From NCBI RefSeq assembly GCF_023721415.1, contig NZ_JAMQVC010000001.1, positions 1,488,001-1,552,000 on the forward strand: 64,000 bases of DNA, given 5' to 3'. This DNA is from Galbibacter mesophilus (GTDB lineage Bacteria; Bacteroidota; Bacteroidia; Flavobacteriales; Flavobacteriaceae). Within the stretch, counting starts at the first letter, position 1. The number at the start of each line of letters is the position of its first letter. A program made the translations under genes and the position numbers. Positions 1 through 64,000 of the stretch are shown one piece after another. A model generated the notes under the pieces. It was not told the DNA's origin. It searched no databases and saw only the letters and a program-made list of their open reading frames with translations.

Positions 1-339
1 CTTTACATGGTAGCCATGGTGAAACCTGTGTTGCCGGTATTCGACTATGTGGTAAATCACGATTATATTGTTGAGTTTCTTTGTATCAACCAAGACAAGC
101 CAGAACTTAATTGTGATGGTAAGTGTTATTTAATGCAGCAATTGGAAGCTCAAAAGGAAGAAAAAAAGCAAAACCTTCCAGCAATCGATCTTCAAGAATA
201 TCCAATCGGGTTTGTGAGCTTTGTAGCCATTGTTGCTGTAAGTGATGCTCCCAAAATTTTAAAAAAGACAATTTCTTACTCTAATCAGTATAGTTTTTTA
301 ACGAGCTATTCTTATTTCCATCCACCAAGCGTATCCTGA
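1..339 (+). CDS. Small CxGKC-motif protein, 5' end cut by the window
   Basis: The frame is open from the first base (codons ctt, tac before the ATG at 7), so the true start probably lies upstream and the ATG at 7 is only the first one visible. A hydrophobic N-terminal stretch is followed by the motif NHDYIVEFLCINQDKPELNC and then DGKC, giving Cys residues spaced as C..C-D-G-K-C. I recall small flavobacterial proteins with this Cys pattern (LCxNxxKPELxCNGKC) near TonB receptor and copper or iron genes; their function is unknown to me. The Cys pair could bind metal. It precedes the Met-rich outer-membrane protein and TonB receptor on the same strand, which fits a metal-homeostasis cluster. The annotation as a real gene is fairly firm, the role is inference. 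Confidence 0.6.
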   Translation, partial: LYMVAMVKPVLPVFDYVVNHDYIVEFLCINQDKPELNCDGKCYLMQQLEAQKEEKKQNLPAIDLQEYPIGFVSFVAIVAVSDAPKILKKTISYSNQYSFLTSYSYFHPPSVS

Positions 340-374
340 TATTTTTTAGTTAAAAAGGAATCATTTATTTGAAT

Positions 375-490
375 TGTTTGGTCTTTTCCAGACACTTCAT
401 TGCAATCGGCGCCTAGGCAGGCTTTTGTCTATCGACAGGCATGTTTGCGCTACGCGGTAGCTGGTTTCAATCCCGAACACGATGCTTCAT
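375..490 (-). ncRNA. Structured intergenic element, possible dispersed repeat or RNA
   Basis: The 281-bp gap between the first two genes holds a less AT-rich, hairpin-dense block. Read on the minus strand it contains GGGATTGAAACC, a set of short hairpins (GCTAC/GTAGC, TGTC/GACA, GCCT/AGGC) and then CCGATTGCAATGAA. That order (GGATTGAAA, variable hairpins, GATTGnAATGAA) resembles a structured element I recall as scattered between flavobacterial genes, possibly the Flavo-1 RNA motif. I cannot run a covariance search, so the identity and the exact ends are uncertain. No open reading frame or tRNA fold fits it. Confidence 0.3.
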
Positions 491-620
491 TCATATTTCA
501 GGCATTAAGAAATCCTTTTTAGCACTTTTCAATTGAATTTTTATATGCTTTTAATTCCGAAGAAATCAAGGAAATTTCAGCATAAAGTCAAACAATTTGT
601 TACAAAACATCAGGAAAAAA

Positions 621-1631
621 ATGAAAAAGCACATAACTATCATTCTATTAATGGCATTCACAATGCTTCAGGCTCAAGAAGAAAGTGAAAAATGGACTTC
701 TGGCAGGCCCGATGGACACGCGCCAATTTCGGTGATGGGAGACCACACCCATAGCAAAGGGGAATGGATGTTTTCCTACCGGTATATGTATATGAACATG
801 GAAGACCTAAACAGAGGAAGTGAAAACACTTCTTTTGAAGATGCACTTTCGAAATATATGGTAACTCCTACCAGTATGCCAATGAATATGCACATGCTGG
901 GAGCCATGTACGCCCCTTCCGATAGACTTACGCTAATGGTAATGGGAAATTATCTTAGCAGTGAAATGGATCACGTAACTCGTATGGGCGGTTCTTTTAC
1001 TACAGCCTCTTCAGGTTTTGGGGATTTTAAAATCGCTGCACTTTATAAACTGTTTAATAAGAATAGTGCACAGTTGCATGCTAATATCGGACTTTCAATT
1101 CCTACAGGAAGCATAGACGAAATGGATGTTACCCCAGCATCTTCCCCAAATGAGGTAATTCTACCATATCCTATGCAAATTGGTAGCGGTACGTGGGATC
1201 CTTCTTTGGGTCTAACCTATTTAAAACAATGGGACAACCTTTCTTTTGGAACGCAAGCCAAAGCCACTTTCCGACTAGGTGAAAATGATAATGATTATTC
1301 ACTTGGGAATGAATATTCTTTAAATACCTGGGGCGCGTTTAAAGCTAACGATTGGTTGAGTTTTTCTGGACGCTTAAAATGGGGCGCTATAGAGAAAATA
1401 GAGGGCGCTAACCCAATGCTCAACCCGATGATGGTAATTACCGCCGATACGGCTAATAGTGGTATGACATACGCTGAAGCTGGATTGGGCTTCAATCTGT
1501 ATGCATTTGAAGGGAGCTTAAAAAACTTGCGATTAGGTTTTGAGGCAAGTATGCCGCTTTATCAAAATATGAATGGAATTCAACTTAGAAACAAAGAGAC
1601 ACTTACCATTGGTTTACAATATTCACTTTAA
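621..1631 (+). CDS. Met-rich outer-membrane beta-barrel protein (transporter-like)
   Basis: A 336-residue protein with a signal peptide (MKKHITIILLMAFTMLQAQ). The frame extends to a TTG at 597, but the ATG at 621 starts directly at the signal peptide and is chosen. The mature N-terminus has the family-like motif PISVMGDHTHSKGEWMFSYR and then unusually dense methionines: YMYMNM around residues 55-60 and SMPMNMHMLGAMY around 85-97. The rest alternates like a beta barrel and ends in an aromatic-rich strand. Similar proteins are usually annotated only as transporter or phenol-degradation MetA-like. The His-x-His and Met-x-Met clusters suggest copper or other soft-metal contact, which is inference. 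It lies 21 bp before the TonB receptor and is probably cotranscribed with it. Confidence 0.75.
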   Translation: MKKHITIILLMAFTMLQAQEESEKWTSGRPDGHAPISVMGDHTHSKGEWMFSYRYMYMNMEDLNRGSENTSFEDALSKYMVTPTSMPMNMHMLGAMYAPSDRLTLMVMGNYLSSEMDHVTRMGGSFTTASSGFGDFKIAALYKLFNKNSAQLHANIGLSIPTGSIDEMDVTPASSPNEVILPYPMQIGSGTWDPSLGLTYLKQWDNLSFGTQAKATFRLGENDNDYSLGNEYSLNTWGAFKANDWLSFSGRLKWGAIEKIEGANPMLNPMMVITADTANSGMTYAEAGLGFNLYAFEGSLKNLRLGFEASMPLYQNMNGIQLRNKETLTIGLQYSL

Positions 1632-1652
1632 TACACCAAGTTAAAAATACAG

Positions 1653-3986
1653 ATGAAAAATTTATATATCGCAATCATTTTGGCAATGGTTGCACAGTTC
1701 TCCTACAGCCAAACCATATACAAAGGTCGCATTACAGATGCGGAAAAGAACCCACTAACCGGGGTAAATGTAATTTCAAAAGCAAATCCTAGCAACGGTG
1801 TTTCAACAAACATACATGGGGATTTTAGCATAACTCTAGACAGTCCAGAAGTACTGCTTACCTATATTGGTTTTAATACTAAAGAAGTGGTGCTAAAAAC
1901 CAATTTTAACCTGATTCCGCTTCAGGAAAGCACGCAGGCTCTGGAAGAGATTGTGGTTTCTGCGAGTCGTGAAGAACAAAAAAGATCGGAAATTCCGGGG
2001 GCTATTTCTGTAATAAGCGCCCAAACTATAGAAAAAACCAAAGCATTTGGAATCGAACAATTGGTAAATCAGGCGCCCGGCGTTTATATGTCCACTTCCA
2101 AAGCTTCTGGTAACGAACAGCATATGATGGCTGTTCGATCTCCTATTTCTACAAAGTCATTGTTTTTGTATTTGGAAGATGGTTTGCCTATCCGTCCAAC
2201 CGCGGTATTTAATCACAATGCATTGTTGGAAATGAACGATGTTTCCTTCGGAAGAATGGAAATTTTAAAAGGTCCGGCATCCAGTATTTACGGAAGCGAA
2301 GCCATTGGCGGAAGTTTTAACTTTATCACTAAACAGCCATCGCGTGACTTTAGTGGCTATTTAGGTTTTCAGGCTAATGATATGGGACTTACACGCTACG
2401 ATTTTGAAGCTTCTACCTATGCCAATGAAAAGTTTGGGGTTTATCTGGGAACACATTACGTGCAACGAAATAACGGACCAATACAACACAGTGATTACGA
2501 GAAATTTGCGGTGACTTTTAAAACGGTTTATCATATTGATCCGTCACTTACTTGGACCAATGTTTTTGACATGATCGATTATCGATCAGACATGACCGGC
2601 TCTTTAACGCAAGATGATTATGAAGCTGGAAATTATGAAAGCGATCAAACTTTTACGGAGCGTGAGGCACAAGCTTTCCGTTTTCGATCTACACTGGATA
2701 AACAATGGAACAATCAGAATAAAACTTCCTTCAATTTTGTGTTCAGAAACAATGTTATGGACCAAATTCCATCGTACCGAATTCGTCAATTCAGACAAAA
2801 TGGACAGCTTACTGGGTTTGGAAAAGGAGAAACTACTTCCAATAGCTACAATAGTTTTGTGGGGCTTATTCAGCATAAAAAAGATTTCAATTTTGCAAAT
2901 TCATCCTTGATTGTGGGCGGAACGGTAGACTATTCTCCACAAACCTATTTTGAAAGACCAATGGATGTTTTTGTAGATCCCAATACAGGCATAAATACAG
3001 GTTATGAAATAAAGGATGAGTATGCCGTAAACTACGATGCAGATATTTTGAATTATGCTGGGTTCCTTCAGTATGAAATAAATCCGTTTGAAGATTTTAA
3101 AGTAACGGCAGCGTTGCGGTATGATAAGTTTGAATATGATTACAATAATTACCTAGCTTCGGGAGAAGAACCAAAATATTCCGCTAGGGATTATGACAAT
3201 ATTGCACCTAAAATTGGTTTCAATTACAATCTTTCAAATAAATCTGGGGTGTATGCCAATTACTCCAATGGATTTACGCCACCACAGGTTTCAACCATTT
3301 ACAGCAATACCCATGCTGCAACCGATGGAACAACTGGAGAGCTAAAGCCAAGTAGTTACGACAATTATGAAGTGGGAGGATACTTTGTTTCTGAAAAATG
3401 GAAGTTGGATCTTGCGCTGTACGTTCTAGATGGTAAGAACACTCTTATCACACTTCGCGATAGCAACGACCGATTCTATATTGCTAATGCCGGAAAAACG
3501 CGCTCTTATGGGGTGGAATATGGAATTACATATAGACCAACTCCAGAATTGAGCTTTGCCCATAACGGAAGTTTTGCAAGACACCGTTACATCACTTTTT
3601 TCCAAAGTGGAGTGGATTATTCACACACAGATCAAGAAGTGGCGCCAAGCTTGCTTGGAAATACGCAAATTAATTATGCGCCTCGCTTTATTAAAAACTT
3701 TTCAATTGGACTGGAGTATGAATTGGTTGGGAGTTATAATACAAGTCTCGAAAACCAAATCGATAACGGAGATGGAACTTTTAGCACTTCTACTTACGAC
3801 GGACATAATATTTTCAATATAAGAGCGAGTTATCAAATGGCAAATTTTGAAATTTGGGGACATGCTCTTAACATATTCGATACGCTTTATGCAACGCGGG
3901 CTTCGTACAATATTTATTCAAGACAAAACACATATTCCGTAGGAAATCCACTTGCTTTTCATGCTGGAATACGATATAAATTTTAA
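1653..3986 (+). CDS. TonB-dependent receptor with carboxypeptidase-D-like N-terminal domain
   Basis: A 777-residue outer-membrane receptor. A signal peptide (residues 1-19) is followed by a CarboxypepD-reg-like domain (about 22-90, YKGRITDAEKNPLTGVNV), a TonB-box-like EEIVVSASREE near 97, a plug domain (GAISVISAQTIE to FNFITKQPS) and a 22-strand barrel ending in the typical terminal Phe (YKF). The substrate cannot be read from sequence; the plug and barrel resemble siderophore, heme or copper receptors more than SusC. The following PepSY protein begins 3 bp after the stop, a pairing usual for iron-chelate uptake and reduction. With the Met-rich protein upstream, a copper or iron chelate is the best guess. 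Confidence 0.9.
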   Translation: MKNLYIAIILAMVAQFSYSQTIYKGRITDAEKNPLTGVNVISKANPSNGVSTNIHGDFSITLDSPEVLLTYIGFNTKEVVLKTNFNLIPLQESTQALEEIVVSASREEQKRSEIPGAISVISAQTIEKTKAFGIEQLVNQAPGVYMSTSKASGNEQHMMAVRSPISTKSLFLYLEDGLPIRPTAVFNHNALLEMNDVSFGRMEILKGPASSIYGSEAIGGSFNFITKQPSRDFSGYLGFQANDMGLTRYDFEASTYANEKFGVYLGTHYVQRNNGPIQHSDYEKFAVTFKTVYHIDPSLTWTNVFDMIDYRSDMTGSLTQDDYEAGNYESDQTFTEREAQAFRFRSTLDKQWNNQNKTSFNFVFRNNVMDQIPSYRIRQFRQNGQLTGFGKGETTSNSYNSFVGLIQHKKDFNFANSSLIVGGTVDYSPQTYFERPMDVFVDPNTGINTGYEIKDEYAVNYDADILNYAGFLQYEINPFEDFKVTAALRYDKFEYDYNNYLASGEEPKYSARDYDNIAPKIGFNYNLSNKSGVYANYSNGFTPPQVSTIYSNTHAATDGTTGELKPSSYDNYEVGGYFVSEKWKLDLALYVLDGKNTLITLRDSNDRFYIANAGKTRSYGVEYGITYRPTPELSFAHNGSFARHRYITFFQSGVDYSHTDQEVAPSLLGNTQINYAPRFIKNFSIGLEYELVGSYNTSLENQIDNGDGTFSTSTYDGHNIFNIRASYQMANFEIWGHALNIFDTLYATRASYNIYSRQNTYSVGNPLAFHAGIRYKF

Positions 3987-3989
3987 ACA

Positions 3990-5252
3990 ATGGCAAAAAA
4001 CAATAAACTTAACAAATGGCTTTGGAAGTGGCACTTTATAGCAGGCCTTATTTCGCTTCCATTTATTCTACTTTTATCTGCTACGGGTATTTTTTACTTG
4101 TTTAAAACCCAGTACGAAAAGCCTATTTATAAACCTTTGCAGGAGGTAGTGGCAAAAGGAACACCACTTACGTTTGAAGAACAGCGGGAAATTGCCAATG
4201 AAAACGCCGTTAAAAAACCAAACTCGGTAGTGGTTTCGTTGGATGAAAACAAGAGTACTGAGTTTGTTTCGGGAAGATTTGGAGAGGCCAGTAGCCTGTA
4301 CGTAAATCCGTATAACGGCGAAGTAATGGGCGAAGTCCTGGTAGAAGATTCCTTTATGTTTAAGGTAAGAAAATTGCATGGAGAGCTTTTAATGGGTGGT
4401 TTTGGGACCAAAATTGTAGAGTTGATTGCCTGTTGGATGATTGTTTTAATTATTACAGGGCTTTTCATTTGGTGGCCCGAGCGCGGTTGGAACGTAAAAG
4501 GGTATTTTATACCGAGAACGAAACTTGGAAAACGTACTTTTTACAGGGATGTTCACGCGATTTCAGGTTTCTGGATGTCTGCTTTATTCCTTTTGGTTTT
4601 AGCTGGCGGTTTACCTTGGACGGATGTTTGGGGTGGTGCTTTTCGATGGGTTCAGGAACAAACCAATACTGGGTTTCCAGCCACTTGGGGTATGTACCAA
4701 AGCGAAGCGAATGAAGGTAACACCAAAATGATAACACTCGATGAAATGGTTGCCAAAGCAAAAACGCTTGACCTTAACGGAAAAGTTAGGGTGGTATTTC
4801 CAAGAGGAAAAAATGGTGTTTACAGTATTACAAACTTAAATGTGAAAGATCTCGATACCCAAAAAATGATTCACTTTAATCCGTATACCGGAGAACAAGT
4901 GCTTCAACACAATTGGGAGGATATCGGTGTGCTCATGAGAGCTCGATTATGGGTAATGTCATTCCATCAAGGGCAGTTTGGGCAATGGAATTGGCTTCTA
5001 ATGCTGTTTACAGGAATTGTTTTATTTGTAATGAGCCTTTCAGCGTTGATTTCCTATATGATGCGAAAAAGAAAAGGCGATTGGGGTATCCCAAAAGTGC
5101 CAAAATCATTTAACGCAAGTAAAGGGGTTATGGTTCTTATTGCCATTCTAGGGATTCTATTACCGTTATTTGGACTTAGCGTTCTTTTAATCTTTATTTT
5201 TGCAAAGATCAATCAAAAGTTAAACGGAAAACAAAAAGTTACCTTGACATAG
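3990..5252 (+). CDS. PepSY-associated TM protein (putative chelate reductase)
   Basis: A 420-residue inner-membrane protein of the PepSY_TM family. Transmembrane segments are visible at about 15-38, 145-162, 193-214, 330-355 and 378-405, with a large periplasmic PepSY portion between the first two and another between the third and fourth. Conserved histidines sit at the membrane edges (KWHFIAGL, KLHGELLMG, RDVHAISGFW, SFHQGQFG), as expected for heme-binding flavoprotein-like reductases of this family. It starts 3 bp after the TonB receptor stop, so it is almost certainly in the same transcript. Likely role: periplasmic or membrane reduction of an imported metal chelate. Family assignment is firm, the reaction is inferred. 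Confidence 0.88.
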   Translation: MAKNNKLNKWLWKWHFIAGLISLPFILLLSATGIFYLFKTQYEKPIYKPLQEVVAKGTPLTFEEQREIANENAVKKPNSVVVSLDENKSTEFVSGRFGEASSLYVNPYNGEVMGEVLVEDSFMFKVRKLHGELLMGGFGTKIVELIACWMIVLIITGLFIWWPERGWNVKGYFIPRTKLGKRTFYRDVHAISGFWMSALFLLVLAGGLPWTDVWGGAFRWVQEQTNTGFPATWGMYQSEANEGNTKMITLDEMVAKAKTLDLNGKVRVVFPRGKNGVYSITNLNVKDLDTQKMIHFNPYTGEQVLQHNWEDIGVLMRARLWVMSFHQGQFGQWNWLLMLFTGIVLFVMSLSALISYMMRKRKGDWGIPKVPKSFNASKGVMVLIAILGILLPLFGLSVLLIFIFAKINQKLNGKQKVTLT

Positions 5253-5306
5253 GGGTTGAAGTAGCACGGTTATAAAAGAAAAATCGATTTAAATTCAAAT
5301 AGTAAA

Positions 5307-5729
5307 ATGAGAAAAATAGTAGCAATAGTAGCAATGATGGGAATATTGATGACCCTTAGTTGTAAAGAAGAAACGAAGAAAAGTAATGAGCCAACACAAA
5401 TGGAAATGGTTATGGCCGTTCACGACAGTTTAATGCCCAAAATGAACACTATTTCCAAGTTGGTTGGGGAGTTGAACGAGAAAGCTGATTCTACAGAAAT
5501 TGGAATGAAGTATGAAAGTGCGAAGAAAGATTTACAGGCGGCCCATAAATCGATGATGGATTGGATGAAAGGTTTCGGAGATCGTTTTGATCACGAAGAA
5601 ATTTTAAACGGAAAAGATCTTTCTGAAGAGAAAAAACAATGGTTGAATGAGGAAGAGGAAAAGGTAAAAGCTTTAAAGGAAGAAATAAATTCCAGCATTG
5701 AAAATGCCGAAAAGCTTTTGAATGAGTAA
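5307..5729 (+). CDS. Small lipoprotein, coiled-coil, unknown function
   Basis: A 140-residue protein with a lipoprotein signal (MRKIVAIVAMMGILMTLSC), so the mature protein is probably anchored at Cys19. The rest is highly charged and helical: a Met-containing segment (MEMVMAVHDSLMPKMN) and then long alternating Lys/Glu stretches likely to form a coiled coil. No enzyme motif is seen. It follows the PepSY gene by 54 bp on the same strand and may be the last gene of the metal-uptake operon. The His/Met-rich segment near the N-terminus is compatible with metal binding but this is not shown. Confidence 0.7.
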   Translation: MRKIVAIVAMMGILMTLSCKEETKKSNEPTQMEMVMAVHDSLMPKMNTISKLVGELNEKADSTEIGMKYESAKKDLQAAHKSMMDWMKGFGDRFDHEEILNGKDLSEEKKQWLNEEEEKVKALKEEINSSIENAEKLLNE

Positions 5730-5886
5730 ATGAAAAGATCTCACTAATGATTTGCAGAAGTGTTTAGGGTGGTGTTGTAGCTAAGGAAAGTTTGCCCTAG
5801 CACAAAGCTGTTGTTAGTCTTCGTCATGTATTTAAAGGAGATATCCCTGTTGGAGATGACAAAAAACTCTAGAGTCATTTTTATAA

Positions 5887-6006
5887 TCATTTTGTGTTTT
5901 TCAATGATTGAATACTTGCATTGGTTATCCTTTCCTCAAAATTGGATGTAATCCCAACATAATACTGGCCCGCAGATTTACTGAAAAGAATATACAGCAT
6001 TTTCAT
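5887..6006 (-). pseudogene. Truncated GIY-YIG nuclease copy (distal repeat unit)
   Basis: On the minus strand an ATG at 6006 opens a 39-codon frame starting MKMLYILFSKSAGQYYVG, near-identical to the N-terminus of the intact GIY-YIG protein at 6108-6389. The match to the other repeat units stops at about 5924; a short tract resembling the far end of the gene follows before a TGA at 5887, so an internal deletion or recombination removed most of the gene. It retains the GIY-YIG strand (YIL...YYVG) but not the catalytic remainder. It is the remnant of the third copy in the 383-bp tandem array. Confidence 0.8.
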
Positions 6007-6025
6007 ATTCGATAGTTTTAAAAAC

Positions 6026-6062
6026 CAAAAAACCCGATTACCAAAAATGGAATCGGGCTTTT
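6026..6062 (-). terminator. Terminator-like hairpin, distal repeat copy
   Basis: Inverted repeat cccgatt (6033-6039) and aatcggg (6051-6057) flanked on the minus-strand 3' side by a T-rich tract (plus strand aaaaaccaaaaaa). It is the copy belonging to the tRNA fragment at 6065. Confidence 0.6.
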
Positions 6063-6064
6063 AG

Positions 6065-6107
6065 TGGTGGTGCCTCCAGTCCCGACGCTTCGGGAGAACC
6101 AGAGACA
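6065..6107 (-). pseudogene. tRNA-Phe 3'-end fragment with altered T-loop (distal)
   Basis: On the minus strand the segment carries a T-stem start (one base different from the proximal copy), TTC, then an extra perfect hairpin TCCCGA-AGCG-TCGGGA in place of the T-loop remainder, then CTGG, AGGCACC, A and CCA. It therefore matches residues 49-76 of the adjacent tRNA-Phe apart from the hairpin. The 5' half of the tRNA is absent, so it cannot be a functional tRNA. Confidence 0.75.
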
Positions 6108-6389
6108 TCATTTTTTCTTCAAAATGTCCGATAGAATATCCGGGTTTTCAATGACTCTTTGGATAAATGTTTTGCTTTTCATTCTTTTAATGAAACGTTC
6201 CAAGTACATCGCATCCTCCTGCGATTCACAATCGAACCTAAGTGCAGTCTCCCAATCGTCCGCTTTTTTTGTGAAGGCATTTTTGTAACTTCCGTTTTGG
6301 TGTTTTGCTATCCTTTCCTCAAAATTGGATGTAATCCCAACATAGTACTGGCCTGCGGATTTGCTGAAAAGAATATACAGCGTTTTCAT
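6108..6389 (-). CDS. GIY-YIG nuclease domain protein, intact copy
   Basis: A 93-residue single-domain protein of the GIY-YIG superfamily (UPF0213/YhbQ-like). The signature YILFSKSAGQYYVGITSN gives the tyrosine-containing first strand and the YVG strand; it is followed by the conserved Arg helix (FEERIAKHQNG), a Lys-rich strand (FTKKADDWETALRF) and the metal-binding Glu helix (EDAMYLERFIKRMKS). Length is normal for solo GIY-YIG proteins. Such small proteins are common in Bacteroidota; their substrate is not established. This is the only uninterrupted one of three tandem copies. Its stop codon borders directly on the tRNA-Phe fragment at 6065-6107. It has no obvious promoter of its own and may depend on readthrough from the tRNA-Phe transcript. 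Confidence 0.85.
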   Translation of the reverse strand: MKTLYILFSKSAGQYYVGITSNFEERIAKHQNGSYKNAFTKKADDWETALRFDCESQEDAMYLERFIKRMKSKTFIQRVIENPDILSDILKKK

Positions 6390-6408
6390 ATTCGATTGTT
6401 TTAAAAAC

Positions 6409-6445
6409 CAAAAAACCCGATTACCAAAAATGGAATCGGGCTTTT
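6409..6445 (-). terminator. Terminator-like hairpin, middle repeat copy
   Basis: Same inverted repeat as at 6026 and 6792: cccgatt 6416-6422 and aatcggg 6434-6440 with an adjacent minus-strand T tract. It lies between the tRNA fragment at 6448 and the intact GIY-YIG gene. Confidence 0.6.
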
Positions 6446-6447
6446 AG

Positions 6448-6490
6448 TGGTGGTGCCTCCAGTCCCGATGCTTCGGGAGAACCAGGGACA
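6448..6490 (-). pseudogene. tRNA-Phe 3'-end fragment with altered T-loop (proximal)
   Basis: Second copy of the tRNA-Phe 3' fragment (acceptor 3' strand, CCA and T-arm). The T-loop is again replaced by a hairpin, here tcccga-tgct-tcggga. One base in the T-stem flank (gaaccaggg against gaaccagag in the distal copy) is the same as in the real tRNA, so this copy is the less decayed one. Confidence 0.75.
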
Positions 6491-6772
6491 TCATTTTTTC
6501 TTCAAAATGTCCGATAGTATTTTTGGGTTTTCAATAACCTTTCGGATAAATTTTTTGCTTTTCATTTTTTTAATGAAACGTTCCAAGTAAATCGCATCCT
6601 CCTGCGATTCACAATCGAACCTAAGTGCAGTCTCTCAATCGTTTGCCTTTTTTGTGAAGGCATTTTTGTAACTTCCGTTTTGGTGTTTTGCTATCCTTTC
6701 CTCAAAATTGGATGTAATCCCAACATAGTACTGGCCCGCAGATTTACTGAAAAGAATATACAGCATTTTCAT
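6491..6772 (-). pseudogene. GIY-YIG nuclease copy with in-frame nonsense codon
   Basis: Full-length copy (94 codons including stop) collinear with the intact gene at 6108-6389 and 383 bp away. The frame is kept throughout, but the Trp codon of the strand KKADDW (TGG in the intact copy) is TGA here, after KKAND. Downstream residues remain recognisable (ETALRFDCESQEDAIYLERF), so the stop is a recent single-base change rather than the end of a diverged gene. The product would lack the Glu helix and be inactive. It is the copy closest to the tRNA-Phe gene. Confidence 0.85.
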
Positions 6773-6791
6773 GTTCGATAGTTTTAAAAAC

Positions 6792-6828
6792 CAAAAAACC
6801 CGATTACCAAAAATGGAATCGGGCTTTT
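6792..6828 (-). terminator. Terminator of tRNA-Phe
   Basis: Immediately after the CCA end on the minus strand comes the hairpin CCCGATT/AATCGGG (plus strand 6799-6805 and 6817-6823, loop accaaaaatgg) followed by a T-rich run (TTTTTTGGTTTTT). It has the shape of a rho-independent terminator for the tRNA transcript. Confidence 0.75.
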
Positions 6829-6830
6829 AG

Positions 6831-6906
6831 TGGTGGTGCCTCCAGGAATCGAACCAGGGACACAAGGATTTTCAGTCCTTTGCTCTACCAACTGAGCTAA
6901 GGCACC
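6831..6906 (-). tRNA. tRNA-Phe (GAA)
   Basis: 76 nt including an encoded CCA. Minus strand: acceptor GGTGCCT pairing with AGGCACC, D-arm GCTC/GAGC with loop AGTTGGTA, anticodon stem AAGGA/TCCTT with loop CTGAAAA (anticodon GAA), 5-nt variable loop and T-loop TTCGATT. The T-stem reads CCTGG on both sides, so its central pair is a U-U mismatch while the other four pairs form. It is followed by a terminator and preceded by a consensus promoter. Its 3' end is duplicated twice in the neighbouring tandem repeat. Confidence 0.96.
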
Positions 6907-6925
6907 AGTTGCTTGATTGCGGGTG

Positions 6926-6955
6926 CAAATATAGATGCAAATTTAATATTTGCAA
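6926..6955 (-). promoter_or_regulatory. Promoter of tRNA-Phe (Bacteroidota consensus)
   Basis: Minus strand TTG, exactly 19 bp, TATATTTG: a perfect match to the Bacteroidota primary-sigma promoter TTG-N19-TAnnTTTG. The -7 element (plus strand caaatata, 6926-6933) ends about 20 bp before the tRNA 5' end at 6906. Confidence 0.85.
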
Positions 6956-7007
6956 AACATTTTTTAAAAAAATCGGTTTTGTAAATTTACAACTTTAAAT
7001 TTAAAGG

Positions 7008-7736
7008 ATGAATTTAATAGTAGATGTAGGAAATTCTTTTGTAAAAGTTGCTGTTTTTAAGGCAGATGTGCTTCAGTATGTCACGAGAGTTGCCATGGAA
7101 GAATTTTTAAAAAAAATTTCTGAAATTTTTCAAAAGTATCCGGAAATAGTTAGAACTATGATTTCTTCCGTAGGAAAATTGCCGAATGAATATGAAAAAG
7201 CACTGGCCGTTTTCGCACCCGTGCAAACATTAAGTCGTAATTCCAAAGTTCCCTTTGTAAATGCGTATGCCACACCACAGACCCTCGGAGTTGATAGAAT
7301 TGCCTTGGCCGCTGCGGCATATTACCATTACACGCACAAGAATTGTTTGATTATAGATGCGGGATCCTGTATTACGTACGATTTTTTATCGAATGAAGGT
7401 GTCTACAAAGGTGGTGCCATTGCGCCTGGAATTAAAATGAGATATAAAGCCATGAATGCTTTTACGGCCAATCTTCCTTTAATTGATTCATTTGAAATAG
7501 GTGATTTTATTGGAGATTCAACTGAAAGCTGTATGATTTCGGGAGTTTTACACGGAGTTGTTAATGAAATGGATGCTACAATTGCACAATATCAAAAAAA
7601 ATTTAAAGATTTAACAGTTATTTTAACAGGCGGTGATAGTCATTTTTTGTCTAAAAGATTAAAAAGTAGCATATTTGCCCATCCGAATTTTCTCGTAGAG
7701 GGAGTTAATTATATTTTAGAACTCAACAAACACTAA
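7008..7736 (+). CDS. coaX: Type III pantothenate kinase
   Basis: A 242-residue CoaX, phosphorylating pantothenate with ATP, the first step of coenzyme A synthesis, in the cytoplasm. Visible ASKHA-fold motifs: the phosphate-1 loop DVGNSFVKVAVF at residues 5-16, TPQTLGVDRIALAAAAYYH near 88-106 (pantothenate-contacting GxDR), the phosphate-2 loop IIDAGSCITYDFL near 118, and GGAIAPGIKMRYKAM. Length is normal. The stop overlaps the start of the next gene by one base (TAATG), so translation is probably coupled. In Flavobacteriaceae coaX commonly heads this block of envelope genes; it carries no known envelope role itself. Confidence 0.95.
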   Translation: MNLIVDVGNSFVKVAVFKADVLQYVTRVAMEEFLKKISEIFQKYPEIVRTMISSVGKLPNEYEKALAVFAPVQTLSRNSKVPFVNAYATPQTLGVDRIALAAAAYYHYTHKNCLIIDAGSCITYDFLSNEGVYKGGAIAPGIKMRYKAMNAFTANLPLIDSFEIGDFIGDSTESCMISGVLHGVVNEMDATIAQYQKKFKDLTVILTGGDSHFLSKRLKSSIFAHPNFLVEGVNYILELNKH

Positions 7737-9004
7737 TGATTAAAAAGATTTTTATTGTAACTGTATGTTTAATTTGTAGTTACAGTTTTGCGCAGGAAGG
7801 AAGTGTGTCCCCTTATTCTTTTTACGGTACCGGAGACCAACGATTTAAGGGATTAGCTGAAAATAGAATGATGGGAGGTATTAGTGTCTATACAGATAGT
7901 ATCCACCTAAATTTGCAGAACCCAGCTTCCTTGGGCAAGCTTAAACTCACCACTTTTACAGCAGGAGCAAGTTATAACTCGCTTTCCATAAAAACGGATG
8001 TTTCTTCTGAAACAGCGTCCGACATAACTTTTGATTATTTGGTGTTAGGAATTCCACTCGGGCAAAATTTAGGAATGAGCTTCGGTTTAGTGCCTTATAC
8101 ATCGGTAGGATATGCCGTGCAGTCGCTCAATGAGGATGTTTCACCAACACAGTTGAGCCGATATGAAGGGGAAGGCGGACTCAACAAAGCACATTTAGCT
8201 TTTGGATATACGTTTTTGAAAAACTTCAGTATCGGGGCAAAAGGTAATTTTAACTTCGGAAAAGTAGAAAACGAAACGGTAAAGTATACAGAAGGTGTTC
8301 AATACGGCTCTAGAATCCGAGATAACTCTGAATATAGTGGATTTGATTTCAATTTTTCCTTAAATTACGACGCCGATTTAACCAAGAACTTGGCGCTTAA
8401 GTCATCCATCTTGTACACACCGGCAACCAAAATTACCTCTAGTAACTCCAGAACAATTGCAACATTGGCTGGAAATAACAATGGTATAGACGTTCCAAGA
8501 GTTACGGAAGATGTAGATTTAGGGGCTTTAGGATTAAATTCAACCTATCTTCATTTGCCAGAATCGTATACTTTCGGTTTGGGTGTGGGTAAAAAATACA
8601 CTTGGTTTGTTGGTGCGGAATACGAAATAACGAATAGTAGCGAGTTTAAAAACGATTTTGTGAATACGGTAAATGGAACGTATGAGGATGGGGAAAGATT
8701 TTCAGCAGGAGCATTTTGGGTTCCAGACTACGGATCATATGCAAGCTACTGGAAAAGAATAACTTATAGAATTGGGGTGAAGAATGAGCGAACAGGGCTT
8801 GTGGTAAATAATGTTCCGGTTCACGACTTTGGCATGTCTTTTGGTTTAGGATTACCAATGAATGGTTTTTCTAACTTTAATATTGGTGTGGAAGCAGGTA
8901 AACGCGGAAGCACGTATTTAGGGAGAGTTCAAGATAATTATGTAAATGTTTTTATAAGTTTGTCTTTGAACGACCAATGGTTTAGAAAGAACTTGATAAG
9001 ATAA
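7736..9004 (+). CDS. Outer-membrane protein, FadL/OmpP1-like
   Basis: A 422-residue protein with a signal peptide (residues 1-19, ending SYSFAQ). The mature start SPYSFYGTGDQRFKGLAENRMMGG and the later NLQNPASLGKL are typical of the OmpP1/FadL-like barrel proteins of Bacteroidota, and the rest shows alternating amphipathic strands with many Gly/Tyr. FadL members pass hydrophobic compounds, but whether this one does is unknown. It lies in a conserved block with coaX, a TPR protein and lptC, so a part in outer-membrane upkeep is plausible. Start chosen at the ATG overlapping the coaX stop. Confidence 0.8.
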   Translation: MIKKIFIVTVCLICSYSFAQEGSVSPYSFYGTGDQRFKGLAENRMMGGISVYTDSIHLNLQNPASLGKLKLTTFTAGASYNSLSIKTDVSSETASDITFDYLVLGIPLGQNLGMSFGLVPYTSVGYAVQSLNEDVSPTQLSRYEGEGGLNKAHLAFGYTFLKNFSIGAKGNFNFGKVENETVKYTEGVQYGSRIRDNSEYSGFDFNFSLNYDADLTKNLALKSSILYTPATKITSSNSRTIATLAGNNNGIDVPRVTEDVDLGALGLNSTYLHLPESYTFGLGVGKKYTWFVGAEYEITNSSEFKNDFVNTVNGTYEDGERFSAGAFWVPDYGSYASYWKRITYRIGVKNERTGLVVNNVPVHDFGMSFGLGLPMNGFSNFNIGVEAGKRGSTYLGRVQDNYVNVFISLSLNDQWFRKNLIR

Positions 9005-9034
9005 TTAATTACGTTAACCTATAAAATTAAATAA

Positions 9035-10402
9035 ATGAGAAAGAAGATTTCAATATTGTTTGGAGTTCTTGGGGTTGCCTTGGTTACCCTTGGACAAGCT
9101 CAAAACCCTGAATGTCCACAAAATCTGTCTATTTTTGCTGAGCATGCAAAGGTGAAAAACTACGATGCTGCTTACGAACCTTGGAAAATGGTTTATGAAA
9201 ATTGTCCAGAGTTGCATTATGCTACATTTCTTTATGGAGAACGAATATTGAAGCACAAAATTGAATCGGATGCGGCTAATAAGGATACTTATATTAAAAT
9301 GCTTACCGAGGTTTATCAAAAAGGACCTGAGTATTTTCCTAAGAAATTTACTGTTACCAATGCGAACATCGATGCTGCATTGTTGATGTATGATCAAAAA
9401 TTAGGTTCAGACGAAGAGATTTACAGTTTGTTGGATAAGGCTTTTAAAGAAGATTCTGACGGATTTAAAAATCCAAAAGCATTGTACTTGTATTTCTCTA
9501 CTTTGGTAGATTTACATGATGCTGGCAAAAAAGATCTTCAAGAAGTTTTTGAAACGTATGATGCTGTAACTGGTAAAATTGCTGCGGAAAACCAAGAATT
9601 AGGAGAAACTATTGTTAAATTGGTTCCAAAGGAAGATGAAGGAACGCTTTCTAGTAAAGAAAAGAAAGTATTGGCGGCAGCTAGACAGAATGGAGAGAAC
9701 TACGAAAAAATTAGTAGTAGTGTGGATTCAAAACTTGGTAAGTTGGCGGATTGTGATAACTTGATCCCACTTTACCAAAAGAATTTCGAAGCGCATAAAA
9801 CTGATGCTAACTGGTTGAAGAGTGCTGCTGGAAGAATGGACGAGAAAGATTGTACTGGGGATCCATTATTCGTGAAGTTGGTAGAGGCATTGGATAAAAT
9901 TGAGCCTTCTGCGAGTTCAAAATATTACCTAGGTTCTTTATACGAAGAGCAAGGAAATAGCTCTAAAGCATTAGAATATTATAAGCAGTCTATCGATTTG
10001 GAATCAGATCCAATCAAGAAGGCTAAGAAGTTGACAAATATTGCTAATAAAGCAGCGAAAAGAGGACAGAAGTCAACTGCTAGAAACTATGCGCAACAGG
10101 CATTGGATTTAAACCCTGCAAACGGTACTCCTCACCTAATCATTGCTAGTCTTTATGCAAATAGTGCAAACGAATGTGGTAGCACTACTTTTGAAAAGAG
10201 AGCTATTTATTGGAAAGCTGCACAGGTTGCAAGAAGAGCAGGTCAAGTAGATCCATCTTTAAAAAGTAAATCTGCACAAGCTGCTGCAAGTTACGAGGGT
10301 AGGGCGCCAAGCAAACAAGACATTTTCAGTGCAGATATGGCTGGAAAAACTATTACCTTCAACTGTTGGGTTGGTGGAAGCGTAACCGTTCCTAATCTAT
10401 AA
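9035..10402 (+). CDS. Periplasmic TPR-repeat protein
   Basis: A 455-residue protein with signal peptide MRKKISILFGVLGVALVTLGQAQ. The C-terminal half has tetratricopeptide repeats: ASSKYYLGSLYEEQGNSSKALEYYKQSI near residues 290-320, then IKKAKKLTNIANKAAKRGQKSTARNYAQQALDLNP and GTPHLIIASLYANSA. The N-terminal half (Cys-containing, NPECPQNLSIFAEHAK) looks like diverged TPR. It probably acts as a scaffold in the periplasm. It lies 2 bp before lptC in what looks like one operon with the preceding barrel protein; a partner in envelope biogenesis is inferred from that context only. Confidence 0.82.
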   Translation: MRKKISILFGVLGVALVTLGQAQNPECPQNLSIFAEHAKVKNYDAAYEPWKMVYENCPELHYATFLYGERILKHKIESDAANKDTYIKMLTEVYQKGPEYFPKKFTVTNANIDAALLMYDQKLGSDEEIYSLLDKAFKEDSDGFKNPKALYLYFSTLVDLHDAGKKDLQEVFETYDAVTGKIAAENQELGETIVKLVPKEDEGTLSSKEKKVLAAARQNGENYEKISSSVDSKLGKLADCDNLIPLYQKNFEAHKTDANWLKSAAGRMDEKDCTGDPLFVKLVEALDKIEPSASSKYYLGSLYEEQGNSSKALEYYKQSIDLESDPIKKAKKLTNIANKAAKRGQKSTARNYAQQALDLNPANGTPHLIIASLYANSANECGSTTFEKRAIYWKAAQVARRAGQVDPSLKSKSAQAAASYEGRAPSKQDIFSADMAGKTITFNCWVGGSVTVPNL

Positions 10403-10404
10403 GA

Positions 10405-10980
10405 ATGAAGTTAAGCTTATCATATAAATTTTTGAACATTGTCACAGTCTTTGCTGTGACAATGTTGTTTTCATGCGAAGGCTATTTAAGTGAAACGCAG
10501 GAAATCAACAAGCCCCAAAAAATGCCGGTGGGTATTGCAGAGAATTTTGTCTTAAAATATACCGACTCTACAAAATTGAAAGCGGTTGTAAGTGGTCCTA
10601 TTTACGAAGATTATGGTAATCAGAAATTTCCATACCGGGTTTTTCCAGATGGTGTTCATGTCGATTTTTATGATGACAACAACCAAAAGAGTGTGGTGGA
10701 AGCCAACTACGGAATCATCTATTTGGATACTGAATTAATCGATATGCAGGGAGATGTTGTGCTAAAAACACATGATGGCAAACAACTAAATGCCCCACAG
10801 TTGTTTTGGGATCAGCAGAATCAATGGATTTTCACAGAAGGAGATTACACTTTTACAAGTCCCGATCTTAATATGAAAGGGGTTGGAATTGATTTCAATC
10901 GGGAATTTACCGTAGTGAGTTCACACGGCAATACGGGTACTGCCGTTGTTAAAGAATCAGATTCTACTTCCACTAAATAG
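10405..10980 (+). CDS. lptC: LPS export protein LptC (lipoprotein-type)
   Basis: A 191-residue LptC/DUF1239 protein, the periplasmic bridge piece that passes LPS from the inner-membrane LptBFG complex toward LptA. The N-terminus ends in a lipobox-like AVTMLFSC, so in this lineage it is probably lipid-anchored at Cys24 rather than held by a TM helix. The core shows the beta-jellyroll pattern: FVLKYTDSTKLKAVVSGPI, VHVDFYDDNNQKSVVEANYG, TELIDMQGDVVLKTHDGKQLN, FTEGDYTFTSPDLNMKGVGI. It starts 2 bp after the TPR gene. A 13-bp perfect inverted repeat sits in the signal-peptide codons (10435-10466). Confidence 0.9.
   Translation: MKLSLSYKFLNIVTVFAVTMLFSCEGYLSETQEINKPQKMPVGIAENFVLKYTDSTKLKAVVSGPIYEDYGNQKFPYRVFPDGVHVDFYDDNNQKSVVEANYGIIYLDTELIDMQGDVVLKTHDGKQLNAPQLFWDQQNQWIFTEGDYTFTSPDLNMKGVGIDFNREFTVVSSHGNTGTAVVKESDSTSTK
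10435..10466 (+). promoter_or_regulatory. Intragenic 13-bp hairpin at the start of lptC
   Basis: Perfect inverted repeat: aacattgtcacag (10435-10447), loop tctttg, ctgtgacaatgtt (10454-10466), followed by gttttc. It lies about 30 bp inside lptC, in the signal-peptide codons. It could be an attenuator that lowers lptC expression relative to the TPR gene, or a protein-binding palindrome. Function is not shown. Confidence 0.55.
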
Positions 10981-11196
10981 ATCTCTTTTTAGTCAAAAGC
11001 CTATTTTTTAAAACAAACGATACTTCTTTGCGTATTGATTCTATAGGTTGTTTGCTTTTTTCATGTTAGTTCGCCAACAACATTCAATATTATTTGAAAC
11101 TTTTCGCTACTTTTGATCTATTAGAATTATTATTTTAAAAATGTTTTCAGTTTTCCTCAATTAGAAAATAGGAGACAGGTGCTGTTAAGAATTATT

Positions 11197-11391
11197 ATGA
11201 AGTATTTTAAAATTTTTGAGATCGTTTATCTCGTTGTGGCGGTAATTTCAATTGTTGAAGTGGTTCAAACCTGGAATTCCGATCGTAATCGAGCGTATCT
11301 TTTTATCTTTTTTGCTGTAGTAGCTATCGGGATGTTTTTCTTCCGAAGATATTACCGTAAAAAGTTTGCCGAAAGGAAAAACAAAGACTAA
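11197..11391 (+). CDS. Small two-TM membrane protein, unknown
   Basis: A 64-residue protein beginning MKYFKIFEIVYLVVAVISIVE, with one hydrophobic segment at about 7-23 and a second at about 36-52 (YLFIFFAVVAIGMFFF), and a basic C-terminal tail. A GTG at 11179 in the same frame would add six residues and has GGAGA 8 bp upstream, but the ATG is preferred because it begins right at the membrane segment. It abuts the CBS-domain gene without a gap and is part of the conserved lptC-small protein-CBS arrangement. No function can be assigned. Confidence 0.75.
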   Translation: MKYFKIFEIVYLVVAVISIVEVVQTWNSDRNRAYLFIFFAVVAIGMFFFRRYYRKKFAERKNKD

Positions 11392-12666
11392 ATGCAAATT
11401 GCAATCATTGTAATTATAATTTCCCTTTTACTTTCCGCGTTTTTTTCAGGAATGGAAATAGCCTATGTGTCTTCCAATAAAATTCACATAGAAATTGAAA
11501 AAAAGCAAGACGGATTATTAGCCAAAGTACTTACAAAGCTTACCAGAAAACCATCTAAGTTTATTGCCACGATGTTAGTAGGCAATAATATTGCTTTGGT
11601 TGTATATGGTATTTACATGGGGGACCTTCTTATAGATTACCTCTATCCAGCTTTCGTGGGAGCAGATAGTCTGCCTTTCGACGTTATTTTAGTTCAAACC
11701 GTCATCTCAACACTAGTAATTTTAATCACTGCGGAATTTCTACCGAAGGTATTTTTTCAAATTTATGCAAATACGCTATTGAAGTTTTTCGCGGTGCCGG
11801 CCTATATTTTTTACGTGTTATTTTCCTTTGTTTCCTCATTTATCATTTGGATTTCAGATTTGGTGCTTCGTGTTTTCTTTAAAACGGAAGGAGACGATGT
11901 ACAGTTAGCCTTCAGTAAAGTTGAATTAGGGGATTATATTTCTGAACAAATGGAGGCTGCGGATGAGGAGGATAATTTAGATTCCGAAATACAGCTGTTT
12001 CAAAATGCATTGGAATTTGCAGAAGTGAAGGCCCGTGAAGTTATGATACCGAGAACGGAAATAACAGGGGTGGAATTTGATGAGTCGCTAAGTGAATTGA
12101 ATAAAATTTTCACAGAAACTGGTTATTCGAAAATACTCATATACAAAGATTCCATCGACGATATTATCGGTTATGTACATTCCTTCGATTTGTTTAAAAA
12201 CCCAGCGGATATAAAAAGCGTAATGATGCCTGTGGAATACGTCCCAGAGACTATGTTGATTAGTGATGTGCTGGAGGTATTGACGAAAAAGAGGAAGAGT
12301 ATCGCGGTTGTTCTAGATGAATATGGAGGGACTTCTGGCATTATGACGGTGGAAGACATCGTTGAAGAACTTTTTGGAGAAATTGAAGATGAGCATGATA
12401 GCGTTGAATTAATTGAAGAGCAACTAAGTGAAAAGGAATTTAAATTTTCTGCGCGTCTGGAGGTAGATTATTTGAATGAAGAATACAAGCTTGATCTGCC
12501 GGAAGGTGAGAACTACGAAACTCTTGGCGGACTTATCGTGAATAAAATTGGAGAAATTCCACCTAAAGGAGAAGTTGTCATGATAGACAATTACCAATTC
12601 ACAGTATTGGAAGTGAGTAATACAAAAATTGACCTCCTGGCATTGAAGGTCTTGGCTACTGATTGA
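11392..12666 (+). CDS. DUF21/CBS/CorC_HlyC membrane protein (hemolysin family)
   Basis: A 424-residue protein of the CNNM/CorB-like family. An N-terminal DUF21 domain has membrane segments at about 3-22 (IIVIIISLLLSAFFSGMEIA), 55-75, 98-120 and 128-155. It is followed by a pair of CBS domains (about 205-330, AREVMIPRTEITG ... IAVVLDEYGGTSGIMTVEDI) and a C-terminal CorC_HlyC domain (about 340-420). Relatives are Mg2+ efflux or envelope-associated proteins; the old name hemolysin is misleading. It starts directly after the small membrane gene and precedes the P460 and PpiD genes. Mg transport is the most likely role but is inferred. Confidence 0.85.
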   Translation: MQIAIIVIIISLLLSAFFSGMEIAYVSSNKIHIEIEKKQDGLLAKVLTKLTRKPSKFIATMLVGNNIALVVYGIYMGDLLIDYLYPAFVGADSLPFDVILVQTVISTLVILITAEFLPKVFFQIYANTLLKFFAVPAYIFYVLFSFVSSFIIWISDLVLRVFFKTEGDDVQLAFSKVELGDYISEQMEAADEEDNLDSEIQLFQNALEFAEVKAREVMIPRTEITGVEFDESLSELNKIFTETGYSKILIYKDSIDDIIGYVHSFDLFKNPADIKSVMMPVEYVPETMLISDVLEVLTKKRKSIAVVLDEYGGTSGIMTVEDIVEELFGEIEDEHDSVELIEEQLSEKEFKFSARLEVDYLNEEYKLDLPEGENYETLGGLIVNKIGEIPPKGEVVMIDNYQFTVLEVSNTKIDLLALKVLATD

Positions 12667-12787
12667 TATCTATAATTTTTTTGGCATAGTATAAATTATT
12701 TAAATTTAATTTAAATTAGAAAATAACACCTTTTAATATAGTAAATATACTATTTTAGAGATTAAATAATCTTTAAATTAAAACGGT

Positions 12788-13411
12788 ATGAAAAAACTAT
12801 TTAAATTATCAGCCATTGGATTTTCTATGGTTGTCTTGGCAGGGGTATTTGCTTTTAAGAGTGAAAAAAGAGAGTCGTTTGTTGCTATTGATAATATGAC
12901 AATGTATCCCGATAAAATGGTTTTCAATGATCAAGGAGAACTGATACGGCCCACTAAAGAGATGTATGCCAAATGGGTTTTTGTGGGAGCCAATGTAACA
13001 CCAGCGGAGCTAAATCAGAAAAATGAAGTGGCTTTCCCTGGGTTTCACAACACGTACATCCACCCATTGGATTTTGACTATTTTAAAGAAAACGGAGAAT
13101 TTCGCGATGGTACTCAGTTTATTCAAGTGAATGCTTATGCTGGGAACAAGGGTGCTAGTGGAAATGGTTATTTCTCCCAAGGCCTTCACAGTATTAAAGC
13201 TTCCGTGAAAAGCAAAGAGCGTTTCCCTAATCGTCCTGGAAACTGGGGATTCTTCAAATGGCAAGGAAAACATTCTGACGAACCTAGCGAAACTTCAAAA
13301 GTGTATCCAGTACAGACGTGCAATCAATGTCATGTGGCATTTGCCAAAAAAGATTATGTGTTTGCCCAATTTTATCCAATACTTCGGGAATTCGACCCGA
13401 AAGGGAAATAG
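12788..13411 (+). CDS. Cytochrome P460 family heme protein
   Basis: A 207-residue secreted protein: signal segment MKKLFKLSAIGFSMVVLAGVFA, cytochrome-P460-like beta domain (MYAKWVFVGANVTPAELNQ, FPGFHNTYIHPLDFDYF, FRDGTQFIQVN, GNWGFFKW), and a C-terminal CNQCH heme-c motif at about residues 178-182. P460 proteins in ammonia oxidisers act on hydroxylamine or NO; in heterotrophic Flavobacteria the substrate is unknown. No cytochrome maturation or partner genes are adjacent. It stands alone between the CBS-domain gene and ppiD, with a terminator downstream at 13467. Confidence 0.85.
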   Translation: MKKLFKLSAIGFSMVVLAGVFAFKSEKRESFVAIDNMTMYPDKMVFNDQGELIRPTKEMYAKWVFVGANVTPAELNQKNEVAFPGFHNTYIHPLDFDYFKENGEFRDGTQFIQVNAYAGNKGASGNGYFSQGLHSIKASVKSKERFPNRPGNWGFFKWQGKHSDEPSETSKVYPVQTCNQCHVAFAKKDYVFAQFYPILREFDPKGK

Positions 13412-13466
13412 ACATACAATCAGTTTGTTTGCTACTATTTTTTCGATTAATTTTAAACTGATTATC

Positions 13467-13497
13467 AGCTGCCTGATAAATTTTGGGCAGCTTTTTT
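13467..13497 (+). terminator. Terminator after the P460 gene
   Basis: agctgcc (13467-13473) pairs with ggcagct (13486-13492), followed by ttttttgt. It lies 55 bp after the P460 stop. Confidence 0.85.
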
Positions 13498-13668
13498 GTC
13501 TTCTAAATTTTGATGCTTTTAAAAGAAGGGTAAACTCATTTTTATCCAGATAAAAAGTTTGTCTGTATGTCGAACTAATGAAATTCTTAATAATTGCACC
13601 CTCAGGTTTTTATTATTCCAAAAAAGTGGTATTTTCGCCCTCATTAATTTAATAAATTGTTTTGATAA

Positions 13669-15774
13669 ATGGCAGTTCTAGAAAAAATTAGAAGTCGTTC
13701 GCTATTCCTTATTTTGGTGATAGGTTTGGCTTTGTTTGCATTTGTTATTTCCGGAGTTTTTACCAAGGATGGTGGTACTGGAAAAACTACAGTAGGTGAG
13801 GTAAATGGAGAAAGCATCTCTAGACAGGAGTTTGCATATAAAGTAGAAAATGCATCCAGAAGATATGGAGCAAACGCTAGTACGGTTCAAGTGGTGAACC
13901 AAGTATGGAATCAAGAGGTAAGAGGTATAATTCTAGAGCAACAATTTGAGGATCTAGGAATTAATATTGAAAAGGATCAAATACTTGAGGTAGTTAAATC
14001 GAACCCTGCCTTTGCTCAAGACCCAACATTCCAAAACGAAGCTGGTGTTTTTGATGAAGGAAAATTCATAGAATTTATAGCAGACCTTAAAGCTAACAAT
14101 CCTGCTGGTTATCAACAGTGGCAAATGCAAGAAGATTTGTTAATCAATGCTTCAAAAGAACAATCTTATTTCAATTTAATCAAAGCGGGTGTTGGTGCAA
14201 CCTTGAAAGAAGGGGAATTGGCCTATCACTTAGAAAATGATAAAGTAGATATTAAGTACGTTAAAGTTCCTTATACTTCTATTCCAGATAGTACCGTAAG
14301 CGTTTCAAATAGTGAAATTGAAGCGTATGTAAAAGAACATAAAAACGATTTTAAGCAAGAGAATTCTAGAGATATCCGTTACGTTTATTTTGAAGAAAAG
14401 GCTTCTGAAGAAGATATTGAAGAAGCAAAACAAAGTCTTGTTAAGTTGTTGAATGATACTAAAGAGTATAATGAAACTACCAAAAAAGAAGAGACAGTTG
14501 CTGGATTTAAAAATACATCCAATCTGGCCGATTTTGTAAATAGAAATTCAGATATCAAATACGATACAACATACGTAACAAAAGCGCAATTGCCTTCTGC
14601 TTTTGCTGATACGCTTTATAATCTTCCTGTAGGAAGTATTTACGGACCTTATAAAGATGGAGACTATTTTAAACTTTCTAAAATGGTAAACAAAAAAGAA
14701 GGTGGTTCTGTAAAGGCAAGTCACATTCTAATCTCTTATGACGGTTCCCAGGCGCAACCAAAAGAGTCCAGAACAAAGGAAGAAGCAAAAGCAAAAGCTG
14801 AGGAAATTCTTGAAAAAGTAAAAGCCAATCCAGACGATTTTGGAGCACTGGCAAGAGATAACTCTGAAGATCCTGGTTCTGCTGCCAGAGGCGGTACGTA
14901 TGATAACATTCCAGAAGGACAAATGGTACCTGCTTTCAATGATTATATTTTTGATAATGAAATAGGGTCTATCGGTTTAGTGGAAACTGATTTCGGATAC
15001 CACGTAATTAAAGTAGATGATAAATATGATGTAGTACAAATAGCAACTATTGCTAGGGAAATTGAACCATCAGAAAAAACTTCTAGCGACTTATATACAG
15101 AAACAACAAAATTTGAAATGGCTGCTTTGGAAGGTGATTTCCAAGCGGTAGCCAAAGAATCAAATTATAACGTTCGACCAGTTAATCAAATTAAAGCTTT
15201 GGACGAGAATATCCCTGGTATTGGAAACCAAAGAGGTTTAGTTCAGTGGGCATTTAACTCGGATACTGAAGTTGGAGATGTTAAGCGTTTCAGTACACCA
15301 AACGGTTATGCAATCGTACAGTTGACAGGGAAAAGAAAAGAAGGTTTGGCAAGTGCTAAAGATGCTTCTGCTCGTGTATTGCCAATTTTGAGAAAAGAAA
15401 AAAAGGCTGCCATTATCAAAGAGAAGAATGCTGGGAAGTCTCTAGACGAATTGGCGAAGGATAATAATGTAAATGTTACCGGAGCTACTGGACTTACCAT
15501 GAAAACGCCAACAATTTCTGGAGCTGGAAGAGAACCTAAAGTTGTAGGTGTTGCCATGGGACTTTCTGAAGGAGAAGCCTCTAAATTAATAGAAGGTGAA
15601 AATGGAGTTTATATGGTATCGGTTACCAAAAAAGAAATTGCGCCTTCGTTAGAGAGTTATGCTACGTACGCTAATACACAAAAATCATTGAATAGAAATA
15701 GAGCTAATTTTTCCGCTTATAACGCGTTAAAAGATGCTGCTGAAATAGAAGACGAAAGAGCTGAGGTATATTAG
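13669..15774 (+). CDS. ppiD: PpiD-type periplasmic peptidyl-prolyl isomerase/foldase
   Basis: A 701-residue SurA/PpiD-like chaperone. One N-terminal membrane anchor (about 12-31, FLILVIGLALFAFVISGVF) orients the bulk into the periplasm. A SurA_N-like helical region (about 40-180, GEVNGESISRQEFAYKVEN) is followed by a parvulin rotamase domain at about 345-450 (VKASHILISYDGSQ ... LARDNSEDPGSAARGGTYDN ... VETDFGYHVIKV). A second, degenerate parvulin-like region follows. It is expected to help fold outer-membrane proteins, consistent with LptC and barrel proteins close upstream. The long 701-residue form is usual for Bacteroidota. Confidence 0.9.
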   Translation: MAVLEKIRSRSLFLILVIGLALFAFVISGVFTKDGGTGKTTVGEVNGESISRQEFAYKVENASRRYGANASTVQVVNQVWNQEVRGIILEQQFEDLGINIEKDQILEVVKSNPAFAQDPTFQNEAGVFDEGKFIEFIADLKANNPAGYQQWQMQEDLLINASKEQSYFNLIKAGVGATLKEGELAYHLENDKVDIKYVKVPYTSIPDSTVSVSNSEIEAYVKEHKNDFKQENSRDIRYVYFEEKASEEDIEEAKQSLVKLLNDTKEYNETTKKEETVAGFKNTSNLADFVNRNSDIKYDTTYVTKAQLPSAFADTLYNLPVGSIYGPYKDGDYFKLSKMVNKKEGGSVKASHILISYDGSQAQPKESRTKEEAKAKAEEILEKVKANPDDFGALARDNSEDPGSAARGGTYDNIPEGQMVPAFNDYIFDNEIGSIGLVETDFGYHVIKVDDKYDVVQIATIAREIEPSEKTSSDLYTETTKFEMAALEGDFQAVAKESNYNVRPVNQIKALDENIPGIGNQRGLVQWAFNSDTEVGDVKRFSTPNGYAIVQLTGKRKEGLASAKDASARVLPILRKEKKAAIIKEKNAGKSLDELAKDNNVNVTGATGLTMKTPTISGAGREPKVVGVAMGLSEGEASKLIEGENGVYMVSVTKKEIAPSLESYATYANTQKSLNRNRANFSAYNALKDAAEIEDERAEVY

Positions 15775-15781
15775 TGAGGCC

Positions 15782-16035
15782 CAATCTTGAAAAGCTGTTC
15801 GGCAGCGCATTCAGGATTATGGTTGAAATAACCCCAGACGTTTTAAATATTATAAATAAAAGTTCCTTGAAAAAGGAGCTTTTTTTATTCTCCAATTCAG
15901 AAACTCAATATTGAAAAGCAGCTTGGCGACGCATTTGGGATTGATGGTTTAGACCTAGAAATTAAGTGTTACTTATTGCTTTATTCAATTATAAATAAAG
16001 AGTTTAAGTCGAATGGTTTATTAATAAAAGACCAA
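15782..16035. repeat. Two imperfect direct repeats in the ppiD-PAP2 gap
   Basis: The 438-bp gap contains caatcttgaaaagctg...gcagcgcattcaggatt at 15782 and a similar copy caatattgaaaagcag...gcgacgcatttgggatt at 15906, offset 124 bp. Identity is clear over roughly 45-50 bp and fades after. Each is followed by a hairpin-terminator. No coding potential of note was seen in either copy. The origin is unknown; a decayed duplicated small gene or small RNA is possible. Confidence 0.45.
15861..15887 (+). terminator. Terminator after ppiD
   Basis: agttcctt (15861-15868) pairs with aaggagct (15873-15880, one G-T pair), followed by ttttttatt. Confidence 0.8.
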
Positions 16036-16072
16036 AAGCCGTTTCAAGGAAATTTGAGACGGCTTTCTTATT
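16036..16072 (+). terminator. Second terminator-like hairpin before the PAP2 gene
   Basis: aagccgtttcaa (16036-16047) pairs with ttgagacggctt (16054-16065) around the loop ggaaat with one G-T pair, followed by tcttattt. No gene ends just before it apart from ppiD, 260 bp upstream, so it may close an unrecognised short transcript from the repeat region. Confidence 0.65.
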
Positions 16073-16212
16073 TCGGTCAAATGGTTAAAAAGTTATGTAG
16101 TATTTACAATACTTACTATTGCTTTATGGCAACTTTAAAAAATCTTTAGAATTCAGAGATACATTTGGTGCTCAAATCAATTTATTGTGTACCAGTTTTA
16201 ATGTTTTTCAAT

Positions 16213-17004
16213 ATGAATTATAAAATTCTATTTAAAAAAATGCTATGGATAGCATTCTTTTTTATTGCCATAAAAAGCGGTAGATGTCAAACTCCTCAAG
16301 GACTCACTTCTAACCATAAGAGAACAGAATTTTCAACCCAATTTCGTTTTTCTTCGGTAATTTTACCGGCATCTCTTATAGGATACGGATTTTGGGCGAA
16401 CCATAATCGTATGCTCAAAGAATTGGATTATGAAATAAAAGAGGAGGTGGATGAGCATATTGATGAGAAACTCACAATCGATGATTTTTCACAGTATCTC
16501 CCAGCCGCTTCGGTATACGCACTCAACTTCGCAGGAATTAAAGGAAAGAATAACCTTAAAGACAGAACAATGATTTTGGCAACAGCGTACTTAATCATGG
16601 GGGGAAGTGTTTTAGGGCTAAAATCCTTAACTAAAATTGAAAGGCCTGATGGAAGCTCCAATACTTCTTTTCCTTCTGGGCATACCGCCACGGCATTTAT
16701 GGGGGCAGAGTTTTTATATCAAGAGTATAAACATAAATCTATTTGGTATGGTGTAGCCGGATATGCAGTTGCTGCTGGAACTGGTTTTTTCCGAATGTAT
16801 AATGATCGTCATTGGCTAAGTGACGTCATTGCTGGAGCGGGGATCGGAATTTTAAGTACAAAAATAGCCTACTGGCTCCAGCCTACGTTGCAGTCGGTTT
16901 TCTTTCCTGATAGGGAAAATGATAGTGAATTCTCGGTAACTACTTCAATTGCTCCATTTTATGATGGGAATGCCATTGGAGTAGGGGCTATCATTAGATT
17001 TTAA
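16213..17004 (+). CDS. PAP2-family membrane phosphatase
   Basis: About 263 residues from the ATG at 16213; the frame extends to a TTG at 16165 and an ATG at 16201, but 16213 begins directly before the hydrophobic signal (ILFKKMLWIAFFFIAIKSG). The three PAP2 motifs are complete: KSLTKIERP (KxxxxxxRP), PSGHTATA (PSGH) and RMYNDRHWLSD (RxxxxxHxxxD). These give a vanadium-haloperoxidase-like phosphatase acting on lipid phosphates such as undecaprenyl or phosphatidylglycerol phosphates. A C-terminal extension of alternating strands (FSVTTSIAPFYDGNAIGVGA) looks like an outer-membrane-type tail. It is followed 100 bp later by a two-component system, with no proof of a link. Confidence 0.85.
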   Translation: MNYKILFKKMLWIAFFFIAIKSGRCQTPQGLTSNHKRTEFSTQFRFSSVILPASLIGYGFWANHNRMLKELDYEIKEEVDEHIDEKLTIDDFSQYLPAASVYALNFAGIKGKNNLKDRTMILATAYLIMGGSVLGLKSLTKIERPDGSSNTSFPSGHTATAFMGAEFLYQEYKHKSIWYGVAGYAVAAGTGFFRMYNDRHWLSDVIAGAGIGILSTKIAYWLQPTLQSVFFPDRENDSEFSVTTSIAPFYDGNAIGVGAIIRF

Positions 17005-17054
17005 TCGGATAGAGGCGTGGCCTTCTTCAAATAAATTAGTGTAAAATTGACATA

Positions 17055-17073
17055 TCGCAAATAGCATTTGCGA
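17055..17073 (+). promoter_or_regulatory. Palindrome upstream of the response-regulator gene
   Basis: Perfect inverted repeat tcgcaaat-agc-atttgcga, 33 bp before the response-regulator start codon. Its symmetry and place suggest an operator, possibly for autoregulation by the downstream OmpR-type regulator. It is too small and lacks a T tract to be a terminator. Confidence 0.5.
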
Positions 17074-17105
17074 CATTCAAAATTAAAAGAATTAAATTTA
17101 CTAAC

Positions 17106-17783
17106 ATGAAGGTATTGATAGCAGAAGATGAGGTGGTTTTACGGGAATCTATAGAAGCTTACCTTACAAAGGAAGGAAATGTTTGTGAAGTTGCAGCCGA
17201 CTTTCGTGAGGCTTCCTATAAGACATCGCTATATGCTTATGATGTTGTCGTCTTAGATGTGAATTTACTAACTGGAAGCGGGTTGGATGTGTTGAAGGAA
17301 ATTAAATGCACGAAATCCGATACTACAGGTATCATTATAATTTCAGCCAATAATTCGCTTGAAGATAAGCTGGAAGGATTGGATTTGGGAGCTGATGATT
17401 ATTTAACCAAACCTTTTCATCTGGCTGAGCTCAATTCTCGAATCAATGCCATCTACCGGCGAAAAAAACTTAGCGGAGGGAATCTCGTTATCTGTAATGA
17501 AATTATAATAGATACAAGCAGTCAAGTCGTGACTGTTGAAAAGCAAGAAATAAAACTAACTAAAAAAGAATACGATTTACTTCTGTTTTTCATAAGTAAT
17601 AAAAATAGGGTTTTGTCTAAAGGGATTATTGCAGAGCATTTATGGGGAGACCACAGCGATTTAATAGATAATTTTGATTTTATCTATGTGCATATCAATA
17701 ATCTACGTAAGAAATTAACGAAAGTGGGAGCTAAATATATCAAAACCGCTTATGGGAGTGGATACAAATTTGTGGTTGAATAA
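17106..17783 (+). CDS. OmpR-family response regulator
   Basis: A 225-residue regulator. Receiver domain (1-120) with acidic pocket EDE (residues 7-9), phospho-acceptor Asp51 in VVLDVNL, the Ser/Thr switch in IIIISANN and Lys in DYLTKPFHL. A C-terminal winged-helix DNA-binding domain (about 128-225) has IKLTKKEYDLLLFFISNKNR and the recognition region NFDFIYVHINNLRKKL. The gene abuts the histidine kinase gene with no gap. The target genes are unknown; the PAP2 gene upstream and the palindrome at 17055 are candidates. Confidence 0.93.
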   Translation: MKVLIAEDEVVLRESIEAYLTKEGNVCEVAADFREASYKTSLYAYDVVVLDVNLLTGSGLDVLKEIKCTKSDTTGIIIISANNSLEDKLEGLDLGADDYLTKPFHLAELNSRINAIYRRKKLSGGNLVICNEIIIDTSSQVVTVEKQEIKLTKKEYDLLLFFISNKNRVLSKGIIAEHLWGDHSDLIDNFDFIYVHINNLRKKLTKVGAKYIKTAYGSGYKFVVE

Positions 17784-19037
17784 ATGAAAAGAGAAAAAAG
17801 AAAAGTTGGACTAATTCAAAAAACATCCCGCACGTTTATCCTTGTAAGTTTCATCCTGATGCTTCTTAGTACGGTGATTCTCTATTTCTATATCCGATCA
17901 ATATTGCAGGAAGAGATTGAACAAGATCTTTACTCAAGAGCCTCAAGAATAGAAAGTGTTATTGAAATGGGGGCAGATCCTTTTTCGCTACCTCCTGTAG
18001 TTGAAATAGAACAAGTTTCGTCAAAATTACCAGCGTTTGTAAAAGACACACTTATATTCGATCCCTCTCAAGATGAAATGGAACTTTTCAGGGAGTTAAC
18101 CACCTTTAAAAATGTTCAAGGGAATTTTTATAGGATTACCGTAAGGGATTTAGTAGTGGAATCTGATGACATACTTATCGCCTTTATTGTTTCTTATGTT
18201 TTTATTCTTATTATCGTTTTTGTAGTCTTATTTTATCTTAATAAAGTTGAGAATTCGAATATCTGGCAACCTTTTTTTCATACGCTCTATCAGCTAAAAC
18301 ATTTTTCGGTTGCCTCCAAACAACCATTGATTTTTAAAGATTCAGAAATCAAGGAGTTTAGTGAACTAAATACCCAGATGAAAGTATTAACGGATAAAGT
18401 AAGAAAGGATTATAATAATCTCAAACAATTTACTGAAGATGTATCCCATGAATTGCAGACCCCTCTTTCTGTAATGCAAGTGAAAATTGAAAATATGGTG
18501 AACGATGGTCCATTGAATGATGAGCAATATCGACAATTAATCTCCCTGAATAATGATATTAAGAGGATATCTCAATTAAATAAAGGGCTTGCTCTGCTCA
18601 CCAAAATTGAAAATAACCAGTTTGCCAATTTGCAAAAAATCGAATTAGCTCTAATCATCACGCGTAGTATTGCTAATTTTGGAGAAATTTTCAGTAAAGA
18701 AATCTATTTTAGCGGAGATAGAAAGCTGGTGGTAACAATGGATTATCATTTAGCTGAAATTCTTTGCAATAATTTAATTGTAAATGCCATTAAGCACACT
18801 TCTTCAAATGGGCATGTTGAAATAAACATTACTTCCAATAGTTTTTCGGTAAAAAATACGGGGGACCATCCGATAATGGATGCAGATAAAATTTTCGAAC
18901 GTTTTTATAAAGAAAGCCAAAGTGCTAACTCTACAGGTCTCGGATTGGCGATTGTTAAAAAAATTTGTGAATTATACGGTTTTGAAATTATCTACACATT
19001 TGAGAAGGGCTTCCATGTCTTTAAAATTTCATTTTAG
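17784..19037 (+). CDS. Sensor histidine kinase
   Basis: A 417-residue membrane kinase. TM1 at about 17-40, a short periplasmic domain of about 95 residues, TM2 at about 133-153, then a HAMP-like linker and the dimerisation domain with His222 in EDVSHELQTPLS. The ATPase domain shows the N-box (NNLIVNAIKHTSSNGHV), a reduced G1 region (VKNTGDHPI), the F-box (IFERFYKES) and G2 (STGLGLAIVKKI). It is cotranscribed with the response regulator. The signal is not evident; the compact periplasmic loop resembles sensors of envelope or metal stress. Confidence 0.92.
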   Translation: MKREKRKVGLIQKTSRTFILVSFILMLLSTVILYFYIRSILQEEIEQDLYSRASRIESVIEMGADPFSLPPVVEIEQVSSKLPAFVKDTLIFDPSQDEMELFRELTTFKNVQGNFYRITVRDLVVESDDILIAFIVSYVFILIIVFVVLFYLNKVENSNIWQPFFHTLYQLKHFSVASKQPLIFKDSEIKEFSELNTQMKVLTDKVRKDYNNLKQFTEDVSHELQTPLSVMQVKIENMVNDGPLNDEQYRQLISLNNDIKRISQLNKGLALLTKIENNQFANLQKIELALIITRSIANFGEIFSKEIYFSGDRKLVVTMDYHLAEILCNNLIVNAIKHTSSNGHVEINITSNSFSVKNTGDHPIMDADKIFERFYKESQSANSTGLGLAIVKKICELYGFEIIYTFEKGFHVFKISF

Positions 19038-19269
19038 GAACTGTCAATACTGTATTGTTGGCAATTTTTAATTTTAATATGTGCGGAATTCAGTAGGAAA
19101 CAAATGAGGCAGATTTTAACGCTTCTTACCAATACTTTTAGAAAGTACGAGTAGCACGATAGTCACTTATTTATAAATTTTGATTTTAAGCAAGCCTGTG
19201 TTTTGGTGGCTTTAAGCTGTTCTTGCAAATAGCTTAGATATGATCCCCAGTAAAAATTCACATAAGGAG

Positions 19270-20208
19270 TTATTTAATCATTTCCGTGTAAGATAAAATG
19301 GTTTTATGTCCTTTGGTGTTGAAGTAATCAACCACATAATCTCGACTTCCCGTGACTAAAACAAAATCGCCGCCCCAGGCTCCCAAGCTTTTTATCGAGC
19401 CATCAAAATCACTAAAATGAATGTCTTTAATCGTTTCCTGCTTTAGTAACTGAGAAATAATTTCTTCGTGTTCATTGAGTAATGCTTCAAAAGCATTTAG
19501 GTTATTGGCAGTTAAAAGTTTTTGCGTTATGGTAGAGATTTTGGAAATAGCTACTTTCTTCTCTTCAGCATCAGCAACTTCTTTGTAATGATTAATCCCT
19601 TCTCTACTGTTTTGCTTCTTATTTAAATGAACAAAAAATAGCTTTTCCTTAAAATCAAAATTAAAATCAACTAAGTTAACAAATGGCTTTTTGTCTTTTA
19701 ATTGATAGGTAATGCCAGAATTGTTTCTGGCGCAAGCAATATCGTAGCCACTTCCGGAAAAACTATTCCAAAGCAGTTGAAAAGCATCAACATTGGCCCA
19801 GTTCGCGATGTTGTTGATTAAAGTGGAGGAAGACCCGAGGCCCCAGTTTTCAGGAAATTCTAATTTGGTAGTTATCGAAACGCCACTTAGATTCTCCAAG
19901 AATTTGCCATTCAGTTTTTTGGCTTCCCTTAAAAACGAAAGTAAGGTTTCGGCTATTTTGTAATCCGAGCTTTTTAGTAATCCTTCTTCGGATGTATTGG
20001 CAACGGCAGAAAGTTTTAATTCAGCAGAAAACCACTCCTTGTCAAGATAATTTAAGGCCTGCCATTGAATTGTCCCGCCAGTTGTTTCCGTTACCTCCAG
20101 TGATTGTCCGAATTTGGTTGGAAGGGCAAAGCTTAGCGCACCGTCCAGCACCACGTATTCCCCAGTTATGAGAAGTTTTCCGTTACTGCGAAACTCTTTA
20201 TTAGCCAT
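19270..20208 (-). CDS. GYDIA-family GHMP kinase (mevalonate pathway)
   Basis: A 312-residue kinase. The frame extends to an ATG at 20235, but the ATG at 20208 overlaps the HMG-CoA reductase stop by 8 bp and starts at MANKEFRSNGKLLITGEYVV, the usual beginning. GHMP motifs: LLITGEYVVLDGA (motif 1), WGLGSSSTLINN (ATP phosphate loop, motif 2) and the name-giving SGYDIACARN, plus a C-terminal LGAWGGDFVLVTG (motif 3). Bacteroidota lack a canonical mevalonate kinase near HMG-CoA reductase, and this family is the likely substitute, phosphorylating mevalonate or phosphomevalonate. The exact substrate is inferred from context. Confidence 0.85.
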   Translation of the reverse strand: MANKEFRSNGKLLITGEYVVLDGALSFALPTKFGQSLEVTETTGGTIQWQALNYLDKEWFSAELKLSAVANTSEEGLLKSSDYKIAETLLSFLREAKKLNGKFLENLSGVSITTKLEFPENWGLGSSSTLINNIANWANVDAFQLLWNSFSGSGYDIACARNNSGITYQLKDKKPFVNLVDFNFDFKEKLFFVHLNKKQNSREGINHYKEVADAEEKKVAISKISTITQKLLTANNLNAFEALLNEHEEIISQLLKQETIKDIHFSDFDGSIKSLGAWGGDFVLVTGSRDYVVDYFNTKGHKTILSYTEMIK

Positions 20209-21526
20209 TATTTGTTCTGATTCTATCAAACTCATTAATAACGCCGCTATGGGTAACCGTTTTATCTTTATAGAAGTTTACAAAATATTCTTTCTCCTCT
20301 TTCGTGGCACCAAGCTGATTTAAAATGTTCGTTAAATGCATTTTCATGTGCCCTTTTTGAATGCCATCAGTAATGAGTGAGCGTACCGCAGCAAAATTTT
20401 GGGCCAAACCGGCAACCGCCACCACCTGCATCAAGTCTTTGGCAGAAGGGTGGTTTAATATTTCCAGTGATAGCTTTACCAGTGGATGCAAACTTGTTAG
20501 TCCGCCCACCGTACCAAGTGCAAGTGGAACCTCAATCCAGAAATAGAAAATGCCGTTTTCTATGCGAGCATGGGTTAAACTTTTGTAAGAACCGTCTTTC
20601 GCCGCATATGCATGAACACCTGCTTCAATGGCCCTAAAATCGTTTCCTGTAGCCAGTACAACCGCATCAATGCCATTCATAATTCCTTTGTTGTGCGTAA
20701 CCGCCCGATGCGGTTCTGCATTGGCAATATCAATGGCGCGGATAAATTTTTCAGCAAATGCTTGTCCGCTTAATCCTTTGTCATCATTTAAATCTTCAAT
20801 CGGGCAACTTACTTCTGCTTTTACAACGCAGTTGGGAACGTAATTGGAAAGAATGCTCATTACAATTTCCACGTTTTTTTCTTCCGAAGTAAAATCAGCG
20901 TAATGTTGTGCTTCCTCTTTAAAGGTTTTGGCAATAGTTTCTAAGCACGAATTTATAAAATTGGCGCCCATGGCATCCAAAGTTTCAAAGGTGCAGTGCA
21001 GTTGAAAATAATAATCAAGCGCCTCGGTTTTGTTTCTAAGCTCAATGTTTGAAATCCCACCACCGCGTTTGCGCATATTGCGGGTAATTTCTTCCGTAGC
21101 CTTAAGCAAAGTAGGCTTTATTTGGTTGAAAAAATTTTTCAATTTATCCGTGTCGCCGGTGTACATAAAATGCACTTGTCCTATTTTTTCGCTCCCTAAA
21201 ACCGAAGTTTTAAAACCTCCACGGTCCTGCCAGAATTTGGCGGCCTTTCCCGCGGCGGCCACTACCGAGCTTTCTTCAAGGGCCATTGGAATGGTGTGGT
21301 ATTTTCCGTTAATGAGAAAGTTTGGAGCAATCCCTAATGGAAGGTAAAAATTAGAAACGGTGTTTTCTATAAACTCATCGTGCAATGCTTGTAGTTTGGC
21401 GTCGTTGTTCCAATATTGCTCTAAAATGGAGATGCCTGCTTCTTTATTCTGAAAGTGATTGGTAGCCAGCCAATTAATTTTATCTTGTTTTGATAATTTG
21501 GAAAATCCGTTTACGGGTTGTGCCAT
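20201..21526 (-). CDS. Hydroxymethylglutaryl-CoA reductase, class II type
   Basis: 441 residues starting MAQPVNGFSKL. An ATG at 21550 would add eight residues but overlaps the -7 promoter element, so 21526 is chosen. Catalytic residues are visible: Glu in PMALEESSVVAA, Lys in THNKGIMNG, Asp in TGNDFRAIEAG and His in KGHMKMHL. Class II enzymes are named degradative in Pseudomonas, but in Flavobacteriaceae without a second reductase this type makes mevalonate for isoprenoids, as the adjacent GHMP kinase suggests. The 3' end overlaps the kinase start by 8 bp, indicating translational coupling. Confidence 0.92.
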   Translation of the reverse strand: MAQPVNGFSKLSKQDKINWLATNHFQNKEAGISILEQYWNNDAKLQALHDEFIENTVSNFYLPLGIAPNFLINGKYHTIPMALEESSVVAAAGKAAKFWQDRGGFKTSVLGSEKIGQVHFMYTGDTDKLKNFFNQIKPTLLKATEEITRNMRKRGGGISNIELRNKTEALDYYFQLHCTFETLDAMGANFINSCLETIAKTFKEEAQHYADFTSEEKNVEIVMSILSNYVPNCVVKAEVSCPIEDLNDDKGLSGQAFAEKFIRAIDIANAEPHRAVTHNKGIMNGIDAVVLATGNDFRAIEAGVHAYAAKDGSYKSLTHARIENGIFYFWIEVPLALGTVGGLTSLHPLVKLSLEILNHPSAKDLMQVVAVAGLAQNFAAVRSLITDGIQKGHMKMHLTNILNQLGATKEEKEYFVNFYKDKTVTHSGVINEFDRIRTNNG

Positions 21527-21547
21527 GGGTATAGTCTCTTCAAAGGG

Positions 21548-21555
21548 CAAAGATA
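21548..21555 (-). promoter_or_regulatory. -7 element of the HMG-CoA reductase promoter
   Basis: Minus strand TATCTTTG fits TAnnTTTG and lies about 22 bp before the ATG at 21526. A -33 TTG at the normal distance is not evident, so strength is uncertain. The site argues against the upstream ATG at 21550. Confidence 0.55.
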
Positions 21556-21711
21556 TGGATTCTCGACAATTAAATCCCGACAGTTACTTTCTTCGGAAGG
21601 CATTTTTAAATGCGATGCTTTAAAGAAATAAATTGCATATCTTTAAATCAGTGGATTATAAATTTAAGGATTGGCAAGGCTGTTTTACCGAAACTACAAG
21701 GATGTAATAAA

Positions 21712-24033
21712 ATGAATTGTATTCAGAAATTTACCTTTTTTACAATTTTACTATTTTTCTTCGGAAATCTTTATTCCCAAGAGGATAAGCCTAAAGTTGC
21801 CTTGGTTTTGAGTGGGGGCGGAGCAAAAGGTATTGCCCACGTTGCAGTTTTAAAAAAGCTGGATAGTCTTGGTATTGTTCCAGATTTAATTGTGGGGACA
21901 AGTATGGGCAGTGTGGTTGGCGGACTCTATGCAATTGGTTATTCAGCAGATAGTATTAAAAAATTGACAGATGCTACCGATTGGGATAGGTTGCTTTTTG
22001 GTGATGTTTCCCTTCAGGATGTTAGCGTGGAAGAGAAGAGTGAATTTCAGCGCTATTTAATGGGGTACGATATTGTGGGTGGAAAACCTAAGTTGAAGCC
22101 CTCTATTCTGAAAGATCAAAATTTAAGAGAATACTTAATCTCTTTAACGTCTCCTGTTTATGGGGTGAAAAGTTTTGACGAGTATTCAATCCCTTTTCGG
22201 GCGGTTACCACCGATTTGGTAAACGGCACCGAGGTTGTTTTATCAGAAAATTCTTTGGCGCTGGCTATAAGAGCAAGTATGTCTATCCCTGGTATCTTCG
22301 CGCCGGTTCGATATAAAAATACATTGTTGGTGGATGGGGGCGTCTTAAATAATTTCCCTGTGGATATTGCGAAGGAGATGGAGGCCGATATAATTATTGG
22401 TAGTGATGTAGGTGGCGGATTGATACCTATTGAAAAATTGGATAGTCCAACGACTATTTTGTTCCAAACTTCCATGCTCACCAGTAATCTTAAAAATCAA
22501 AGCGATAGGGAGCTTTGCGATATTTTAATTGATCATACTGGAAATTTAACCTATGCTACTAAAGATTTCAATAAAGCAAATGCTATTTATCAGCAGGGTA
22601 CCGTGGCAGTAAATGAAAAAGTGGATGAGCTTGTGATATTAGTCGAAAAGCTAAAAAAATATCCACAACGGCCGCATCAGTTGCCTTCGGGAGATGGAAA
22701 GGTTACGATAGACAGTATTTCTTACGAAAATATTAGTGAGGGAAACCTTGCTGTGATGCGGGCTAGAATGGGACTGGGGCAGGGGAGCGCTTACACGGCA
22801 GAGGAAATTCGGAAAGCGGTAGATTATGCCATAGGAACACAGCTCTTTCATCAAATAGATTATAAAATTACGCCTGTTGAGGATCGGAATTTCTTATATA
22901 TTTCGGGCGTTGAAAAAGCACATCACCAAATTGAAGGTGCATTGCATTATGATACCAATCAGGGAGTGGGTATTGTTTTAAACTATACGGGTAGAAATGT
23001 TATTGGGAATTCTTCTCGAATGCTTCTTAGCGTAGATGCGGCAGAACAGCCTAAATTTAGGGTGCAATATCAGCAGAACTTTGGTAAAAATAAAAAATGG
23101 TGGTGGCGTGGTCAAGTTTTCGGTCAGAATACGGAGCAAAGTTTTTACAGCTTAGGGGTTAAGGGAGAAGATTTAAAGAATGATTACCTTGTAACAAGTT
23201 TACAGTTCAATAAAAGCATCAAAACTTTGAAGGATTATATTGGGATGGAATTGAATTATGAATACACGCTGTTTCGTCCTGAACTTGACCCTGAAACAAA
23301 CGTAAATATTTACGATTTAAAGCGTTATTCTTTTAAGAATTTGGAATTGAGCGGCTATTACGTTCATAACAGCCTCGATAAAGTTTTTTTTGCAACCAAA
23401 GGAAGTTATCTTTTTGCCCAAGCAGCAAGGTCCTTAAGCGCTAATGTGAATACCGAATTCAATGAATTCCCAGAGGATGATGTAGACGGGCACGTAAACA
23501 AATTTACAAAGGTTAGCATGGAATATGAAAAACGGTTTGCGCTGAAGAATGCTAACTCCTTAATCTTAGGAAGTAATGTGGGATTTACTTTTATAGATAA
23601 TCAAGATGCCGATGATATTTCCTTTATTCGGCACGGACAAGGAGCAAAGTATTTTCTAGGAGGAAACTTGCGGCAAAACAGAAGGGATTCCTACGCTTTT
23701 AAAGGGCTTGGCGACGGGCAGCTTATGGCAACTCAGTTTATAAGTGCGCATGCCTCCTTGCAGCTAAATCCGTTTAGAAATTTTTATATTACTCCTCATG
23801 CCAATTTTGCTTCAGTTGGCTTTGTTGATGCCAATAGCTTTTTTGATGAAATATTTGATTTTACCAACGAGTGGACCGAAACCTCTAATACAAGTTTACT
23901 ATTTTCATCTGGCGCTACTATCTCTTACGATACCATTTTAGGACCAACGAGTTTCGATATTTCCTACATAAACGATTTAGGAAAATTACAGTTTTTCTTT
24001 GGGGTGGGATTACAACTTAATTTAGCAAAATAA
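21712..24033 (+). CDS. Patatin-like phospholipase with outer-membrane barrel (type Vd-like)
   Basis: 773 residues from the ATG at 21712 (the frame reaches 21610, but 21712 starts the signal peptide MNCIQKFTFFTILLFFFGNLYSQ). The patatin domain (about 27-300) has oxyanion loop SGGGAKGIAHVAVL, nucleophile Ser64 in VGTSMGS and the second catalytic Asp208 in VDGGVLNNFP. It is followed by a POTRA-like segment (about 325-400) and a C-terminal barrel of the bacterial surface antigen type ending in FFGVGLQLNLAK. This layout matches PlpD, a type Vd autotransporter that exposes or releases a lipase. Surface lipolysis or membrane remodelling is the likely role. Confidence 0.88.
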   Translation: MNCIQKFTFFTILLFFFGNLYSQEDKPKVALVLSGGGAKGIAHVAVLKKLDSLGIVPDLIVGTSMGSVVGGLYAIGYSADSIKKLTDATDWDRLLFGDVSLQDVSVEEKSEFQRYLMGYDIVGGKPKLKPSILKDQNLREYLISLTSPVYGVKSFDEYSIPFRAVTTDLVNGTEVVLSENSLALAIRASMSIPGIFAPVRYKNTLLVDGGVLNNFPVDIAKEMEADIIIGSDVGGGLIPIEKLDSPTTILFQTSMLTSNLKNQSDRELCDILIDHTGNLTYATKDFNKANAIYQQGTVAVNEKVDELVILVEKLKKYPQRPHQLPSGDGKVTIDSISYENISEGNLAVMRARMGLGQGSAYTAEEIRKAVDYAIGTQLFHQIDYKITPVEDRNFLYISGVEKAHHQIEGALHYDTNQGVGIVLNYTGRNVIGNSSRMLLSVDAAEQPKFRVQYQQNFGKNKKWWWRGQVFGQNTEQSFYSLGVKGEDLKNDYLVTSLQFNKSIKTLKDYIGMELNYEYTLFRPELDPETNVNIYDLKRYSFKNLELSGYYVHNSLDKVFFATKGSYLFAQAARSLSANVNTEFNEFPEDDVDGHVNKFTKVSMEYEKRFALKNANSLILGSNVGFTFIDNQDADDISFIRHGQGAKYFLGGNLRQNRRDSYAFKGLGDGQLMATQFISAHASLQLNPFRNFYITPHANFASVGFVDANSFFDEIFDFTNEWTETSNTSLLFSSGATISYDTILGPTSFDISYINDLGKLQFFFGVGLQLNLAK

Positions 24034-24210
24034 GAATACAGATCGCCCTTCTTTCCGAAGCGATAAACACTTGGAATTGAAATGAACAGTTTTATTTTTT
24101 CATACGCCCCGAGCCAAAGTTCACAATTAGCAATGTTTAACGATAAATGTTGCGTAGTCTGTGAAATTTTTAGTAAAATTGACGGTTTTTTAATCAATAC
24201 GTAACAATAA

Positions 24211-26418
24211 ATGAAGAAGAATTTTAAGCTGCTCCTACTTTTTGTAGGCTTAGTTTCTGTGGTATCTGCTCAAAATCAGAAAATTACATTAGAAGAAATT
24301 TGGGGAGGTGCCTTTCGCACCGAAGGAATGGACGTGTTACACTCCATGAAAAATGGAACTCAATATACTGTGCTTAACTTCGATAGAAGCACTAGAAGCT
24401 CCGCCATCGACAAATACAATTACGAAACCTTGGAAAAAGTAGAAACCATCGTTTCTTCTTCCAACTTGTCTCCAATAGATTATTTTACATCGTATACATT
24501 TAGCCAAGACGAATCGAAAGTTCTTTTGGCAACAGAAGTGGAATCTATCTTCAGAAGGTCTACACTTGGTAAGTTTTATGTGTATGACATAGCGTCTAAA
24601 GAGCTAACATTGATTTCAGAAAATAAAATACAAGAACCTACGCTATCTCCAGATGCTTCTAAGGTGGCCTATGTTTTTGAAAACAATTTGTACATAAAGG
24701 ATTTAGCCAACGGAAAAGTGACACAGGTTACAACCGACGGGGAAAAGAACAAAATTATTAATGGAGTAACCGATTGGGTTTATGAAGAGGAATTCTCCTT
24801 GGTTAGAGCATTCGATTGGAATAAAACTGGCGAATATTTAGCCTACATCCGTTTTGATGAAAGTAAAGTGCCTCAATTTTCCATGGATGTTTACGGGGAA
24901 AGTTTATACCCAACACAGCACGAATTTAAATATCCAAAGGCTGGGGAAAATAATTCAGAAGTAAAATTATTTACGTACGAGCTTGCTTCCGAAGAAAAAA
25001 AAGAGGTTGACCTTGGAGATGCATACTACATCCCAAGAATTGAGTGGACAAACGATGCTGATGTTTTGAGCGCTCAAGTAATGAACCGTCATCAGAACGA
25101 TATAAAATTGTATTTTCATACTATCAACAAGGGGACGGAAGTGGTGCTTCACGAGACAGATGAAGCTTACATTGATGTAACAGACAACCTTACCTTTTTG
25201 GAAGATAACAGTTTTATTTGGACAAGCGAAAAAGACGGATTTAATCATATTTATCACTACAATAAAAATGGAAAGCTTCAACACCAAGTTACAGAAGGAC
25301 CTTGGGAAGTGACTAACTATTACGGATACGATAAAAAGACAGACCGTGTTTTTTACCAATCGGTAGAGAATGGTTCTATAAATCGCGATGTGTATTCGGT
25401 AAAATTAAATGGAAAAGGCAAAAAAAGACTTTCTTCGGAAGAAGGGACCAATAATGCAACTTTCAGCGCCGATTTTAGCTACTATATCAATTCATTTTCC
25501 AGTGCTTCACTTCCGCCACGTTATACTTTAAACGATAGCAAAACTGGTAAAGAGGTAAAAGAAATTGTAAACAACGATGCGCTTTCTAAGAAAGTTTCCC
25601 AATATGAAATTTCACCAAAGGAATTTACTACTATTCGCGTAAATGGAAACGATTTGAATATGTGGATGATAAAACCCGCAGATTTCAACCCGAATAAAGA
25701 GTATCCATTATTTATGTATCAATACTCCGGTCCTGGTTCGCAACAAGTTGCCAATAGCTGGATGAGTGCCAATGACTACTGGTACCAAATGTTGGCAGAA
25801 AAAGGATATGTTGTAGCCTGTGTTGATGGAAGAGGGACAGGTTTGAAAGGTGCAGATTTTAAAAAGATCACCTACAAAGAACTAGGTAAGTATGAAGTTG
25901 AAGACCAAATTGCCGTTGCAAAGCAATTAGGAGAGCTTTCTTATATTGACGAGGATAGAATTGGAATTTGGGGTTGGAGTTATGGTGGCTTTATGAGTAC
26001 CAACTGTATTTTAAAAGGTGCTGATGTGTTTAGTATGGCCATTGCCGTAGCTCCAGTTACCAGCTGGCGCTTTTACGATACTATCTACACTGAAAGATAT
26101 ATGCAAACACCGCAGGAAAATGCCAGTGGTTACGACCAGAATTCGCCGTTGAGCTACCCAGAATTGCTAAAAGGGGATTATTTATTAATTCACGGAACAG
26201 GCGATGATAACGTACATGTACAAAATACAATGAGGATGGCAGAAGCATTAATCCAAGCCAACAAGCAATTTGATTGGGCCATCTATCCCGACAAAAATCA
26301 CGGTATTTATGGTGGGAACACCCGTTTACAGCTTTATACAAAAATGACCAATTTTATCGATGAAAATTTGGGAGCTACTTCTAGCAAGATCGAGGGAGTA
26401 AAGCAAATGAATAATTAA
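24211..26418 (+). CDS. Dipeptidyl peptidase IV (S9B)
   Basis: A 735-residue secreted protease with signal peptide MKKNFKLLLLFVGLVSVVSA. An N-terminal eight-bladed propeller (about 40-475) includes the double-Glu motif region (DWVYEEEFSLVRAFDW) that binds the free amino terminus of substrates. The catalytic alpha/beta-hydrolase domain (about 480-725) has nucleophile Ser590 in GWSYGGFMS, Asp in HGTGDDNVH and His in PDKNHGIYGG. It cleaves Xaa-Pro or Xaa-Ala dipeptides from peptides in the periplasm. Two POT dipeptide transporters follow directly (first one 17 bp downstream), so products are probably imported by them. Confidence 0.95.
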   Translation: MKKNFKLLLLFVGLVSVVSAQNQKITLEEIWGGAFRTEGMDVLHSMKNGTQYTVLNFDRSTRSSAIDKYNYETLEKVETIVSSSNLSPIDYFTSYTFSQDESKVLLATEVESIFRRSTLGKFYVYDIASKELTLISENKIQEPTLSPDASKVAYVFENNLYIKDLANGKVTQVTTDGEKNKIINGVTDWVYEEEFSLVRAFDWNKTGEYLAYIRFDESKVPQFSMDVYGESLYPTQHEFKYPKAGENNSEVKLFTYELASEEKKEVDLGDAYYIPRIEWTNDADVLSAQVMNRHQNDIKLYFHTINKGTEVVLHETDEAYIDVTDNLTFLEDNSFIWTSEKDGFNHIYHYNKNGKLQHQVTEGPWEVTNYYGYDKKTDRVFYQSVENGSINRDVYSVKLNGKGKKRLSSEEGTNNATFSADFSYYINSFSSASLPPRYTLNDSKTGKEVKEIVNNDALSKKVSQYEISPKEFTTIRVNGNDLNMWMIKPADFNPNKEYPLFMYQYSGPGSQQVANSWMSANDYWYQMLAEKGYVVACVDGRGTGLKGADFKKITYKELGKYEVEDQIAVAKQLGELSYIDEDRIGIWGWSYGGFMSTNCILKGADVFSMAIAVAPVTSWRFYDTIYTERYMQTPQENASGYDQNSPLSYPELLKGDYLLIHGTGDDNVHVQNTMRMAEALIQANKQFDWAIYPDKNHGIYGGNTRLQLYTKMTNFIDENLGATSSKIEGVKQMNN

Positions 26419-26435
26419 TACCAAATAATTTTTAT

Positions 26436-27827
26436 ATGTCTTCAATAGCAAAACAAGATCCTAGTACAAGCGAATTATTTGGTCATCCTAAAGGGTTATA
26501 TATTCTTTTCTTTACAGAATTATGGGAACGCTTTTCCTATTATGGAATGCGTGCACTTTTTACGCTTTTTTTAGTTGCTGAAACAACTTCTAATAATCCT
26601 GGATTTGGTTGGACAAACGATGAAGCTTTAGCACTTTATGGTTGGTACACCATGTTGGTGTATATGTCCTCAATTCCTGGAGGATGGATTGCAGATCGAT
26701 TTCTAGGACAGAAAAAAACAGTAATGCTGGGTGGAGTTCTTCTCTGTATAGGGCATGCTGTGCTTGCTTTAAATTCTGAAACTTCCTTCTATATTGGTTG
26801 CTTATTCATAATTTTAGGTGTAGGCGGACTAAAACCTAATATTTCTTCAATGGTTGGAGGCCTTTACAAACCAAAAGATGAGCGTAGGGATTTAGGCTTC
26901 TATATTTTCTATATGGGGATTAATATTGGTGGTTTTGCGGCTCCTATAATTTGTGGATATGTAGGTGAAAAAATTAACTGGCATTATGGTTTCGGATTGG
27001 CAGCAATTGGAATGTTTATCGGTCAGTTAGTTTATATCTGGGGACAAAAATACCTTAAAAACGTAGGGAATCTTATTTCTAAAGATAATGAGGTGGACAG
27101 GGAAATCCTTACTAGGCCGCTTACGGCTATTGAGAAAGATCGGGTGAAGGTTTTATTGATTTCTTTTCTTTTAATTATTCTATTCTGGGCAGCTTTCGAA
27201 CAGGCGGGCGGACTTATGAATTTGTACGCTGAACAAAAAACAGATCGTGACCTTTTTGGTTGGATAGTACCGGCTTCGGTATTTCAATCAGTGAATTCCT
27301 TCTTTATTATTACATTGGCGACTGCTGTTGGAGCTTTTTGGTTGAAATGGAAGAAGAAAGGAAAAGAAGCTTCTTCTTTATTTAAAATTGCAGTTGGTAT
27401 TATAATTATGGCTTTAGGCTTTAGCTTTATGAGTGCTGCTTCAGTTCAATATGAAGAAACAGGGTCTTCAGCTATGTATTGGTTAATTTTGGCGTACCTT
27501 TTCCACACCATTGGAGAATTATGCGCCTCTCCAGTTTCTCTTTCTTTTATAACAAAATTAGCACCGTTAAAATACGCTTCCATCATAATGGGACTGTATT
27601 GGGCTGCTACAGGGTTGGGCAATAAAATCGCGGGTTTAATTGGCCAAAGTGCTCAGGACTTGGGAGAATTTGAGATTTTTACTGGAATCGCTATAATCTG
27701 GTCGCTTATTGGTGTGCTGGTAATCATGTTGTTGAAACCTCTCAAAAGATTAACTCACGGCGCTGAGGATAATGAGGGTGCCGCTAGAGACGAAATGGCT
27801 AAAGAGTTAGAAACATCAACTAATTAG
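26436..27827 (+). CDS. Proton-dependent oligopeptide transporter (POT/PTR2), first copy
   Basis: A 463-residue major-facilitator protein of the POT family with about 12 TM helices. Signature motifs: FTELWERFSYYGMRALF (ExxERFxYYG proton-coupling motif in TM1), the DR-containing loop GGWIADRFLGQKK after TM2, and the PTR2 signature FYIFYMGINIGGFAAP. Later WAAFEQAGG and LAYLFHTIGELCASPVSLS are the C-half conserved segments. It imports di- and tripeptides with protons. Located 17 bp after dipeptidyl peptidase IV and 55 bp before a second POT gene. Confidence 0.94.
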   Translation: MSSIAKQDPSTSELFGHPKGLYILFFTELWERFSYYGMRALFTLFLVAETTSNNPGFGWTNDEALALYGWYTMLVYMSSIPGGWIADRFLGQKKTVMLGGVLLCIGHAVLALNSETSFYIGCLFIILGVGGLKPNISSMVGGLYKPKDERRDLGFYIFYMGINIGGFAAPIICGYVGEKINWHYGFGLAAIGMFIGQLVYIWGQKYLKNVGNLISKDNEVDREILTRPLTAIEKDRVKVLLISFLLIILFWAAFEQAGGLMNLYAEQKTDRDLFGWIVPASVFQSVNSFFIITLATAVGAFWLKWKKKGKEASSLFKIAVGIIIMALGFSFMSAASVQYEETGSSAMYWLILAYLFHTIGELCASPVSLSFITKLAPLKYASIIMGLYWAATGLGNKIAGLIGQSAQDLGEFEIFTGIAIIWSLIGVLVIMLLKPLKRLTHGAEDNEGAARDEMAKELETSTN

Positions 27828-27852
27828 AATTTCTAACTTAAACTTATATTTG
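27824..27852 (+). promoter_or_regulatory. Promoter for the second POT transporter
   Basis: TATATTTG at 27845-27852 matches TAnnTTTG exactly, with TTA at 27824-27826 18 bp upstream. It partly overlaps the end of the first POT gene and would start transcription about 25 bp before the second start codon, giving the second gene independent expression. Confidence 0.6.
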
Positions 27853-27882
27853 CTAAACTAATACGCTTCTTAAACTAATATT

Positions 27883-29463
27883 ATGAATCTAACACTATGG
27901 ATTTTGGCAGTGGGATGGACCTTTGTAGCGCTTTGGGTTCCTTTTATTATTTATACAAATAGAAAGACGCATCCCCGAGCGTTGTTTGTGCTATTTTTTG
28001 CCGAAATGTGGGAACGCTTTTCCTATTATGGAATGCGGGCCTTACTGGTTTTGTATATGACAAAAGTTCTTTTTGTTGATATGGCGCAATCGGCGGCCGA
28101 GATAAAGTCGTACGCCATTTATGGATCGTACACGGCTATGGTGTACCTTTTTCCAGTACTTGGAGGATTGGTAGCTGATAAATATCTCGGCTTTAGGAAT
28201 ACTATAATTTGGGGTGGTTTTTTAATGGTGCTCGGACATTTTGCTTTAGGTTTCCAGGCTTTTGGGGACTTAGAAGGGAACATGCCTATGTTCTTTGGAG
28301 CGCTAGCACTTATAATTATAGGTAACGGTTTTTTCAAACCTAATGTGAGTTCTTTTTTAGGAGAATTCTACGAGACAGATGATCCTAGAAAAGACGGAGC
28401 TTTTTCAATATTCTATATGGGAGTCAATATTGGTTCTTTCTTGTCCATTTTAACATGTGGATATGTAGGGCAGAATATCAATTGGCATTATGGGTTTGGA
28501 TTGGCAGGCATTGGAATGCTTATCGGATTATTAGTATTTTGGCTTTTTGCAAAAGGTTTTGGAGATAAAGGTTTAATGCCTGAAGAGGTTAAAACGGGAG
28601 AGGTGAAAATTTTTGGTGTAAAACCTAGCGTTGTTGTAATTACACTTTCTTTAGTTGCTATCCCCATCTGTGCGTTAATGCTTAACTTAAATGAAGTAAT
28701 GTCTACGTTACTTTTAGTGATTTCAATAGGCATAATTGGATACATAGTGTATCATGCTCTCAAAAGTGAAAATAAAGCGGAAGGTCAACGCCTACTGGTT
28801 GTAGTCGTATTATTTTTCTTTCATGCCGTGTTCTGGGCACTTTTCGAGCAAGCGGGTGGTTCGTTGACGATTTTTATTGAGAAAAATGTGGACCGTTCAT
28901 TTCTAGGAACTGTTTTACCAGCCTCCATATTCCAAAGTTTTAATCCTTTGTTTATAATCTTATTGGCTCCATTATTTTCATGGATGTGGCTTCGATTGAA
29001 TAAATCTGGTAAAGAGCCAAGCACACCTATGAAATTTGTATTAGGATTATCTTTGCTTGCTTTTGGTTTTGCTATCATTGTATTAGGCGCAAAATTCTTT
29101 CCAGACCAGCAAGGGTTGGTTTCGGTTGTGTTTGTAGCTCTAATGTATTTGTTTCACACTATGGGCGAACTTTCATTATCACCAGTGGGACTATCTATGG
29201 TAACTAAGTTGTCTCCGGCAAAAATTGTTGGTTTTGTAATGGGTGCTTGGTTTTTGTCTATATCAATTGGAAACAAATTAGCGGGATGGATAGGTGCTTT
29301 AACAGCGTCTGAAAGTGTAGCAGAAGGCGCGCATCCAACAGAGACCTTAAGTATTTATGCCAACACGTATTTAGTTTGGGGTGTTTTGGTAGTTTCTGGT
29401 GCTGCACTGTTATTGTTGCTTTTGGTTCCAATTTTGAGAAAGTGGATGAATGGTATTCACTAA
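27883..29463 (+). CDS. Proton-dependent oligopeptide transporter (POT/PTR2), second copy
   Basis: A 526-residue paralogue of the preceding transporter. It has an extra N-terminal helix (LWILAVGWTFVALWVPFIIY) before the common FAEMWERFSYYGMRALLVLY motif, then GGLVADKYLGFRN, SIFYMGVNIGSFLSI, WALFEQAGG and YLFHTMGELSLSPVGLS. The two copies are clearly homologous but far from identical, so the duplication is old and they may differ in peptide preference. It has its own promoter-like site just upstream and a terminator that lies inside the 3' end of the convergent comEC gene. Confidence 0.93.
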   Translation: MNLTLWILAVGWTFVALWVPFIIYTNRKTHPRALFVLFFAEMWERFSYYGMRALLVLYMTKVLFVDMAQSAAEIKSYAIYGSYTAMVYLFPVLGGLVADKYLGFRNTIIWGGFLMVLGHFALGFQAFGDLEGNMPMFFGALALIIIGNGFFKPNVSSFLGEFYETDDPRKDGAFSIFYMGVNIGSFLSILTCGYVGQNINWHYGFGLAGIGMLIGLLVFWLFAKGFGDKGLMPEEVKTGEVKIFGVKPSVVVITLSLVAIPICALMLNLNEVMSTLLLVISIGIIGYIVYHALKSENKAEGQRLLVVVVLFFFHAVFWALFEQAGGSLTIFIEKNVDRSFLGTVLPASIFQSFNPLFIILLAPLFSWMWLRLNKSGKEPSTPMKFVLGLSLLAFGFAIIVLGAKFFPDQQGLVSVVFVALMYLFHTMGELSLSPVGLSMVTKLSPAKIVGFVMGAWFLSISIGNKLAGWIGALTASESVAEGAHPTETLSIYANTYLVWGVLVVSGAALLLLLLVPILRKWMNGIH

Positions 29464-29472
29464 AAAATAAAC

Positions 29473-31482
29473 TCATTCAATTATAAAAGCTCCCTTTTCG
29501 CCTGTGTAGTGAAAAGGGATTTCTTTTTTTAAGCAGGTCTTTTCCCAGAGTCCCACAAACGACCTATAATTACTGCCGTCTGCGACTACCTGTTTGGGCT
29601 GTATTTTCTGTAAGGCTCTTTCCAAATTTATTTTCGGTGAGTAGGTAAGGAGTAAAATGTCCACTTCTTTATTGTTATCAAAATTCGAAAGACTGTCCAC
29701 AATTAAAATTCTATTTCCTTTAAAATTTATTGATTTTGAGAATTGCTTTATATGGATGTGTTTAATGTTTTCACCTAACGCATAGTCATTAAATATTCTT
29801 TGGTTGTTGTTTGTTTTCTGTTGAACTTTTAAAGTGCGTCCCTCGTGCAGGGCAATTTCAGAAGTGCGACTTTTATGAAATACAATCAACCTGTTTTTTC
29901 TATTGGCTACCTTATGTTCATATATAAATGTTGCAATCAGCAATAGTATACTTCCGAAGAAAAAAACAGTCCTCCTTCTATTTTTGGTTTGTAGTAACAG
30001 AGCAAGGGCGATGATTAGTATGTAGGATGCAATTAATTTGAATTCGTTAAAATGATGAATATACTGAAATAAAAATGCCTCCTGATTTGCTATCCAAGCC
30101 ACGAAGCTGTTCATGAGATTAATGGCTTCAAAATAAAGATTAGCCAACCAATTTGGTAAAACATTTAAAAGTAGTAACGCAATCAACAGAAATCCCAGAC
30201 CCAACAACACACCGATACAAGGAACGATTATTAGGTTTGAAAGGAAAAATAAACTTGGGAATTGATGAAAATAGTATAACGATAGCGGTAGCACACTTAA
30301 TTGAGCTGCAAAAGTGACGGTAAGCAATTGCCAGAAATAGAGAGATACTTTGTTTCGCGGAATCCAATATCGGGAGAGGAGAGGTTGTATCCAAACGATG
30401 CCTAAAACGGCGGTATAACTTAATTGAAAACCGACATCAAAAATAAAGCTTGGCTTAAATAGCAAAATGATGAACATAGAACTTATAATAGCATGATATA
30501 TATTGTGAGTTCTATTTAGATGCATTCCGTAAGCGATAAAAGAAAACATGGTTACCGCACGGACGACTGAGGCAGATAAGCCGGCAACAAGGGCAAAACT
30601 CCATAAGATTATTATGGTAAGAATTAGTTTTATAAGTTTTCCTCTTCTGAGATTTTCAATGGGTTTTAATAGAAAGTTTAGAAACAATAATACCAAACCC
30701 ACATGCAAACCGGAAATGGCTAATAAATGAATGGCTCCAGCAGCCGCATATTGTTGGTAGGTTATGGCAGAAATATCTTGACGCTGACCCAAAAGTAGGG
30801 CTTTTACCACCGCAATTTCATTCGGATGGTCATATTTTTCTAGTTTGTGATTTATATTATCGTGAAACCTGGCTGCCAATCCGCGAAGCGTATTGGTTTC
30901 CGAAGATTTTAACTGAATGGCTTCCGAGGTTACCGTAAGTTGGCGGTGCACTTGGTGGCTCTTTAAATAATTTTTGTAGTTAAATTGATGCGGATTTAAG
31001 GGAGAGGGGATTTCTTTGAGGCTACTTTGAGTCTCGTAAATATCGTCTACTTTAAGAAGCTGTACTTCTGTTAAGGAATCCCTTTCTAAACTGAAAAGAA
31101 ACTTTCCTTGAGCTTCAAAACCGTTTATGCGTAATACTTCAGCGAAATAACGATTATGAAAAGCAGTAGGTTTTAACCTTTCCGTTATTTGAAAAGTAAC
31201 GTTAGCACCTTTCGTATACTTTTTTAAATAGTGATTCGAATTTCTTTCTGAATGAATAGTCGCGGTCACGACTCCAATTCCTATAAATAGTAAAAAAACT
31301 AAGAATCCGAAATACGCCGAAACAGCTATTTTTCGAGAGCGGTTAATCAGTAATAAAAATAAAAGCCCTGTTAGTGATAGGTACAACGAAATGACTGAAT
31401 CAAATTGGTAATGATATCCCAACAAGATTCCAATTACTAACGAGATTAATAGCTTAAAAATGGGATACTGAAGTACATTCAC
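29473..31482 (-). CDS. comEC: ComEC/Rec2 DNA-uptake channel protein
   Basis: A 669-residue polytopic membrane protein. An N-terminal hydrophobic region and DUF4131-like periplasmic domain (1-200) are followed by the Competence domain (about 220-480, LLLGQRQDIS, AGAIHLLAISGLHVGLVLLF, RAVTMFSFIAYGMHLNR). The C-terminus (about 500-669) aligns in place with the metallo-beta-lactamase domain but the HxHxDH metal motif is missing (only ILIVDSLSNFD, DILLLTYSP and QVVADGSNYRSFV strands remain), as in many Bacteroidota. It is expected to pass single-stranded DNA across the inner membrane. Last gene of the surE-lpxB-nlpC-comEC row, ends 9 bp from the convergent POT gene. Confidence 0.88.
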   Translation of the reverse strand: MNVLQYPIFKLLISLVIGILLGYHYQFDSVISLYLSLTGLLFLLLINRSRKIAVSAYFGFLVFLLFIGIGVVTATIHSERNSNHYLKKYTKGANVTFQITERLKPTAFHNRYFAEVLRINGFEAQGKFLFSLERDSLTEVQLLKVDDIYETQSSLKEIPSPLNPHQFNYKNYLKSHQVHRQLTVTSEAIQLKSSETNTLRGLAARFHDNINHKLEKYDHPNEIAVVKALLLGQRQDISAITYQQYAAAGAIHLLAISGLHVGLVLLFLNFLLKPIENLRRGKLIKLILTIIILWSFALVAGLSASVVRAVTMFSFIAYGMHLNRTHNIYHAIISSMFIILLFKPSFIFDVGFQLSYTAVLGIVWIQPLLSRYWIPRNKVSLYFWQLLTVTFAAQLSVLPLSLYYFHQFPSLFFLSNLIIVPCIGVLLGLGFLLIALLLLNVLPNWLANLYFEAINLMNSFVAWIANQEAFLFQYIHHFNEFKLIASYILIIALALLLQTKNRRRTVFFFGSILLLIATFIYEHKVANRKNRLIVFHKSRTSEIALHEGRTLKVQQKTNNNQRIFNDYALGENIKHIHIKQFSKSINFKGNRILIVDSLSNFDNNKEVDILLLTYSPKINLERALQKIQPKQVVADGSNYRSFVGLWEKTCLKKEIPFHYTGEKGAFIIE
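29491..29528 (+). terminator. Terminator of the POT genes, inside comEC 3' coding end
   Basis: cccttttc (29492-29499) pairs with gaaaaggg (29511-29518), followed by atttcttttttt. It serves + strand transcription after the second POT gene yet lies wholly in the last codons of the convergent comEC. Confidence 0.75.
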
Positions 31483-31514
31483 GTAGTAAATATACTAAAC
31501 AATAAGTTTTTAAA

Positions 31515-32036
31515 CTATAAAACTCTTCGGGCGTGGTTAAAAGCAAAATTCCAATATCCTTCGCTTAAGGAAGAAACGAGTACGCCTCGAGAGGAGGTAG
31601 AATGAATGAATTGAATATCTTTTCCCTTAACGGAAACTACTAAGCCTACATGGTTTATTCTTCGGCTATTTTTATTTGTGGTGAAGAAAAGTAAGTCGCC
31701 TTCTTCTACATGTTTTAAACTGATTTTTTTTCCTTCCGTAGCCATCATGTAAGAAGCCCTTTGAAGCGCCACGTCATTTTCTTTAAAAGAAGTGTAAATG
31801 AGTCCGGAGCAATCCATTCCTCTTTTTGTAGTACCACCGTATTTGTAGGGCGTGCCGTTATAAGAAAGGGCGGTTTTTATAATTTTATCCGCTTCTTTCG
31901 ATGCTTTTTTACTTTTATGGCGTACTTCTTTGTTAGTTTCGGGGCTTCCTTCAACAGAAACAGTTCTGCTTTTTTTGGAGGATCCACATGATGCGATTAA
32001 AGTAGCGGTTAAGAGAATGAGCAATACTTTTTTCAT
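31515..32036 (-). CDS. NlpC/P60 family cell-wall peptidase (C40), lipoprotein
   Basis: 173 residues from the ATG at 32036, which starts the lipoprotein signal MKKVLLILLTATLIASC (Cys17); the longer frame up to 32138 overlaps lpxB and is not used. The NlpC/P60 domain (about 65-170) has nucleophile Cys in GMDCSGLIYTSF, His in RINHVGLVVS and the third polar residue His in QFIHSTSSRGV. It should cut peptidoglycan stem peptides (gamma-D-Glu-diamino acid bonds) from its lipid anchor. It sits between lpxB and comEC in a gene row that is conserved in Flavobacteria. Confidence 0.9.
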   Translation of the reverse strand: MKKVLLILLTATLIASCGSSKKSRTVSVEGSPETNKEVRHKSKKASKEADKIIKTALSYNGTPYKYGGTTKRGMDCSGLIYTSFKENDVALQRASYMMATEGKKISLKHVEEGDLLFFTTNKNSRRINHVGLVVSVKGKDIQFIHSTSSRGVLVSSLSEGYWNFAFNHARRVL

Positions 32037-32061
32037 TGAGGTATTTGGGTTTTCAGGCAAA

Positions 32062-33174
32062 TTAAGAAATTTTATTGAAAATGAGTTCCGCTGTTTTTTT
32101 ACTGGCACCTTTGCCTCCAAGTTTCTTCTCCAACTCAAAATAATCTAAAAAAATACGTTCCCTTATTTCTGGGGATAATATTTTTTTCAATTCTCTTTTA
32201 AGATTTTTTGTAGTAAGGTCGTTTTGGATCAATTCTTTAACCACTTCTTTATCCATGATTAAGTTTACCAGCGAAATATACTTTAAAGTGATTATTCGCT
32301 TAGCAATTTGATAGCTGATCCAATTTCCTTTGTAGCACACCACTTCTGGGACTTTAAAAAGCGCCGTTTCTAAGGTGGCGGTTCCACTTGTAACCAATGC
32401 AGCTTTGGAAACACTCAATAAATCGTATGTTTTTCCTGTTACAAAATGAACGTTGTGTTTACCAATAAACTGCTCGTAAAAATGATAATCCTGACTGGGA
32501 GCCCCAGCAATTACAAATTGATATTCCTTAAAATCATCCACCACGCTAAGCATAACGGAAAGCATATTGGTAATTTCCTGTTTTCTGCTTCCTGGAAGTA
32601 GCGCAATAATTTCCCTTTCATCGAGTCCGTTTTCTTTCTTGAAATCATTGGGAAGCACTTGTTTTCTATTTCCAATTGCATCAAGTAATGGGTGTCCTAC
32701 GAAATTGACAGGATAGTTATGTTTCTTTTCATAAAAATCTTTTTCAAAAGGAAGAATGACAAACATTTCGTCAATATCTCGCTTAATGGCTTCGATTCTT
32801 TTTTCGCGAGAGGCCCAAATTTGAGGAGATACATAATAGAAAGTTCGGTAATTCTTTTCTTTTGCCCATTTCGCTATTCGAAGATTGAAACCAGAATAGT
32901 CAATAAAAATAAGCACGTCAGGTTGGTAAGCCTCAATATCTTCTTTACAGAATTTTATGTTGGAAAATATAGCGCGAAGGTTCATCACTACTTCAAAAAA
33001 TCCCATAAAGGATTGTTCCTTGTAATGCTTCACCAACTCGAGTCCAGCGGCTTGCATTAAATCGCCTCCCCATCCTCTAAAAGAAGCATTTTCATCTACT
33101 TTCTTCAGTTCCTTAATCAGGTTGGATGCATGTAGATCTCCTGAAGCTTCACCTGCTATAATGTAATATCGCAC
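32062..33174 (-). CDS. lpxB: Lipid-A-disaccharide synthase
   Basis: A 370-residue glycosyltransferase joining UDP-2,3-diacylglucosamine and lipid X to lipid A disaccharide, at the inner face of the cytoplasmic membrane. Visible motifs: N-terminal YYIIAGEASGDLHASNLIK (donor-side GEASGD), RGWGGDLMQAAG, FIDYSGFNLRIAKWAK, YYVSPQIWASRE, VGHPLLDAI, ALLPGSRKQEI and the C-terminal VTSGTATLETALF. Length is normal. It starts 4 bp after the small membrane protein gene, in the row surE-membrane protein-lpxB-nlpC-comEC. Role in outer-membrane assembly fits the rest of the row only loosely. Confidence 0.95.
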   Translation of the reverse strand: MRYYIIAGEASGDLHASNLIKELKKVDENASFRGWGGDLMQAAGLELVKHYKEQSFMGFFEVVMNLRAIFSNIKFCKEDIEAYQPDVLIFIDYSGFNLRIAKWAKEKNYRTFYYVSPQIWASREKRIEAIKRDIDEMFVILPFEKDFYEKKHNYPVNFVGHPLLDAIGNRKQVLPNDFKKENGLDEREIIALLPGSRKQEITNMLSVMLSVVDDFKEYQFVIAGAPSQDYHFYEQFIGKHNVHFVTGKTYDLLSVSKAALVTSGTATLETALFKVPEVVCYKGNWISYQIAKRIITLKYISLVNLIMDKEVVKELIQNDLTTKNLKRELKKILSPEIRERIFLDYFELEKKLGGKGASKKTAELIFNKIS

Positions 33175-33177
33175 TTG

Positions 33178-33459
33178 TTAAAATATTTTAAGCAATAAGA
33201 TACTAAATGCTGTTAGAAAAGTAGCAATTAAAACTCCTTTTGCCCTGTGATCTCTTTTCAATTTTATAAATCCGAAAAAGGCAGCCAGATTAAGCAACGC
33301 TCCAAGCGCCAATAAACTGCCTAAATGACCTTGTTCCCTAGCTACTTGAATGGTAGTGGCAATGCTAAGATCTGAAAACAATAAAATGTACAATAAGAAT
33401 CCCATCGCATTGGCGATAATTCCCACTACAAAGCCAATAATTACTTCCTTTTTAATCAT
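33178..33459 (-). CDS. Small membrane protein between surE and lpxB
   Basis: A 93-residue hydrophobic protein with three predicted membrane helices (about 6-28, 47-66 and 74-92): EVIIGFVVGIIANAMGFLLY, LLALGALLNLAAFFGFIKL and AKGVLIATFLTAFSILLLKIF. The start overlaps the surE end by 8 bp and the stop is 3 bp before the lpxB ATG, so it is cotranslated with both. Small proteins at this place recur in Flavobacteria, which argues it is real, but no function is known. Confidence 0.8.
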   Translation of the reverse strand: MIKKEVIIGFVVGIIANAMGFLLYILLFSDLSIATTIQVAREQGHLGSLLALGALLNLAAFFGFIKLKRDHRAKGVLIATFLTAFSILLLKIF

Positions 33460-34231
33460 TTAAATTCCAAGTATTTAAATCCTGTATGGCGTGATGAGCA
33501 GTAAGATCGAATTGTACAGGAACTACGGAAACGTAACCGTTTTCCAAAGCCCATTCATCAGTATCTTCTCCTTTGTCTTGGTTAACAAATTTTCCCGTAA
33601 GCCAGTAATACTCTCTACCCATTGGATTGGTACGCTTATCAAATTCTTCCACCCAACGAGCGCGCGCTTGTCTGCATACTTTTACACCTTTGATAGCTTT
33701 TTCTTTTAATTTTGGGAAGTTTACATTAAGTACCACACCTTTTGGAATACCATTTTTAAGGGCACTTTCCGTAATGGTTTTCACATATTTTTTTACGCTT
33801 TCAAAATCGGCTTCCCAGGAATAGTCGCACAATGAAAATCCGATAGCTGGAATCCCTTCTACGCCAGCCTCTACTGCGGCGCTCATGGTTCCAGAGTAAA
33901 TTACATTGATGGAGGAATTCGATCCGTGGTTTATACCACTCACGCAAATGTCTGGTTTTTTATTCAATATTTCGTTCACAGCCAATTTTACGCAATCAGC
34001 CGGGGTCCCGCTACAGCTGTATTCCAATTGAATGTCGTCTTGGTTAATGGTGATAGGACTGCAGTACAGCGTTGAGTTTACGGTAATAGCATGGCCCATT
34101 CCACTTTGAGGGCTATCCGGCGCCACTACAATTACTTCTCCAATTTCGTTCATAACATCGATTAGGGCTCTAATTCCTGGAGCGGTTATCCCATCGTCAT
34201 TAGTAACGAGTATTAAAGGCTTTTTCTTCAT
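33452..34231 (-). CDS. surE: 5'/3'-nucleotidase SurE
   Basis: A 259-residue metal-dependent nucleoside-monophosphate phosphatase, cytoplasmic. The metal site motif is ILVTNDDGITAPG at residues 7-19 (Asp11, Asp12), followed by VVAPDSPQSGMGHAIT, CSGTPADCVKLAV and the third metal ligand region CVSGINHGSNSSINVIYSGTM. Length is normal. It is the first gene of the row leading into lpxB. SurE dephosphorylates nucleotides and possibly short polyphosphate and is linked to stress survival in other bacteria. Confidence 0.95.
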   Translation of the reverse strand: MKKKPLILVTNDDGITAPGIRALIDVMNEIGEVIVVAPDSPQSGMGHAITVNSTLYCSPITINQDDIQLEYSCSGTPADCVKLAVNEILNKKPDICVSGINHGSNSSINVIYSGTMSAAVEAGVEGIPAIGFSLCDYSWEADFESVKKYVKTITESALKNGIPKGVVLNVNFPKLKEKAIKGVKVCRQARARWVEEFDKRTNPMGREYYWLTGKFVNQDKGEDTDEWALENGYVSVVPVQFDLTAHHAIQDLNTWNLND

Positions 34232-34887
34232 TTTTATATTAAAATTTCCATGCTAAAATAATCAATTTAAAACACTCCTTGTTGGATTGAGACTGTTAGT
34301 TTTACGTTTCGTAATAATTGTATCAATTTATGATTATGCTGAACGCTTGAAGTTAGAGGCTGGAATTAGTCGCCAGTATTCTGTATTCAGTTGGCAGGGA
34401 TTTTAGGTTATTCAACAAAAGTGAAAAGTGAAAACTCTGTCAGCGGACAACAAGCAACGAACAACGAACAAACTTTGTCCCTTTGCAACTCTGCGACTTA
34501 GGAGAATAATCAATTACGGAGTCAACCAGTCAACCAATTAACTAAATCAATCGAACTCCGATTTTCGGATTGTCCAGAAGTTGGATGATGGAGGCTGGAT
34601 TTAATGGTAGCGAGTAAACTTTGCAACTTTGAACCTCTGTACCTTTACGACTTTATCCCTTTACAATTCTCCAACCAACCAATTAACCAAATCAACCAAT
34701 AACCAAATCCGTATTTTAACAAAAAAATAAAACAGTTTCTTAAACTATTGCTGAATTATAAGCGTTTAACAAAATATTAGAGGGATTGTGGTGTTGTGGC
34801 ACGATATTTTCCTTATTTTAGTTGATCCTAAACTAATTAAAATAAATGTAGTGTGGCAGTACGCCTGCCTCTGAAAAAAAGTTATAG
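34232..34887. other. 656-bp intergenic region with short-word repetition
   Basis: No gene was found in the gap between the divergent surE and protease genes. From about 34420 to 34710 it contains degenerate short-word repeats: gtgaaaagtgaaaact, caacgaacaacgaac, ctttgcaactctgcgact, actttgcaactttgaacc and ccaaccaaccaattaacc. The words recur in irregular order with no constant period or spacer, so it is not a CRISPR or a simple microsatellite. The last 150 bp should hold the protease promoter; ttgtggcacgatattttcc at about 34794 has a sigma-54-like -24 half only, and ggcag-tacgc-ctgcc just before the start can form a small hairpin. Confidence 0.6.
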
Positions 34888-37074
34888 ATGAAAAGGAAAT
34901 TTGTGTATTTGTTGGCGGTACTTTTAATATCTGCCGCGTCGTGTAGTTTTACTAATAAAACATTTGATAACCCCGATAAGGATAAACTGCTCATAGATCT
35001 AATATCTTATGTATTGGAGAATGGTCATTTTAATCCGAAGGAGTTAAACGATCAATTTTCAGAAAATGTTTACGATCATTATATCGAAGCATTAGATCCG
35101 CTAAAGCGTTATTTTTTGCAAAGTGATATTGACGAGTTTAAAAAATATCGATCTGCTATTGATGATCAAATAAAAACATCCGACCTTACTTTCTTTAATT
35201 TAACATACGATCGATTAATGCAACGTATGGATGAGGCTTCGGTTATGTATAAAGATGTTTTGGAAAAGCCTTTCGATTACACAAAAGATGAAACCATTGA
35301 TGTAGATTATGAAAACCTTCCCTATGCAAAAAATAAAGAGGAGCTTTGGGAGCGTTGGAGAAAACAATTGAAATTTTCTACCATTGAGCGTTATGTAAGT
35401 GCAATGGAAATGGCAAAATCAGATGATGACGATTCTGATGACAATGAAGAAGAGTTGGAGGAAGGTTTTGAAGATTCAGCTGATGAAATAGATGAAGAGA
35501 CGGCGAAAGATCCGGTTGCTTTAGAAAAGGAAACTCGTGAAGCTACGCAGCGTACAATTGGCGAGTATTTCGATTTTATGGAAGATTTGGAACGTAAAGA
35601 TTGGTTTGGGGTTTATTTGAATTCGATTGTTGAAGAATTTGATCCACATACATTTTATTTTGCCCCAGATGACAAAGAACGTTTCGATGTTAGTATGTCT
35701 GGTAAGTTTGAAGGTATCGGTGCACGCCTTCAGAAGAAAAATGATCATATAAAAATTATTGAAGTAATTTCAGGAGGACCAGCTTGGAGAGGAGAAGACC
35801 TAGAGGTTGGAGATGAAATTATGAAGGTAGGTCAAGAAGGGGAAACACCGGTTAGCGTGGTTGGAATGCGTCTAGAGGATGCCGTAAAATTAATAAAAGG
35901 ACCAAAAGGTTCTAAAGTACTTCTAACAGTGAAACGCATAGACGGAACTATCGATGAGGTAGCTATAGAGCGTGATGTAGTTGAATTGGAAGAATCTTAT
36001 GCAAAATCGTCTATCGTGAAAAAAGGCGAGAGAACTTTTGGAGTAATCAATTTGCCTAAGTTTTACATTGATTTTGACGATTATAAAAATAGAAATGCCG
36101 CTTCTGACGTAGCAAAGGAAATTGAAGAAATGAAAAAGGCTGGAGCCGAAGGATTAATACTCGATTTACGGGATAATGGTGGAGGTTCTTTGAAAACAGT
36201 GGTTGATATGGCCGGACTTTTCATTAAAGAAGGACCGATTGTTCAAGTGAAATCTACAGGACAACGTAAAGAGGTGCTTAGCGATACCGATGATCGCGTG
36301 CAATGGGACGGACCATTGGTTATTTTGGTAAATGAATTATCTGCTTCGGCATCTGAGATTTTAGCTGCTGCTATGCAGGATTACAAACGAGCTATTGTTC
36401 TAGGTAGTAAACAAACGTATGGGAAAGGGACTGTACAAAATGTAGTAGACCTGAACCAATTCCTTCGAGGAAACAATGACTACGGAGATGTTGGGGCTTT
36501 GAAAGTGACCACTCAGAAATTTTATAGAATCAATGGTGGTTCAACTCAGTTAGAAGGTGTTAAAAGTGATGTTGTGGTTCCAGATCGCTACAGTTACAGC
36601 AATATCGGGGAGAAAGATCAAGACAATCCGCTTCCTTGGGACAAGATAGAATCTGTTAAATACGAAGATTGGTCGGGTTACATCGATTATGAAGAAACCA
36701 TTGAGAGAAGTAAAAACAGAATGGCCAATAATAATCAATTAAAGTTGATTGATAAAAATGCCCAGTGGGTGAAAAAGCAACGAGAAGAGAAGACATATCC
36801 GCTGAATTTGATTAAATACAAAGCGGAAATCGATAGGGATGAAGAAGTTCTGAAGGAATTCAGAAAAATAAATGACTATAAAACAGATTTAACGTTTAAA
36901 TCATTGCCTTACGAAGTTGAAATGATGTCTCAAGATAGTATATTGAAAGAAAAAAGAGAACGTTGGCATAAAAATCTCTCTAAAGATGTTTACATCGAAG
37001 AAGCTGTAAATGTTTTGGAGGATTTAAAAATGAACAATATTCAAAAGAATAAAGTGGTAGATGTAAAGGGATAA
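34888..37074 (+). CDS. C-terminal (tail-specific) processing protease, S41A
   Basis: A 728-residue lipoprotein-type protease (signal ending LLISAASC, Cys19). An N-terminal helical domain (about 30-250) is followed by a PDZ domain (about 258-350, ISGGPAWRGEDLEVGDEIMKV), the S41 catalytic core and a C-terminal DUF3340-like domain (about 570-710). The catalytic dyad is visible: Ser487 in LSASASEIL and Lys in QTYGKGTVQ about 26 residues later, with Asp in MQDYKRA between. A run of acidic residues near 178-205 (SDDDDSDDNEEELEEG) interrupts the N-terminal domain. It trims C-termini of periplasmic proteins, as E. coli Prc does. Confidence 0.93.
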   Translation: MKRKFVYLLAVLLISAASCSFTNKTFDNPDKDKLLIDLISYVLENGHFNPKELNDQFSENVYDHYIEALDPLKRYFLQSDIDEFKKYRSAIDDQIKTSDLTFFNLTYDRLMQRMDEASVMYKDVLEKPFDYTKDETIDVDYENLPYAKNKEELWERWRKQLKFSTIERYVSAMEMAKSDDDDSDDNEEELEEGFEDSADEIDEETAKDPVALEKETREATQRTIGEYFDFMEDLERKDWFGVYLNSIVEEFDPHTFYFAPDDKERFDVSMSGKFEGIGARLQKKNDHIKIIEVISGGPAWRGEDLEVGDEIMKVGQEGETPVSVVGMRLEDAVKLIKGPKGSKVLLTVKRIDGTIDEVAIERDVVELEESYAKSSIVKKGERTFGVINLPKFYIDFDDYKNRNAASDVAKEIEEMKKAGAEGLILDLRDNGGGSLKTVVDMAGLFIKEGPIVQVKSTGQRKEVLSDTDDRVQWDGPLVILVNELSASASEILAAAMQDYKRAIVLGSKQTYGKGTVQNVVDLNQFLRGNNDYGDVGALKVTTQKFYRINGGSTQLEGVKSDVVVPDRYSYSNIGEKDQDNPLPWDKIESVKYEDWSGYIDYEETIERSKNRMANNNQLKLIDKNAQWVKKQREEKTYPLNLIKYKAEIDRDEEVLKEFRKINDYKTDLTFKSLPYEVEMMSQDSILKEKRERWHKNLSKDVYIEEAVNVLEDLKMNNIQKNKVVDVKG

Positions 37075-37099
37075 TTTCTTTACAACAATTTAAAGTTTA

Positions 37100-37134
37100 A
37101 ACCTGTCAGGAGTTGTTTTCTGGCAGGTTTTTTA
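37100..37134 (+). terminator. Terminator after the tail-specific protease
   Basis: aacctgtcag (37100-37109) pairs with ctggcaggtt (37120-37129, one G-T pair) and is followed by tttt. Confidence 0.88.
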
Positions 37135-37184
37135 TTGGTAATTTTTAGTTGAAAGTAATGAAACGAAAAGGAACGTAAAATGAA

Positions 37185-38462
37185 TTACCATTCGTGAATT
37201 CTGTTTGCATCTAACTTTAGGAATATAAATAGAAGTAAGGTAAAGCCTAGGAGTCCGGAACCACCGTAACTAAAAAAAGGTAGCGGGATACCTACTGTAG
37301 GAAGCAAGCCTATTACCATCCCTACATTGATGGCAAAGTGAAAGAAAATAATAGATGCGACCGAATATCCATAAATTCTGCTGAAGATGGATTTTTGTCT
37401 TTCCGCAATAAACAAAAGACGTAGTATTAAAAGCGCAAAGAGAAGTACAACCACGGAACTTCCAATAAAACCCCATTCTTCTCCAACGGTACTAAAAATG
37501 TAATCGGTGTGTTGCTCTGGCACAAAATTACCTTTGGTGCGGGTTCCTTCCAAAAAACCCTTTCCGGTAAGTCCGCCGGAACCAATAGCCGATTCAGACT
37601 GGTAGGTGTTGTAACCAATGGTTTTTCTAATTTGTTCCAGTTTTACGGGGTCATCTTCAAGACGGAGCCATAGACTCAAGCGATCTCGGTGTCTTTGTTC
37701 GAAAACGTTGTTGTAAATAAAATCTACCGAATAAGAAAAAGCAGTTGTAATTAGAAGGAGGATTATTAATTGGGGAATACCTATCTTTTTCTTTTTCCTT
37801 TTCAGAAAAAAATAGAAAAGGCCTAGTAAAAGTGCGCTCCCCAAAAATACCCATACTGTTCCGTAAAGCAGGGTAGTGGCGAAAATGAGTACAGCGCCTA
37901 CTCCAACTAGAAGATACAACGGATGAAGTCCTTCCCTATAAAGTACAAAAAAGAAACATGCATAAACCAAAGCGCTCCCAGGATCGGGTTGCGGAATAAT
38001 AAGCAAAGCCGGAAGAACGATAATAATGAATGCCCTTAAAAGATCTTTGAAATTATGGATATCAGTTTGAATGTCACTTAAGAATCGTGCGAGTGCTAAA
38101 GCGGTAGCTGCTTTGGCAAACTCAGAGGGTTGCAGGGTCATTCCACCGATAGCGTACCAGGAAGTAGCACCATTTACATTTTTTCCGAAAAGGAAAAGAC
38201 CAGCAAGGGAAAGTAGGGAGATTAGATAGATTACACCCGAAAAACGTTCATAAAATTTAGCTTCTATAGAAAGAACGAGCACGATTAGACATATGCTCAC
38301 AACTATAAATATAAGTTGTTTACCGTAATATTCATTAGGGTTAAAAAGGCTGCTTATTTCTCCCGTAAAAGACGCGGAGTAGATGTTTAGCCAACCAGCA
38401 AATACCAATATCGCATATAATAAAACTGTAAACCAATCCAGTTTTTTTAAAAAGCTATTCAT
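37185..38462 (-). CDS. rodA: Rod-shape peptidoglycan polymerase RodA
   Basis: A 425-residue SEDS-family glycosyltransferase that polymerises lipid II during side-wall growth, working with PBP2. About ten TM helices; recognisable SEDS segments are GATSWYAIGGMTLQPSEFAK (residues 95-114), PQPDPGSALVYA, ESAIGSGGLTGKGFLEGT, FIFSTVGEEWGFIG-like region (DYIFSTVGEEWGFIG) and the terminal VGIPLPFFSYGGSGLLG. The ATG follows the PBP2 stop directly. Last gene of the five-gene elongasome operon. Confidence 0.96.
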   Translation of the reverse strand: MNSFLKKLDWFTVLLYAILVFAGWLNIYSASFTGEISSLFNPNEYYGKQLIFIVVSICLIVLVLSIEAKFYERFSGVIYLISLLSLAGLFLFGKNVNGATSWYAIGGMTLQPSEFAKAATALALARFLSDIQTDIHNFKDLLRAFIIIVLPALLIIPQPDPGSALVYACFFFVLYREGLHPLYLLVGVGAVLIFATTLLYGTVWVFLGSALLLGLFYFFLKRKKKKIGIPQLIILLLITTAFSYSVDFIYNNVFEQRHRDRLSLWLRLEDDPVKLEQIRKTIGYNTYQSESAIGSGGLTGKGFLEGTRTKGNFVPEQHTDYIFSTVGEEWGFIGSSVVVLLFALLILRLLFIAERQKSIFSRIYGYSVASIIFFHFAINVGMVIGLLPTVGIPLPFFSYGGSGLLGFTLLLFIFLKLDANRIHEW

Positions 38463-40379
38463 TTAGGGCAAAGGTGTTTTCTCTATTGTTTTTTCGGGCC
38501 ATTGAATCAATTTCTTTCCATCATTTATACGGAAAGATTCCCCGCTTAACGGTTTTGCATATTCATCTTCCAGACTTCCATTCAAAATATAATCCTCCAT
38601 ATCTGTTCTTGTTATTTCACCCTTAATGTATTTTTCAATCATTAAACTGGCTATTTTACCGGCCCATCGGCTTCCCCAATATCCATTTTCTACAAATACG
38701 GCAATGGCAATTTTAGGGTCTTCAATGGGGGCGAATGCTACAAAGATTGAATGATCCGTTAATTGCACCCGTTTCCCTTCAATTTTAGTGAAATTCTCTG
38801 CAGTACCTGTTTTTCCCGCTATTTTTATATCAGGAACTTGTAGCCAACGTGCAGTACCGTTATTGTATACATCGTACATTCCTTGAATAACCGGATCAAA
38901 ATTTTCGGCATCAATGGTAGTTTCGTGTTTTTCTACAAATTTATGGGCAATAGTATCGTTTTCGATATTCTTAATTATGTGTGGCGTGAAGTAATATCCC
39001 CTATTGGCAATAGTTGCGGTTAAATTGGCTAATTGAATAGGAGTTGTAAGCACTTCCCCTTGCCCAATAGCGTTGGAAAGAGTGTTTGTGGCAAACCATC
39101 TCCGTTCACCATAAACGGCGTTGTAATAATCTGCATCTGGTATTTTACCTGATTTTCCGGTTGGAAGATCGTACCCCAAATAATCTCCTAAGCCAAAACT
39201 CTCCACGTGTTTTTCCCACATATTCATTCCTTCTGCAGACGTTGGGTATTTTTCTATTATCCTACGATAGGTATTAGCGAAATAAGCATTGCATGATTCC
39301 TGTATTCCTCTGTTTAGATTATTTCTAGTTCCCGAAGGGCAATGGCAACCCATAAAAGAGTTGCGTCCATAACGGTAGCCGTGATAACAAGTAAAAGTGG
39401 TGCTCTCATCAATCACATTCTCCTGCAAGCCTACAAGTGCATTGATGGTTTTGAAAGGCGACCCTGGAGGATACATCGCAAGAAGGCCGCGATCGTAAAG
39501 TGGTTTTGCAATAGAGTCGTTATACAATCGGGTGTAATTTTTGGAGCGTTTTCTTCCAACTAATAAATCGGGGTCGTAAGTGGGTGCAGAAACAAGCGAT
39601 AGAATCTGACCAGTTTTGGGTTCTATCGCAACAATTCCACCCCTCTTATTTACCATTAATTGCTCTCCATACTTTTGTAAATCGTTGTCTATAGTAAGAT
39701 AGATGTCTTTTCCAGGAATTGGAAGGGTGTCGAAAATTCCATCTTTGTAGGAGCCAATAACTCTATTAAATCTGTCTTTTTGAATAAATTTAACGCCTTT
39801 CCTTCCTCTTAAAACTTCTTCATATTGCTTTTCTACACCTTGACGACCAATCAATTCTCCGGATTGATAGTACTTGTACTTTTTTAATTCCCATTCATTT
39901 ACTTCACTAATGTAGCCTAGAACATTTGCACCGACATTAGTCATATAATGCCGTAAAGATCTTTTCTGAATGTAAAAGCCTTCATATTTACGCATCTTCT
40001 CCTGCAAAATAGCATATTCTTCTTTAGATAATTGTGGGACAAATACCGAAGGGAGACGTGGTGAATAGGTGTAGGCCTTATTATATTTTTCTAAGAATTT
40101 ATCTTTTGTGATATTCAGTAAAGTGCAAAATTCAAGTGTATCCAAAGGTTTTACATCCCTTGGAATTACCATTACATCATAGGAAGGTTGGTTGGCCACC
40201 AAAAGCTTTCCATTTCGGTCATAAATATGGCCACGCTCTGGGTAATCATACACAGCTTTAATCGCAGTATCGGTTAACGGGTTCTTGTTAGTGTTATCTA
40301 TAAGTTGTAGATAAGATAACCGCCCAATGTAAACAATTGCGATAATTATTATGATAGATGATAAGAGAAACTTCCTCAT
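38463..40379 (-). CDS. mrdA: Penicillin-binding protein 2 (transpeptidase)
   Basis: A 638-residue class B PBP. One N-terminal TM helix (about 4-22), a pedestal/dimerisation domain (about 45-235) and a transpeptidase domain with the three active-site motifs: SPFK in MYPPGSPFKTINALV, SCN in QESCNAYFANTY and KTGT in IAGKTGTAENF. It cross-links peptidoglycan for cell elongation and pairs with RodA. The start overlaps mreD by 4 bp and the stop abuts rodA. The C-terminal tail (about 590-638) is polar and outside the transpeptidase fold. Confidence 0.96.
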   Translation of the reverse strand: MRKFLLSSIIIIIAIVYIGRLSYLQLIDNTNKNPLTDTAIKAVYDYPERGHIYDRNGKLLVANQPSYDVMVIPRDVKPLDTLEFCTLLNITKDKFLEKYNKAYTYSPRLPSVFVPQLSKEEYAILQEKMRKYEGFYIQKRSLRHYMTNVGANVLGYISEVNEWELKKYKYYQSGELIGRQGVEKQYEEVLRGRKGVKFIQKDRFNRVIGSYKDGIFDTLPIPGKDIYLTIDNDLQKYGEQLMVNKRGGIVAIEPKTGQILSLVSAPTYDPDLLVGRKRSKNYTRLYNDSIAKPLYDRGLLAMYPPGSPFKTINALVGLQENVIDESTTFTCYHGYRYGRNSFMGCHCPSGTRNNLNRGIQESCNAYFANTYRRIIEKYPTSAEGMNMWEKHVESFGLGDYLGYDLPTGKSGKIPDADYYNAVYGERRWFATNTLSNAIGQGEVLTTPIQLANLTATIANRGYYFTPHIIKNIENDTIAHKFVEKHETTIDAENFDPVIQGMYDVYNNGTARWLQVPDIKIAGKTGTAENFTKIEGKRVQLTDHSIFVAFAPIEDPKIAIAVFVENGYWGSRWAGKIASLMIEKYIKGEITRTDMEDYILNGSLEDEYAKPLSGESFRINDGKKLIQWPEKTIEKTPLP

Positions 40380-40885
40380 TTACTTTTCCTACTAAACAGT
40401 GAGATAAAGATTAAACACAAGATTAAGGTGAATATTGCTGAAAATACTGTTTTTTTTAGAATTAGCAATATGTGTGCAAAACTAAATATCTCTAAGCCGA
40501 AAAGTATAAAATGATGTGTTAAAATTAAGAGGATGAGGTAGTTAATTCGTTGTCCGAACAGCGTTTTTTCAATTTTAATATGATGATAATCATAACTGAC
40601 CCCAAAAACGGAGCGCATCAAAAGTGGGCGGGCATAAGCGGTAGCCACGGATGCGGCTGCGTGGACACCACCACTATCACTAAAAATATCGATACAAAGT
40701 CCTAATAGAAAGGAGAAAAATATAAACGGAATTCTATTGTCTTTATCAAATGGGAAAAAGACAATGAATAATATATATACATACGGATTTATATAACCTA
40801 AAAAGTTAATATGATTAAAAATAACTACCTGAAATAGTACCAAAACAACAAAGCGGACGGTATTTAGAAAAGCAGACCTATTCAT
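40376..40885 (-). CDS. mreD: Rod-shape-determining protein MreD
   Basis: A 169-residue membrane protein with about five TM helices (FVVLVLFQVVIFNHINFLGY, YVYILFIVFFPF, IPFIFFSFLLGLCIDIFSDS, LILLILTHHFILFGLEIF, FSAIFTLILCLIFISLF). Sequence is poorly conserved, but the GLCIDIFSDSGGVHAAA segment and the place between mreC and pbp2 identify it. It overlaps mreC by 8 bp and pbp2 by 4 bp. Part of the elongasome scaffold linking MreB filaments to wall synthases. Confidence 0.88.
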   Translation of the reverse strand: MNRSAFLNTVRFVVLVLFQVVIFNHINFLGYINPYVYILFIVFFPFDKDNRIPFIFFSFLLGLCIDIFSDSGGVHAAASVATAYARPLLMRSVFGVSYDYHHIKIEKTLFGQRINYLILLILTHHFILFGLEIFSFAHILLILKKTVFSAIFTLILCLIFISLFSRKSK

Positions 40886-41699
40886 TAATACTATTTTGTA
40901 GGTTCAAAATTTCTTGTCTATTTAGGTTTTCAATAATATAAACATGATCCAGAGTAGTCATATCATTGAACAATTCCACATCTATCAAGTAATAATTTTT
41001 AGAAGCGTCTAAGGAAAACTCCTTTATCTTTCCAATAGGAATCCCTTTTGGAAATATGCTGGACATTCCTCCAGTAACAATAGTATCTCCTTTTTGAACA
41101 TTGGCGGCTCTTAAAATATCCACTAATTGTACGGTTTTAAAGTCTTTACCATCCCACTTTAATGAACCAAAATTCCCGGTGTTAGCCACGGCAGCATTTA
41201 TTTCTGAAAGAGAATTCAAAACCGATTGAACATTGGAGAATCCTTCAGAAGTGTTTTCTATAATCCCGACAATTCCTTTTGAGGTAATAACACCCATATC
41301 TTGTTTAATGCTGTCCTTTTCACCTTTATTCAGTAACAAATAGTTCCTTTTTTTGCTGTAGCTATTTTTGATGATATTGGCGCTGTAAAGCCTATAATCC
41401 GTGTAAAGGGAGTCTGCGTAAAGGGTAGAATCGTTAACCTCGATATTTTTATTAATAAGCAGTTTCCGAAGTTTCATATTTTCTTCAACCAACTGCTCGT
41501 TGTATTCCTCTAAATGAAAATAATCTGAAATTTGATTGGTCTTGTTATAAATAGTTCCACTAACCCAATTGGCGGAGTTTAAAAATTTTATTTTTTGATA
41601 TGAATGGGATTGAACCGTTAAGAATAGCGAAAAAACAAAAAGTAATAGAAATACAATAAAGGTTTTATTCCTTATTAAAAAATTGACTATTTGTTGCAT
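40878..41699 (-). CDS. mreC: Rod-shape-determining protein MreC
   Basis: A 273-residue bitopic protein: one TM helix (about 11-29, NKTFIVFLLLFVFSLFLTVQ), a coiled-coil stretch (about 55-90, EYNEQLVEENMKLRKLLINK) and the periplasmic beta-barrel domain (about 105-265, NYLLLNKGEKDSIKQDMGVI, GIVGIIENTSEGFSNVQSV, VQKGDTIVTGGMSSIFPKGIPIGKI). It binds PBP2 and tunes its activity. Starts 9 bp after mreB and overlaps mreD. Confidence 0.94.
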   Translation of the reverse strand: MQQIVNFLIRNKTFIVFLLLFVFSLFLTVQSHSYQKIKFLNSANWVSGTIYNKTNQISDYFHLEEYNEQLVEENMKLRKLLINKNIEVNDSTLYADSLYTDYRLYSANIIKNSYSKKRNYLLLNKGEKDSIKQDMGVITSKGIVGIIENTSEGFSNVQSVLNSLSEINAAVANTGNFGSLKWDGKDFKTVQLVDILRAANVQKGDTIVTGGMSSIFPKGIPIGKIKEFSLDASKNYYLIDVELFNDMTTLDHVYIIENLNRQEILNLQNSINE

Positions 41700-41708
41700 T
41701 CACTAGTG

Positions 41709-42737
41709 CTATTTTATCAAGATTGGTTTGTACTTCTCAAGGTTTTTTAAAGCGATTCCGGTTCCTCTTACAACAGCTCTTAAAGGGTCTTCTGCAATGT
41801 AAACTGGTAAATCGGTTTTTTGCGAAATACGTTTGTCCAGCCCTCGAAGCATAGATCCACCACCGGCCAAGTAAATTCCGGTATTGTAAATGTCGGCAGC
41901 CAATTCTGGAGGTGTTTGCGATAAGGTTTCCATAACCGCATCTTCAATTCTAAGAATCGATTTATCCAGTGCTTTGGCAATTTCCCGATACGAAATCTGT
42001 ACTTGTTTAGGTTTTCCCGTTAAAAGATCACGCCCTTGAACGCTCATCTCTTCCGGCGGAATTTCTAAATCTTCCGTAGCGGCACCGATTGCTATTTTAA
42101 TGTTTTCCGCAGTGGTCTCTCCAACATAAAGGTTGTGTTGGGTACGCATGTAATAAATGATGTCATTTGTAAAGACATCTCCCGCAATTTTAACCGATTT
42201 ATCACAAACAATTCCACCCAAAGCGATTACAGCGATTTCAGTAGTTCCTCCACCTATATCCACGATCATGTTTCCTTTTGGCTGCATAATATCCAACCCA
42301 ATACCAATAGCCGCAGCCATAGGTTCATGGATAAGATAAACTTCCTTACCATTAACGCGTTCGGCAGATTCTTTAACCGCTCGCATTTCCACTTCGGTAA
42401 TTCCGGAAGGGATACAGATAACCATTTTTAAGGTAGGCTGAAAAAAGCGTTTCTTTAACGCGGGAATTCCTTTGATGAACATGTTGATCATCTTCTCCGA
42501 AGCGTCAAAGTCGGCAATTACACCATCTTTTAATGGACGTATTGTTTTTATATTTTCATGGGTTTTACCTTGCATCATGCTGGCCTCTTTGCCAACGGCA
42601 ATAATTTTGCCAGTCATTCTGTCTCTGGCAACTATAGACGGGCTGTCCACGACAACCTTGTCGTTGTGGATAATCAGCGTATTGGCTGTCCCAAGGTCTA
42701 TAGCAATTTCTTCGGTTAGGAAATCAAAAAATCCCAT
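41709..42737 (-). CDS. mreB: Actin-like rod-shape protein MreB
   Basis: A 342-residue bacterial actin. Nucleotide-binding motifs: phosphate-1 IAIDLGTANTLII (residues 11-23), connect-1 and phosphate-2 NMIVDIGGGTTEIAVIALGG (about 155-174), and adenosine loop GIYLAGGGSMLRGL (about 287-300). It forms filaments under the membrane that guide wall synthesis. First gene of the mreBCD-mrdA-rodA operon; a 223-bp gap with a dispersed inverted repeat separates it from purH upstream. Confidence 0.97.
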   Translation of the reverse strand: MGFFDFLTEEIAIDLGTANTLIIHNDKVVVDSPSIVARDRMTGKIIAVGKEASMMQGKTHENIKTIRPLKDGVIADFDASEKMINMFIKGIPALKKRFFQPTLKMVICIPSGITEVEMRAVKESAERVNGKEVYLIHEPMAAAIGIGLDIMQPKGNMIVDIGGGTTEIAVIALGGIVCDKSVKIAGDVFTNDIIYYMRTQHNLYVGETTAENIKIAIGAATEDLEIPPEEMSVQGRDLLTGKPKQVQISYREIAKALDKSILRIEDAVMETLSQTPPELAADIYNTGIYLAGGGSMLRGLDKRISQKTDLPVYIAEDPLRAVVRGTGIALKNLEKYKPILIK

Positions 42738-42846
42738 GAACTATTCTGATGTTAATCTGGTTATTCCCAAAATTGGGAGGTTAATTTCCGAAGGTTTTGT
42801 TTTCGGAATTCTAAATAGACGATGACTAAAAAACAACATCGTGATT

Positions 42847-42906
42847 GTCATGCTGAGCTTGTCGAAGCATAATTAGCAAATTCCCCTTCAACAAGCTCAG
42901 GATGGC
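42847..42906. repeat. Inverted repeat between purH and mreB (dispersed Bacteroidota type)
   Basis: Left arm gtcatgctgagcttgtcgaag (start 42847) and right arm cttcaacaagctcaggatggc (end 42906) are near-perfect reverse complements around a 18-bp loop. The wording (GCTGAGCTTGTCGAAGCA and its complement) is the intergenic palindrome that I recall scattered through many Bacteroidota genomes. It could act as a transcript-end hairpin for purH. Confidence 0.8.
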
Positions 42907-42960
42907 ATGTTTGTCTAAACAGTCTTGTCTTTACAATTTAATTCTTTCAAATGTAAGAAA

Positions 42961-44493
42961 TTAATGTTTAAAATGGCGTGTTCCTGTAAACACCATTGCA
43001 ACATTATTTTCATTACAATAATCAATACTTAATTGATCTTTAATAGAGCCTCCTGGCTGTATAACAGCCGTTATTCCTGCTTTATCTGCAATCTCCACGC
43101 AATCCGGGAAAGGGAAGAAAGCATCACTGGCCATAGCGGCTCCATGAAGGTCGAAGCTAAATGATTTTGCTTTCTCAATAGCTTGTCTTAAAGCATCGAC
43201 TCTACTTGTTTGTCCTGTACCACTAGCGCAAAGTTGTTGATTCTTTGCAAAAACAATGGTGTTGGACTTGGTGTGCTTGCATATTTTAGAGGCAAACAAT
43301 AGGTCTTTTAACTCGTTTTCTGTGGGTTTATTGTTGGTTTCGTAAGAAAGGTCTTCCAAAACATCTGTTTTTAAATCCTTATCCTGTACCAAAACACCGT
43401 TTAAACAGGTGCGAACAGAAGTAATTGGCAATTCAATATCTTTCTGAACAAGAATAATTCTATTCTTTTTACCTTTTAATACTTCCAATGCTTCTTCGGA
43501 ATAAGATGGAGCGATAACCACCTCGCAGAACAATGAATGAATTTCATTAGCCGTTTCCGCATCAATTTCGGTATTTGCTATTAAAATTCCTCCAAATGCA
43601 GAAACTGGATCTCCTGCCAAAGCATCTAAATATGCTTCTTTAATGGTAGGTCTTGTAGCTACTCCACAAGCGTTGTTGTGTTTTAGAATGGCAAATGTAG
43701 GATCATCATTTTTGAATTCACCCATCAAGTTAACGGCCGCATCTACGTCCAATAAGTTGTTGTAGGACAATTCTTTTCCGTGTAGCTTATCAAACATTTC
43801 GTCCATATTTCCGTAGAAATATCCTTTTTGATGTGGATTTTCACCATATCGTAAAGTTTGACCTTTTTGCTCACTTACCTTGAAAGCTTCTATTTCTTCT
43901 GTTCTGTTGAAATAATTAAAAATAGCGCTATCGTAATGCGAAGAAACGTTGAAAGCTTTAGCAGCAAAACGTTTTCTGTTTTTTAAAGATGTTTCTCCAT
44001 TTTGCGCTGTAATTATTTCCAAAAACTCGGCGTAATCTTCCATGGAAGAAACACAGATAACATCCTTGAAATTTTTGGCCGCCGCTCTAATTAAAGAGAT
44101 GCCACCAATGTCTATTTTTTCTATAATATCCTGTTCTGAAGCTCCGCTTGCAACGGTTTTTTCAAAAGGATATAAATCAACAATCACAATATCTAATTGT
44201 GGGATTTCGTATTGTTTTAATTCTTCAACATCTCCTTCGTGATCCTGTCGGTTAAGAATACCGCCAAAAACTTTTGGATGCAAGGTTTTTACACGTCCGC
44301 CTAAAATAGAAGGGTAGCTAGTTACGTCTTCCACGGGAATAACCTCAATACCAAGATCTTTTATAAATTTCTCGGTACCACCGGTAGAGTAGATGGTAAC
44401 CCCAAGTTCATCAAGTTTTTTTACGATTGGTTCTAATCCGTCTTTGCTAAAAACAGAAATTAATGCCGATTTGGCCTGTTTTAGATCACTCAT
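42961..44493 (-). CDS. purH: Bifunctional AICAR transformylase/IMP cyclohydrolase
   Basis: A 510-residue enzyme for the last two steps of IMP synthesis. The N-terminal MGS-like cyclohydrolase domain (1-190) has ALISVFSKDGLEPIV, IYSTGGTEKFIKDLG, ILGGRVKTLHPKVFGGIL and IDIGGISLIRAAAKN. The transformylase domain (about 195-510) has LRYGENPHQKGYFYG, LKHNNACGVA, GDPVSAFGGILIAN, NGVLVQDKD and SDAFFPFPDCVEIA with C-terminal VMVFTGTRHFKH. Length is normal. A Bacteroidota-type promoter lies just upstream. Confidence 0.97.
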   Translation of the reverse strand: MSDLKQAKSALISVFSKDGLEPIVKKLDELGVTIYSTGGTEKFIKDLGIEVIPVEDVTSYPSILGGRVKTLHPKVFGGILNRQDHEGDVEELKQYEIPQLDIVIVDLYPFEKTVASGASEQDIIEKIDIGGISLIRAAAKNFKDVICVSSMEDYAEFLEIITAQNGETSLKNRKRFAAKAFNVSSHYDSAIFNYFNRTEEIEAFKVSEQKGQTLRYGENPHQKGYFYGNMDEMFDKLHGKELSYNNLLDVDAAVNLMGEFKNDDPTFAILKHNNACGVATRPTIKEAYLDALAGDPVSAFGGILIANTEIDAETANEIHSLFCEVVIAPSYSEEALEVLKGKKNRIILVQKDIELPITSVRTCLNGVLVQDKDLKTDVLEDLSYETNNKPTENELKDLLFASKICKHTKSNTIVFAKNQQLCASGTGQTSRVDALRQAIEKAKSFSFDLHGAAMASDAFFPFPDCVEIADKAGITAVIQPGGSIKDQLSIDYCNENNVAMVFTGTRHFKH

Positions 44494-44516
44494 TATTACT
44501 GTGTTGTTTAGGTTTG

Positions 44517-44546
44517 CAAAAGTAATTTATTTGCGTTAAAAACTAA
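44517..44546 (-). promoter_or_regulatory. Promoter of purH
   Basis: Minus strand TTA, 19 bp, TACTTTTG (plus strand 44517-44524 and 44544-44546). It matches TTG-N19-TAnnTTTG with one change in the -33 triplet and lies about 24 bp before the start codon. Confidence 0.7.
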
Positions 44547-44598
44547 GGTTGTAGAAAAGAAAATTGTTTGTTCAGAACAATTAATGTGTTTTATAAAA

Positions 44599-45057
44599 CT
44601 AATTAAGGATTTTTGCCACTTCAGCATTCACAAATTCCAAGAAATCTTCGTCTTCTTTTGTAAAAGGATCTGCAGTGTGCGAATCAATATCTATTTGTCC
44701 GATATTTTCACCATTTACAAAGAGCGGAATAACTATTTCTGCTTTCACAAAAATGCTACAGGCAATGTAGTTGTCTTGCGCTTTTACATCGGGAACAACA
44801 AAATTTTTATTGGAAACCGCCACTTGGCCACAAATACCTTTTCCAAAAGGAATAATAGTATGGTCGGTAGGTTCGCCAGCAAAGGAACGTAGTTTAAGTT
44901 CCTCCTGATTTCCGTTTTTAAAATAAAACCCCACCCAATCGTAATACGATATATTTTCTTGAAGGAGTTCGCAAATTTTTGTGAGACGGTCGTCTACAGA
45001 AACACTGTTTTCCGCAACGATATTTTTTACTTCTGCTTTGAGTTCTTGAAATGTCAT
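44599..45057 (-). CDS. GAF-domain protein, free-methionine-sulfoxide-reductase-like
   Basis: A 152-residue single GAF domain. Typical segments are ISYYDWVGFYFKNGNQEELK, GKGICGQVAVSNKNFVVPDV and AEIVIPLFVNGENIGQIDIDS. Cys76 (KGICG) and Cys100 (YIACS) are 24 residues apart, the spacing of two catalytic cysteines in fRMsr (YebR/Msrc family). The third fRMsr cysteine is not evident and the segment after Cys100 differs from the usual ACDAAS, so activity on free methionine-R-sulfoxide is likely but not certain. Monocistronic, with its own promoter and 105 bp before purH. Confidence 0.8.
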   Translation of the reverse strand: MTFQELKAEVKNIVAENSVSVDDRLTKICELLQENISYYDWVGFYFKNGNQEELKLRSFAGEPTDHTIIPFGKGICGQVAVSNKNFVVPDVKAQDNYIACSIFVKAEIVIPLFVNGENIGQIDIDSHTADPFTKEDEDFLEFVNAEVAKILN

Positions 45058-45071
45058 TTATCAAATTTTGA

Positions 45072-45101
45072 CAAAGGTAAAACAAAGTTCAGTTTTGGTA
45101 A
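45072..45101 (-). promoter_or_regulatory. Promoter of the GAF-domain gene
   Basis: Minus strand TTA, exactly 19 bp, TACCTTTG (plus strand caaaggta 45072-45079, taa 45099-45101), ending 15 bp before the start codon; the 5' leader would be very short. Confidence 0.68.
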
Positions 45102-45216
45102 AGGAAGGTGGTTAAAAGCTGAATTAGGAAAGGATAACATTTGCATCATTTTAACATTTTTCAGCAGTTTAAAAAAATAATTGTTACATTAGATTATAAC
45201 TAAAAAATAATCAAAG

Positions 45217-45432
45217 ATGAAAAGAATAATTTTAAGTGCAGCAATGCTGTTTGTGTTTACAGGAGCTTTTGTATCGTGTAAAGAGACAGAAAAAGAAAAG
45301 GAAGTAATTATTAAAGAAGAGCCTGCGGCGGAAGAGCAAGCAGAAGGTGTTCTTGAAAGAGCCGGTAAAGAGGTAGATGAAGAGGTTAATGAAGAAATAG
45401 ATGAAACGATTGAAAAAATAGGGGACGAATAG
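45217..45432 (+). CDS. Small acidic lipoprotein
   Basis: A 71-residue protein with a lipoprotein signal (MKRIILSAAMLFVFTGAFVSC, Cys21). The mature part of about 50 residues is almost all charged (KETEKEKEVIIKEEPAAEEQ and a Glu/Asp-rich tail) and probably a single helix. No domain is recognised. It stands alone with a strong terminator after it. Small charged lipoproteins of this kind are common in Flavobacteria; function unknown. Confidence 0.72.
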   Translation: MKRIILSAAMLFVFTGAFVSCKETEKEKEVIIKEEPAAEEQAEGVLERAGKEVDEEVNEEIDETIEKIGDE

Positions 45433-45455
45433 TCTTTTATAAATAATATTGCAAG

Positions 45456-45488
45456 AAGTCCGATGAATTTTCATCGGACTTTTTTTAT
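45456..45488 (+). terminator. Terminator after the small lipoprotein gene
   Basis: aagtccgatga (45456-45466) pairs perfectly with tcatcggactt (45471-45481) and is followed by ttttttat. It lies between convergent genes and may also slow minus-strand transcription from the pirin gene, though the T tract there is weak. Confidence 0.92.
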
Positions 45489-45491
45489 GGC

Positions 45492-46364
45492 TTAACTCGG
45501 CATTTCTATGTAAGAATTGTCTTCTGGAACTTTTGGAAATTCCTTATTTTTCCAACGTGTTTTCGCTTCCTCTATTTTGCTTTTATCGGAAGCTACGAAA
45601 TTCCAAAAAATGTGTCTTTCTTCTTCAAAAGGTTCACCGCCAAATAAAAGTAAGTGTGTGTTTTCAGCTACTTCAACTTTACAGGCATCTTCCGTTTTAG
45701 ATACCACCATGTTTCCAGAATTTATAACTTCATCACACGCTGAAATACTTCCTTTTACCACACAGATGCCAATTTCTCCTTTTACTTGGTCAACGATGTT
45801 CAATTTTGTTGCTTCAGAAGTCTTTATTTCAATCATGAATAATTCTGAATGAACAGGCGTTGGTGCTTTTTTTCCAAAGCCTTCGCCAGCAATAAGTGTG
45901 TAGTGCGCCCCATTTTCTTCCCATTTGGGAAGAGCATCTCTCTCAATATGATGAAATTCGGGTTCCATGGTTTCTAGTTCCTTTGGCAGCGCTACCCAAA
46001 TTTGAAATCCGTGCATCGTTGTCGTGGTTCCATTACGTAATTTTTCAGGAGTGCGTTCGGTATGTGTGACACCTTTCCCTGCGGTCATCCAGTTTACGGC
46101 ACCAGCTTTAATAATTTGATTGCTGCCAATACTATCTTTATGCTGTAGTTCGCCTTCAAACAAATAAGTAAGGGTTGAAAGGCCAATGTGCGGATGCTGA
46201 CCGATATCCACAAAATTGCCAGGTTTGATGGTGGCTGGCCCCATGTGGTCTATAAAAATAAACGGACCCACCATTCGCTTCTTACGGAAGGGAAGAAGTC
46301 TTCCTACCAAAAAATCACCAATATCCCGGGAGCGTTCTTCAATAATTAAACCTTTATTAGACAT
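45492..46364 (-). CDS. Pirin-family cupin protein
   Basis: A 290-residue bicupin. The N-terminal cupin holds the metal ligands of pirins: GQHPHIGLSTLTYLFEGELQH gives His-x-His, and a later His and Glu (KGVTHTERTPE) complete the site. RPVGPFIFIDHMGP-like start (RMVGPFIFIDHMGP) and HGFQIWVALP are family-typical. The C-terminal pirin_C domain follows from about 175. Pirins can show quercetin dioxygenase activity or act as redox-sensing regulators; which applies here is unknown. Monocistronic, transcribed toward the small lipoprotein. Confidence 0.92.
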   Translation of the reverse strand: MSNKGLIIEERSRDIGDFLVGRLLPFRKKRMVGPFIFIDHMGPATIKPGNFVDIGQHPHIGLSTLTYLFEGELQHKDSIGSNQIIKAGAVNWMTAGKGVTHTERTPEKLRNGTTTTMHGFQIWVALPKELETMEPEFHHIERDALPKWEENGAHYTLIAGEGFGKKAPTPVHSELFMIEIKTSEATKLNIVDQVKGEIGICVVKGSISACDEVINSGNMVVSKTEDACKVEVAENTHLLLFGGEPFEEERHIFWNFVASDKSKIEEAKTRWKNKEFPKVPEDNSYIEMPS

Positions 46365-46412
46365 GCTCTTTTTTAGTAAAAATACAGATTGTTACTCATA
46401 TTTTCACTGTAA

Positions 46413-47876
46413 TCATGGTTTATCGTACAAGCCTGTGTTTCCTTTTTCCCAAATGGTTAATAAATCTTCAATAACTTTAGGTTTGTCTTGAGCGATGTTT
46501 TTTGTTTCGTTTGGGTCTGTTATTTCGTTATAGAGTTCCAAGGTTGGCGTTTCTTCCCGGAAATATTTAGTGAGTCTGTAATTGGGTACTCTTACTGAAA
46601 TTCCATTATTGAAATAACTATACGCCGAATTTCTCCAAGTGTCGAGTTTCGGATTTTCCATCAAAGACACCATGCTCATACCGTCTATTTTTTGTTTTGT
46701 TTTGCTCCCAGTCATTTCTAAAATTGTAGGGTAGATATCGGTGGTGCTAACCACTTGTTCAACGTTATCCGCTTTTAGTTTTGGGTGTTTAATAATGAGC
46801 ACGCTTTGCAAGGCATTGTCAAAAATAGTGTGTTTTCCCCAAACTAGTTGATCGCCCAAATGCCAACCGTGGTCGCCCCAAATAACCACAATAGTATTTT
46901 CTGCCAGTCCACTTTCTTCCAATTTGTCCAGCACTTTTCCGATTTGGGCATCTACATAACTAACAGACGCCAGATAACCGTGCTTAATCTTTTTTGCGTA
47001 ATCGTTGCTTAAGGGCTTCTTTAAACTTGCTTTTTCTTCCCCAAGCTTATATCTGTTAAATTCGTTACTGCCATGCAAACTTGCTTCTGAAGTGTTTTCA
47101 GGAATTTCGGGGAATGGTGCGAGCGGAATTTCCTCTTCCTCGTACAAGTCCCAATATTTTTTGGGAGCCGTAAAAGGCAAATGCGGTTTAAAAAAACCAA
47201 CTCCCAAAAAGAATGGCTTCTTTTTCTTCTTTAACTCATCAAGTTTTTCAATCGCTAATTCTGCTGTAAGTCCATCGGGATAGCCCGTGTCTTCTACATC
47301 AGCAGCTTCGTAAGGTTTTACCAGATTTTCTTTATCATTTCTATTGGTTCCATCGGCATAGCCAAAAAATGCATTGTGCCCGGTTCCCCACTTTCCGTGG
47401 TTTAAAAGCATTTCATCCCAGCTCCCCGGAAGCTCTATTAAATCGCTTTTAGGCTGGCGATAGCCATAAACATATCCATCTGGATAATGGGAGATTTTTC
47501 CGATACCTACCGTATAATAGCCATTCTCCTTTAAATCCTGTAAAAAAGTTGTTGGACGATTTTCTGGCGCATCTCTAGCTATTTGTTTTGCCGCCGCTTG
47601 ATTGGTAAGGTCAACAGGCTTTTTTGGCAACAGTCCCGTTAATAAATTATATCTTGAGGCACCACAGGTAGGAACCGTTACAAAATGATTTTCAAATAAG
47701 GTACCGTTATTGGCCAGTTTGTCTAGGTTCGGGGAATGGACATATTCCTTTCCGTAACACCCTAATTCTGGTCTTAAATCGTCTACCGCAATAAACAGAA
47801 TATTTGGCGAATCGGTTTTTTGTGCATGAACACTAAAGGTTGAGGTTATAAGGAAAAGTAGCAAAAGCTGTTTCAT
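46413..47876 (-). CDS. Secreted sulfatase, iduronate-2-sulfatase-like (S1)
   Basis: A 487-residue secreted sulfatase (signal MKQLLLLFLITSTFSVHAQ). Metal site Asp-Asp in NILFIAVDDLRPELGCYG; formylglycine site Cys71 in PTCGASRYNLLTG, that is C-x-A-S-R rather than the usual C-x-P-S-R; second metal residues in VVIWGDHGWHLGD; ELYNEITDPNETKN near the C-terminus. It should remove sulfate from a sulfated glycan. It lies upstream of nothing in the same strand but follows the SusCD locus by 170 bp, beyond the thioredoxin gene, so a functional link with that uptake system is possible. Confidence 0.88.
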   Translation of the reverse strand: MKQLLLLFLITSTFSVHAQKTDSPNILFIAVDDLRPELGCYGKEYVHSPNLDKLANNGTLFENHFVTVPTCGASRYNLLTGLLPKKPVDLTNQAAAKQIARDAPENRPTTFLQDLKENGYYTVGIGKISHYPDGYVYGYRQPKSDLIELPGSWDEMLLNHGKWGTGHNAFFGYADGTNRNDKENLVKPYEAADVEDTGYPDGLTAELAIEKLDELKKKKKPFFLGVGFFKPHLPFTAPKKYWDLYEEEEIPLAPFPEIPENTSEASLHGSNEFNRYKLGEEKASLKKPLSNDYAKKIKHGYLASVSYVDAQIGKVLDKLEESGLAENTIVVIWGDHGWHLGDQLVWGKHTIFDNALQSVLIIKHPKLKADNVEQVVSTTDIYPTILEMTGSKTKQKIDGMSMVSLMENPKLDTWRNSAYSYFNNGISVRVPNYRLTKYFREETPTLELYNEITDPNETKNIAQDKPKVIEDLLTIWEKGNTGLYDKP

Positions 47877-47984
47877 TACGATAAATAGTTTTCATTAAAA
47901 TTATACAATTTTAAGCATTTTTAATTGGTGATGAAAAATGCTCACGAGAAAAGGAAGTATTGTTAGGAATATGAAATTAATTCC

Positions 47985-48015
47985 AAAAAAAAAGCCACCT
48001 CCGTTAGGAGATGAC
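47985..48015 (-). terminator. Terminator of the SusCD-thioredoxin gene row
   Basis: Minus strand GTCATCTCC-TAAC-GGAGGTGGC forms a 9-bp stem (two G-T pairs) followed by a run of T (plus strand aaaaaaaaa at 47985-47993). It lies 33 bp after the thioredoxin gene and separates that row from the sulfatase. Confidence 0.85.
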
Positions 48016-48047
48016 TCTTCAGTTGGCTAATCAAATATCACAAAAAT

Positions 48048-49352
48048 TTATTCAAGTTTAAGTAATTCAATCTTTCTTTTAAGGAGCATCTGTATGTATT
48101 TCTGCATCCTTACGCGATCGATTTTTGCGCTTTCAATATAGGCTTGGTTATAGGTTTTTTGTGCGGATGTTAAATCACCGAGGCTTTTGTACACATCTCC
48201 AAGAAGGGCCATGATGTTTACACGTTCCATCGTAGGGATGTTTTTTGCCTGAAGGGATTCTATAATCCATTCTTTGGCAGCTTCATTCTGTTCTTTGGTA
48301 ACTTTATTTCCAGGTTTGCTATAGATTATTTGAGCTGCGCGGGCTAGACCCATTGGGGAAACTTTGTCACCTTGAAGCTCGAAATACTCATTTTTTAGAG
48401 TAATGTATTTATCCGTGTCGTTCTCTTTGAATAATGCATACAAGGCATCCGAGTTGGTTTTTGCTAATTGATATTGTTTTTCATTATCACCATCAAGAAC
48501 GTTGTAAGCGGGTTTCATGTCGCCCTTAATTCTTTCCAAATGCTGCATGTATTCCTTATCTCCTTTTTTGGCAAGGTTGTTAGCAATATCATTGTTGTAT
48601 TGAATTACGTAAAAAGCAACAGGTTCTCCAACTTTTTCAATGTAACCGTCAAGATGGTCAACTATGTATTCCATAATCTTATCATCTTGGTCTTTAGGGT
48701 TGTGAAACTTCTTAATAATGATGTAATCCTCTTTGTTTACAAGAGCGTCATCGCCTTTGGCAATTTTAACATCGATGTAGTCGTTGAAAATTCTTTCTAC
48801 CCTTGTAATCCATTTTTTCTTATCCATTCCTTCCTGAAGCGACACAAATGCTGGAGCTTTGTTTAGAAGTTCAGACATTACTGCTAAATCATCTTTGTTG
48901 TCTTTGTAGGCGTCATAGATGTCTTCAAAACTTTTTTCATCACCTGTAACGGTTTTAGCCATTTCAGTGAGGTTTTCAATATCTAAAGAACCGCTCACCT
49001 TGGAAAGCACTTTTTCGTTGGCGTCTACAAATAGCAATGTTGGCATGGAACGTATTTGGTGTTCCTTAACTAAATCTGCATTAAGTTCTTCTTCAACATC
49101 TACTTTTACAGAAACAAAGTTTTCATTAAAATATGCTCCCAGTTCTGAATCGGTGTACACTTTTTTGTCCATCATTTTACACGGCGCGCACCAGTCTGCA
49201 TAAAAGTCGATAAAAAGTGGAACGTTTCTTTTGGCAGCTTCCGCTAGAGCGTCTTTGTATTTTCCTTCGAAAAAATTCACACCTTGCGCAAAGAGACCAT
49301 TAAAAGCGAGGCAAGCAATGATTAAAAATGTATATGTTGTTTTGTTTTTCAT
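48048..49352 (-). CDS. Periplasmic thioredoxin-fold protein with TPR region
   Basis: A 434-residue secreted protein: signal peptide (1-23, ending LAFNGLFAQ), thioredoxin domain (about 25-145) with the active site W54-C-A-P-C58 in YADWCAPCKMMDKKV and the cis-Pro loop RSMPTLLFVDAN, then a long helical part with a TPR-like C-terminus (MALLGDVYKSLGDLTSAQKTYNQAY). Such Trx-like proteins act as periplasmic thiol reductases or oxidases. It is the last gene of the SusC-SusD-fasciclin row and is only 29 bp from the unknown lipoprotein gene, so it probably serves that surface system. Confidence 0.87.
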   Translation of the reverse strand: MKNKTTYTFLIIACLAFNGLFAQGVNFFEGKYKDALAEAAKRNVPLFIDFYADWCAPCKMMDKKVYTDSELGAYFNENFVSVKVDVEEELNADLVKEHQIRSMPTLLFVDANEKVLSKVSGSLDIENLTEMAKTVTGDEKSFEDIYDAYKDNKDDLAVMSELLNKAPAFVSLQEGMDKKKWITRVERIFNDYIDVKIAKGDDALVNKEDYIIIKKFHNPKDQDDKIMEYIVDHLDGYIEKVGEPVAFYVIQYNNDIANNLAKKGDKEYMQHLERIKGDMKPAYNVLDGDNEKQYQLAKTNSDALYALFKENDTDKYITLKNEYFELQGDKVSPMGLARAAQIIYSKPGNKVTKEQNEAAKEWIIESLQAKNIPTMERVNIMALLGDVYKSLGDLTSAQKTYNQAYIESAKIDRVRMQKYIQMLLKRKIELLKLE

Positions 49353-49381
49353 TTTATTCTTGAGTTTTATATGAAATATTT

Positions 49382-49816
49382 TTATTCAACGGTTATGGTT
49401 ATAGCATCTTCTACCACACCGAAATAGTCACCGGCATTTTGAATACCAATACTAAGGATGTAATTTCCTGGGGGAGTTTCGGTGTTTATTGGATAAATAA
49501 TTTGTCCGAGTCCTTGCGTGGAAACTTTACTGGCAAAATATGCTACTCCTGCTTCATTTACATCTTCGGAACGAACGCTCTCCACTGAAAAAGTAAGCGG
49601 TTGCGTACCCAAAACACCACTTATTTTTTGGGAAACCCAAGGCGATTGGTTTTCAATTCGAAGAGCGTCTAAGCGGGGGTCTAGCTCTAAACGAATCGTC
49701 ATGGTGTTTGGAAGGTATTCTGCGTTTTCAATATCTAAAAAACCGACCTCTTTGCTGCATCCCCCGGCGGAGAATAAAAAGACAGTAGCCAAAATATATA
49801 GGATTGTTTTTTTCAT
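49382..49816 (-). CDS. Lipoprotein of unknown function in the SusCD row
   Basis: A 144-residue lipoprotein (signal MKKTILYILATVFLFSAGGC, Cys20). The mature part is all-beta in appearance (FLDIENAEYLPNTMTIRLELD, GTQPLTFSVESV, PGNYILSIGIQNAG) and could be a single Ig-like or BT_3987-like surface-binding domain, but I do not recognise it firmly. It follows the fasciclin gene by 11 bp. By position it is a candidate accessory surface lipoprotein for substrate binding, as SusE/F-type proteins are in other loci. Confidence 0.72.
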   Translation of the reverse strand: MKKTILYILATVFLFSAGGCSKEVGFLDIENAEYLPNTMTIRLELDPRLDALRIENQSPWVSQKISGVLGTQPLTFSVESVRSEDVNEAGVAYFASKVSTQGLGQIIYPINTETPPGNYILSIGIQNAGDYFGVVEDAITITVE

Positions 49817-49827
49817 AGAAGTAGTAA

Positions 49828-50424
49828 TTATAGTTTGTCGATTAGGTAATCATAGTGCATGGAGTGCACCACGCCATTGGAAGGCTGGATATCTGCTGAA
49901 GCTATTTGGGCATCCCTTACTTTAATACCATCGGCGGAATTGAATTTTAGAAAAACCGGACCAACACCATAAACGGGATCTATGTTTTCTTCAGAAAAAA
50001 GTTGAATTTCTGCGCCACCAATTGATGTGATAAAAACACCATCGTCTTGACGGGTAGGGGTTTCGTCACGTAAGTACACATCCGTAAAAACATGGTTCAG
50101 TAAAATTTGCCTACAAATAGCAGGATCAGTGTCTGCAATGGTTTCTAAATTCTGGTCGTATAACCATCTTCTAATGGAGTGGGAGGTAAGTCCCATGAAC
50201 ATGATTTCTTCATAGTTTGGGTCATCTCCGTTGAAAATATCGGTCAATCCGGCGTGATTAATCATCTCTACCGTTAATGCCCAGTTATAATCATCAGATT
50301 GTAAATATTGATAAATAGTCTTGTCAGGAAGGTTTCCTTCGGCTATACCGCTATCTATAAGGTTGTTTTCTGTGCAGCTCACGCCCGCAAAGAGTATCAA
50401 TAAATAAACTGTTATTTTTTTCAT
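49828..50424 (-). CDS. Fasciclin (FAS1) domain lipoprotein
   Basis: 198 residues from the ATG at 50424 (the frame reaches 50463 but overlaps susD). Lipoprotein signal MKKITVYLLILFAGVSC (Cys17). One FAS1 domain covers about 33-195: TIYQYLQSDDYNWALTVEMI, the first FAS1 box region GLTSHSIRRWLYD, ILLNHVFTDVYLRDE and the second box NGVVHSMHYDYLID. FAS1 domains mediate adhesion or glycan and small-molecule binding. FAS1 lipoproteins are found beside SusCD pairs in some Bacteroidota; here it lies 20 bp after susD and probably takes part in surface capture. Confidence 0.88.
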   Translation of the reverse strand: MKKITVYLLILFAGVSCTENNLIDSGIAEGNLPDKTIYQYLQSDDYNWALTVEMINHAGLTDIFNGDDPNYEEIMFMGLTSHSIRRWLYDQNLETIADTDPAICRQILLNHVFTDVYLRDETPTRQDDGVFITSIGGAEIQLFSEENIDPVYGVGPVFLKFNSADGIKVRDAQIASADIQPSNGVVHSMHYDYLIDKL

Positions 50425-50444
50425 TGATTTTATGTTTTTGTTTT

Positions 50445-52010
50445 TTAATCTACTCGGTTCCAATAGATGTTTTGTTTTAATAAGGAATTGTTGGTAAAGG
50501 CTGCTTGTCCAATATGTAAATACAGTGCCCCATCTTGAATGTCTTGATCGCTTAACAATGAAAACGCTTCTGGAAGTTCGGTGTCGATGTAGTTGTTTCT
50601 AAGTACATCATAATACCTTCCGTTTTCCATTAGCAATTCTTTTTCTCTCTCTTTGAAAATGGCATATTGTAAGTCTTGATCATCTGGAGCAGGATAAGGT
50701 GCGGCCTTAGCTCTGTTGCGTATTACATTTAAATCTTGAATGGCTGCCGCATCATTACCAAGTTTGGCATAACACTCTGCTCGGAGAAGATAAATTCCCG
50801 CCAAACGAATGTAAATGGAATTACAATTTAGTCCGGTCATTGAAGTACGGCCAGTGGTTTGACTGGTAACACGGAAAACACCTTCTTTAACTTTGTAAGG
50901 AAAGGCAAAAGGATGTCCGGCTGCTGCCATGGAATCTACTTTAAAGAAATATCCATCTTTTCTTTCGTCAGTACCTTTATACATGTTTTGTATGGTGCTT
51001 GCTTCAAATTTAAAAGCAACTCTTCCAGACTCTATATCTGCAGTACCAGCATTGGTATCTACTGGCCAGGTAAAATAACGCTCCATAATAGGGTTTATAT
51101 ATCCACCGGAGTTATCCGGAAGATAGAACCTTTGAGCTTCTAGAATGCTTTCCATCGCCATAGATCTTGTGATGGGTTCGTAACCGTTGAAGTTTTGATC
51201 CAGCATAGAAGATATATTTGGAGCCAGTGCATATTCACCTGAATTATCGCCAGAAATTAGGCTCGTACACCATTCTACAGATTTTGTATAGGAAGTAGAT
51301 GGCGTTATTGACGGCCAGTTGTAAAGTTCTGCCATGCTTCCCTGCCAAGCGTACATGTGCGCCAATAATCCGGCGGCAGCTCCTTTGTTTCCATATTGCT
51401 TCGATAGTAAGGCGTTTCCATCGTCATCGGTTAGTTCGCCGTATTTGCCTAATAAATTATGGGCCGCTTCCATACTTTTAATGGCTTCAGCAATAACTTC
51501 ATAATCTGCGCTATTTCCGTAGGCTTCAAAATTATTCGTTCCAGTGGTAATAATGGCATTTCCCCATATTCGACCTAATTCAAAATACATCCAACCTTTA
51601 AAAAAATGGGCCTGTCCCGTATAGAAATCAATTCTATCCTGAGGAATGTTACCTTGAGCCTGATCTATGTTTTCTAAAATTAGGTTACAAATGTAGATAA
51701 CATCATAATACTCAGACCAATCGCTGTATAACGAACTTTTAACCGTTGCCGGTACTAAATCTCTTAAGTTGCTAAACCCAATATTGTCGCATATGTCAGC
51801 TGCAGTTCCCATGGGTTGGTGTGTGTCATTACTAATTAGGCGTTGTACTTCCCCTTGAATGGAGATAAGAAAGCCCATTAGCTCGGCATCATCATCAAAA
51901 GCGTTTGTGATGGATTGTCTATCCTCTGGCTTAATATCAAGTGCATCTGCACAAGAACCAAAAAGGAACGTGATGACTAAAAATAGGGTATAAATTAAAA
52001 TTCGATTCAT
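50445..52010 (-). CDS. SusD/RagB-family outer-membrane lipoprotein
   Basis: A 521-residue lipoprotein (signal to Cys20, VITFLFGSC). N-terminal SusD-like TPR region with TGQAHFFKGWMYFELGRIWG, and a C-terminal RagB/SusD domain with YIRLAGIYLLRAECYAKLGNDAAAIQDLNVIRNRA and FKEREKELLMENGRYYDVLRN. It forms the lid over the SusC barrel and captures the substrate. The substrate is not predictable from sequence; absence of glycoside hydrolases nearby argues against a standard polysaccharide locus. It follows susC by 35 bp. Confidence 0.95.
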   Translation of the reverse strand: MNRILIYTLFLVITFLFGSCADALDIKPEDRQSITNAFDDDAELMGFLISIQGEVQRLISNDTHQPMGTAADICDNIGFSNLRDLVPATVKSSLYSDWSEYYDVIYICNLILENIDQAQGNIPQDRIDFYTGQAHFFKGWMYFELGRIWGNAIITTGTNNFEAYGNSADYEVIAEAIKSMEAAHNLLGKYGELTDDDGNALLSKQYGNKGAAAGLLAHMYAWQGSMAELYNWPSITPSTSYTKSVEWCTSLISGDNSGEYALAPNISSMLDQNFNGYEPITRSMAMESILEAQRFYLPDNSGGYINPIMERYFTWPVDTNAGTADIESGRVAFKFEASTIQNMYKGTDERKDGYFFKVDSMAAAGHPFAFPYKVKEGVFRVTSQTTGRTSMTGLNCNSIYIRLAGIYLLRAECYAKLGNDAAAIQDLNVIRNRAKAAPYPAPDDQDLQYAIFKEREKELLMENGRYYDVLRNNYIDTELPEAFSLLSDQDIQDGALYLHIGQAAFTNNSLLKQNIYWNRVD

Positions 52011-52045
52011 TTGCTTAATTTTTAAAAGCTTTTACGTGTTTAGTT

Positions 52046-55000
52046 CTATAAGTTTATACTGCAACCAAGTGTGTAAACGCGAGGCAATGGATAGTTATCT
52101 AAAGTGTCTACCCCTCTGAACGAAACTGCCTCTGGATCCAATCCGGAATAATTTGTTAGGAGAAATAGGTTTTCAGCAGTAAAGAATATCCTTGCAGATT
52201 CCAGTCCGATTTTTTCCATCCATTCTTGTTGGAAGTTATAGGATAGGTTCACTCTTTTTAACCTCAAATAATTAACAGATTCAATGTTGCTGTCTATCAT
52301 TGGGTCGGCCTGCGGGCCATACCCTAAATTAGCGGTAGGAAAAAACGGATCGTATCCTTCCCCAGCACTTGCAAAGCCTTCTTGAGACCAGAAATCAACA
52401 TCATCGACGTCGAAAAATAATCGGGTTATATTGGGGTCTCTACCGTTTGCATATGCTGTGTAAGGCACTGCATTGATGATAGATTTTGATAACGTATAAG
52501 TGAATAAAAAGTTTAAATTGAAGTTTTTCCACGTAAGATTGTTGTTGAAACCTCCAGTTGCTTTTGGAATCGGACTTCCTTTGTAAACCTTGTCAAGGTC
52601 GTTCATACGTCCGTCACCGTTCATATCCTTTATTTTTTTCATTCCAATTTGAGTAGGATGAAGATTGTCTGGCTGGCTTTCATCTAAAACAGAACCATCC
52701 ACGTTATAGTAGCTAGGGATATCGTCTTCACTTTCTATATATCCATCTTGGACATATACATTGAAACCGAAAAGTGGTCTCCCTAAAATGAATTCTTCAA
52801 CATCATTTCCATTAAAGCTTTCTTCAAACCTATTCTGGTTCATGGCAATGTTGAAACTAGAGTTCCATCGTAATTCAGAGTCTCTTAAAATATCTGCTTG
52901 AAGCGTTATTTCTAGACCTTGATTGGAGGTTGAAAAAGTGTTTCTCCATGTTGCGTCTTCGTAGTACACATCTCCTGGAAGCGCTGCGTTGTAAATTTGA
53001 TCTTTATTGTACTTGTAATATATATCGGTGATTAACTTAAATCGGTAATTAAAAAAGTCTAAATCCAATCCAATATTGTATTGTTGCGATTCTTCCCAAC
53101 CTAAATTATTGTAGGAAACTTGATCTGGTGCCAACCCTGGTACACCTAAGAAATAGGGTGAATTTTTATCGGATACGGATCCGTGAGCCAAATATGGATC
53201 GTTAAATTGTACACCTGTAACCCCCCAGGAAGACCTAAGCTTTCCCGAACTTAACCACCAAAAATTATCCATAAAAGCTTCGTTAGAGAAGTTCCAACCA
53301 ACTGCTACGGAAGGGAAAGTACCCCATCTTTTATCTTCACCAAAAGTGCTGGAGCCATCTGCTCTTAGTGTTGCTTCTAATAAATATTTCTGCTGAAAGT
53401 TGTAAGCAACCCTTCCAAAGTAACTCAACAACGTAGATTGATTGTGGTAGGAATGAAAATTACGCGTTACAATTTGTACGCCATTTTGATCGATTACAGC
53501 AGCAGATTCAGGAATGTCCGGCACGTAATGGATGTCGTCACTAGGAGCACCCAAGCCCAATCCCATACTTCCTTGGTTGATTCTACTTGTGTAACCTTGT
53601 CCTGCCAGAAGTTCCAAATTGTGATTGTTGTTAAAGGTTCTGTTGTAAGTAAGCAGGTTTTCCCAGTTGAGAACAATACTCATTACATTTCTGTTTTGAG
53701 ATCGAGACAAACCGTATTTGTCATCTAAATAGGAAGGGAAAAATTCATTTGAGGATACCAAGGAAAAGTCTATGGAGGGCGAAGAAGTGAAATTGAATCC
53801 GCCGCCTATATCCCAACCTACGCGAAGTCCAGACCTTAGTCTATACGTATTATTTTTTTGTTCAGAATCTGCAATGGCATTCGCTTGTTCCAAGGCAATA
53901 GGGTTGTTTAAAGAGAACAAGGAGGAAGTAGATACTGGTGACCCTATCATAGCTGCAGCTCCGTTATTACTATTTGACCCCAAACCTCTATTAGTGTATG
54001 CAAAATAGTTGGTGGAGTTGATTGTGAGGTTTTTTCTTGGCTTAAGATCCATGTTTGCAGTAAGGTTGTATCGACTAAAAGCCGTTCCTACCATGATGCC
54101 CTCTTCATTGTAATGACCGAGTGCTACGTTATATTTAAAAAGTTCGGTACCTCCATTAACCTGCAGATTTACATTAAGCGTTTTTCCCGTTTGGAAAAAA
54201 TAATCCCACCAGTTAGCGCTGTTGTTGTAATAGGTATTCAAACTATCCTGTAATTCCGGTTTATAACCTCCAGGCCGTCTTCCGTTACCCCAGAACCAAT
54301 CGTAGATACCATTTGTTCCCAATACCTCTTGATAGGACTCGGGTACAACGTACGTTCTAGTGTCTCTATCGAAATAAGCCTGGGTGGCTCCTTTGGCAAA
54401 CTTAATGGCGAATTGACGTTCTGCATTTCCTATAGTTTGTACCGGTGTTTTTGGCAACACGCTATATCCATTTGAAATGTTAGCCGTAATCGTTGCTTTT
54501 CCGGTTTTTCCTTTTTTGGTAGTAATTAAAATCACACCATTATTTGCTCTAGAACCGTACATGGCGGCTGCCGAAGCATCTTTTAAAACTTCCATGGATT
54601 CTATGGTGGAAGGATCTATGTCTGCCAGTCCACTAACACTAAAATCTGTGTTATTTTCTGAAATAATCGGAATTCCATCAACTACGTAAAGAGGAGAACC
54701 ATCATTTATTAGAGTACCGTCCGGACCTTTCACCATCAAAGAGTTTTGTCCGCGAATGTTTACAATTGTTCCGGTACCACCTGGAGATCCAGATTGATTC
54801 GTAACAGAAACACCGGCCATTTGTCCTTGCATTAGGTTTTCTAGGTTTGATGCTGGCATGTCTTTTATGGCTTCTGCCTTTACGGTAGAAACCGAATTGA
54901 TGAGTTCTTTTTTGGTTCTTTCACCATAAGCAACCACGGTAACTTCATCCAAAGAATTAATGTCTTCTTCCAAAGTAATGGTGAGTTGCGTCTCTCCTTC

Positions 55001-55570
55001 GACTGTAATTTCTTTGCTTTTGTAGCCCAAAAAAGTAACAATGAGGGTAGGGGTTACATTAGGCTTTACTGGGATGTCGATGGTAAATTCACCTTCTAAA
55101 TTGGTAGAGACACCAACCATTGTTCCTTTAACCATAATGGTGGCACCAGGTAGACTTTCACCACTTTTATTTTGTATTACCCCGTTAACAGTTAAAAATT
55201 CCTGTTGAACTTTAACAGGAACAATAAGATAAAGTCTTTCCCCTTGAGGCTCGAGCTTAAATCCGTTTCCAATTAGGCTAGAAACCGCATCCACCAAATC
55301 GGTATTGTTAAAATTGGCCTCAACAATTCTGTCAGAATTTAGCTCTTTGTTGTTGTAAAAGAACTCTACATTGGTTTGTTTTCTAATCTCTTTTAATGCT
55401 TCATGTAACGTGACTTTCCCAAGGTTTAAATTAACTTTTTGGGAAAAGGCAAATGCAGCAATGTTAAAAAATAGGAGGAATAAAAATAATGACCGCTTCA
55501 TAAATCGAACGATTTCATGTTCATAGCGCGTGAGGAAACGCAGGGCTTCCCACGAAAGAATTTTTTTCAT
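52046..55570 (-). CDS. SusC/RagA TonB-linked outer-membrane protein with STN domain
   Basis: A 1174-residue receptor. An N-terminal basic extension precedes the signal (an alternative start MKRSLFLF lies at 55501), then an STN domain (about 45-115, NLGKVTLHEALKEIRKQT), a CarboxypepD-reg domain (about 127-205, LTVNGVIQNKSGESLPGATI), the SusC TonB-box region DEVTVVAYGERTKKEL, plug SuxC signature YVVDGIPI and MYGSRANNGVILITTKKG, then the barrel. The STN domain is used for signalling through FecR to the ECF sigma factor, and both lie directly upstream. The gene is therefore part of a trans-envelope regulated uptake system. Confidence 0.96.
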   Translation of the reverse strand: MKKILSWEALRFLTRYEHEIVRFMKRSLFLFLLFFNIAAFAFSQKVNLNLGKVTLHEALKEIRKQTNVEFFYNNKELNSDRIVEANFNNTDLVDAVSSLIGNGFKLEPQGERLYLIVPVKVQQEFLTVNGVIQNKSGESLPGATIMVKGTMVGVSTNLEGEFTIDIPVKPNVTPTLIVTFLGYKSKEITVEGETQLTITLEEDINSLDEVTVVAYGERTKKELINSVSTVKAEAIKDMPASNLENLMQGQMAGVSVTNQSGSPGGTGTIVNIRGQNSLMVKGPDGTLINDGSPLYVVDGIPIISENNTDFSVSGLADIDPSTIESMEVLKDASAAAMYGSRANNGVILITTKKGKTGKATITANISNGYSVLPKTPVQTIGNAERQFAIKFAKGATQAYFDRDTRTYVVPESYQEVLGTNGIYDWFWGNGRRPGGYKPELQDSLNTYYNNSANWWDYFFQTGKTLNVNLQVNGGTELFKYNVALGHYNEEGIMVGTAFSRYNLTANMDLKPRKNLTINSTNYFAYTNRGLGSNSNNGAAAMIGSPVSTSSLFSLNNPIALEQANAIADSEQKNNTYRLRSGLRVGWDIGGGFNFTSSPSIDFSLVSSNEFFPSYLDDKYGLSRSQNRNVMSIVLNWENLLTYNRTFNNNHNLELLAGQGYTSRINQGSMGLGLGAPSDDIHYVPDIPESAAVIDQNGVQIVTRNFHSYHNQSTLLSYFGRVAYNFQQKYLLEATLRADGSSTFGEDKRWGTFPSVAVGWNFSNEAFMDNFWWLSSGKLRSSWGVTGVQFNDPYLAHGSVSDKNSPYFLGVPGLAPDQVSYNNLGWEESQQYNIGLDLDFFNYRFKLITDIYYKYNKDQIYNAALPGDVYYEDATWRNTFSTSNQGLEITLQADILRDSELRWNSSFNIAMNQNRFEESFNGNDVEEFILGRPLFGFNVYVQDGYIESEDDIPSYYNVDGSVLDESQPDNLHPTQIGMKKIKDMNGDGRMNDLDKVYKGSPIPKATGGFNNNLTWKNFNLNFLFTYTLSKSIINAVPYTAYANGRDPNITRLFFDVDDVDFWSQEGFASAGEGYDPFFPTANLGYGPQADPMIDSNIESVNYLRLKRVNLSYNFQQEWMEKIGLESARIFFTAENLFLLTNYSGLDPEAVSFRGVDTLDNYPLPRVYTLGCSINL

Positions 55571-55618
55571 ACATTTACAAGGTTAGAGTTGTTAATTATT
55601 AGTTTATTAACAGCATAA

Positions 55619-55654
55619 AAGCCGGATAGGACGACCAAATACTATCCGGTTTTC
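55619..55654 (-). terminator. Hairpin between fecR and susC (terminator or attenuator)
   Basis: Minus strand CCGGATAG (plus 55642-55649) and CTATCCGG (plus 55622-55629) pair around an 12-bp loop and are followed by CTTTTATG. The short T tract suggests partial termination, which would separate the regulatory genes from the susC row. Confidence 0.65.
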
Positions 55655-55656
55655 TA

Positions 55657-56877
55657 CTATTTTTTTGAAATCAATATTTCATATTTTCCGTTCGTTTTTT
55701 GTACTTCATATGTTATGTCAGATGTTTTTGCCATCATTTCCAAAAGCTCTTTAACGGAGGCATCTTTTCTTGTCATCCCCGTAAAAAGAATGTCGTTATA
55801 ATCTATCTTATCAGCATCTATAAACTTCACTTCGAAACCATACCATCTTCCTACTTTTTTTAGAATGGTAGGCAGGCCTTCATTTTCAAAATAGAAAACG
55901 CCATCTTTCCAAGAGCTGTAATTTCTTACATCTACTTTGCTTACATACACCCTTTTGCTACTGTCGTTTTTAAGATATCCTCTTTCTCCAGGCGCCAAAA
56001 TAACTTCTTCTGTTTCTTCGGAAGAAAGCTTCACTTTTCCCTCCACCAGAGTCGAAGAGAAGAAATTTTCATCTTTGTAAGCGCTTACATTAAATGAGGT
56101 TCCTAAAACGGTTACATCTTGATTTTCAGTTTTAACGATAAATTGACCTTTGTTTTTTACAACCTCAAAAAATGCTTCTCCTTCCAGTGTTACGGTACGG
56201 GTGTCACCTCGAAAAGCCTCGGGATAGGTAAGTGTAGAGTTTGAATTTAGCCAAACCATAGAGCCATCAGGAAGTTGTACGCTGTAAATGCCGCCAATAG
56301 GCACGTAGAGTGTGTTGTGTTTTACGGATGTATTTGGTTGGTTATCTGCTTCGCTGGTATAAGATAAATGGTTGTTCTTATTATCAATTTTAGTACTTTC
56401 CGAAGAAACTATAATCTCATTTTGATGCGCTTCTAAATCAATCTTTTTGCCATTTGCCAATGTTAAGGTGGCTTTTGGTTTTCCTGGAGCTATTTCAGTA
56501 ACAGTCGGCGTCTGTTCATTGAAGTTTTTATCTTCGGAAGTCGTTTCAGTTAAAATGGAAACACCAACAGCAAGAGCTATAACGATAACGGCTGCATACT
56601 TGTAAAAGGACCGTAGCGCAGCTTTTCTTTTTGTTGCTTTTTTGGTTTCGATTTTTTGCAAAAGTTTACTGTACGCTTTGTCTTTATCAATTGTTTTGTA
56701 AAGGCTTCTCTTTTCTTCAAGAGTCTTGCTATCTATAATTCTGTTGTATAAATCACGGTTCTTATCGTTTAACAACCAAGCGTCTAGCGTCTCCTTTTCA
56801 GTCGGTGTAAGCTCATCCAAAACCGACTTAAGGATTAATTTTATAATGGTATTTTTTGGTAACTGATTTTGATTCAT
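55657..56877 (-). CDS. FecR-family anti-sigma factor
   Basis: A 406-residue transmembrane regulator. The cytoplasmic N-terminus (1-85) would hold the ECF sigma factor, a TM helix lies at about 89-106 (YKYAAVIVIALAVGVSIL), and the periplasmic part has the FecR domain (about 185-285, VQLPDGSMVWLNSNSTLTYPEAF, TLEGEAFFEVVKNKGQFIVKT, VLGTSFNVSAY) and the C-terminal STN-contacting DUF4974 domain (about 320-400). It relays the loaded state of SusC to the sigma factor. It sits 87 bp after the sigma gene and 86 bp before susC. Confidence 0.95.
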   Translation of the reverse strand: MNQNQLPKNTIIKLILKSVLDELTPTEKETLDAWLLNDKNRDLYNRIIDSKTLEEKRSLYKTIDKDKAYSKLLQKIETKKATKRKAALRSFYKYAAVIVIALAVGVSILTETTSEDKNFNEQTPTVTEIAPGKPKATLTLANGKKIDLEAHQNEIIVSSESTKIDNKNNHLSYTSEADNQPNTSVKHNTLYVPIGGIYSVQLPDGSMVWLNSNSTLTYPEAFRGDTRTVTLEGEAFFEVVKNKGQFIVKTENQDVTVLGTSFNVSAYKDENFFSSTLVEGKVKLSSEETEEVILAPGERGYLKNDSSKRVYVSKVDVRNYSSWKDGVFYFENEGLPTILKKVGRWYGFEVKFIDADKIDYNDILFTGMTRKDASVKELLEMMAKTSDITYEVQKTNGKYEILISKK

Positions 56878-56964
56878 GTTGGTTTTTAAAAAATCATTAC
56901 TGTTGATAATACAATAGTTGTTGCTTAATAGAGTATTAAAAACAGGTTATGGGTGGAAAAAAAA

Positions 56965-57498
56965 TTAAAAAAATGGAAATTTTAACAAAATCGATGCATA
57001 AATAGCAAGAGACGGGTGGTCTTTCAAATGGTTTTTAAGAAGCGCAATTGCCCTTGATCGTTGTGATTTAACTGTGTTTACAGAAATGTTTAAATCTTCG
57101 GCAATATCCTTGTATTTAAGTCCTTCTAAACAAGATAATTTGAAAATGTTCTTGCATTTTTCTGGTAAGTTATCTAAGGCTTCAATTAGAACCGAGTGAA
57201 CTTCTTCTTCTATTATAAATTCATCAACTTCGCTAATGCTGTCGTATTTTTGGGTGTCTAAGGAAACAATTTTATCCCGCTGCTTAATATGTGCCAAAGC
57301 TTTGTTTTTGGCCATGGTGTATAGGTAAGATTTAAGATCTCTTACCTTATTCATGTCTTTTCTTCGCTCCCACACATACAGCATGCATTCCTCCACTATT
57401 TCTTCAGCAATAGTTGTGTCGCTAACATATCGTTGACAAAAAGATAGCAGTCTAGGGTAGAAATTATAGAATAAATCTTTGTACGAATCTGCTGTAAT
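56965..57498 (-). CDS. ECF sigma factor (SigW-like), non-canonical start
   Basis: The sigma-70 region 4 is clear (ALDNLPEKCKNIFKLSCLEG, LKYKDIAEDLNISVNTVKSQ), and so is region 2: SYKDLFYNFYPRLLSFCQRY followed by SDTTIAEEIVEECMLYVWER and SYLYTMAKNKALAHIKQRD. The earliest ATG/GTG/TTG is GTG at 57396, inside region 2 and so too late. The frame is open back to 57543 (stop at 57544-57546) but contains no ATG, GTG or TTG there. Possible starts are ATT at 57498 (used here), CTG at 57516 or ATC at 57525. Either a rare start codon or a small upstream frameshift is needed. It is adjacent to the FecR gene and should drive the SusC locus. Confidence 0.75.
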   Translation of the reverse strand: MTADSYKDLFYNFYPRLLSFCQRYVSDTTIAEEIVEECMLYVWERRKDMNKVRDLKSYLYTMAKNKALAHIKQRDKIVSLDTQKYDSISEVDEFIIEEEVHSVLIEALDNLPEKCKNIFKLSCLEGLKYKDIAEDLNISVNTVKSQRSRAIALLKNHLKDHPSLAIYASILLKFPFF

Positions 57499-57543
57499 TT
57501 TACTATTTCTAGACAGGGAATCGATAGAGGAATTAAGTTTAAG

Positions 57544-57940
57544 TTATCATTACGTTAAAAGGGGCGTAAATATAAATTAATTTTTGAATCCTTCCATGTT
57601 AAAAAAGCTGTGTATTGTCAAGTATATAAAGGGGTTACGGTATATTTACTCAAGAAATTATTTGGTTTTAAATGTTAATTATTTTGGTAATCAATGAAGA
57701 AATAATTGTTTTTAAATGTTAGGATAAAAGGATGATAAAATTTTGGGTTAAAAATTTTTAAATTTTTATTCAAGCTTATGATAGGTTCCTGTTTTTTGTT
57801 GTTGAATTGTAAATTTTATTTGATATTCTTTTCCACCCATTTTTATCTTTTTTTACTCTATTTAATATAAAAAGAAAGGATTTATTCATGAATTTCATCT
57901 TTTCCGTTGTGTTGAATGAATCTTTTAAAAATTTTTAACC
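57544..57940. other. Intergenic region upstream of the ECF sigma gene and the DsbD-alpha gene
   Basis: About 400 bp of very AT-rich DNA between divergent genes. No open frame, tRNA or clear promoter was recognised. The block cttttccacccatttttatc at about 57830, followed by ttactctattt, has a counterpart in front of dsbD at about 59575 (ttccacccatttta...actctatttt). Confidence 0.6.
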
Positions 57941-58387
57941 ATGAAAAAATTATTTGTAATACTGTTTTTAACGATGGGTATCCATCTTAACGCTCAGGTT
58001 TACGATCCAGTAAGTTGGTCGACTTCCGTAGAAAGGATATCAGAAAACGAATACGATTTAATTGCGACAGCTACCATTGAAGAAGGTTGGCATTTGTACT
58101 CGCAAAATGTTCCAGAAGGTGGTCCAATAGCAACTACTTTTACTTTTGAAACTGTTTATGGTATGGAGATGGAAGGTGAGACTAAAGAAGGGAAAGGTCA
58201 CCAAGTGTATGATGAGGTTTTTGAAATGGATATAACCTATTTTGAAAATAAAGCTGTTTTTGAGCAGCGCATCAGGTTAACAAAAGCTCATGGAAACATC
58301 ATCAACGGTACGGTAGAATTTATGGTCTGCGATAATGCTAATTGTTTGCCGCCAAAAGAAGAATCCCTGATTTTTAAACTTAATTGA
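57941..58387 (+). CDS. Secreted DsbD alpha-domain (N-terminal) protein, stand-alone
   Basis: A 148-residue protein with a signal peptide (MKKLFVILFLTMGIHLNAQ) and a complete DsbD_N immunoglobulin-like domain: VYDPVSWSTSVERISENEYD, ATIEEGWHLYSQNVPEGGP and VEFMVCDNANCLPPKEE. The two cysteines (CDNANC) correspond to the redox pair of the alpha domain in DsbD. It is clearly homologous to the N-terminus of DsbD at 59737 (shared WSTSVE/WQTSVE, EGWHLYSQ, NCLPPK/RCLPPK). Without TM or gamma domains it may hand electrons from DsbD to a partner or serve as a separate carrier. Confidence 0.85.
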   Translation: MKKLFVILFLTMGIHLNAQVYDPVSWSTSVERISENEYDLIATATIEEGWHLYSQNVPEGGPIATTFTFETVYGMEMEGETKEGKGHQVYDEVFEMDITYFENKAVFEQRIRLTKAHGNIINGTVEFMVCDNANCLPPKEESLIFKLN

Positions 58388-58454
58388 TAGGTTGAAGGTA
58401 GGCGAGGGTTTTTCTCTACAATTCAACCGCAAGCTTCTGGCCTTGCCAGAGAAC

Positions 58455-58486
58455 AAAAAGGGCACCGATAAGAGTGCCCTTTTTAT
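58455..58486. terminator. Bidirectional terminator
   Basis: gggcac (58460-58465) pairs with gtgccc (58474-58479), with aaaaa before and ttttta after, between the convergent DsbD-alpha and protease genes. Confidence 0.85.
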
Positions 58487-58488
58487 TT

Positions 58489-59406
58489 CTATTCAATCAA
58501 GTTTTTAAGAACAATAACCGGAACAGTATTTTTTCTTACCATCTGTAGGTTTCTTTGCATGGATTGGTCGCCATAAATAGAGTAGGTGTTAGAAACTGTT
58601 GCTATTAAATTACCGAAGTCGTCCACCACAGGGCCTCCGCTAGAACCTCTGGCGTAATCTGCAGTTATGCACATGGTATATTTGGTGTTTTTTGGGTTGT
58701 CTTCAGTTCTGGTTTGGGTGTTTTGTGCTACCATACCTTTCGTAAAATAATAAAGCATTTGTTTAGGATTGCTCAAAACGTACGCGGTGGCTCCTGGAAT
58801 AGCGGGAGCCCCAAGTGCCAAGGGAGTGAAGTTATCAGTTTGATTTTCTAAAGTGAGTATTGCAATATCATTAGTCTCATCGGCAGATAATACTTCTTTT
58901 ACTTGATACATTTTTCCATCTGCAGTTCTGGCAAAAAGAGCTTTCATAAAATACCGTTGATCTCTAAATCCTTTCAAAACATGAAAATTGGTAACGAATG
59001 TGCCATTATTTGCAATCAGATATCCCGATGCAATCGCGATATGAGTTTCAGAACAATTTTCCTTGTCACAAAGGTATGCGTGACCAATAATGAGGGAAGC
59101 TTCTTTCGTTTTTCTGTAAATTTCTTTGGGGTTTAAAGCAGTGTTGTGTGGCGTGGCCAGGTCTAATTTTATTTTTTTATGTTGATTTTCGGTCAGTTGT
59201 TTGTGCGCATCTCCAGTGTCAAAGAGGATGTCTCCTTCTGTTAATAGTGAGGTTCCATAAGCTATCATTTCTTGCAAAATAGCTTCCTCATCGACATAAA
59301 TCTCGTTGATTTCTTCAGAATTTTGCCCTTGAACAACAATAGTAGCAAGTATTGCCGTCGCACGAATATGTTTTTTTAATGCTGAAACGTAAGTAAACAT
59401 CTTCAT
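58489..59406 (-). CDS. Secreted trypsin-like serine protease (HtrA-type fold, no PDZ)
   Basis: 305 residues from the ATG at 59406 (the frame reaches 59454; 59406 starts the likely signal sequence). The chymotrypsin-fold catalytic triad is visible: His142 in FVTNFHVLKG, Asp180 in ETNDIAILTL and Ser256 in ARGSSGGPVVD. Two cysteines (YLCDKENC) flank the segment before the His and may form a disulfide. There is no PDZ domain, unlike DegP. It lies between the two DsbD-type genes in the opposite direction. A role in periplasmic protein quality control or in processing disulfide-containing proteins is inferred only from the neighbours. Confidence 0.85.
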   Translation of the reverse strand: MKMFTYVSALKKHIRATAILATIVVQGQNSEEINEIYVDEEAILQEMIAYGTSLLTEGDILFDTGDAHKQLTENQHKKIKLDLATPHNTALNPKEIYRKTKEASLIIGHAYLCDKENCSETHIAIASGYLIANNGTFVTNFHVLKGFRDQRYFMKALFARTADGKMYQVKEVLSADETNDIAILTLENQTDNFTPLALGAPAIPGATAYVLSNPKQMLYYFTKGMVAQNTQTRTEDNPKNTKYTMCITADYARGSSGGPVVDDFGNLIATVSNTYSIYGDQSMQRNLQMVRKNTVPVIVLKNLIE

Positions 59407-59736
59407 TTTTAAAATTTTAATTAGGTTCTTCTCTTTGGAAGAGCTTTTGTTCAAGCAAATGGGCGTATAAGTTTTTGTTAATTTTTTGCTGAAAATCTGT
59501 CTTCACCATCACTTCAAATAAATTTTCATAAGATGATGTTCGCTTTTTTGATGAATCTTGTGTTAAAAAGCACATTTCTTCCACCCATTTTAATTTTCTC
59601 TCACTCTATTTTATAGAACCAAAACTAGGATGTGAAACCTCATTTTAATTCTTCATTTTGTTCATGGAAAACAAAGTCAAGACTTTATAGAAAGGTGAAA
59701 ATGACTATGCATCCTTTTCGATAATAATTTTATACA

Positions 59737-61677
59737 ATGAAGAGACTATTACTTTTTTTGAGTATCATTTTTGTGAAGTTAGGCGTTGGTTTCGCCCAAA
59801 AAACTACACCTGTTAAATGGCAAACCTCTGTAGAAAAGAAATCATCTACGGAATACGTTTTAATAGCGACTGCCGCTATTGATGAGGGTTGGCATCTTTA
59901 CTCCCAACACATTGGAGAAAACGGACCGGAAGCAACTATTTTTTCTTTTGCTGAAAATGCTAATTATAACTTGGTAGGAAAAACCAAAGAAGAAAATGGA
60001 GCGATGTTGTACGATTCTATTTTCAATATGAAGATTAAATCGTTTACACAGAAGACTACTTTTAAGCAGAGAATAAGCCTCAAAGAATCTTCTATTTCTG
60101 AAGTGAAGGCAACCGTTACGTTTATGACGTGCAATAATCAACGTTGTCTGCCTCCCAAAACAGAAGAGTTATTATTCAATTTGGTGGAAAAAACGGAAGT
60201 TACAGCGGCAGGGAATAAAGATTCATCGTTTGTGGGTGCTGCCAAAACTGAAAAAAAAGGTCTGTTCACTATTTTTCTAATTGCATTTTTGTCCGGTTTT
60301 GCAGCTTTGTTAACACCTTGTGTTTTCCCAATGATTCCGATGACGGTAAGTTTTTTCACAAAACAAAGTAAAACACGTGCTAAAGGAATTCAAAACGCGT
60401 TTTTGTACGGTTTGTTCATTATTGTTATTTATGTGTTTTTGGGGGCTATTGTAACGTGGCTGTTTGGCGCAAGTGCTTTAAATGCTATTTCTACCAATGT
60501 TTGGTTTAACCTAATTTTCTTTGGGATTCTCGTCGTTTTTGCCGTATCGTTTCTGGGTGCTTTTGAAATTGTCTTGCCCTATTCTTGGGCAAATAAAGTT
60601 GACAAACAAGCGAGCAGAGGCGGACTTGTGGGGATTTTCTTTATGGCTTTGGCCTTGGCCATCGTTTCTTTTTCCTGTACTGGTCCGATTGTGGGGACGT
60701 TACTGGTGGAAGCGGCAAGTAAAGGTGGTGTAGCACCTTTTGTTGGGATGCTCGGATTTTCTTCCGCATTGGCGTTGCCTTTTGGATTGTTTGCAGCATT
60801 CCCGGGATGGTTGAATTCTATGCCAAAATCTGGGGGATGGCTTAATACCGTAAAAGTATTTTTGGGATTCTTGGAATTGGCGTTGGCATTTAAATTTCTA
60901 TCCAATGCAGATTTGGTTTTGCAGTTGCATTTGTTGCAAAGGGAAGTCTTTCTAGCTATTTGGATTGCCATATTTGGGACATTGGCTTTTTATCTCTTCG
61001 GGAAGATTAAGCTCCCGCATGATGGACCGGAACAACATATTTCCGTAGGTAGATTATCCATGGGGATGTTGGTTTTAGCTTTCACTATTTATTTAATTCC
61101 TGGTCTTTGGGGTGCCAGACTCGAGTTGATAAGCGGTTTCCCACCACCAATAAATTATAGCGAGTCACCTTACGGGGTTGGATATACTAAAAACACGGTA
61201 GGTGCCATAAGCGAAACATCTCAAATTCCGGAAGGCGCCCATTTAGGTCCGATTGACATTATTGCTTTTAAAGACTATGAAACCGGATTGGCGTATGCTA
61301 AAAAAGTGAAAAAGCCGGTTCTGTTGGATTTTACAGGATATGCCTGCGTTAATTGCCGTAAAATGGAAGAGCGGGTTTGGAGCGACCCAAAAATACTTGC
61401 TTTACTTAAAAATGAAGTGGTACTTATTTCTTTGTATGTAGATGATAAAAGAAAGCTGCCGGAAGATGAACAAGTTGTTTCTGAAATTACGGGTAAGAAG
61501 CTAAAGTATATAGGTCAGAAATGGAGTGAATTTCAAACGCTTCGTTACAAAGCCAATGCCCAACCTTTTTATGTACTGATGAATTTAAATGAAGAAAACT
61601 TAATAGCGCCCATTGGATACACACCAGCGATTGATGAATACTTAGCTTGGTTACGGGAAGGAATTGAACGTTACTAA
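59737..61677 (+). CDS. dsbD: Thiol:disulfide interchange protein DsbD
   Basis: A 646-residue electron-transfer protein. The alpha domain (about 22-150) has EGWHLYSQ and MTCNNQRCLPPK; the beta membrane domain (about 175-455) carries the redox cysteines in LLTPCVFPMIPMTV and SFSCTGPIVGTLL and about eight helices; the gamma domain (about 505-646) has the thioredoxin motif GYACVNCRKMEERVW with Cys537 and Cys540. It carries electrons from cytoplasmic thioredoxin to the periplasm, for reducing c-type heme apoproteins, isomerases or thioredoxin-like proteins such as the one at 48048. Next to a stand-alone alpha-domain paralogue. Confidence 0.94.
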   Translation: MKRLLLFLSIIFVKLGVGFAQKTTPVKWQTSVEKKSSTEYVLIATAAIDEGWHLYSQHIGENGPEATIFSFAENANYNLVGKTKEENGAMLYDSIFNMKIKSFTQKTTFKQRISLKESSISEVKATVTFMTCNNQRCLPPKTEELLFNLVEKTEVTAAGNKDSSFVGAAKTEKKGLFTIFLIAFLSGFAALLTPCVFPMIPMTVSFFTKQSKTRAKGIQNAFLYGLFIIVIYVFLGAIVTWLFGASALNAISTNVWFNLIFFGILVVFAVSFLGAFEIVLPYSWANKVDKQASRGGLVGIFFMALALAIVSFSCTGPIVGTLLVEAASKGGVAPFVGMLGFSSALALPFGLFAAFPGWLNSMPKSGGWLNTVKVFLGFLELALAFKFLSNADLVLQLHLLQREVFLAIWIAIFGTLAFYLFGKIKLPHDGPEQHISVGRLSMGMLVLAFTIYLIPGLWGARLELISGFPPPINYSESPYGVGYTKNTVGAISETSQIPEGAHLGPIDIIAFKDYETGLAYAKKVKKPVLLDFTGYACVNCRKMEERVWSDPKILALLKNEVVLISLYVDDKRKLPEDEQVVSEITGKKLKYIGQKWSEFQTLRYKANAQPFYVLMNLNEENLIAPIGYTPAIDEYLAWLREGIERY

Positions 61678-61699
61678 AGGGATGAAAATAAAAGCATAA

Positions 61700-61732
61700 A
61701 AAAACCGCATTGACATTTCAATGCGGTTTTTG
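61700..61732. terminator. Bidirectional terminator between dsbD and groEL
   Basis: ccgcattg (61705-61712) pairs with caatgcgg (61719-61726), with A runs before and T runs after, so both strands have a hairpin plus T tract. Confidence 0.92.
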
Positions 61733-61753
61733 TTTTATAACGGTTTGATGTTA

Positions 61754-63424
<1,671 letters not shown>

Positions 63425-63468
63425 CTAGTTATTAGAATTCAGTTTTAAATTGTTTTGGAAAGCGTTTT

Positions 63469-63747
63469 TTAAACGATTGCAAGAATATCACTTTCACGCA
63501 TGATTAAGTAATCGTTGCCTTCAAGTTTTAATTCGGTACCGGCATATTTTCCGTAAAGAACAGTGTCACCTTCTTTAACAGTAACTTTTTCATCTTTAGT
63601 ACCTGGTCCCACAGCAACTACTGTCCCTTTTTGGGGCTTTTCCTTTGCGTTGTCTGGGATGATAATTCCAGAAGCTGTTTTGGTTTCAGCTTCTAAAGGC
63701 TCGATAAGAACCCTGTCTGCAAGTGGTTTGATGTTTAACTTTGCCAT
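63469..63747 (-). CDS. groES: Co-chaperonin GroES (10 kDa)
   Basis: A 92-residue co-chaperonin, complete: [40 protein letters not shown] (mobile loop around residues 20-35), [20 protein letters not shown] and the end [14 protein letters not shown]-type ([13 protein letters not shown]). It caps the GroEL ring. First gene of the groES-groEL operon; the upstream region holds a sigma-54-like site. Confidence 0.98.
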
Positions 63748-63796
63748 ATCTTTTTACTATTTGATTAATTAATTTAAAATTTACTTTCCATTAATA

Positions 63797-63813
63797 GGCA
63801 GAAATTGTGCCAT
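63797..63813 (-). promoter_or_regulatory. Sigma-54-like promoter of groES-groEL
   Basis: Minus strand ATGGCACAATTTCTGCC has GG and GC separated by exactly 10 bp, as in the -24/-12 consensus TGGCACN5TTGCA. Its -12 end is 49 bp before the groES start codon. A tract TGTCAGTTTCCCTTCC lies directly upstream. No CIRCE element was found. Confidence 0.5.
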
Positions 63814-63930
63814 GGAAGGGAAACTGACAATTTTACTCTTAAAAGAATATGGAAATAGAAGAAATGGCTTAAAAACCAACTTTTGTTTCTGTATGAAAAG
63901 TAAAAATGACGTTTATAGATGAGGATTATA

Positions 63931-63971
63931 TAAAAAAAATGCCAGCTTAGTGACAAGCTGGCATTTTTTAT
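63931..63971. terminator. Bidirectional terminator at the window end
   Basis: gccagctt (63941-63948) pairs with aagctggc (63955-63962), with aaaaaaaa before and tttttt after. It separates groES from whatever lies beyond position 64000; nothing else was seen in 63814-64000. Confidence 0.9.
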
Positions 63972-64000
63972 AAGGTATAATTAAGAATATTATTCTGTAG

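Follow-up and report, generated by a model that had tools for sequence, protein, structure and literature searches.

A putative minimal tRNA-targeting GIY-YIG element, tandemly arrayed beside tRNA-Phe in Galbibacter mesophilus and found at tRNA genes of related Bacteroidota

Analysis of a 64,000-nucleotide stretch of Galbibacter mesophilus DNA (contig NZ_JAMQVC010000001.1, positions 1,488,001 to 1,552,000; hereafter the window) led to a tandem array beside a tRNA-Phe gene, which is one case of a wider pattern in the phylum. Judged from comparative sequence data, and with a probability of about two in three, the repeated unit is a minimal selfish element of the homing type, which inserts at a tRNA gene and leaves the tRNA intact. 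Such a unit would combine one stand-alone GIY-YIG gene, a spare copy of one end of the targeted tRNA and a pseudo-tRNA, usually with a palindrome in one arm; in the downstream form, the spare tRNA end would come with a terminator. If this is true, the unit is among the smallest autonomous mobile elements, with one gene of about 80–100 codons, and lives at essential genes, always sparing one intact copy. It would also bring under one account tRNA fragments and GIY-YIG genes that otherwise seem unrelated.

Organization of the Array

TRF on the window delimited a 383-bp unit present in 2.4 copies with 94% matches (5926-6845), and a repeat search gave copy spacings of 383 and 383 bp. The initial annotation had reported an exact 383-bp period, and this holds for all nine landmarks, namely the tRNA 3' ends at 6831, 6448 and 6065, the hairpins at 6799, 6416 and 6033 and the GIY-YIG starts at 6772, 6389 and 6006. 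All features lie on the minus strand. The intact host gene, tRNA-Phe(GAA), is located at 6831..6906 (ARAGORN; 70.3 bits with the Rfam tRNA model) and is followed by terminator hairpin A (6799..6823) and a T run at 6793-6798. This hairpin recurs in the window at distances of 383 and 766 bp, as hairpins B (6416..6440) and C (6033..6057). The one conserved gene of the unit is the GIY-YIG gene. A nuclease gene had been assigned to each unit; it is indeed present in all three, and only the middle one is intact. Copy A (6491..6772) is degenerate with one in-frame TGA, copy B (6389-6108, that is 6108..6389) encodes 93 aa and retains the conserved residues of the family, and copy C (5926..6006) breaks off about 27 codons in, where the array ends.

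Each unit had also been described as carrying a tRNA-Phe 3' fragment. A piece of tRNA is present as described, but it is no plain 3' end. Pseudo-tRNA 1 (6448..6490) and pseudo-tRNA 2 (6065..6107) both consist of tRNA-Phe bases 45-56 (6479-6490 and 6096-6107), a 16-nt palindrome, TCCCGAAGC(A/G)TCGGGA, which replaces bases 57-61 (6463-6478 and 6080-6095), and bases 62-76 (6448-6462 and 6065-6079). Rfam on window positions 5500-7200 returned the tRNA and two weak matches far under the cut-offs. A group I intron was considered and rejected, as Rfam on eight loci gave only tRNA at gathering scores and no intron at the window.

Palindromes replacing or interrupting an arm are a frequent feature of the pseudo-tRNAs at other loci as well. 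A perfect stem of at least 6 among the inserted letters was found in 69 of 104 pseudo-tRNA rows versus 5.8 expected with the same letters shuffled (58 of 83 when counted by locus), and was lacking in the other 35 rows; this count omits duplicate rows, rows without a 9-nt tRNA piece and 'no fragment' rows (6 distinct), and retains two or three spurious tRNA-Ser rows.

The GIY-YIG Nuclease

The window protein belongs to the GIY-YIG nuclease superfamily by domain (Pfam PF01541, E-value 4.1e-13), by conserved residues (among 24 sequences, Y5, Y16, G18 and H30 never vary and R26 and E64 hardly do) and by fold. The predicted model has a pLDDT of 91.4 and its nearest folds are UPF0213, Slx1, I-TevI and UvrC, with a best Foldseek E-value of only 1.4e-3. 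The UPF0213 / YhbQ-like proteins 1zg2 and 1ywl are the closest solved structures by sequence profile, 1zg2 being also first by fold; to our knowledge, no function has been established for this family. A known defence system was rejected as a candidate, since PADLOC on four proteins gave weak partial matches only, the best one (L041) to PDC-S14 with an E-value of 1.6e-5.

The nuclease tree contains 22 changes of tRNA identity versus 61.4 on shuffling (0 of 200 shuffles as low), a count which label errors tend to raise: the labels 'Leu?' (L037), 'Pro?' (L043) and 'Tyr?' (L088) were assigned by eye, L088 being probably tRNA-Met rather than Tyr as indicated by L223 of the same genome, and two 'Ser' labels stem from the neighbouring tRNA in a Ser-Pro-Arg cluster. 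The five Phe units in the tree come from four genera and form one clade (support 97/86). Among the 30 closest of 115 pairs, 21 were unsaturated, and 20 of these had a dN/dS of 0.07-0.29; the remaining one, with 0.48, concerns near-identical copies in one genome. These comparisons show a nuclease under purifying selection, with lineages tied to tRNA types.

Distribution Across tRNA Genes and Genomes

In a first sample of related GIY-YIG loci, 22 of 57 had a same-strand tRNA within 250 bp, versus about 0.2 expected under the assumption of 45 tRNAs per 3.7 Mb, so that the adjacency is not due to chance. For the sister GIY-YIG clade the same search gave 0 of 24 loci. At the family level 70 loci lay within 400 bp of a tRNA out of the best 80 of a longer list, a non-random sample in that a profile built on tRNA-linked proteins set the order of the list, and with 8 listed places left aside. 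In the phylum, 23 of 26 new loci adjoined a tRNA, with the same ranking bias and with 5 of the 26 from the window's own family. A piece of the same tRNA was found beside the unit at 84 of 87 loci under a loose criterion. Units are about 300–420 bp long, are positioned directly upstream or downstream of the tRNA, and form near-regular tandem arrays of up to 8 units.

The insertion site proposed at the outset, the tRNA 3' end, fits the downstream form and fails for about half of the units, which lie upstream of the tRNA and hold its 5' part (the form was set for 80 loci by the first tRNA within 400 bp, which is wrong for a few, e.g., L184). As evidence of mobility the initial annotation had called for units at different tRNAs, each with a piece of its own tRNA, and these were found at Phe, His, Val, Pro, Arg, Asn, Met, Ala, Leu, Asp and other tRNAs. 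Against mobility it had named units confined to tRNA-Phe with identical outer borders, or relatives with a lone GIY-YIG gene and no tRNA fragments at the same place. Neither was observed: many isotypes are occupied, and the five other congeners carry no GIY-YIG gene after tRNA-Phe (G001 being covered for only about 125 bp past the tRNA). Across the seven genomes of the window's genus, occupancy is 2/7 at tRNA-Phe, 3/7 at His and at least 4/7 at Leu(CAA), G003 having been scored by eye, while Arg(TCG) has one filled site and one decayed unit. The profile has matching genes in 140 of 199 genomes at the family level and in 190 of 296 at the phylum level, figures that include the sister clade away from tRNAs and were mostly compiled irrespective of an adjoining tRNA. 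A phage or plasmid vehicle was rejected: the window protein had no match in 50,697 phage records, plasmids gave a single weak relative (29% identity), and no viral contig was confirmed.

Insertion at tRNA genes, as suggested from the outset, is borne out by the comparison of occupied and empty sites at tRNA-Ala(GGC). Thirty Flavobacterium loci were retrieved, 7 filled and 23 without a nuclease within 600 bp. In L238, L321 and L334 the 3' flank of the empty site resumes exactly where the pseudo-tRNA ends, 378, 366 and 358 bp past the intact tRNA, respectively (the empty references being L319, L317 and L319, where this flank starts at the tRNA end). The terminator beside the intact tRNA is non-native in the filled loci. 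When 12 filled tRNA-Ala loci were compared with nine empty ones, 7 yielded no matching flank. The pseudo-tRNAs of L238 and L321 have a T stem of a different type than that of the intact tRNA, which is itself of the native type, and this places the right exchange within the last ten or so tRNA bases and not at the palindrome. The comparison shows that the units truly insert at tRNA genes, and that after entry one tRNA copy is intact, with the pseudo-tRNA at the other end of the unit and the native flank right behind.

Discussion

The mechanism that we propose for this homing-type element begins with the nuclease, which would cut the intact tRNA gene. The break would then be repaired from an element-bearing DNA copy, for which the conserved tRNA sequence may offer ready-made homology. 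The palindrome would ruin the cut site in the pseudo-tRNA, leaving only the intact tRNA as a target. For this purpose alone, though, it would not have to keep its symmetry. Tandem arrays may arise when, during repair, a sister copy pairs out of register at the pseudo-tRNA and one extra unit is gained; such growth would be possible because each insertion leaves an intact, cuttable tRNA. The 76-nt tRNA-Phe is identical between occupied and empty congeners, which means that the host of the element should itself remain open to cutting. As with free-standing homing endonucleases, the nuclease gene lies at its presumed target and relatives have empty alleles. The units depart from them in that, supposing the target to be a tRNA arm, a tRNA both intact and identical persists beside the element and only the pseudo-tRNA copy is disrupted. 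If the reading is true, they offer a testable case of the tandem expansion of a homing element where the host site is not made immune, as well as naturally matched nucleases for about a dozen tRNA types.

The nearest precedents are phage SegB and, in fungal mitochondria, mobile ORFs (mORFs) with a spare gene end. SegB is described as a free-standing GIY-YIG homing endonuclease of the tRNA cluster of T-even phages, which cuts within tRNA-containing sequence and drives the tandem amplification of a segment with tRNA and nuclease; the probable route is recombination at a microhomology that the 5' end of the tRNA shares with the 3' end of the nuclease gene (PMC13096335). It thus resembles the window units, as portrayed there, in pairing a GIY-YIG nuclease beside tRNA genes with tandem amplification. 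SegB belongs to a phage, whereas the units described here are chromosomal, have a single gene, occur at many tRNAs and spare one tRNA, which lies intact at the array edge; they also possess pseudo-tRNAs, while the accessible portion of the SegB account mentions no duplicated, truncated tRNA bearing a palindrome. The mORFs are described as bringing a C-terminal end of foreign origin to atp6, atp9, cox2 or nad3, and their insertion swaps the end of the host gene, the native end staying downstream of the ORF; the nuclease is LAGLIDADG in three of them and GIY-YIG in atp9 (PMC3630166). Like them, the units combine an endonuclease ORF with a spare host-gene end, and the same layout is found here, the ORF lying between the intact host gene and a duplicate of the gene end. 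In the excerpted mORF account, the hosts are mitochondrial protein genes, whereas here the host is a bacterial tRNA gene, and palindromes, tandem arrays and a 5'-restoring form, all three of which the units show, do not figure in that text. Among the open-licence PMC papers listed on the subject, none appeared to report such units.

Under plain local duplication, unequal crossing-over would have copied an ordinary tRNA-adjacent gene along with the terminator and the end of the tRNA, with nothing mobile involved, and the window itself lends this some arguments. The units there match at 94% and have a single type of terminator (units A and B share 360 of 383 bases), and unit C is nearer to A (137/139 identical) than to B (133/139), as recombination among copies would give. 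Moreover, the terminator after tRNA-Phe in the empty congener G006 resembles that of the window unit, so the window site alone is no proof of entry from outside. On the other hand, units adjoin many different tRNAs and almost always carry a piece of the one concerned, and the nuclease lineage tracks the tRNA across genera. As the origin of the units, plain duplication is refuted by the Flavobacterium flank comparison, in which empty sites show exact flank continuation and filled ones non-native terminators, and as a full account we regard it as quite improbable. It is still likely behind part of the copy-number changes, and the copy number of the window array could stem from unequal crossing-over of one inserted unit instead of repeated insertion. 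Far-fetched by comparison with the other readings is that the units are remnants or cargo of integrase-type genomic islands at tRNA attachment sites, with the GIY-YIG genes as passengers. Integrase-type elements enter a tRNA gene and make it whole again by means of a duplicated piece, and phage-integrase family genes (Pfam; three positives in four frames tested) adjoin the unit arrays L208 and L232 and the intact tRNA-His of congener G005, whose array now lies 30.6 kb from tRNA-His, behind a piece with tRNA bases 31-75. Such elements need a site-specific integrase, however, and none is encoded within the 383-bp unit, integrases being found next to some arrays and not inside units. A unit of about 300–420 bp has space for the GIY-YIG gene alone, the upstream form retains the tRNA 5' part, near-regular arrays of up to 8 units are unlike attachment-site remnants, and in G005 the integrase element seems to have entered a tRNA that was already occupied.

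An RNA-level role, serving the host or addicting it, in which the nuclease would act on tRNA and the pseudo-tRNA transcript would be a decoy or antidote, is unlikely, although it accords with the purifying selection on the nuclease and with lineages matched to tRNA type. The Phe palindrome also retains pairing where it varies, like an RNA hairpin: its covariation score and share of paired cells were reached by 0 of 500 shuffles, while pairs changed on both sides numbered 2, a value reached by 166 of 500. A selfish element better explains the patchy occupancy within the genus, the decayed copies and the tandem arrays, and the relatives by profile and fold include the DNA nucleases Slx1, I-TevI and UvrC.

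Beyond the tRNA-targeting element itself, we put forward as a speculative and rather doubtful extension that GIY-YIG genes and short dispersed palindromes may form one phylum-wide mobile system recognising stem-loop (inverted-repeat) DNA. The nuclease would open tRNA arms and other hairpins, palindromes of a few families would be inserted or exchanged there, and the tRNA units would be its autonomous members. Targets would then be set by inverted-repeat shape as well as sequence, and the system would be a GIY-YIG counterpart to RAYT/REPIN, where a single-domain nuclease family is tied to short dispersed palindromes. RAYTs are relatives of HUH (Y1) transposases, whereas the nuclease here is of the GIY-YIG type, and in this respect the units stand apart from RAYTs. 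Rfam on 36 loci, most of which have no tRNA close by, turned up no shared RNA to account for the sister clade. The sequence TCCCGAnnnnTCGGGA occurs at 15 places in the genome of the window organism, and the hairpin density around the sister-clade GIY-YIG genes is 0.83 per kb close by and 0.17 farther away (14 and 17 hairpins, respectively), with 0.26 at coaX loci.

Organization of the Array at tRNA-Phe

The 383-bp tandem repeat that the initial annotation had placed beside tRNA-Phe is borne out, with a period of 383 bp and 360 of 383 bases identical between units A and B. The whole array lies on the minus strand, where tRNA-Phe (6906-6831) comes first and is followed by a terminator and GIY-YIG copy A, by a truncated tRNA copy (pseudo-tRNA 1) and a terminator, by copy B, by pseudo-tRNA 2 and a terminator, and finally by copy C, which is cut off at 5926. 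The remainder of unit C comprises 139 bases, 137 of which match A and 133 match B. A GIY-YIG gene had been proposed for each unit, and three copies are indeed present, but only copy B is intact (93 aa), copy A bearing one in-frame stop and copy C being cut off. Both pseudo-tRNAs retain tRNA positions 45-56 and 62-76, with bases 57-61 replaced by TCCCGAAGC(A/G)TCGGGA. The protein consists of a single GIY-YIG domain (Pfam E-value = 4.1e-13), and its structure model (pLDDT 91.4) lies closest to the solved folds of UPF0213, Slx1 and I-TevI.

The units of the window belong to a downstream form, in which an intact tRNA is followed by a terminator, the nuclease, a pseudo-tRNA with the 3′ part and another terminator. 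An upstream form was also found, running from a pseudo-tRNA with the 5′ part through the nuclease to an intact tRNA; in the loci read, its nuclease frame stops near or within the tRNA 5′ end. Arrays of eight (locus L203, 359-370 bp), seven (L228, 378-381 bp) and five (L206, 391 bp) nuclease units were recorded, and ARAGORN detected no intact tRNA in the fetched stretches of the first two.

Distribution of the Units

Units beside tRNAs other than Phe had been named as a sign of mobility, and they were found at tRNA-His, Ala(GGC), Leu(CAA), Arg(TCG) and further isotypes across the phylum. A second such unit of the window's own genome stands at tRNA-His (L053, G000:C2:1082738-1082980), with one nuclease gene and a pseudo-tRNA. 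When this genome and 59 relatives were searched with the window protein, 28 of the 60 were matched. The neighborhoods of all 57 listed matches beyond the window were fetched, and 22 had a same-strand tRNA within 250 bp (about 0.2 expected), while none had a tRNA on the opposite strand only within that distance. By eye, tRNA pieces were seen in five more (L037, L043, L049, L052, L088), either at contig ends or separated from their tRNA. In a second sample of 80 further ranked loci, covering the family at close to one genome for each genus and with a few loci misassigned for form, a 400-bp criterion gave 40 upstream, 30 downstream and 10 without a nearby tRNA, several of the last still containing tRNA pieces. 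At phylum level, matches at 1e-10, those of the sister clade counted too, were present in 190 of 296 sampled genomes. Of the 26 loci fetched anew, which were the best-scoring ones, 23 are adjacent to a tRNA, and the tRNA types gained in this way are Thr, Leu(GAG), Pro(CGG) and Arg(CCG).

In the sister GIY-YIG clade, none of 24 loci had a same-strand tRNA within 250 bp. At seven of its loci away from tRNAs (L061, L064, L066, L071, L078, L083, L092), the GIY-YIG genes are bordered by intergenic sequences that are repeated and in some cases palindromic.

Insertion into tRNA Genes

Judged from sequence comparison, tRNA-Ala(GGC) of Flavobacterium, where 7 of the 30 returned loci are filled, offers the cleanest test for insertion rather than local duplication. 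In the empty loci L319 and L317 the 3′ flank begins at the tRNA end, and in three filled loci this flank begins exactly where the pseudo-tRNA ends, resuming past the intact tRNA by 378 bp in L238 (86% identity over 270 columns), 366 bp in L321 (90% over 42 columns) and 358 bp in L334 (73% over 270 columns). L240 and L322 probably come from one genome; their flank is matched only from base 69 onward, with no pseudo-tRNA in front of it. Seven other filled loci had no flank match among nine empty ones. The terminator 3′ of the intact tRNA is non-native in these filled loci. The T stem in L238 and L321 is of type CGGT in the pseudo-tRNA versus CGAT in the intact tRNA, hence the right exchange falls within the last ten or so bases.

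Within the genus sample, all seven genomes share the tRNA-Phe/coaX neighborhood and an identical 76-nt tRNA-Phe, and units occur there only in the window's genome and its congener G005. Filled, empty and decayed states were found among the seven at tRNA-Leu(CAA), -Arg(TCG) and -His. The window's own site does not by itself prove insertion, because the unit's terminator resembles that of the empty congener G006 and the array is cut short at its outer end. By eye, nuclease-free remnants were seen after tRNA-Phe in L109 and L111, where another tRNA 3′ end follows whose T arm is disrupted; L111 also repeats the terminator.

In the best-supported reading, a putative endonuclease element inserts into tRNA genes and one tRNA copy stays intact, as sequence comparison of these loci shows. 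The nuclease would cut the tRNA gene and the element would be copied in by repair; since the intact tRNA would still be open to cutting, each repair event that pairs out of register at the pseudo-tRNA would add one unit. An experimental parallel to such array growth is SegB, a GIY-YIG homing enzyme that is required for tandem amplification of a phage tRNA-Tyr/segB segment via homologous recombination (PMC13096335). The anatomy of fungal mORFs also parallels these units, as the endonuclease ORF supplies a new C-terminal end and the native end stays downstream (PMC3630166). Nuclease-driven homing and insertions that restore the host gene are known kinds; in the open-licence PMC papers searched, we found no description of a single-gene bacterial form residing in tRNA genes that combines two mirror-image layouts, palindromes replacing an arm, and tandem arrays.

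That the units are remnants or cargo of integrase-type tRNA islands is very improbable. Family matching in four frames placed phage-integrase genes next to unit arrays in L208 and L232 and next to the intact tRNA-His of G005, with no match in L203, and the L208 integrase site is about 8 kb from the five units of that genome's tRNA-Met array. We read these elements, which share their tRNA targets with the units, as later arrivals in already occupied tRNAs. This appears to be so in G005, where a three-unit array lies 30.6 kb from the intact tRNA-His, behind a piece of tRNA positions 31-75 (L279, L286; G005:C1, about 3545.3 and 3514.6 kb). Later arrival would explain why the head of some arrays lacks an intact tRNA.

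Nuclease Lineages and Selection

The tree of tRNA-linked nucleases (89 sequences, 80 columns) requires 22 changes of the tRNA label (shuffled mean 61.4, never as low in 200), a clustering inflated by near-copies. The five tRNA-Phe units, which come from four genera, form one clade (97/86), as do the nine tRNA-His rows (93/80), of which three belong to a single array. The upstream or downstream side changed 12 times, and the Arg(TCG) and Leu(CAA) lineages contain both forms, so side is not fixed by lineage. Among the 30 closest of 115 pairs, dN/dS was 0.07-0.29 in 20 and 0.48 for two near-identical copies within one genome, while nine pairs were saturated at silent sites.

Palindromes of the Pseudo-tRNAs

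Of 104 distinct pseudo-tRNA rows, 69 have a perfect stem of at least 6 inside their inserted letters (5.8 expected with the same letters shuffled) and 49 a stem of 7 (1.5 expected); counted by locus, 58 of 83 have a stem of at least 6. The palindromes occur in the D arm (9/10, between 14 and 18, 22/23), the anticodon arm (between 28 and 46, and 35 and 41) and the T arm (between 45 and 51, 51 and 67, and 56 and 62). Families such as TCCCGA..TCGGGA, CCCCGA..TCGGGG, TCACGC..GCGTGA and CCTGCC..GGCAGG are shared between genomes, and several of them stand at different tRNAs. In the six distinct rows of the Phe set, all cells are paired and two of six pairs changed on both sides. Covariation score and paired-cell share exceeded all 500 shuffles; the number of doubly changed pairs was reached by 166 of 500, for which reason this pairing evidence is only supportive. 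The palindrome may shield the pseudo-tRNA from the nuclease, a reading that does not explain the kept pairing.

In the window's genome, 15 places match the pattern TCCCGAnnnnTCGGGA (reversed control: 0), and at 12 of the 13 other places no tRNA was found in the kilobase or so fetched. Between tRNA-Gly and tRNA-Leu at L346 (G000:C5, about 78.6 kb), inspection by eye revealed the remnant of a tRNA T arm, split by TCCCGAGGCTTCGGGA, and no nuclease gene was seen there. In L345 and L347, also by eye, a longer hairpin (TGTCACCC..GGGTGACA) carries the same palindrome family at its tip, forming a palindrome within a palindrome.
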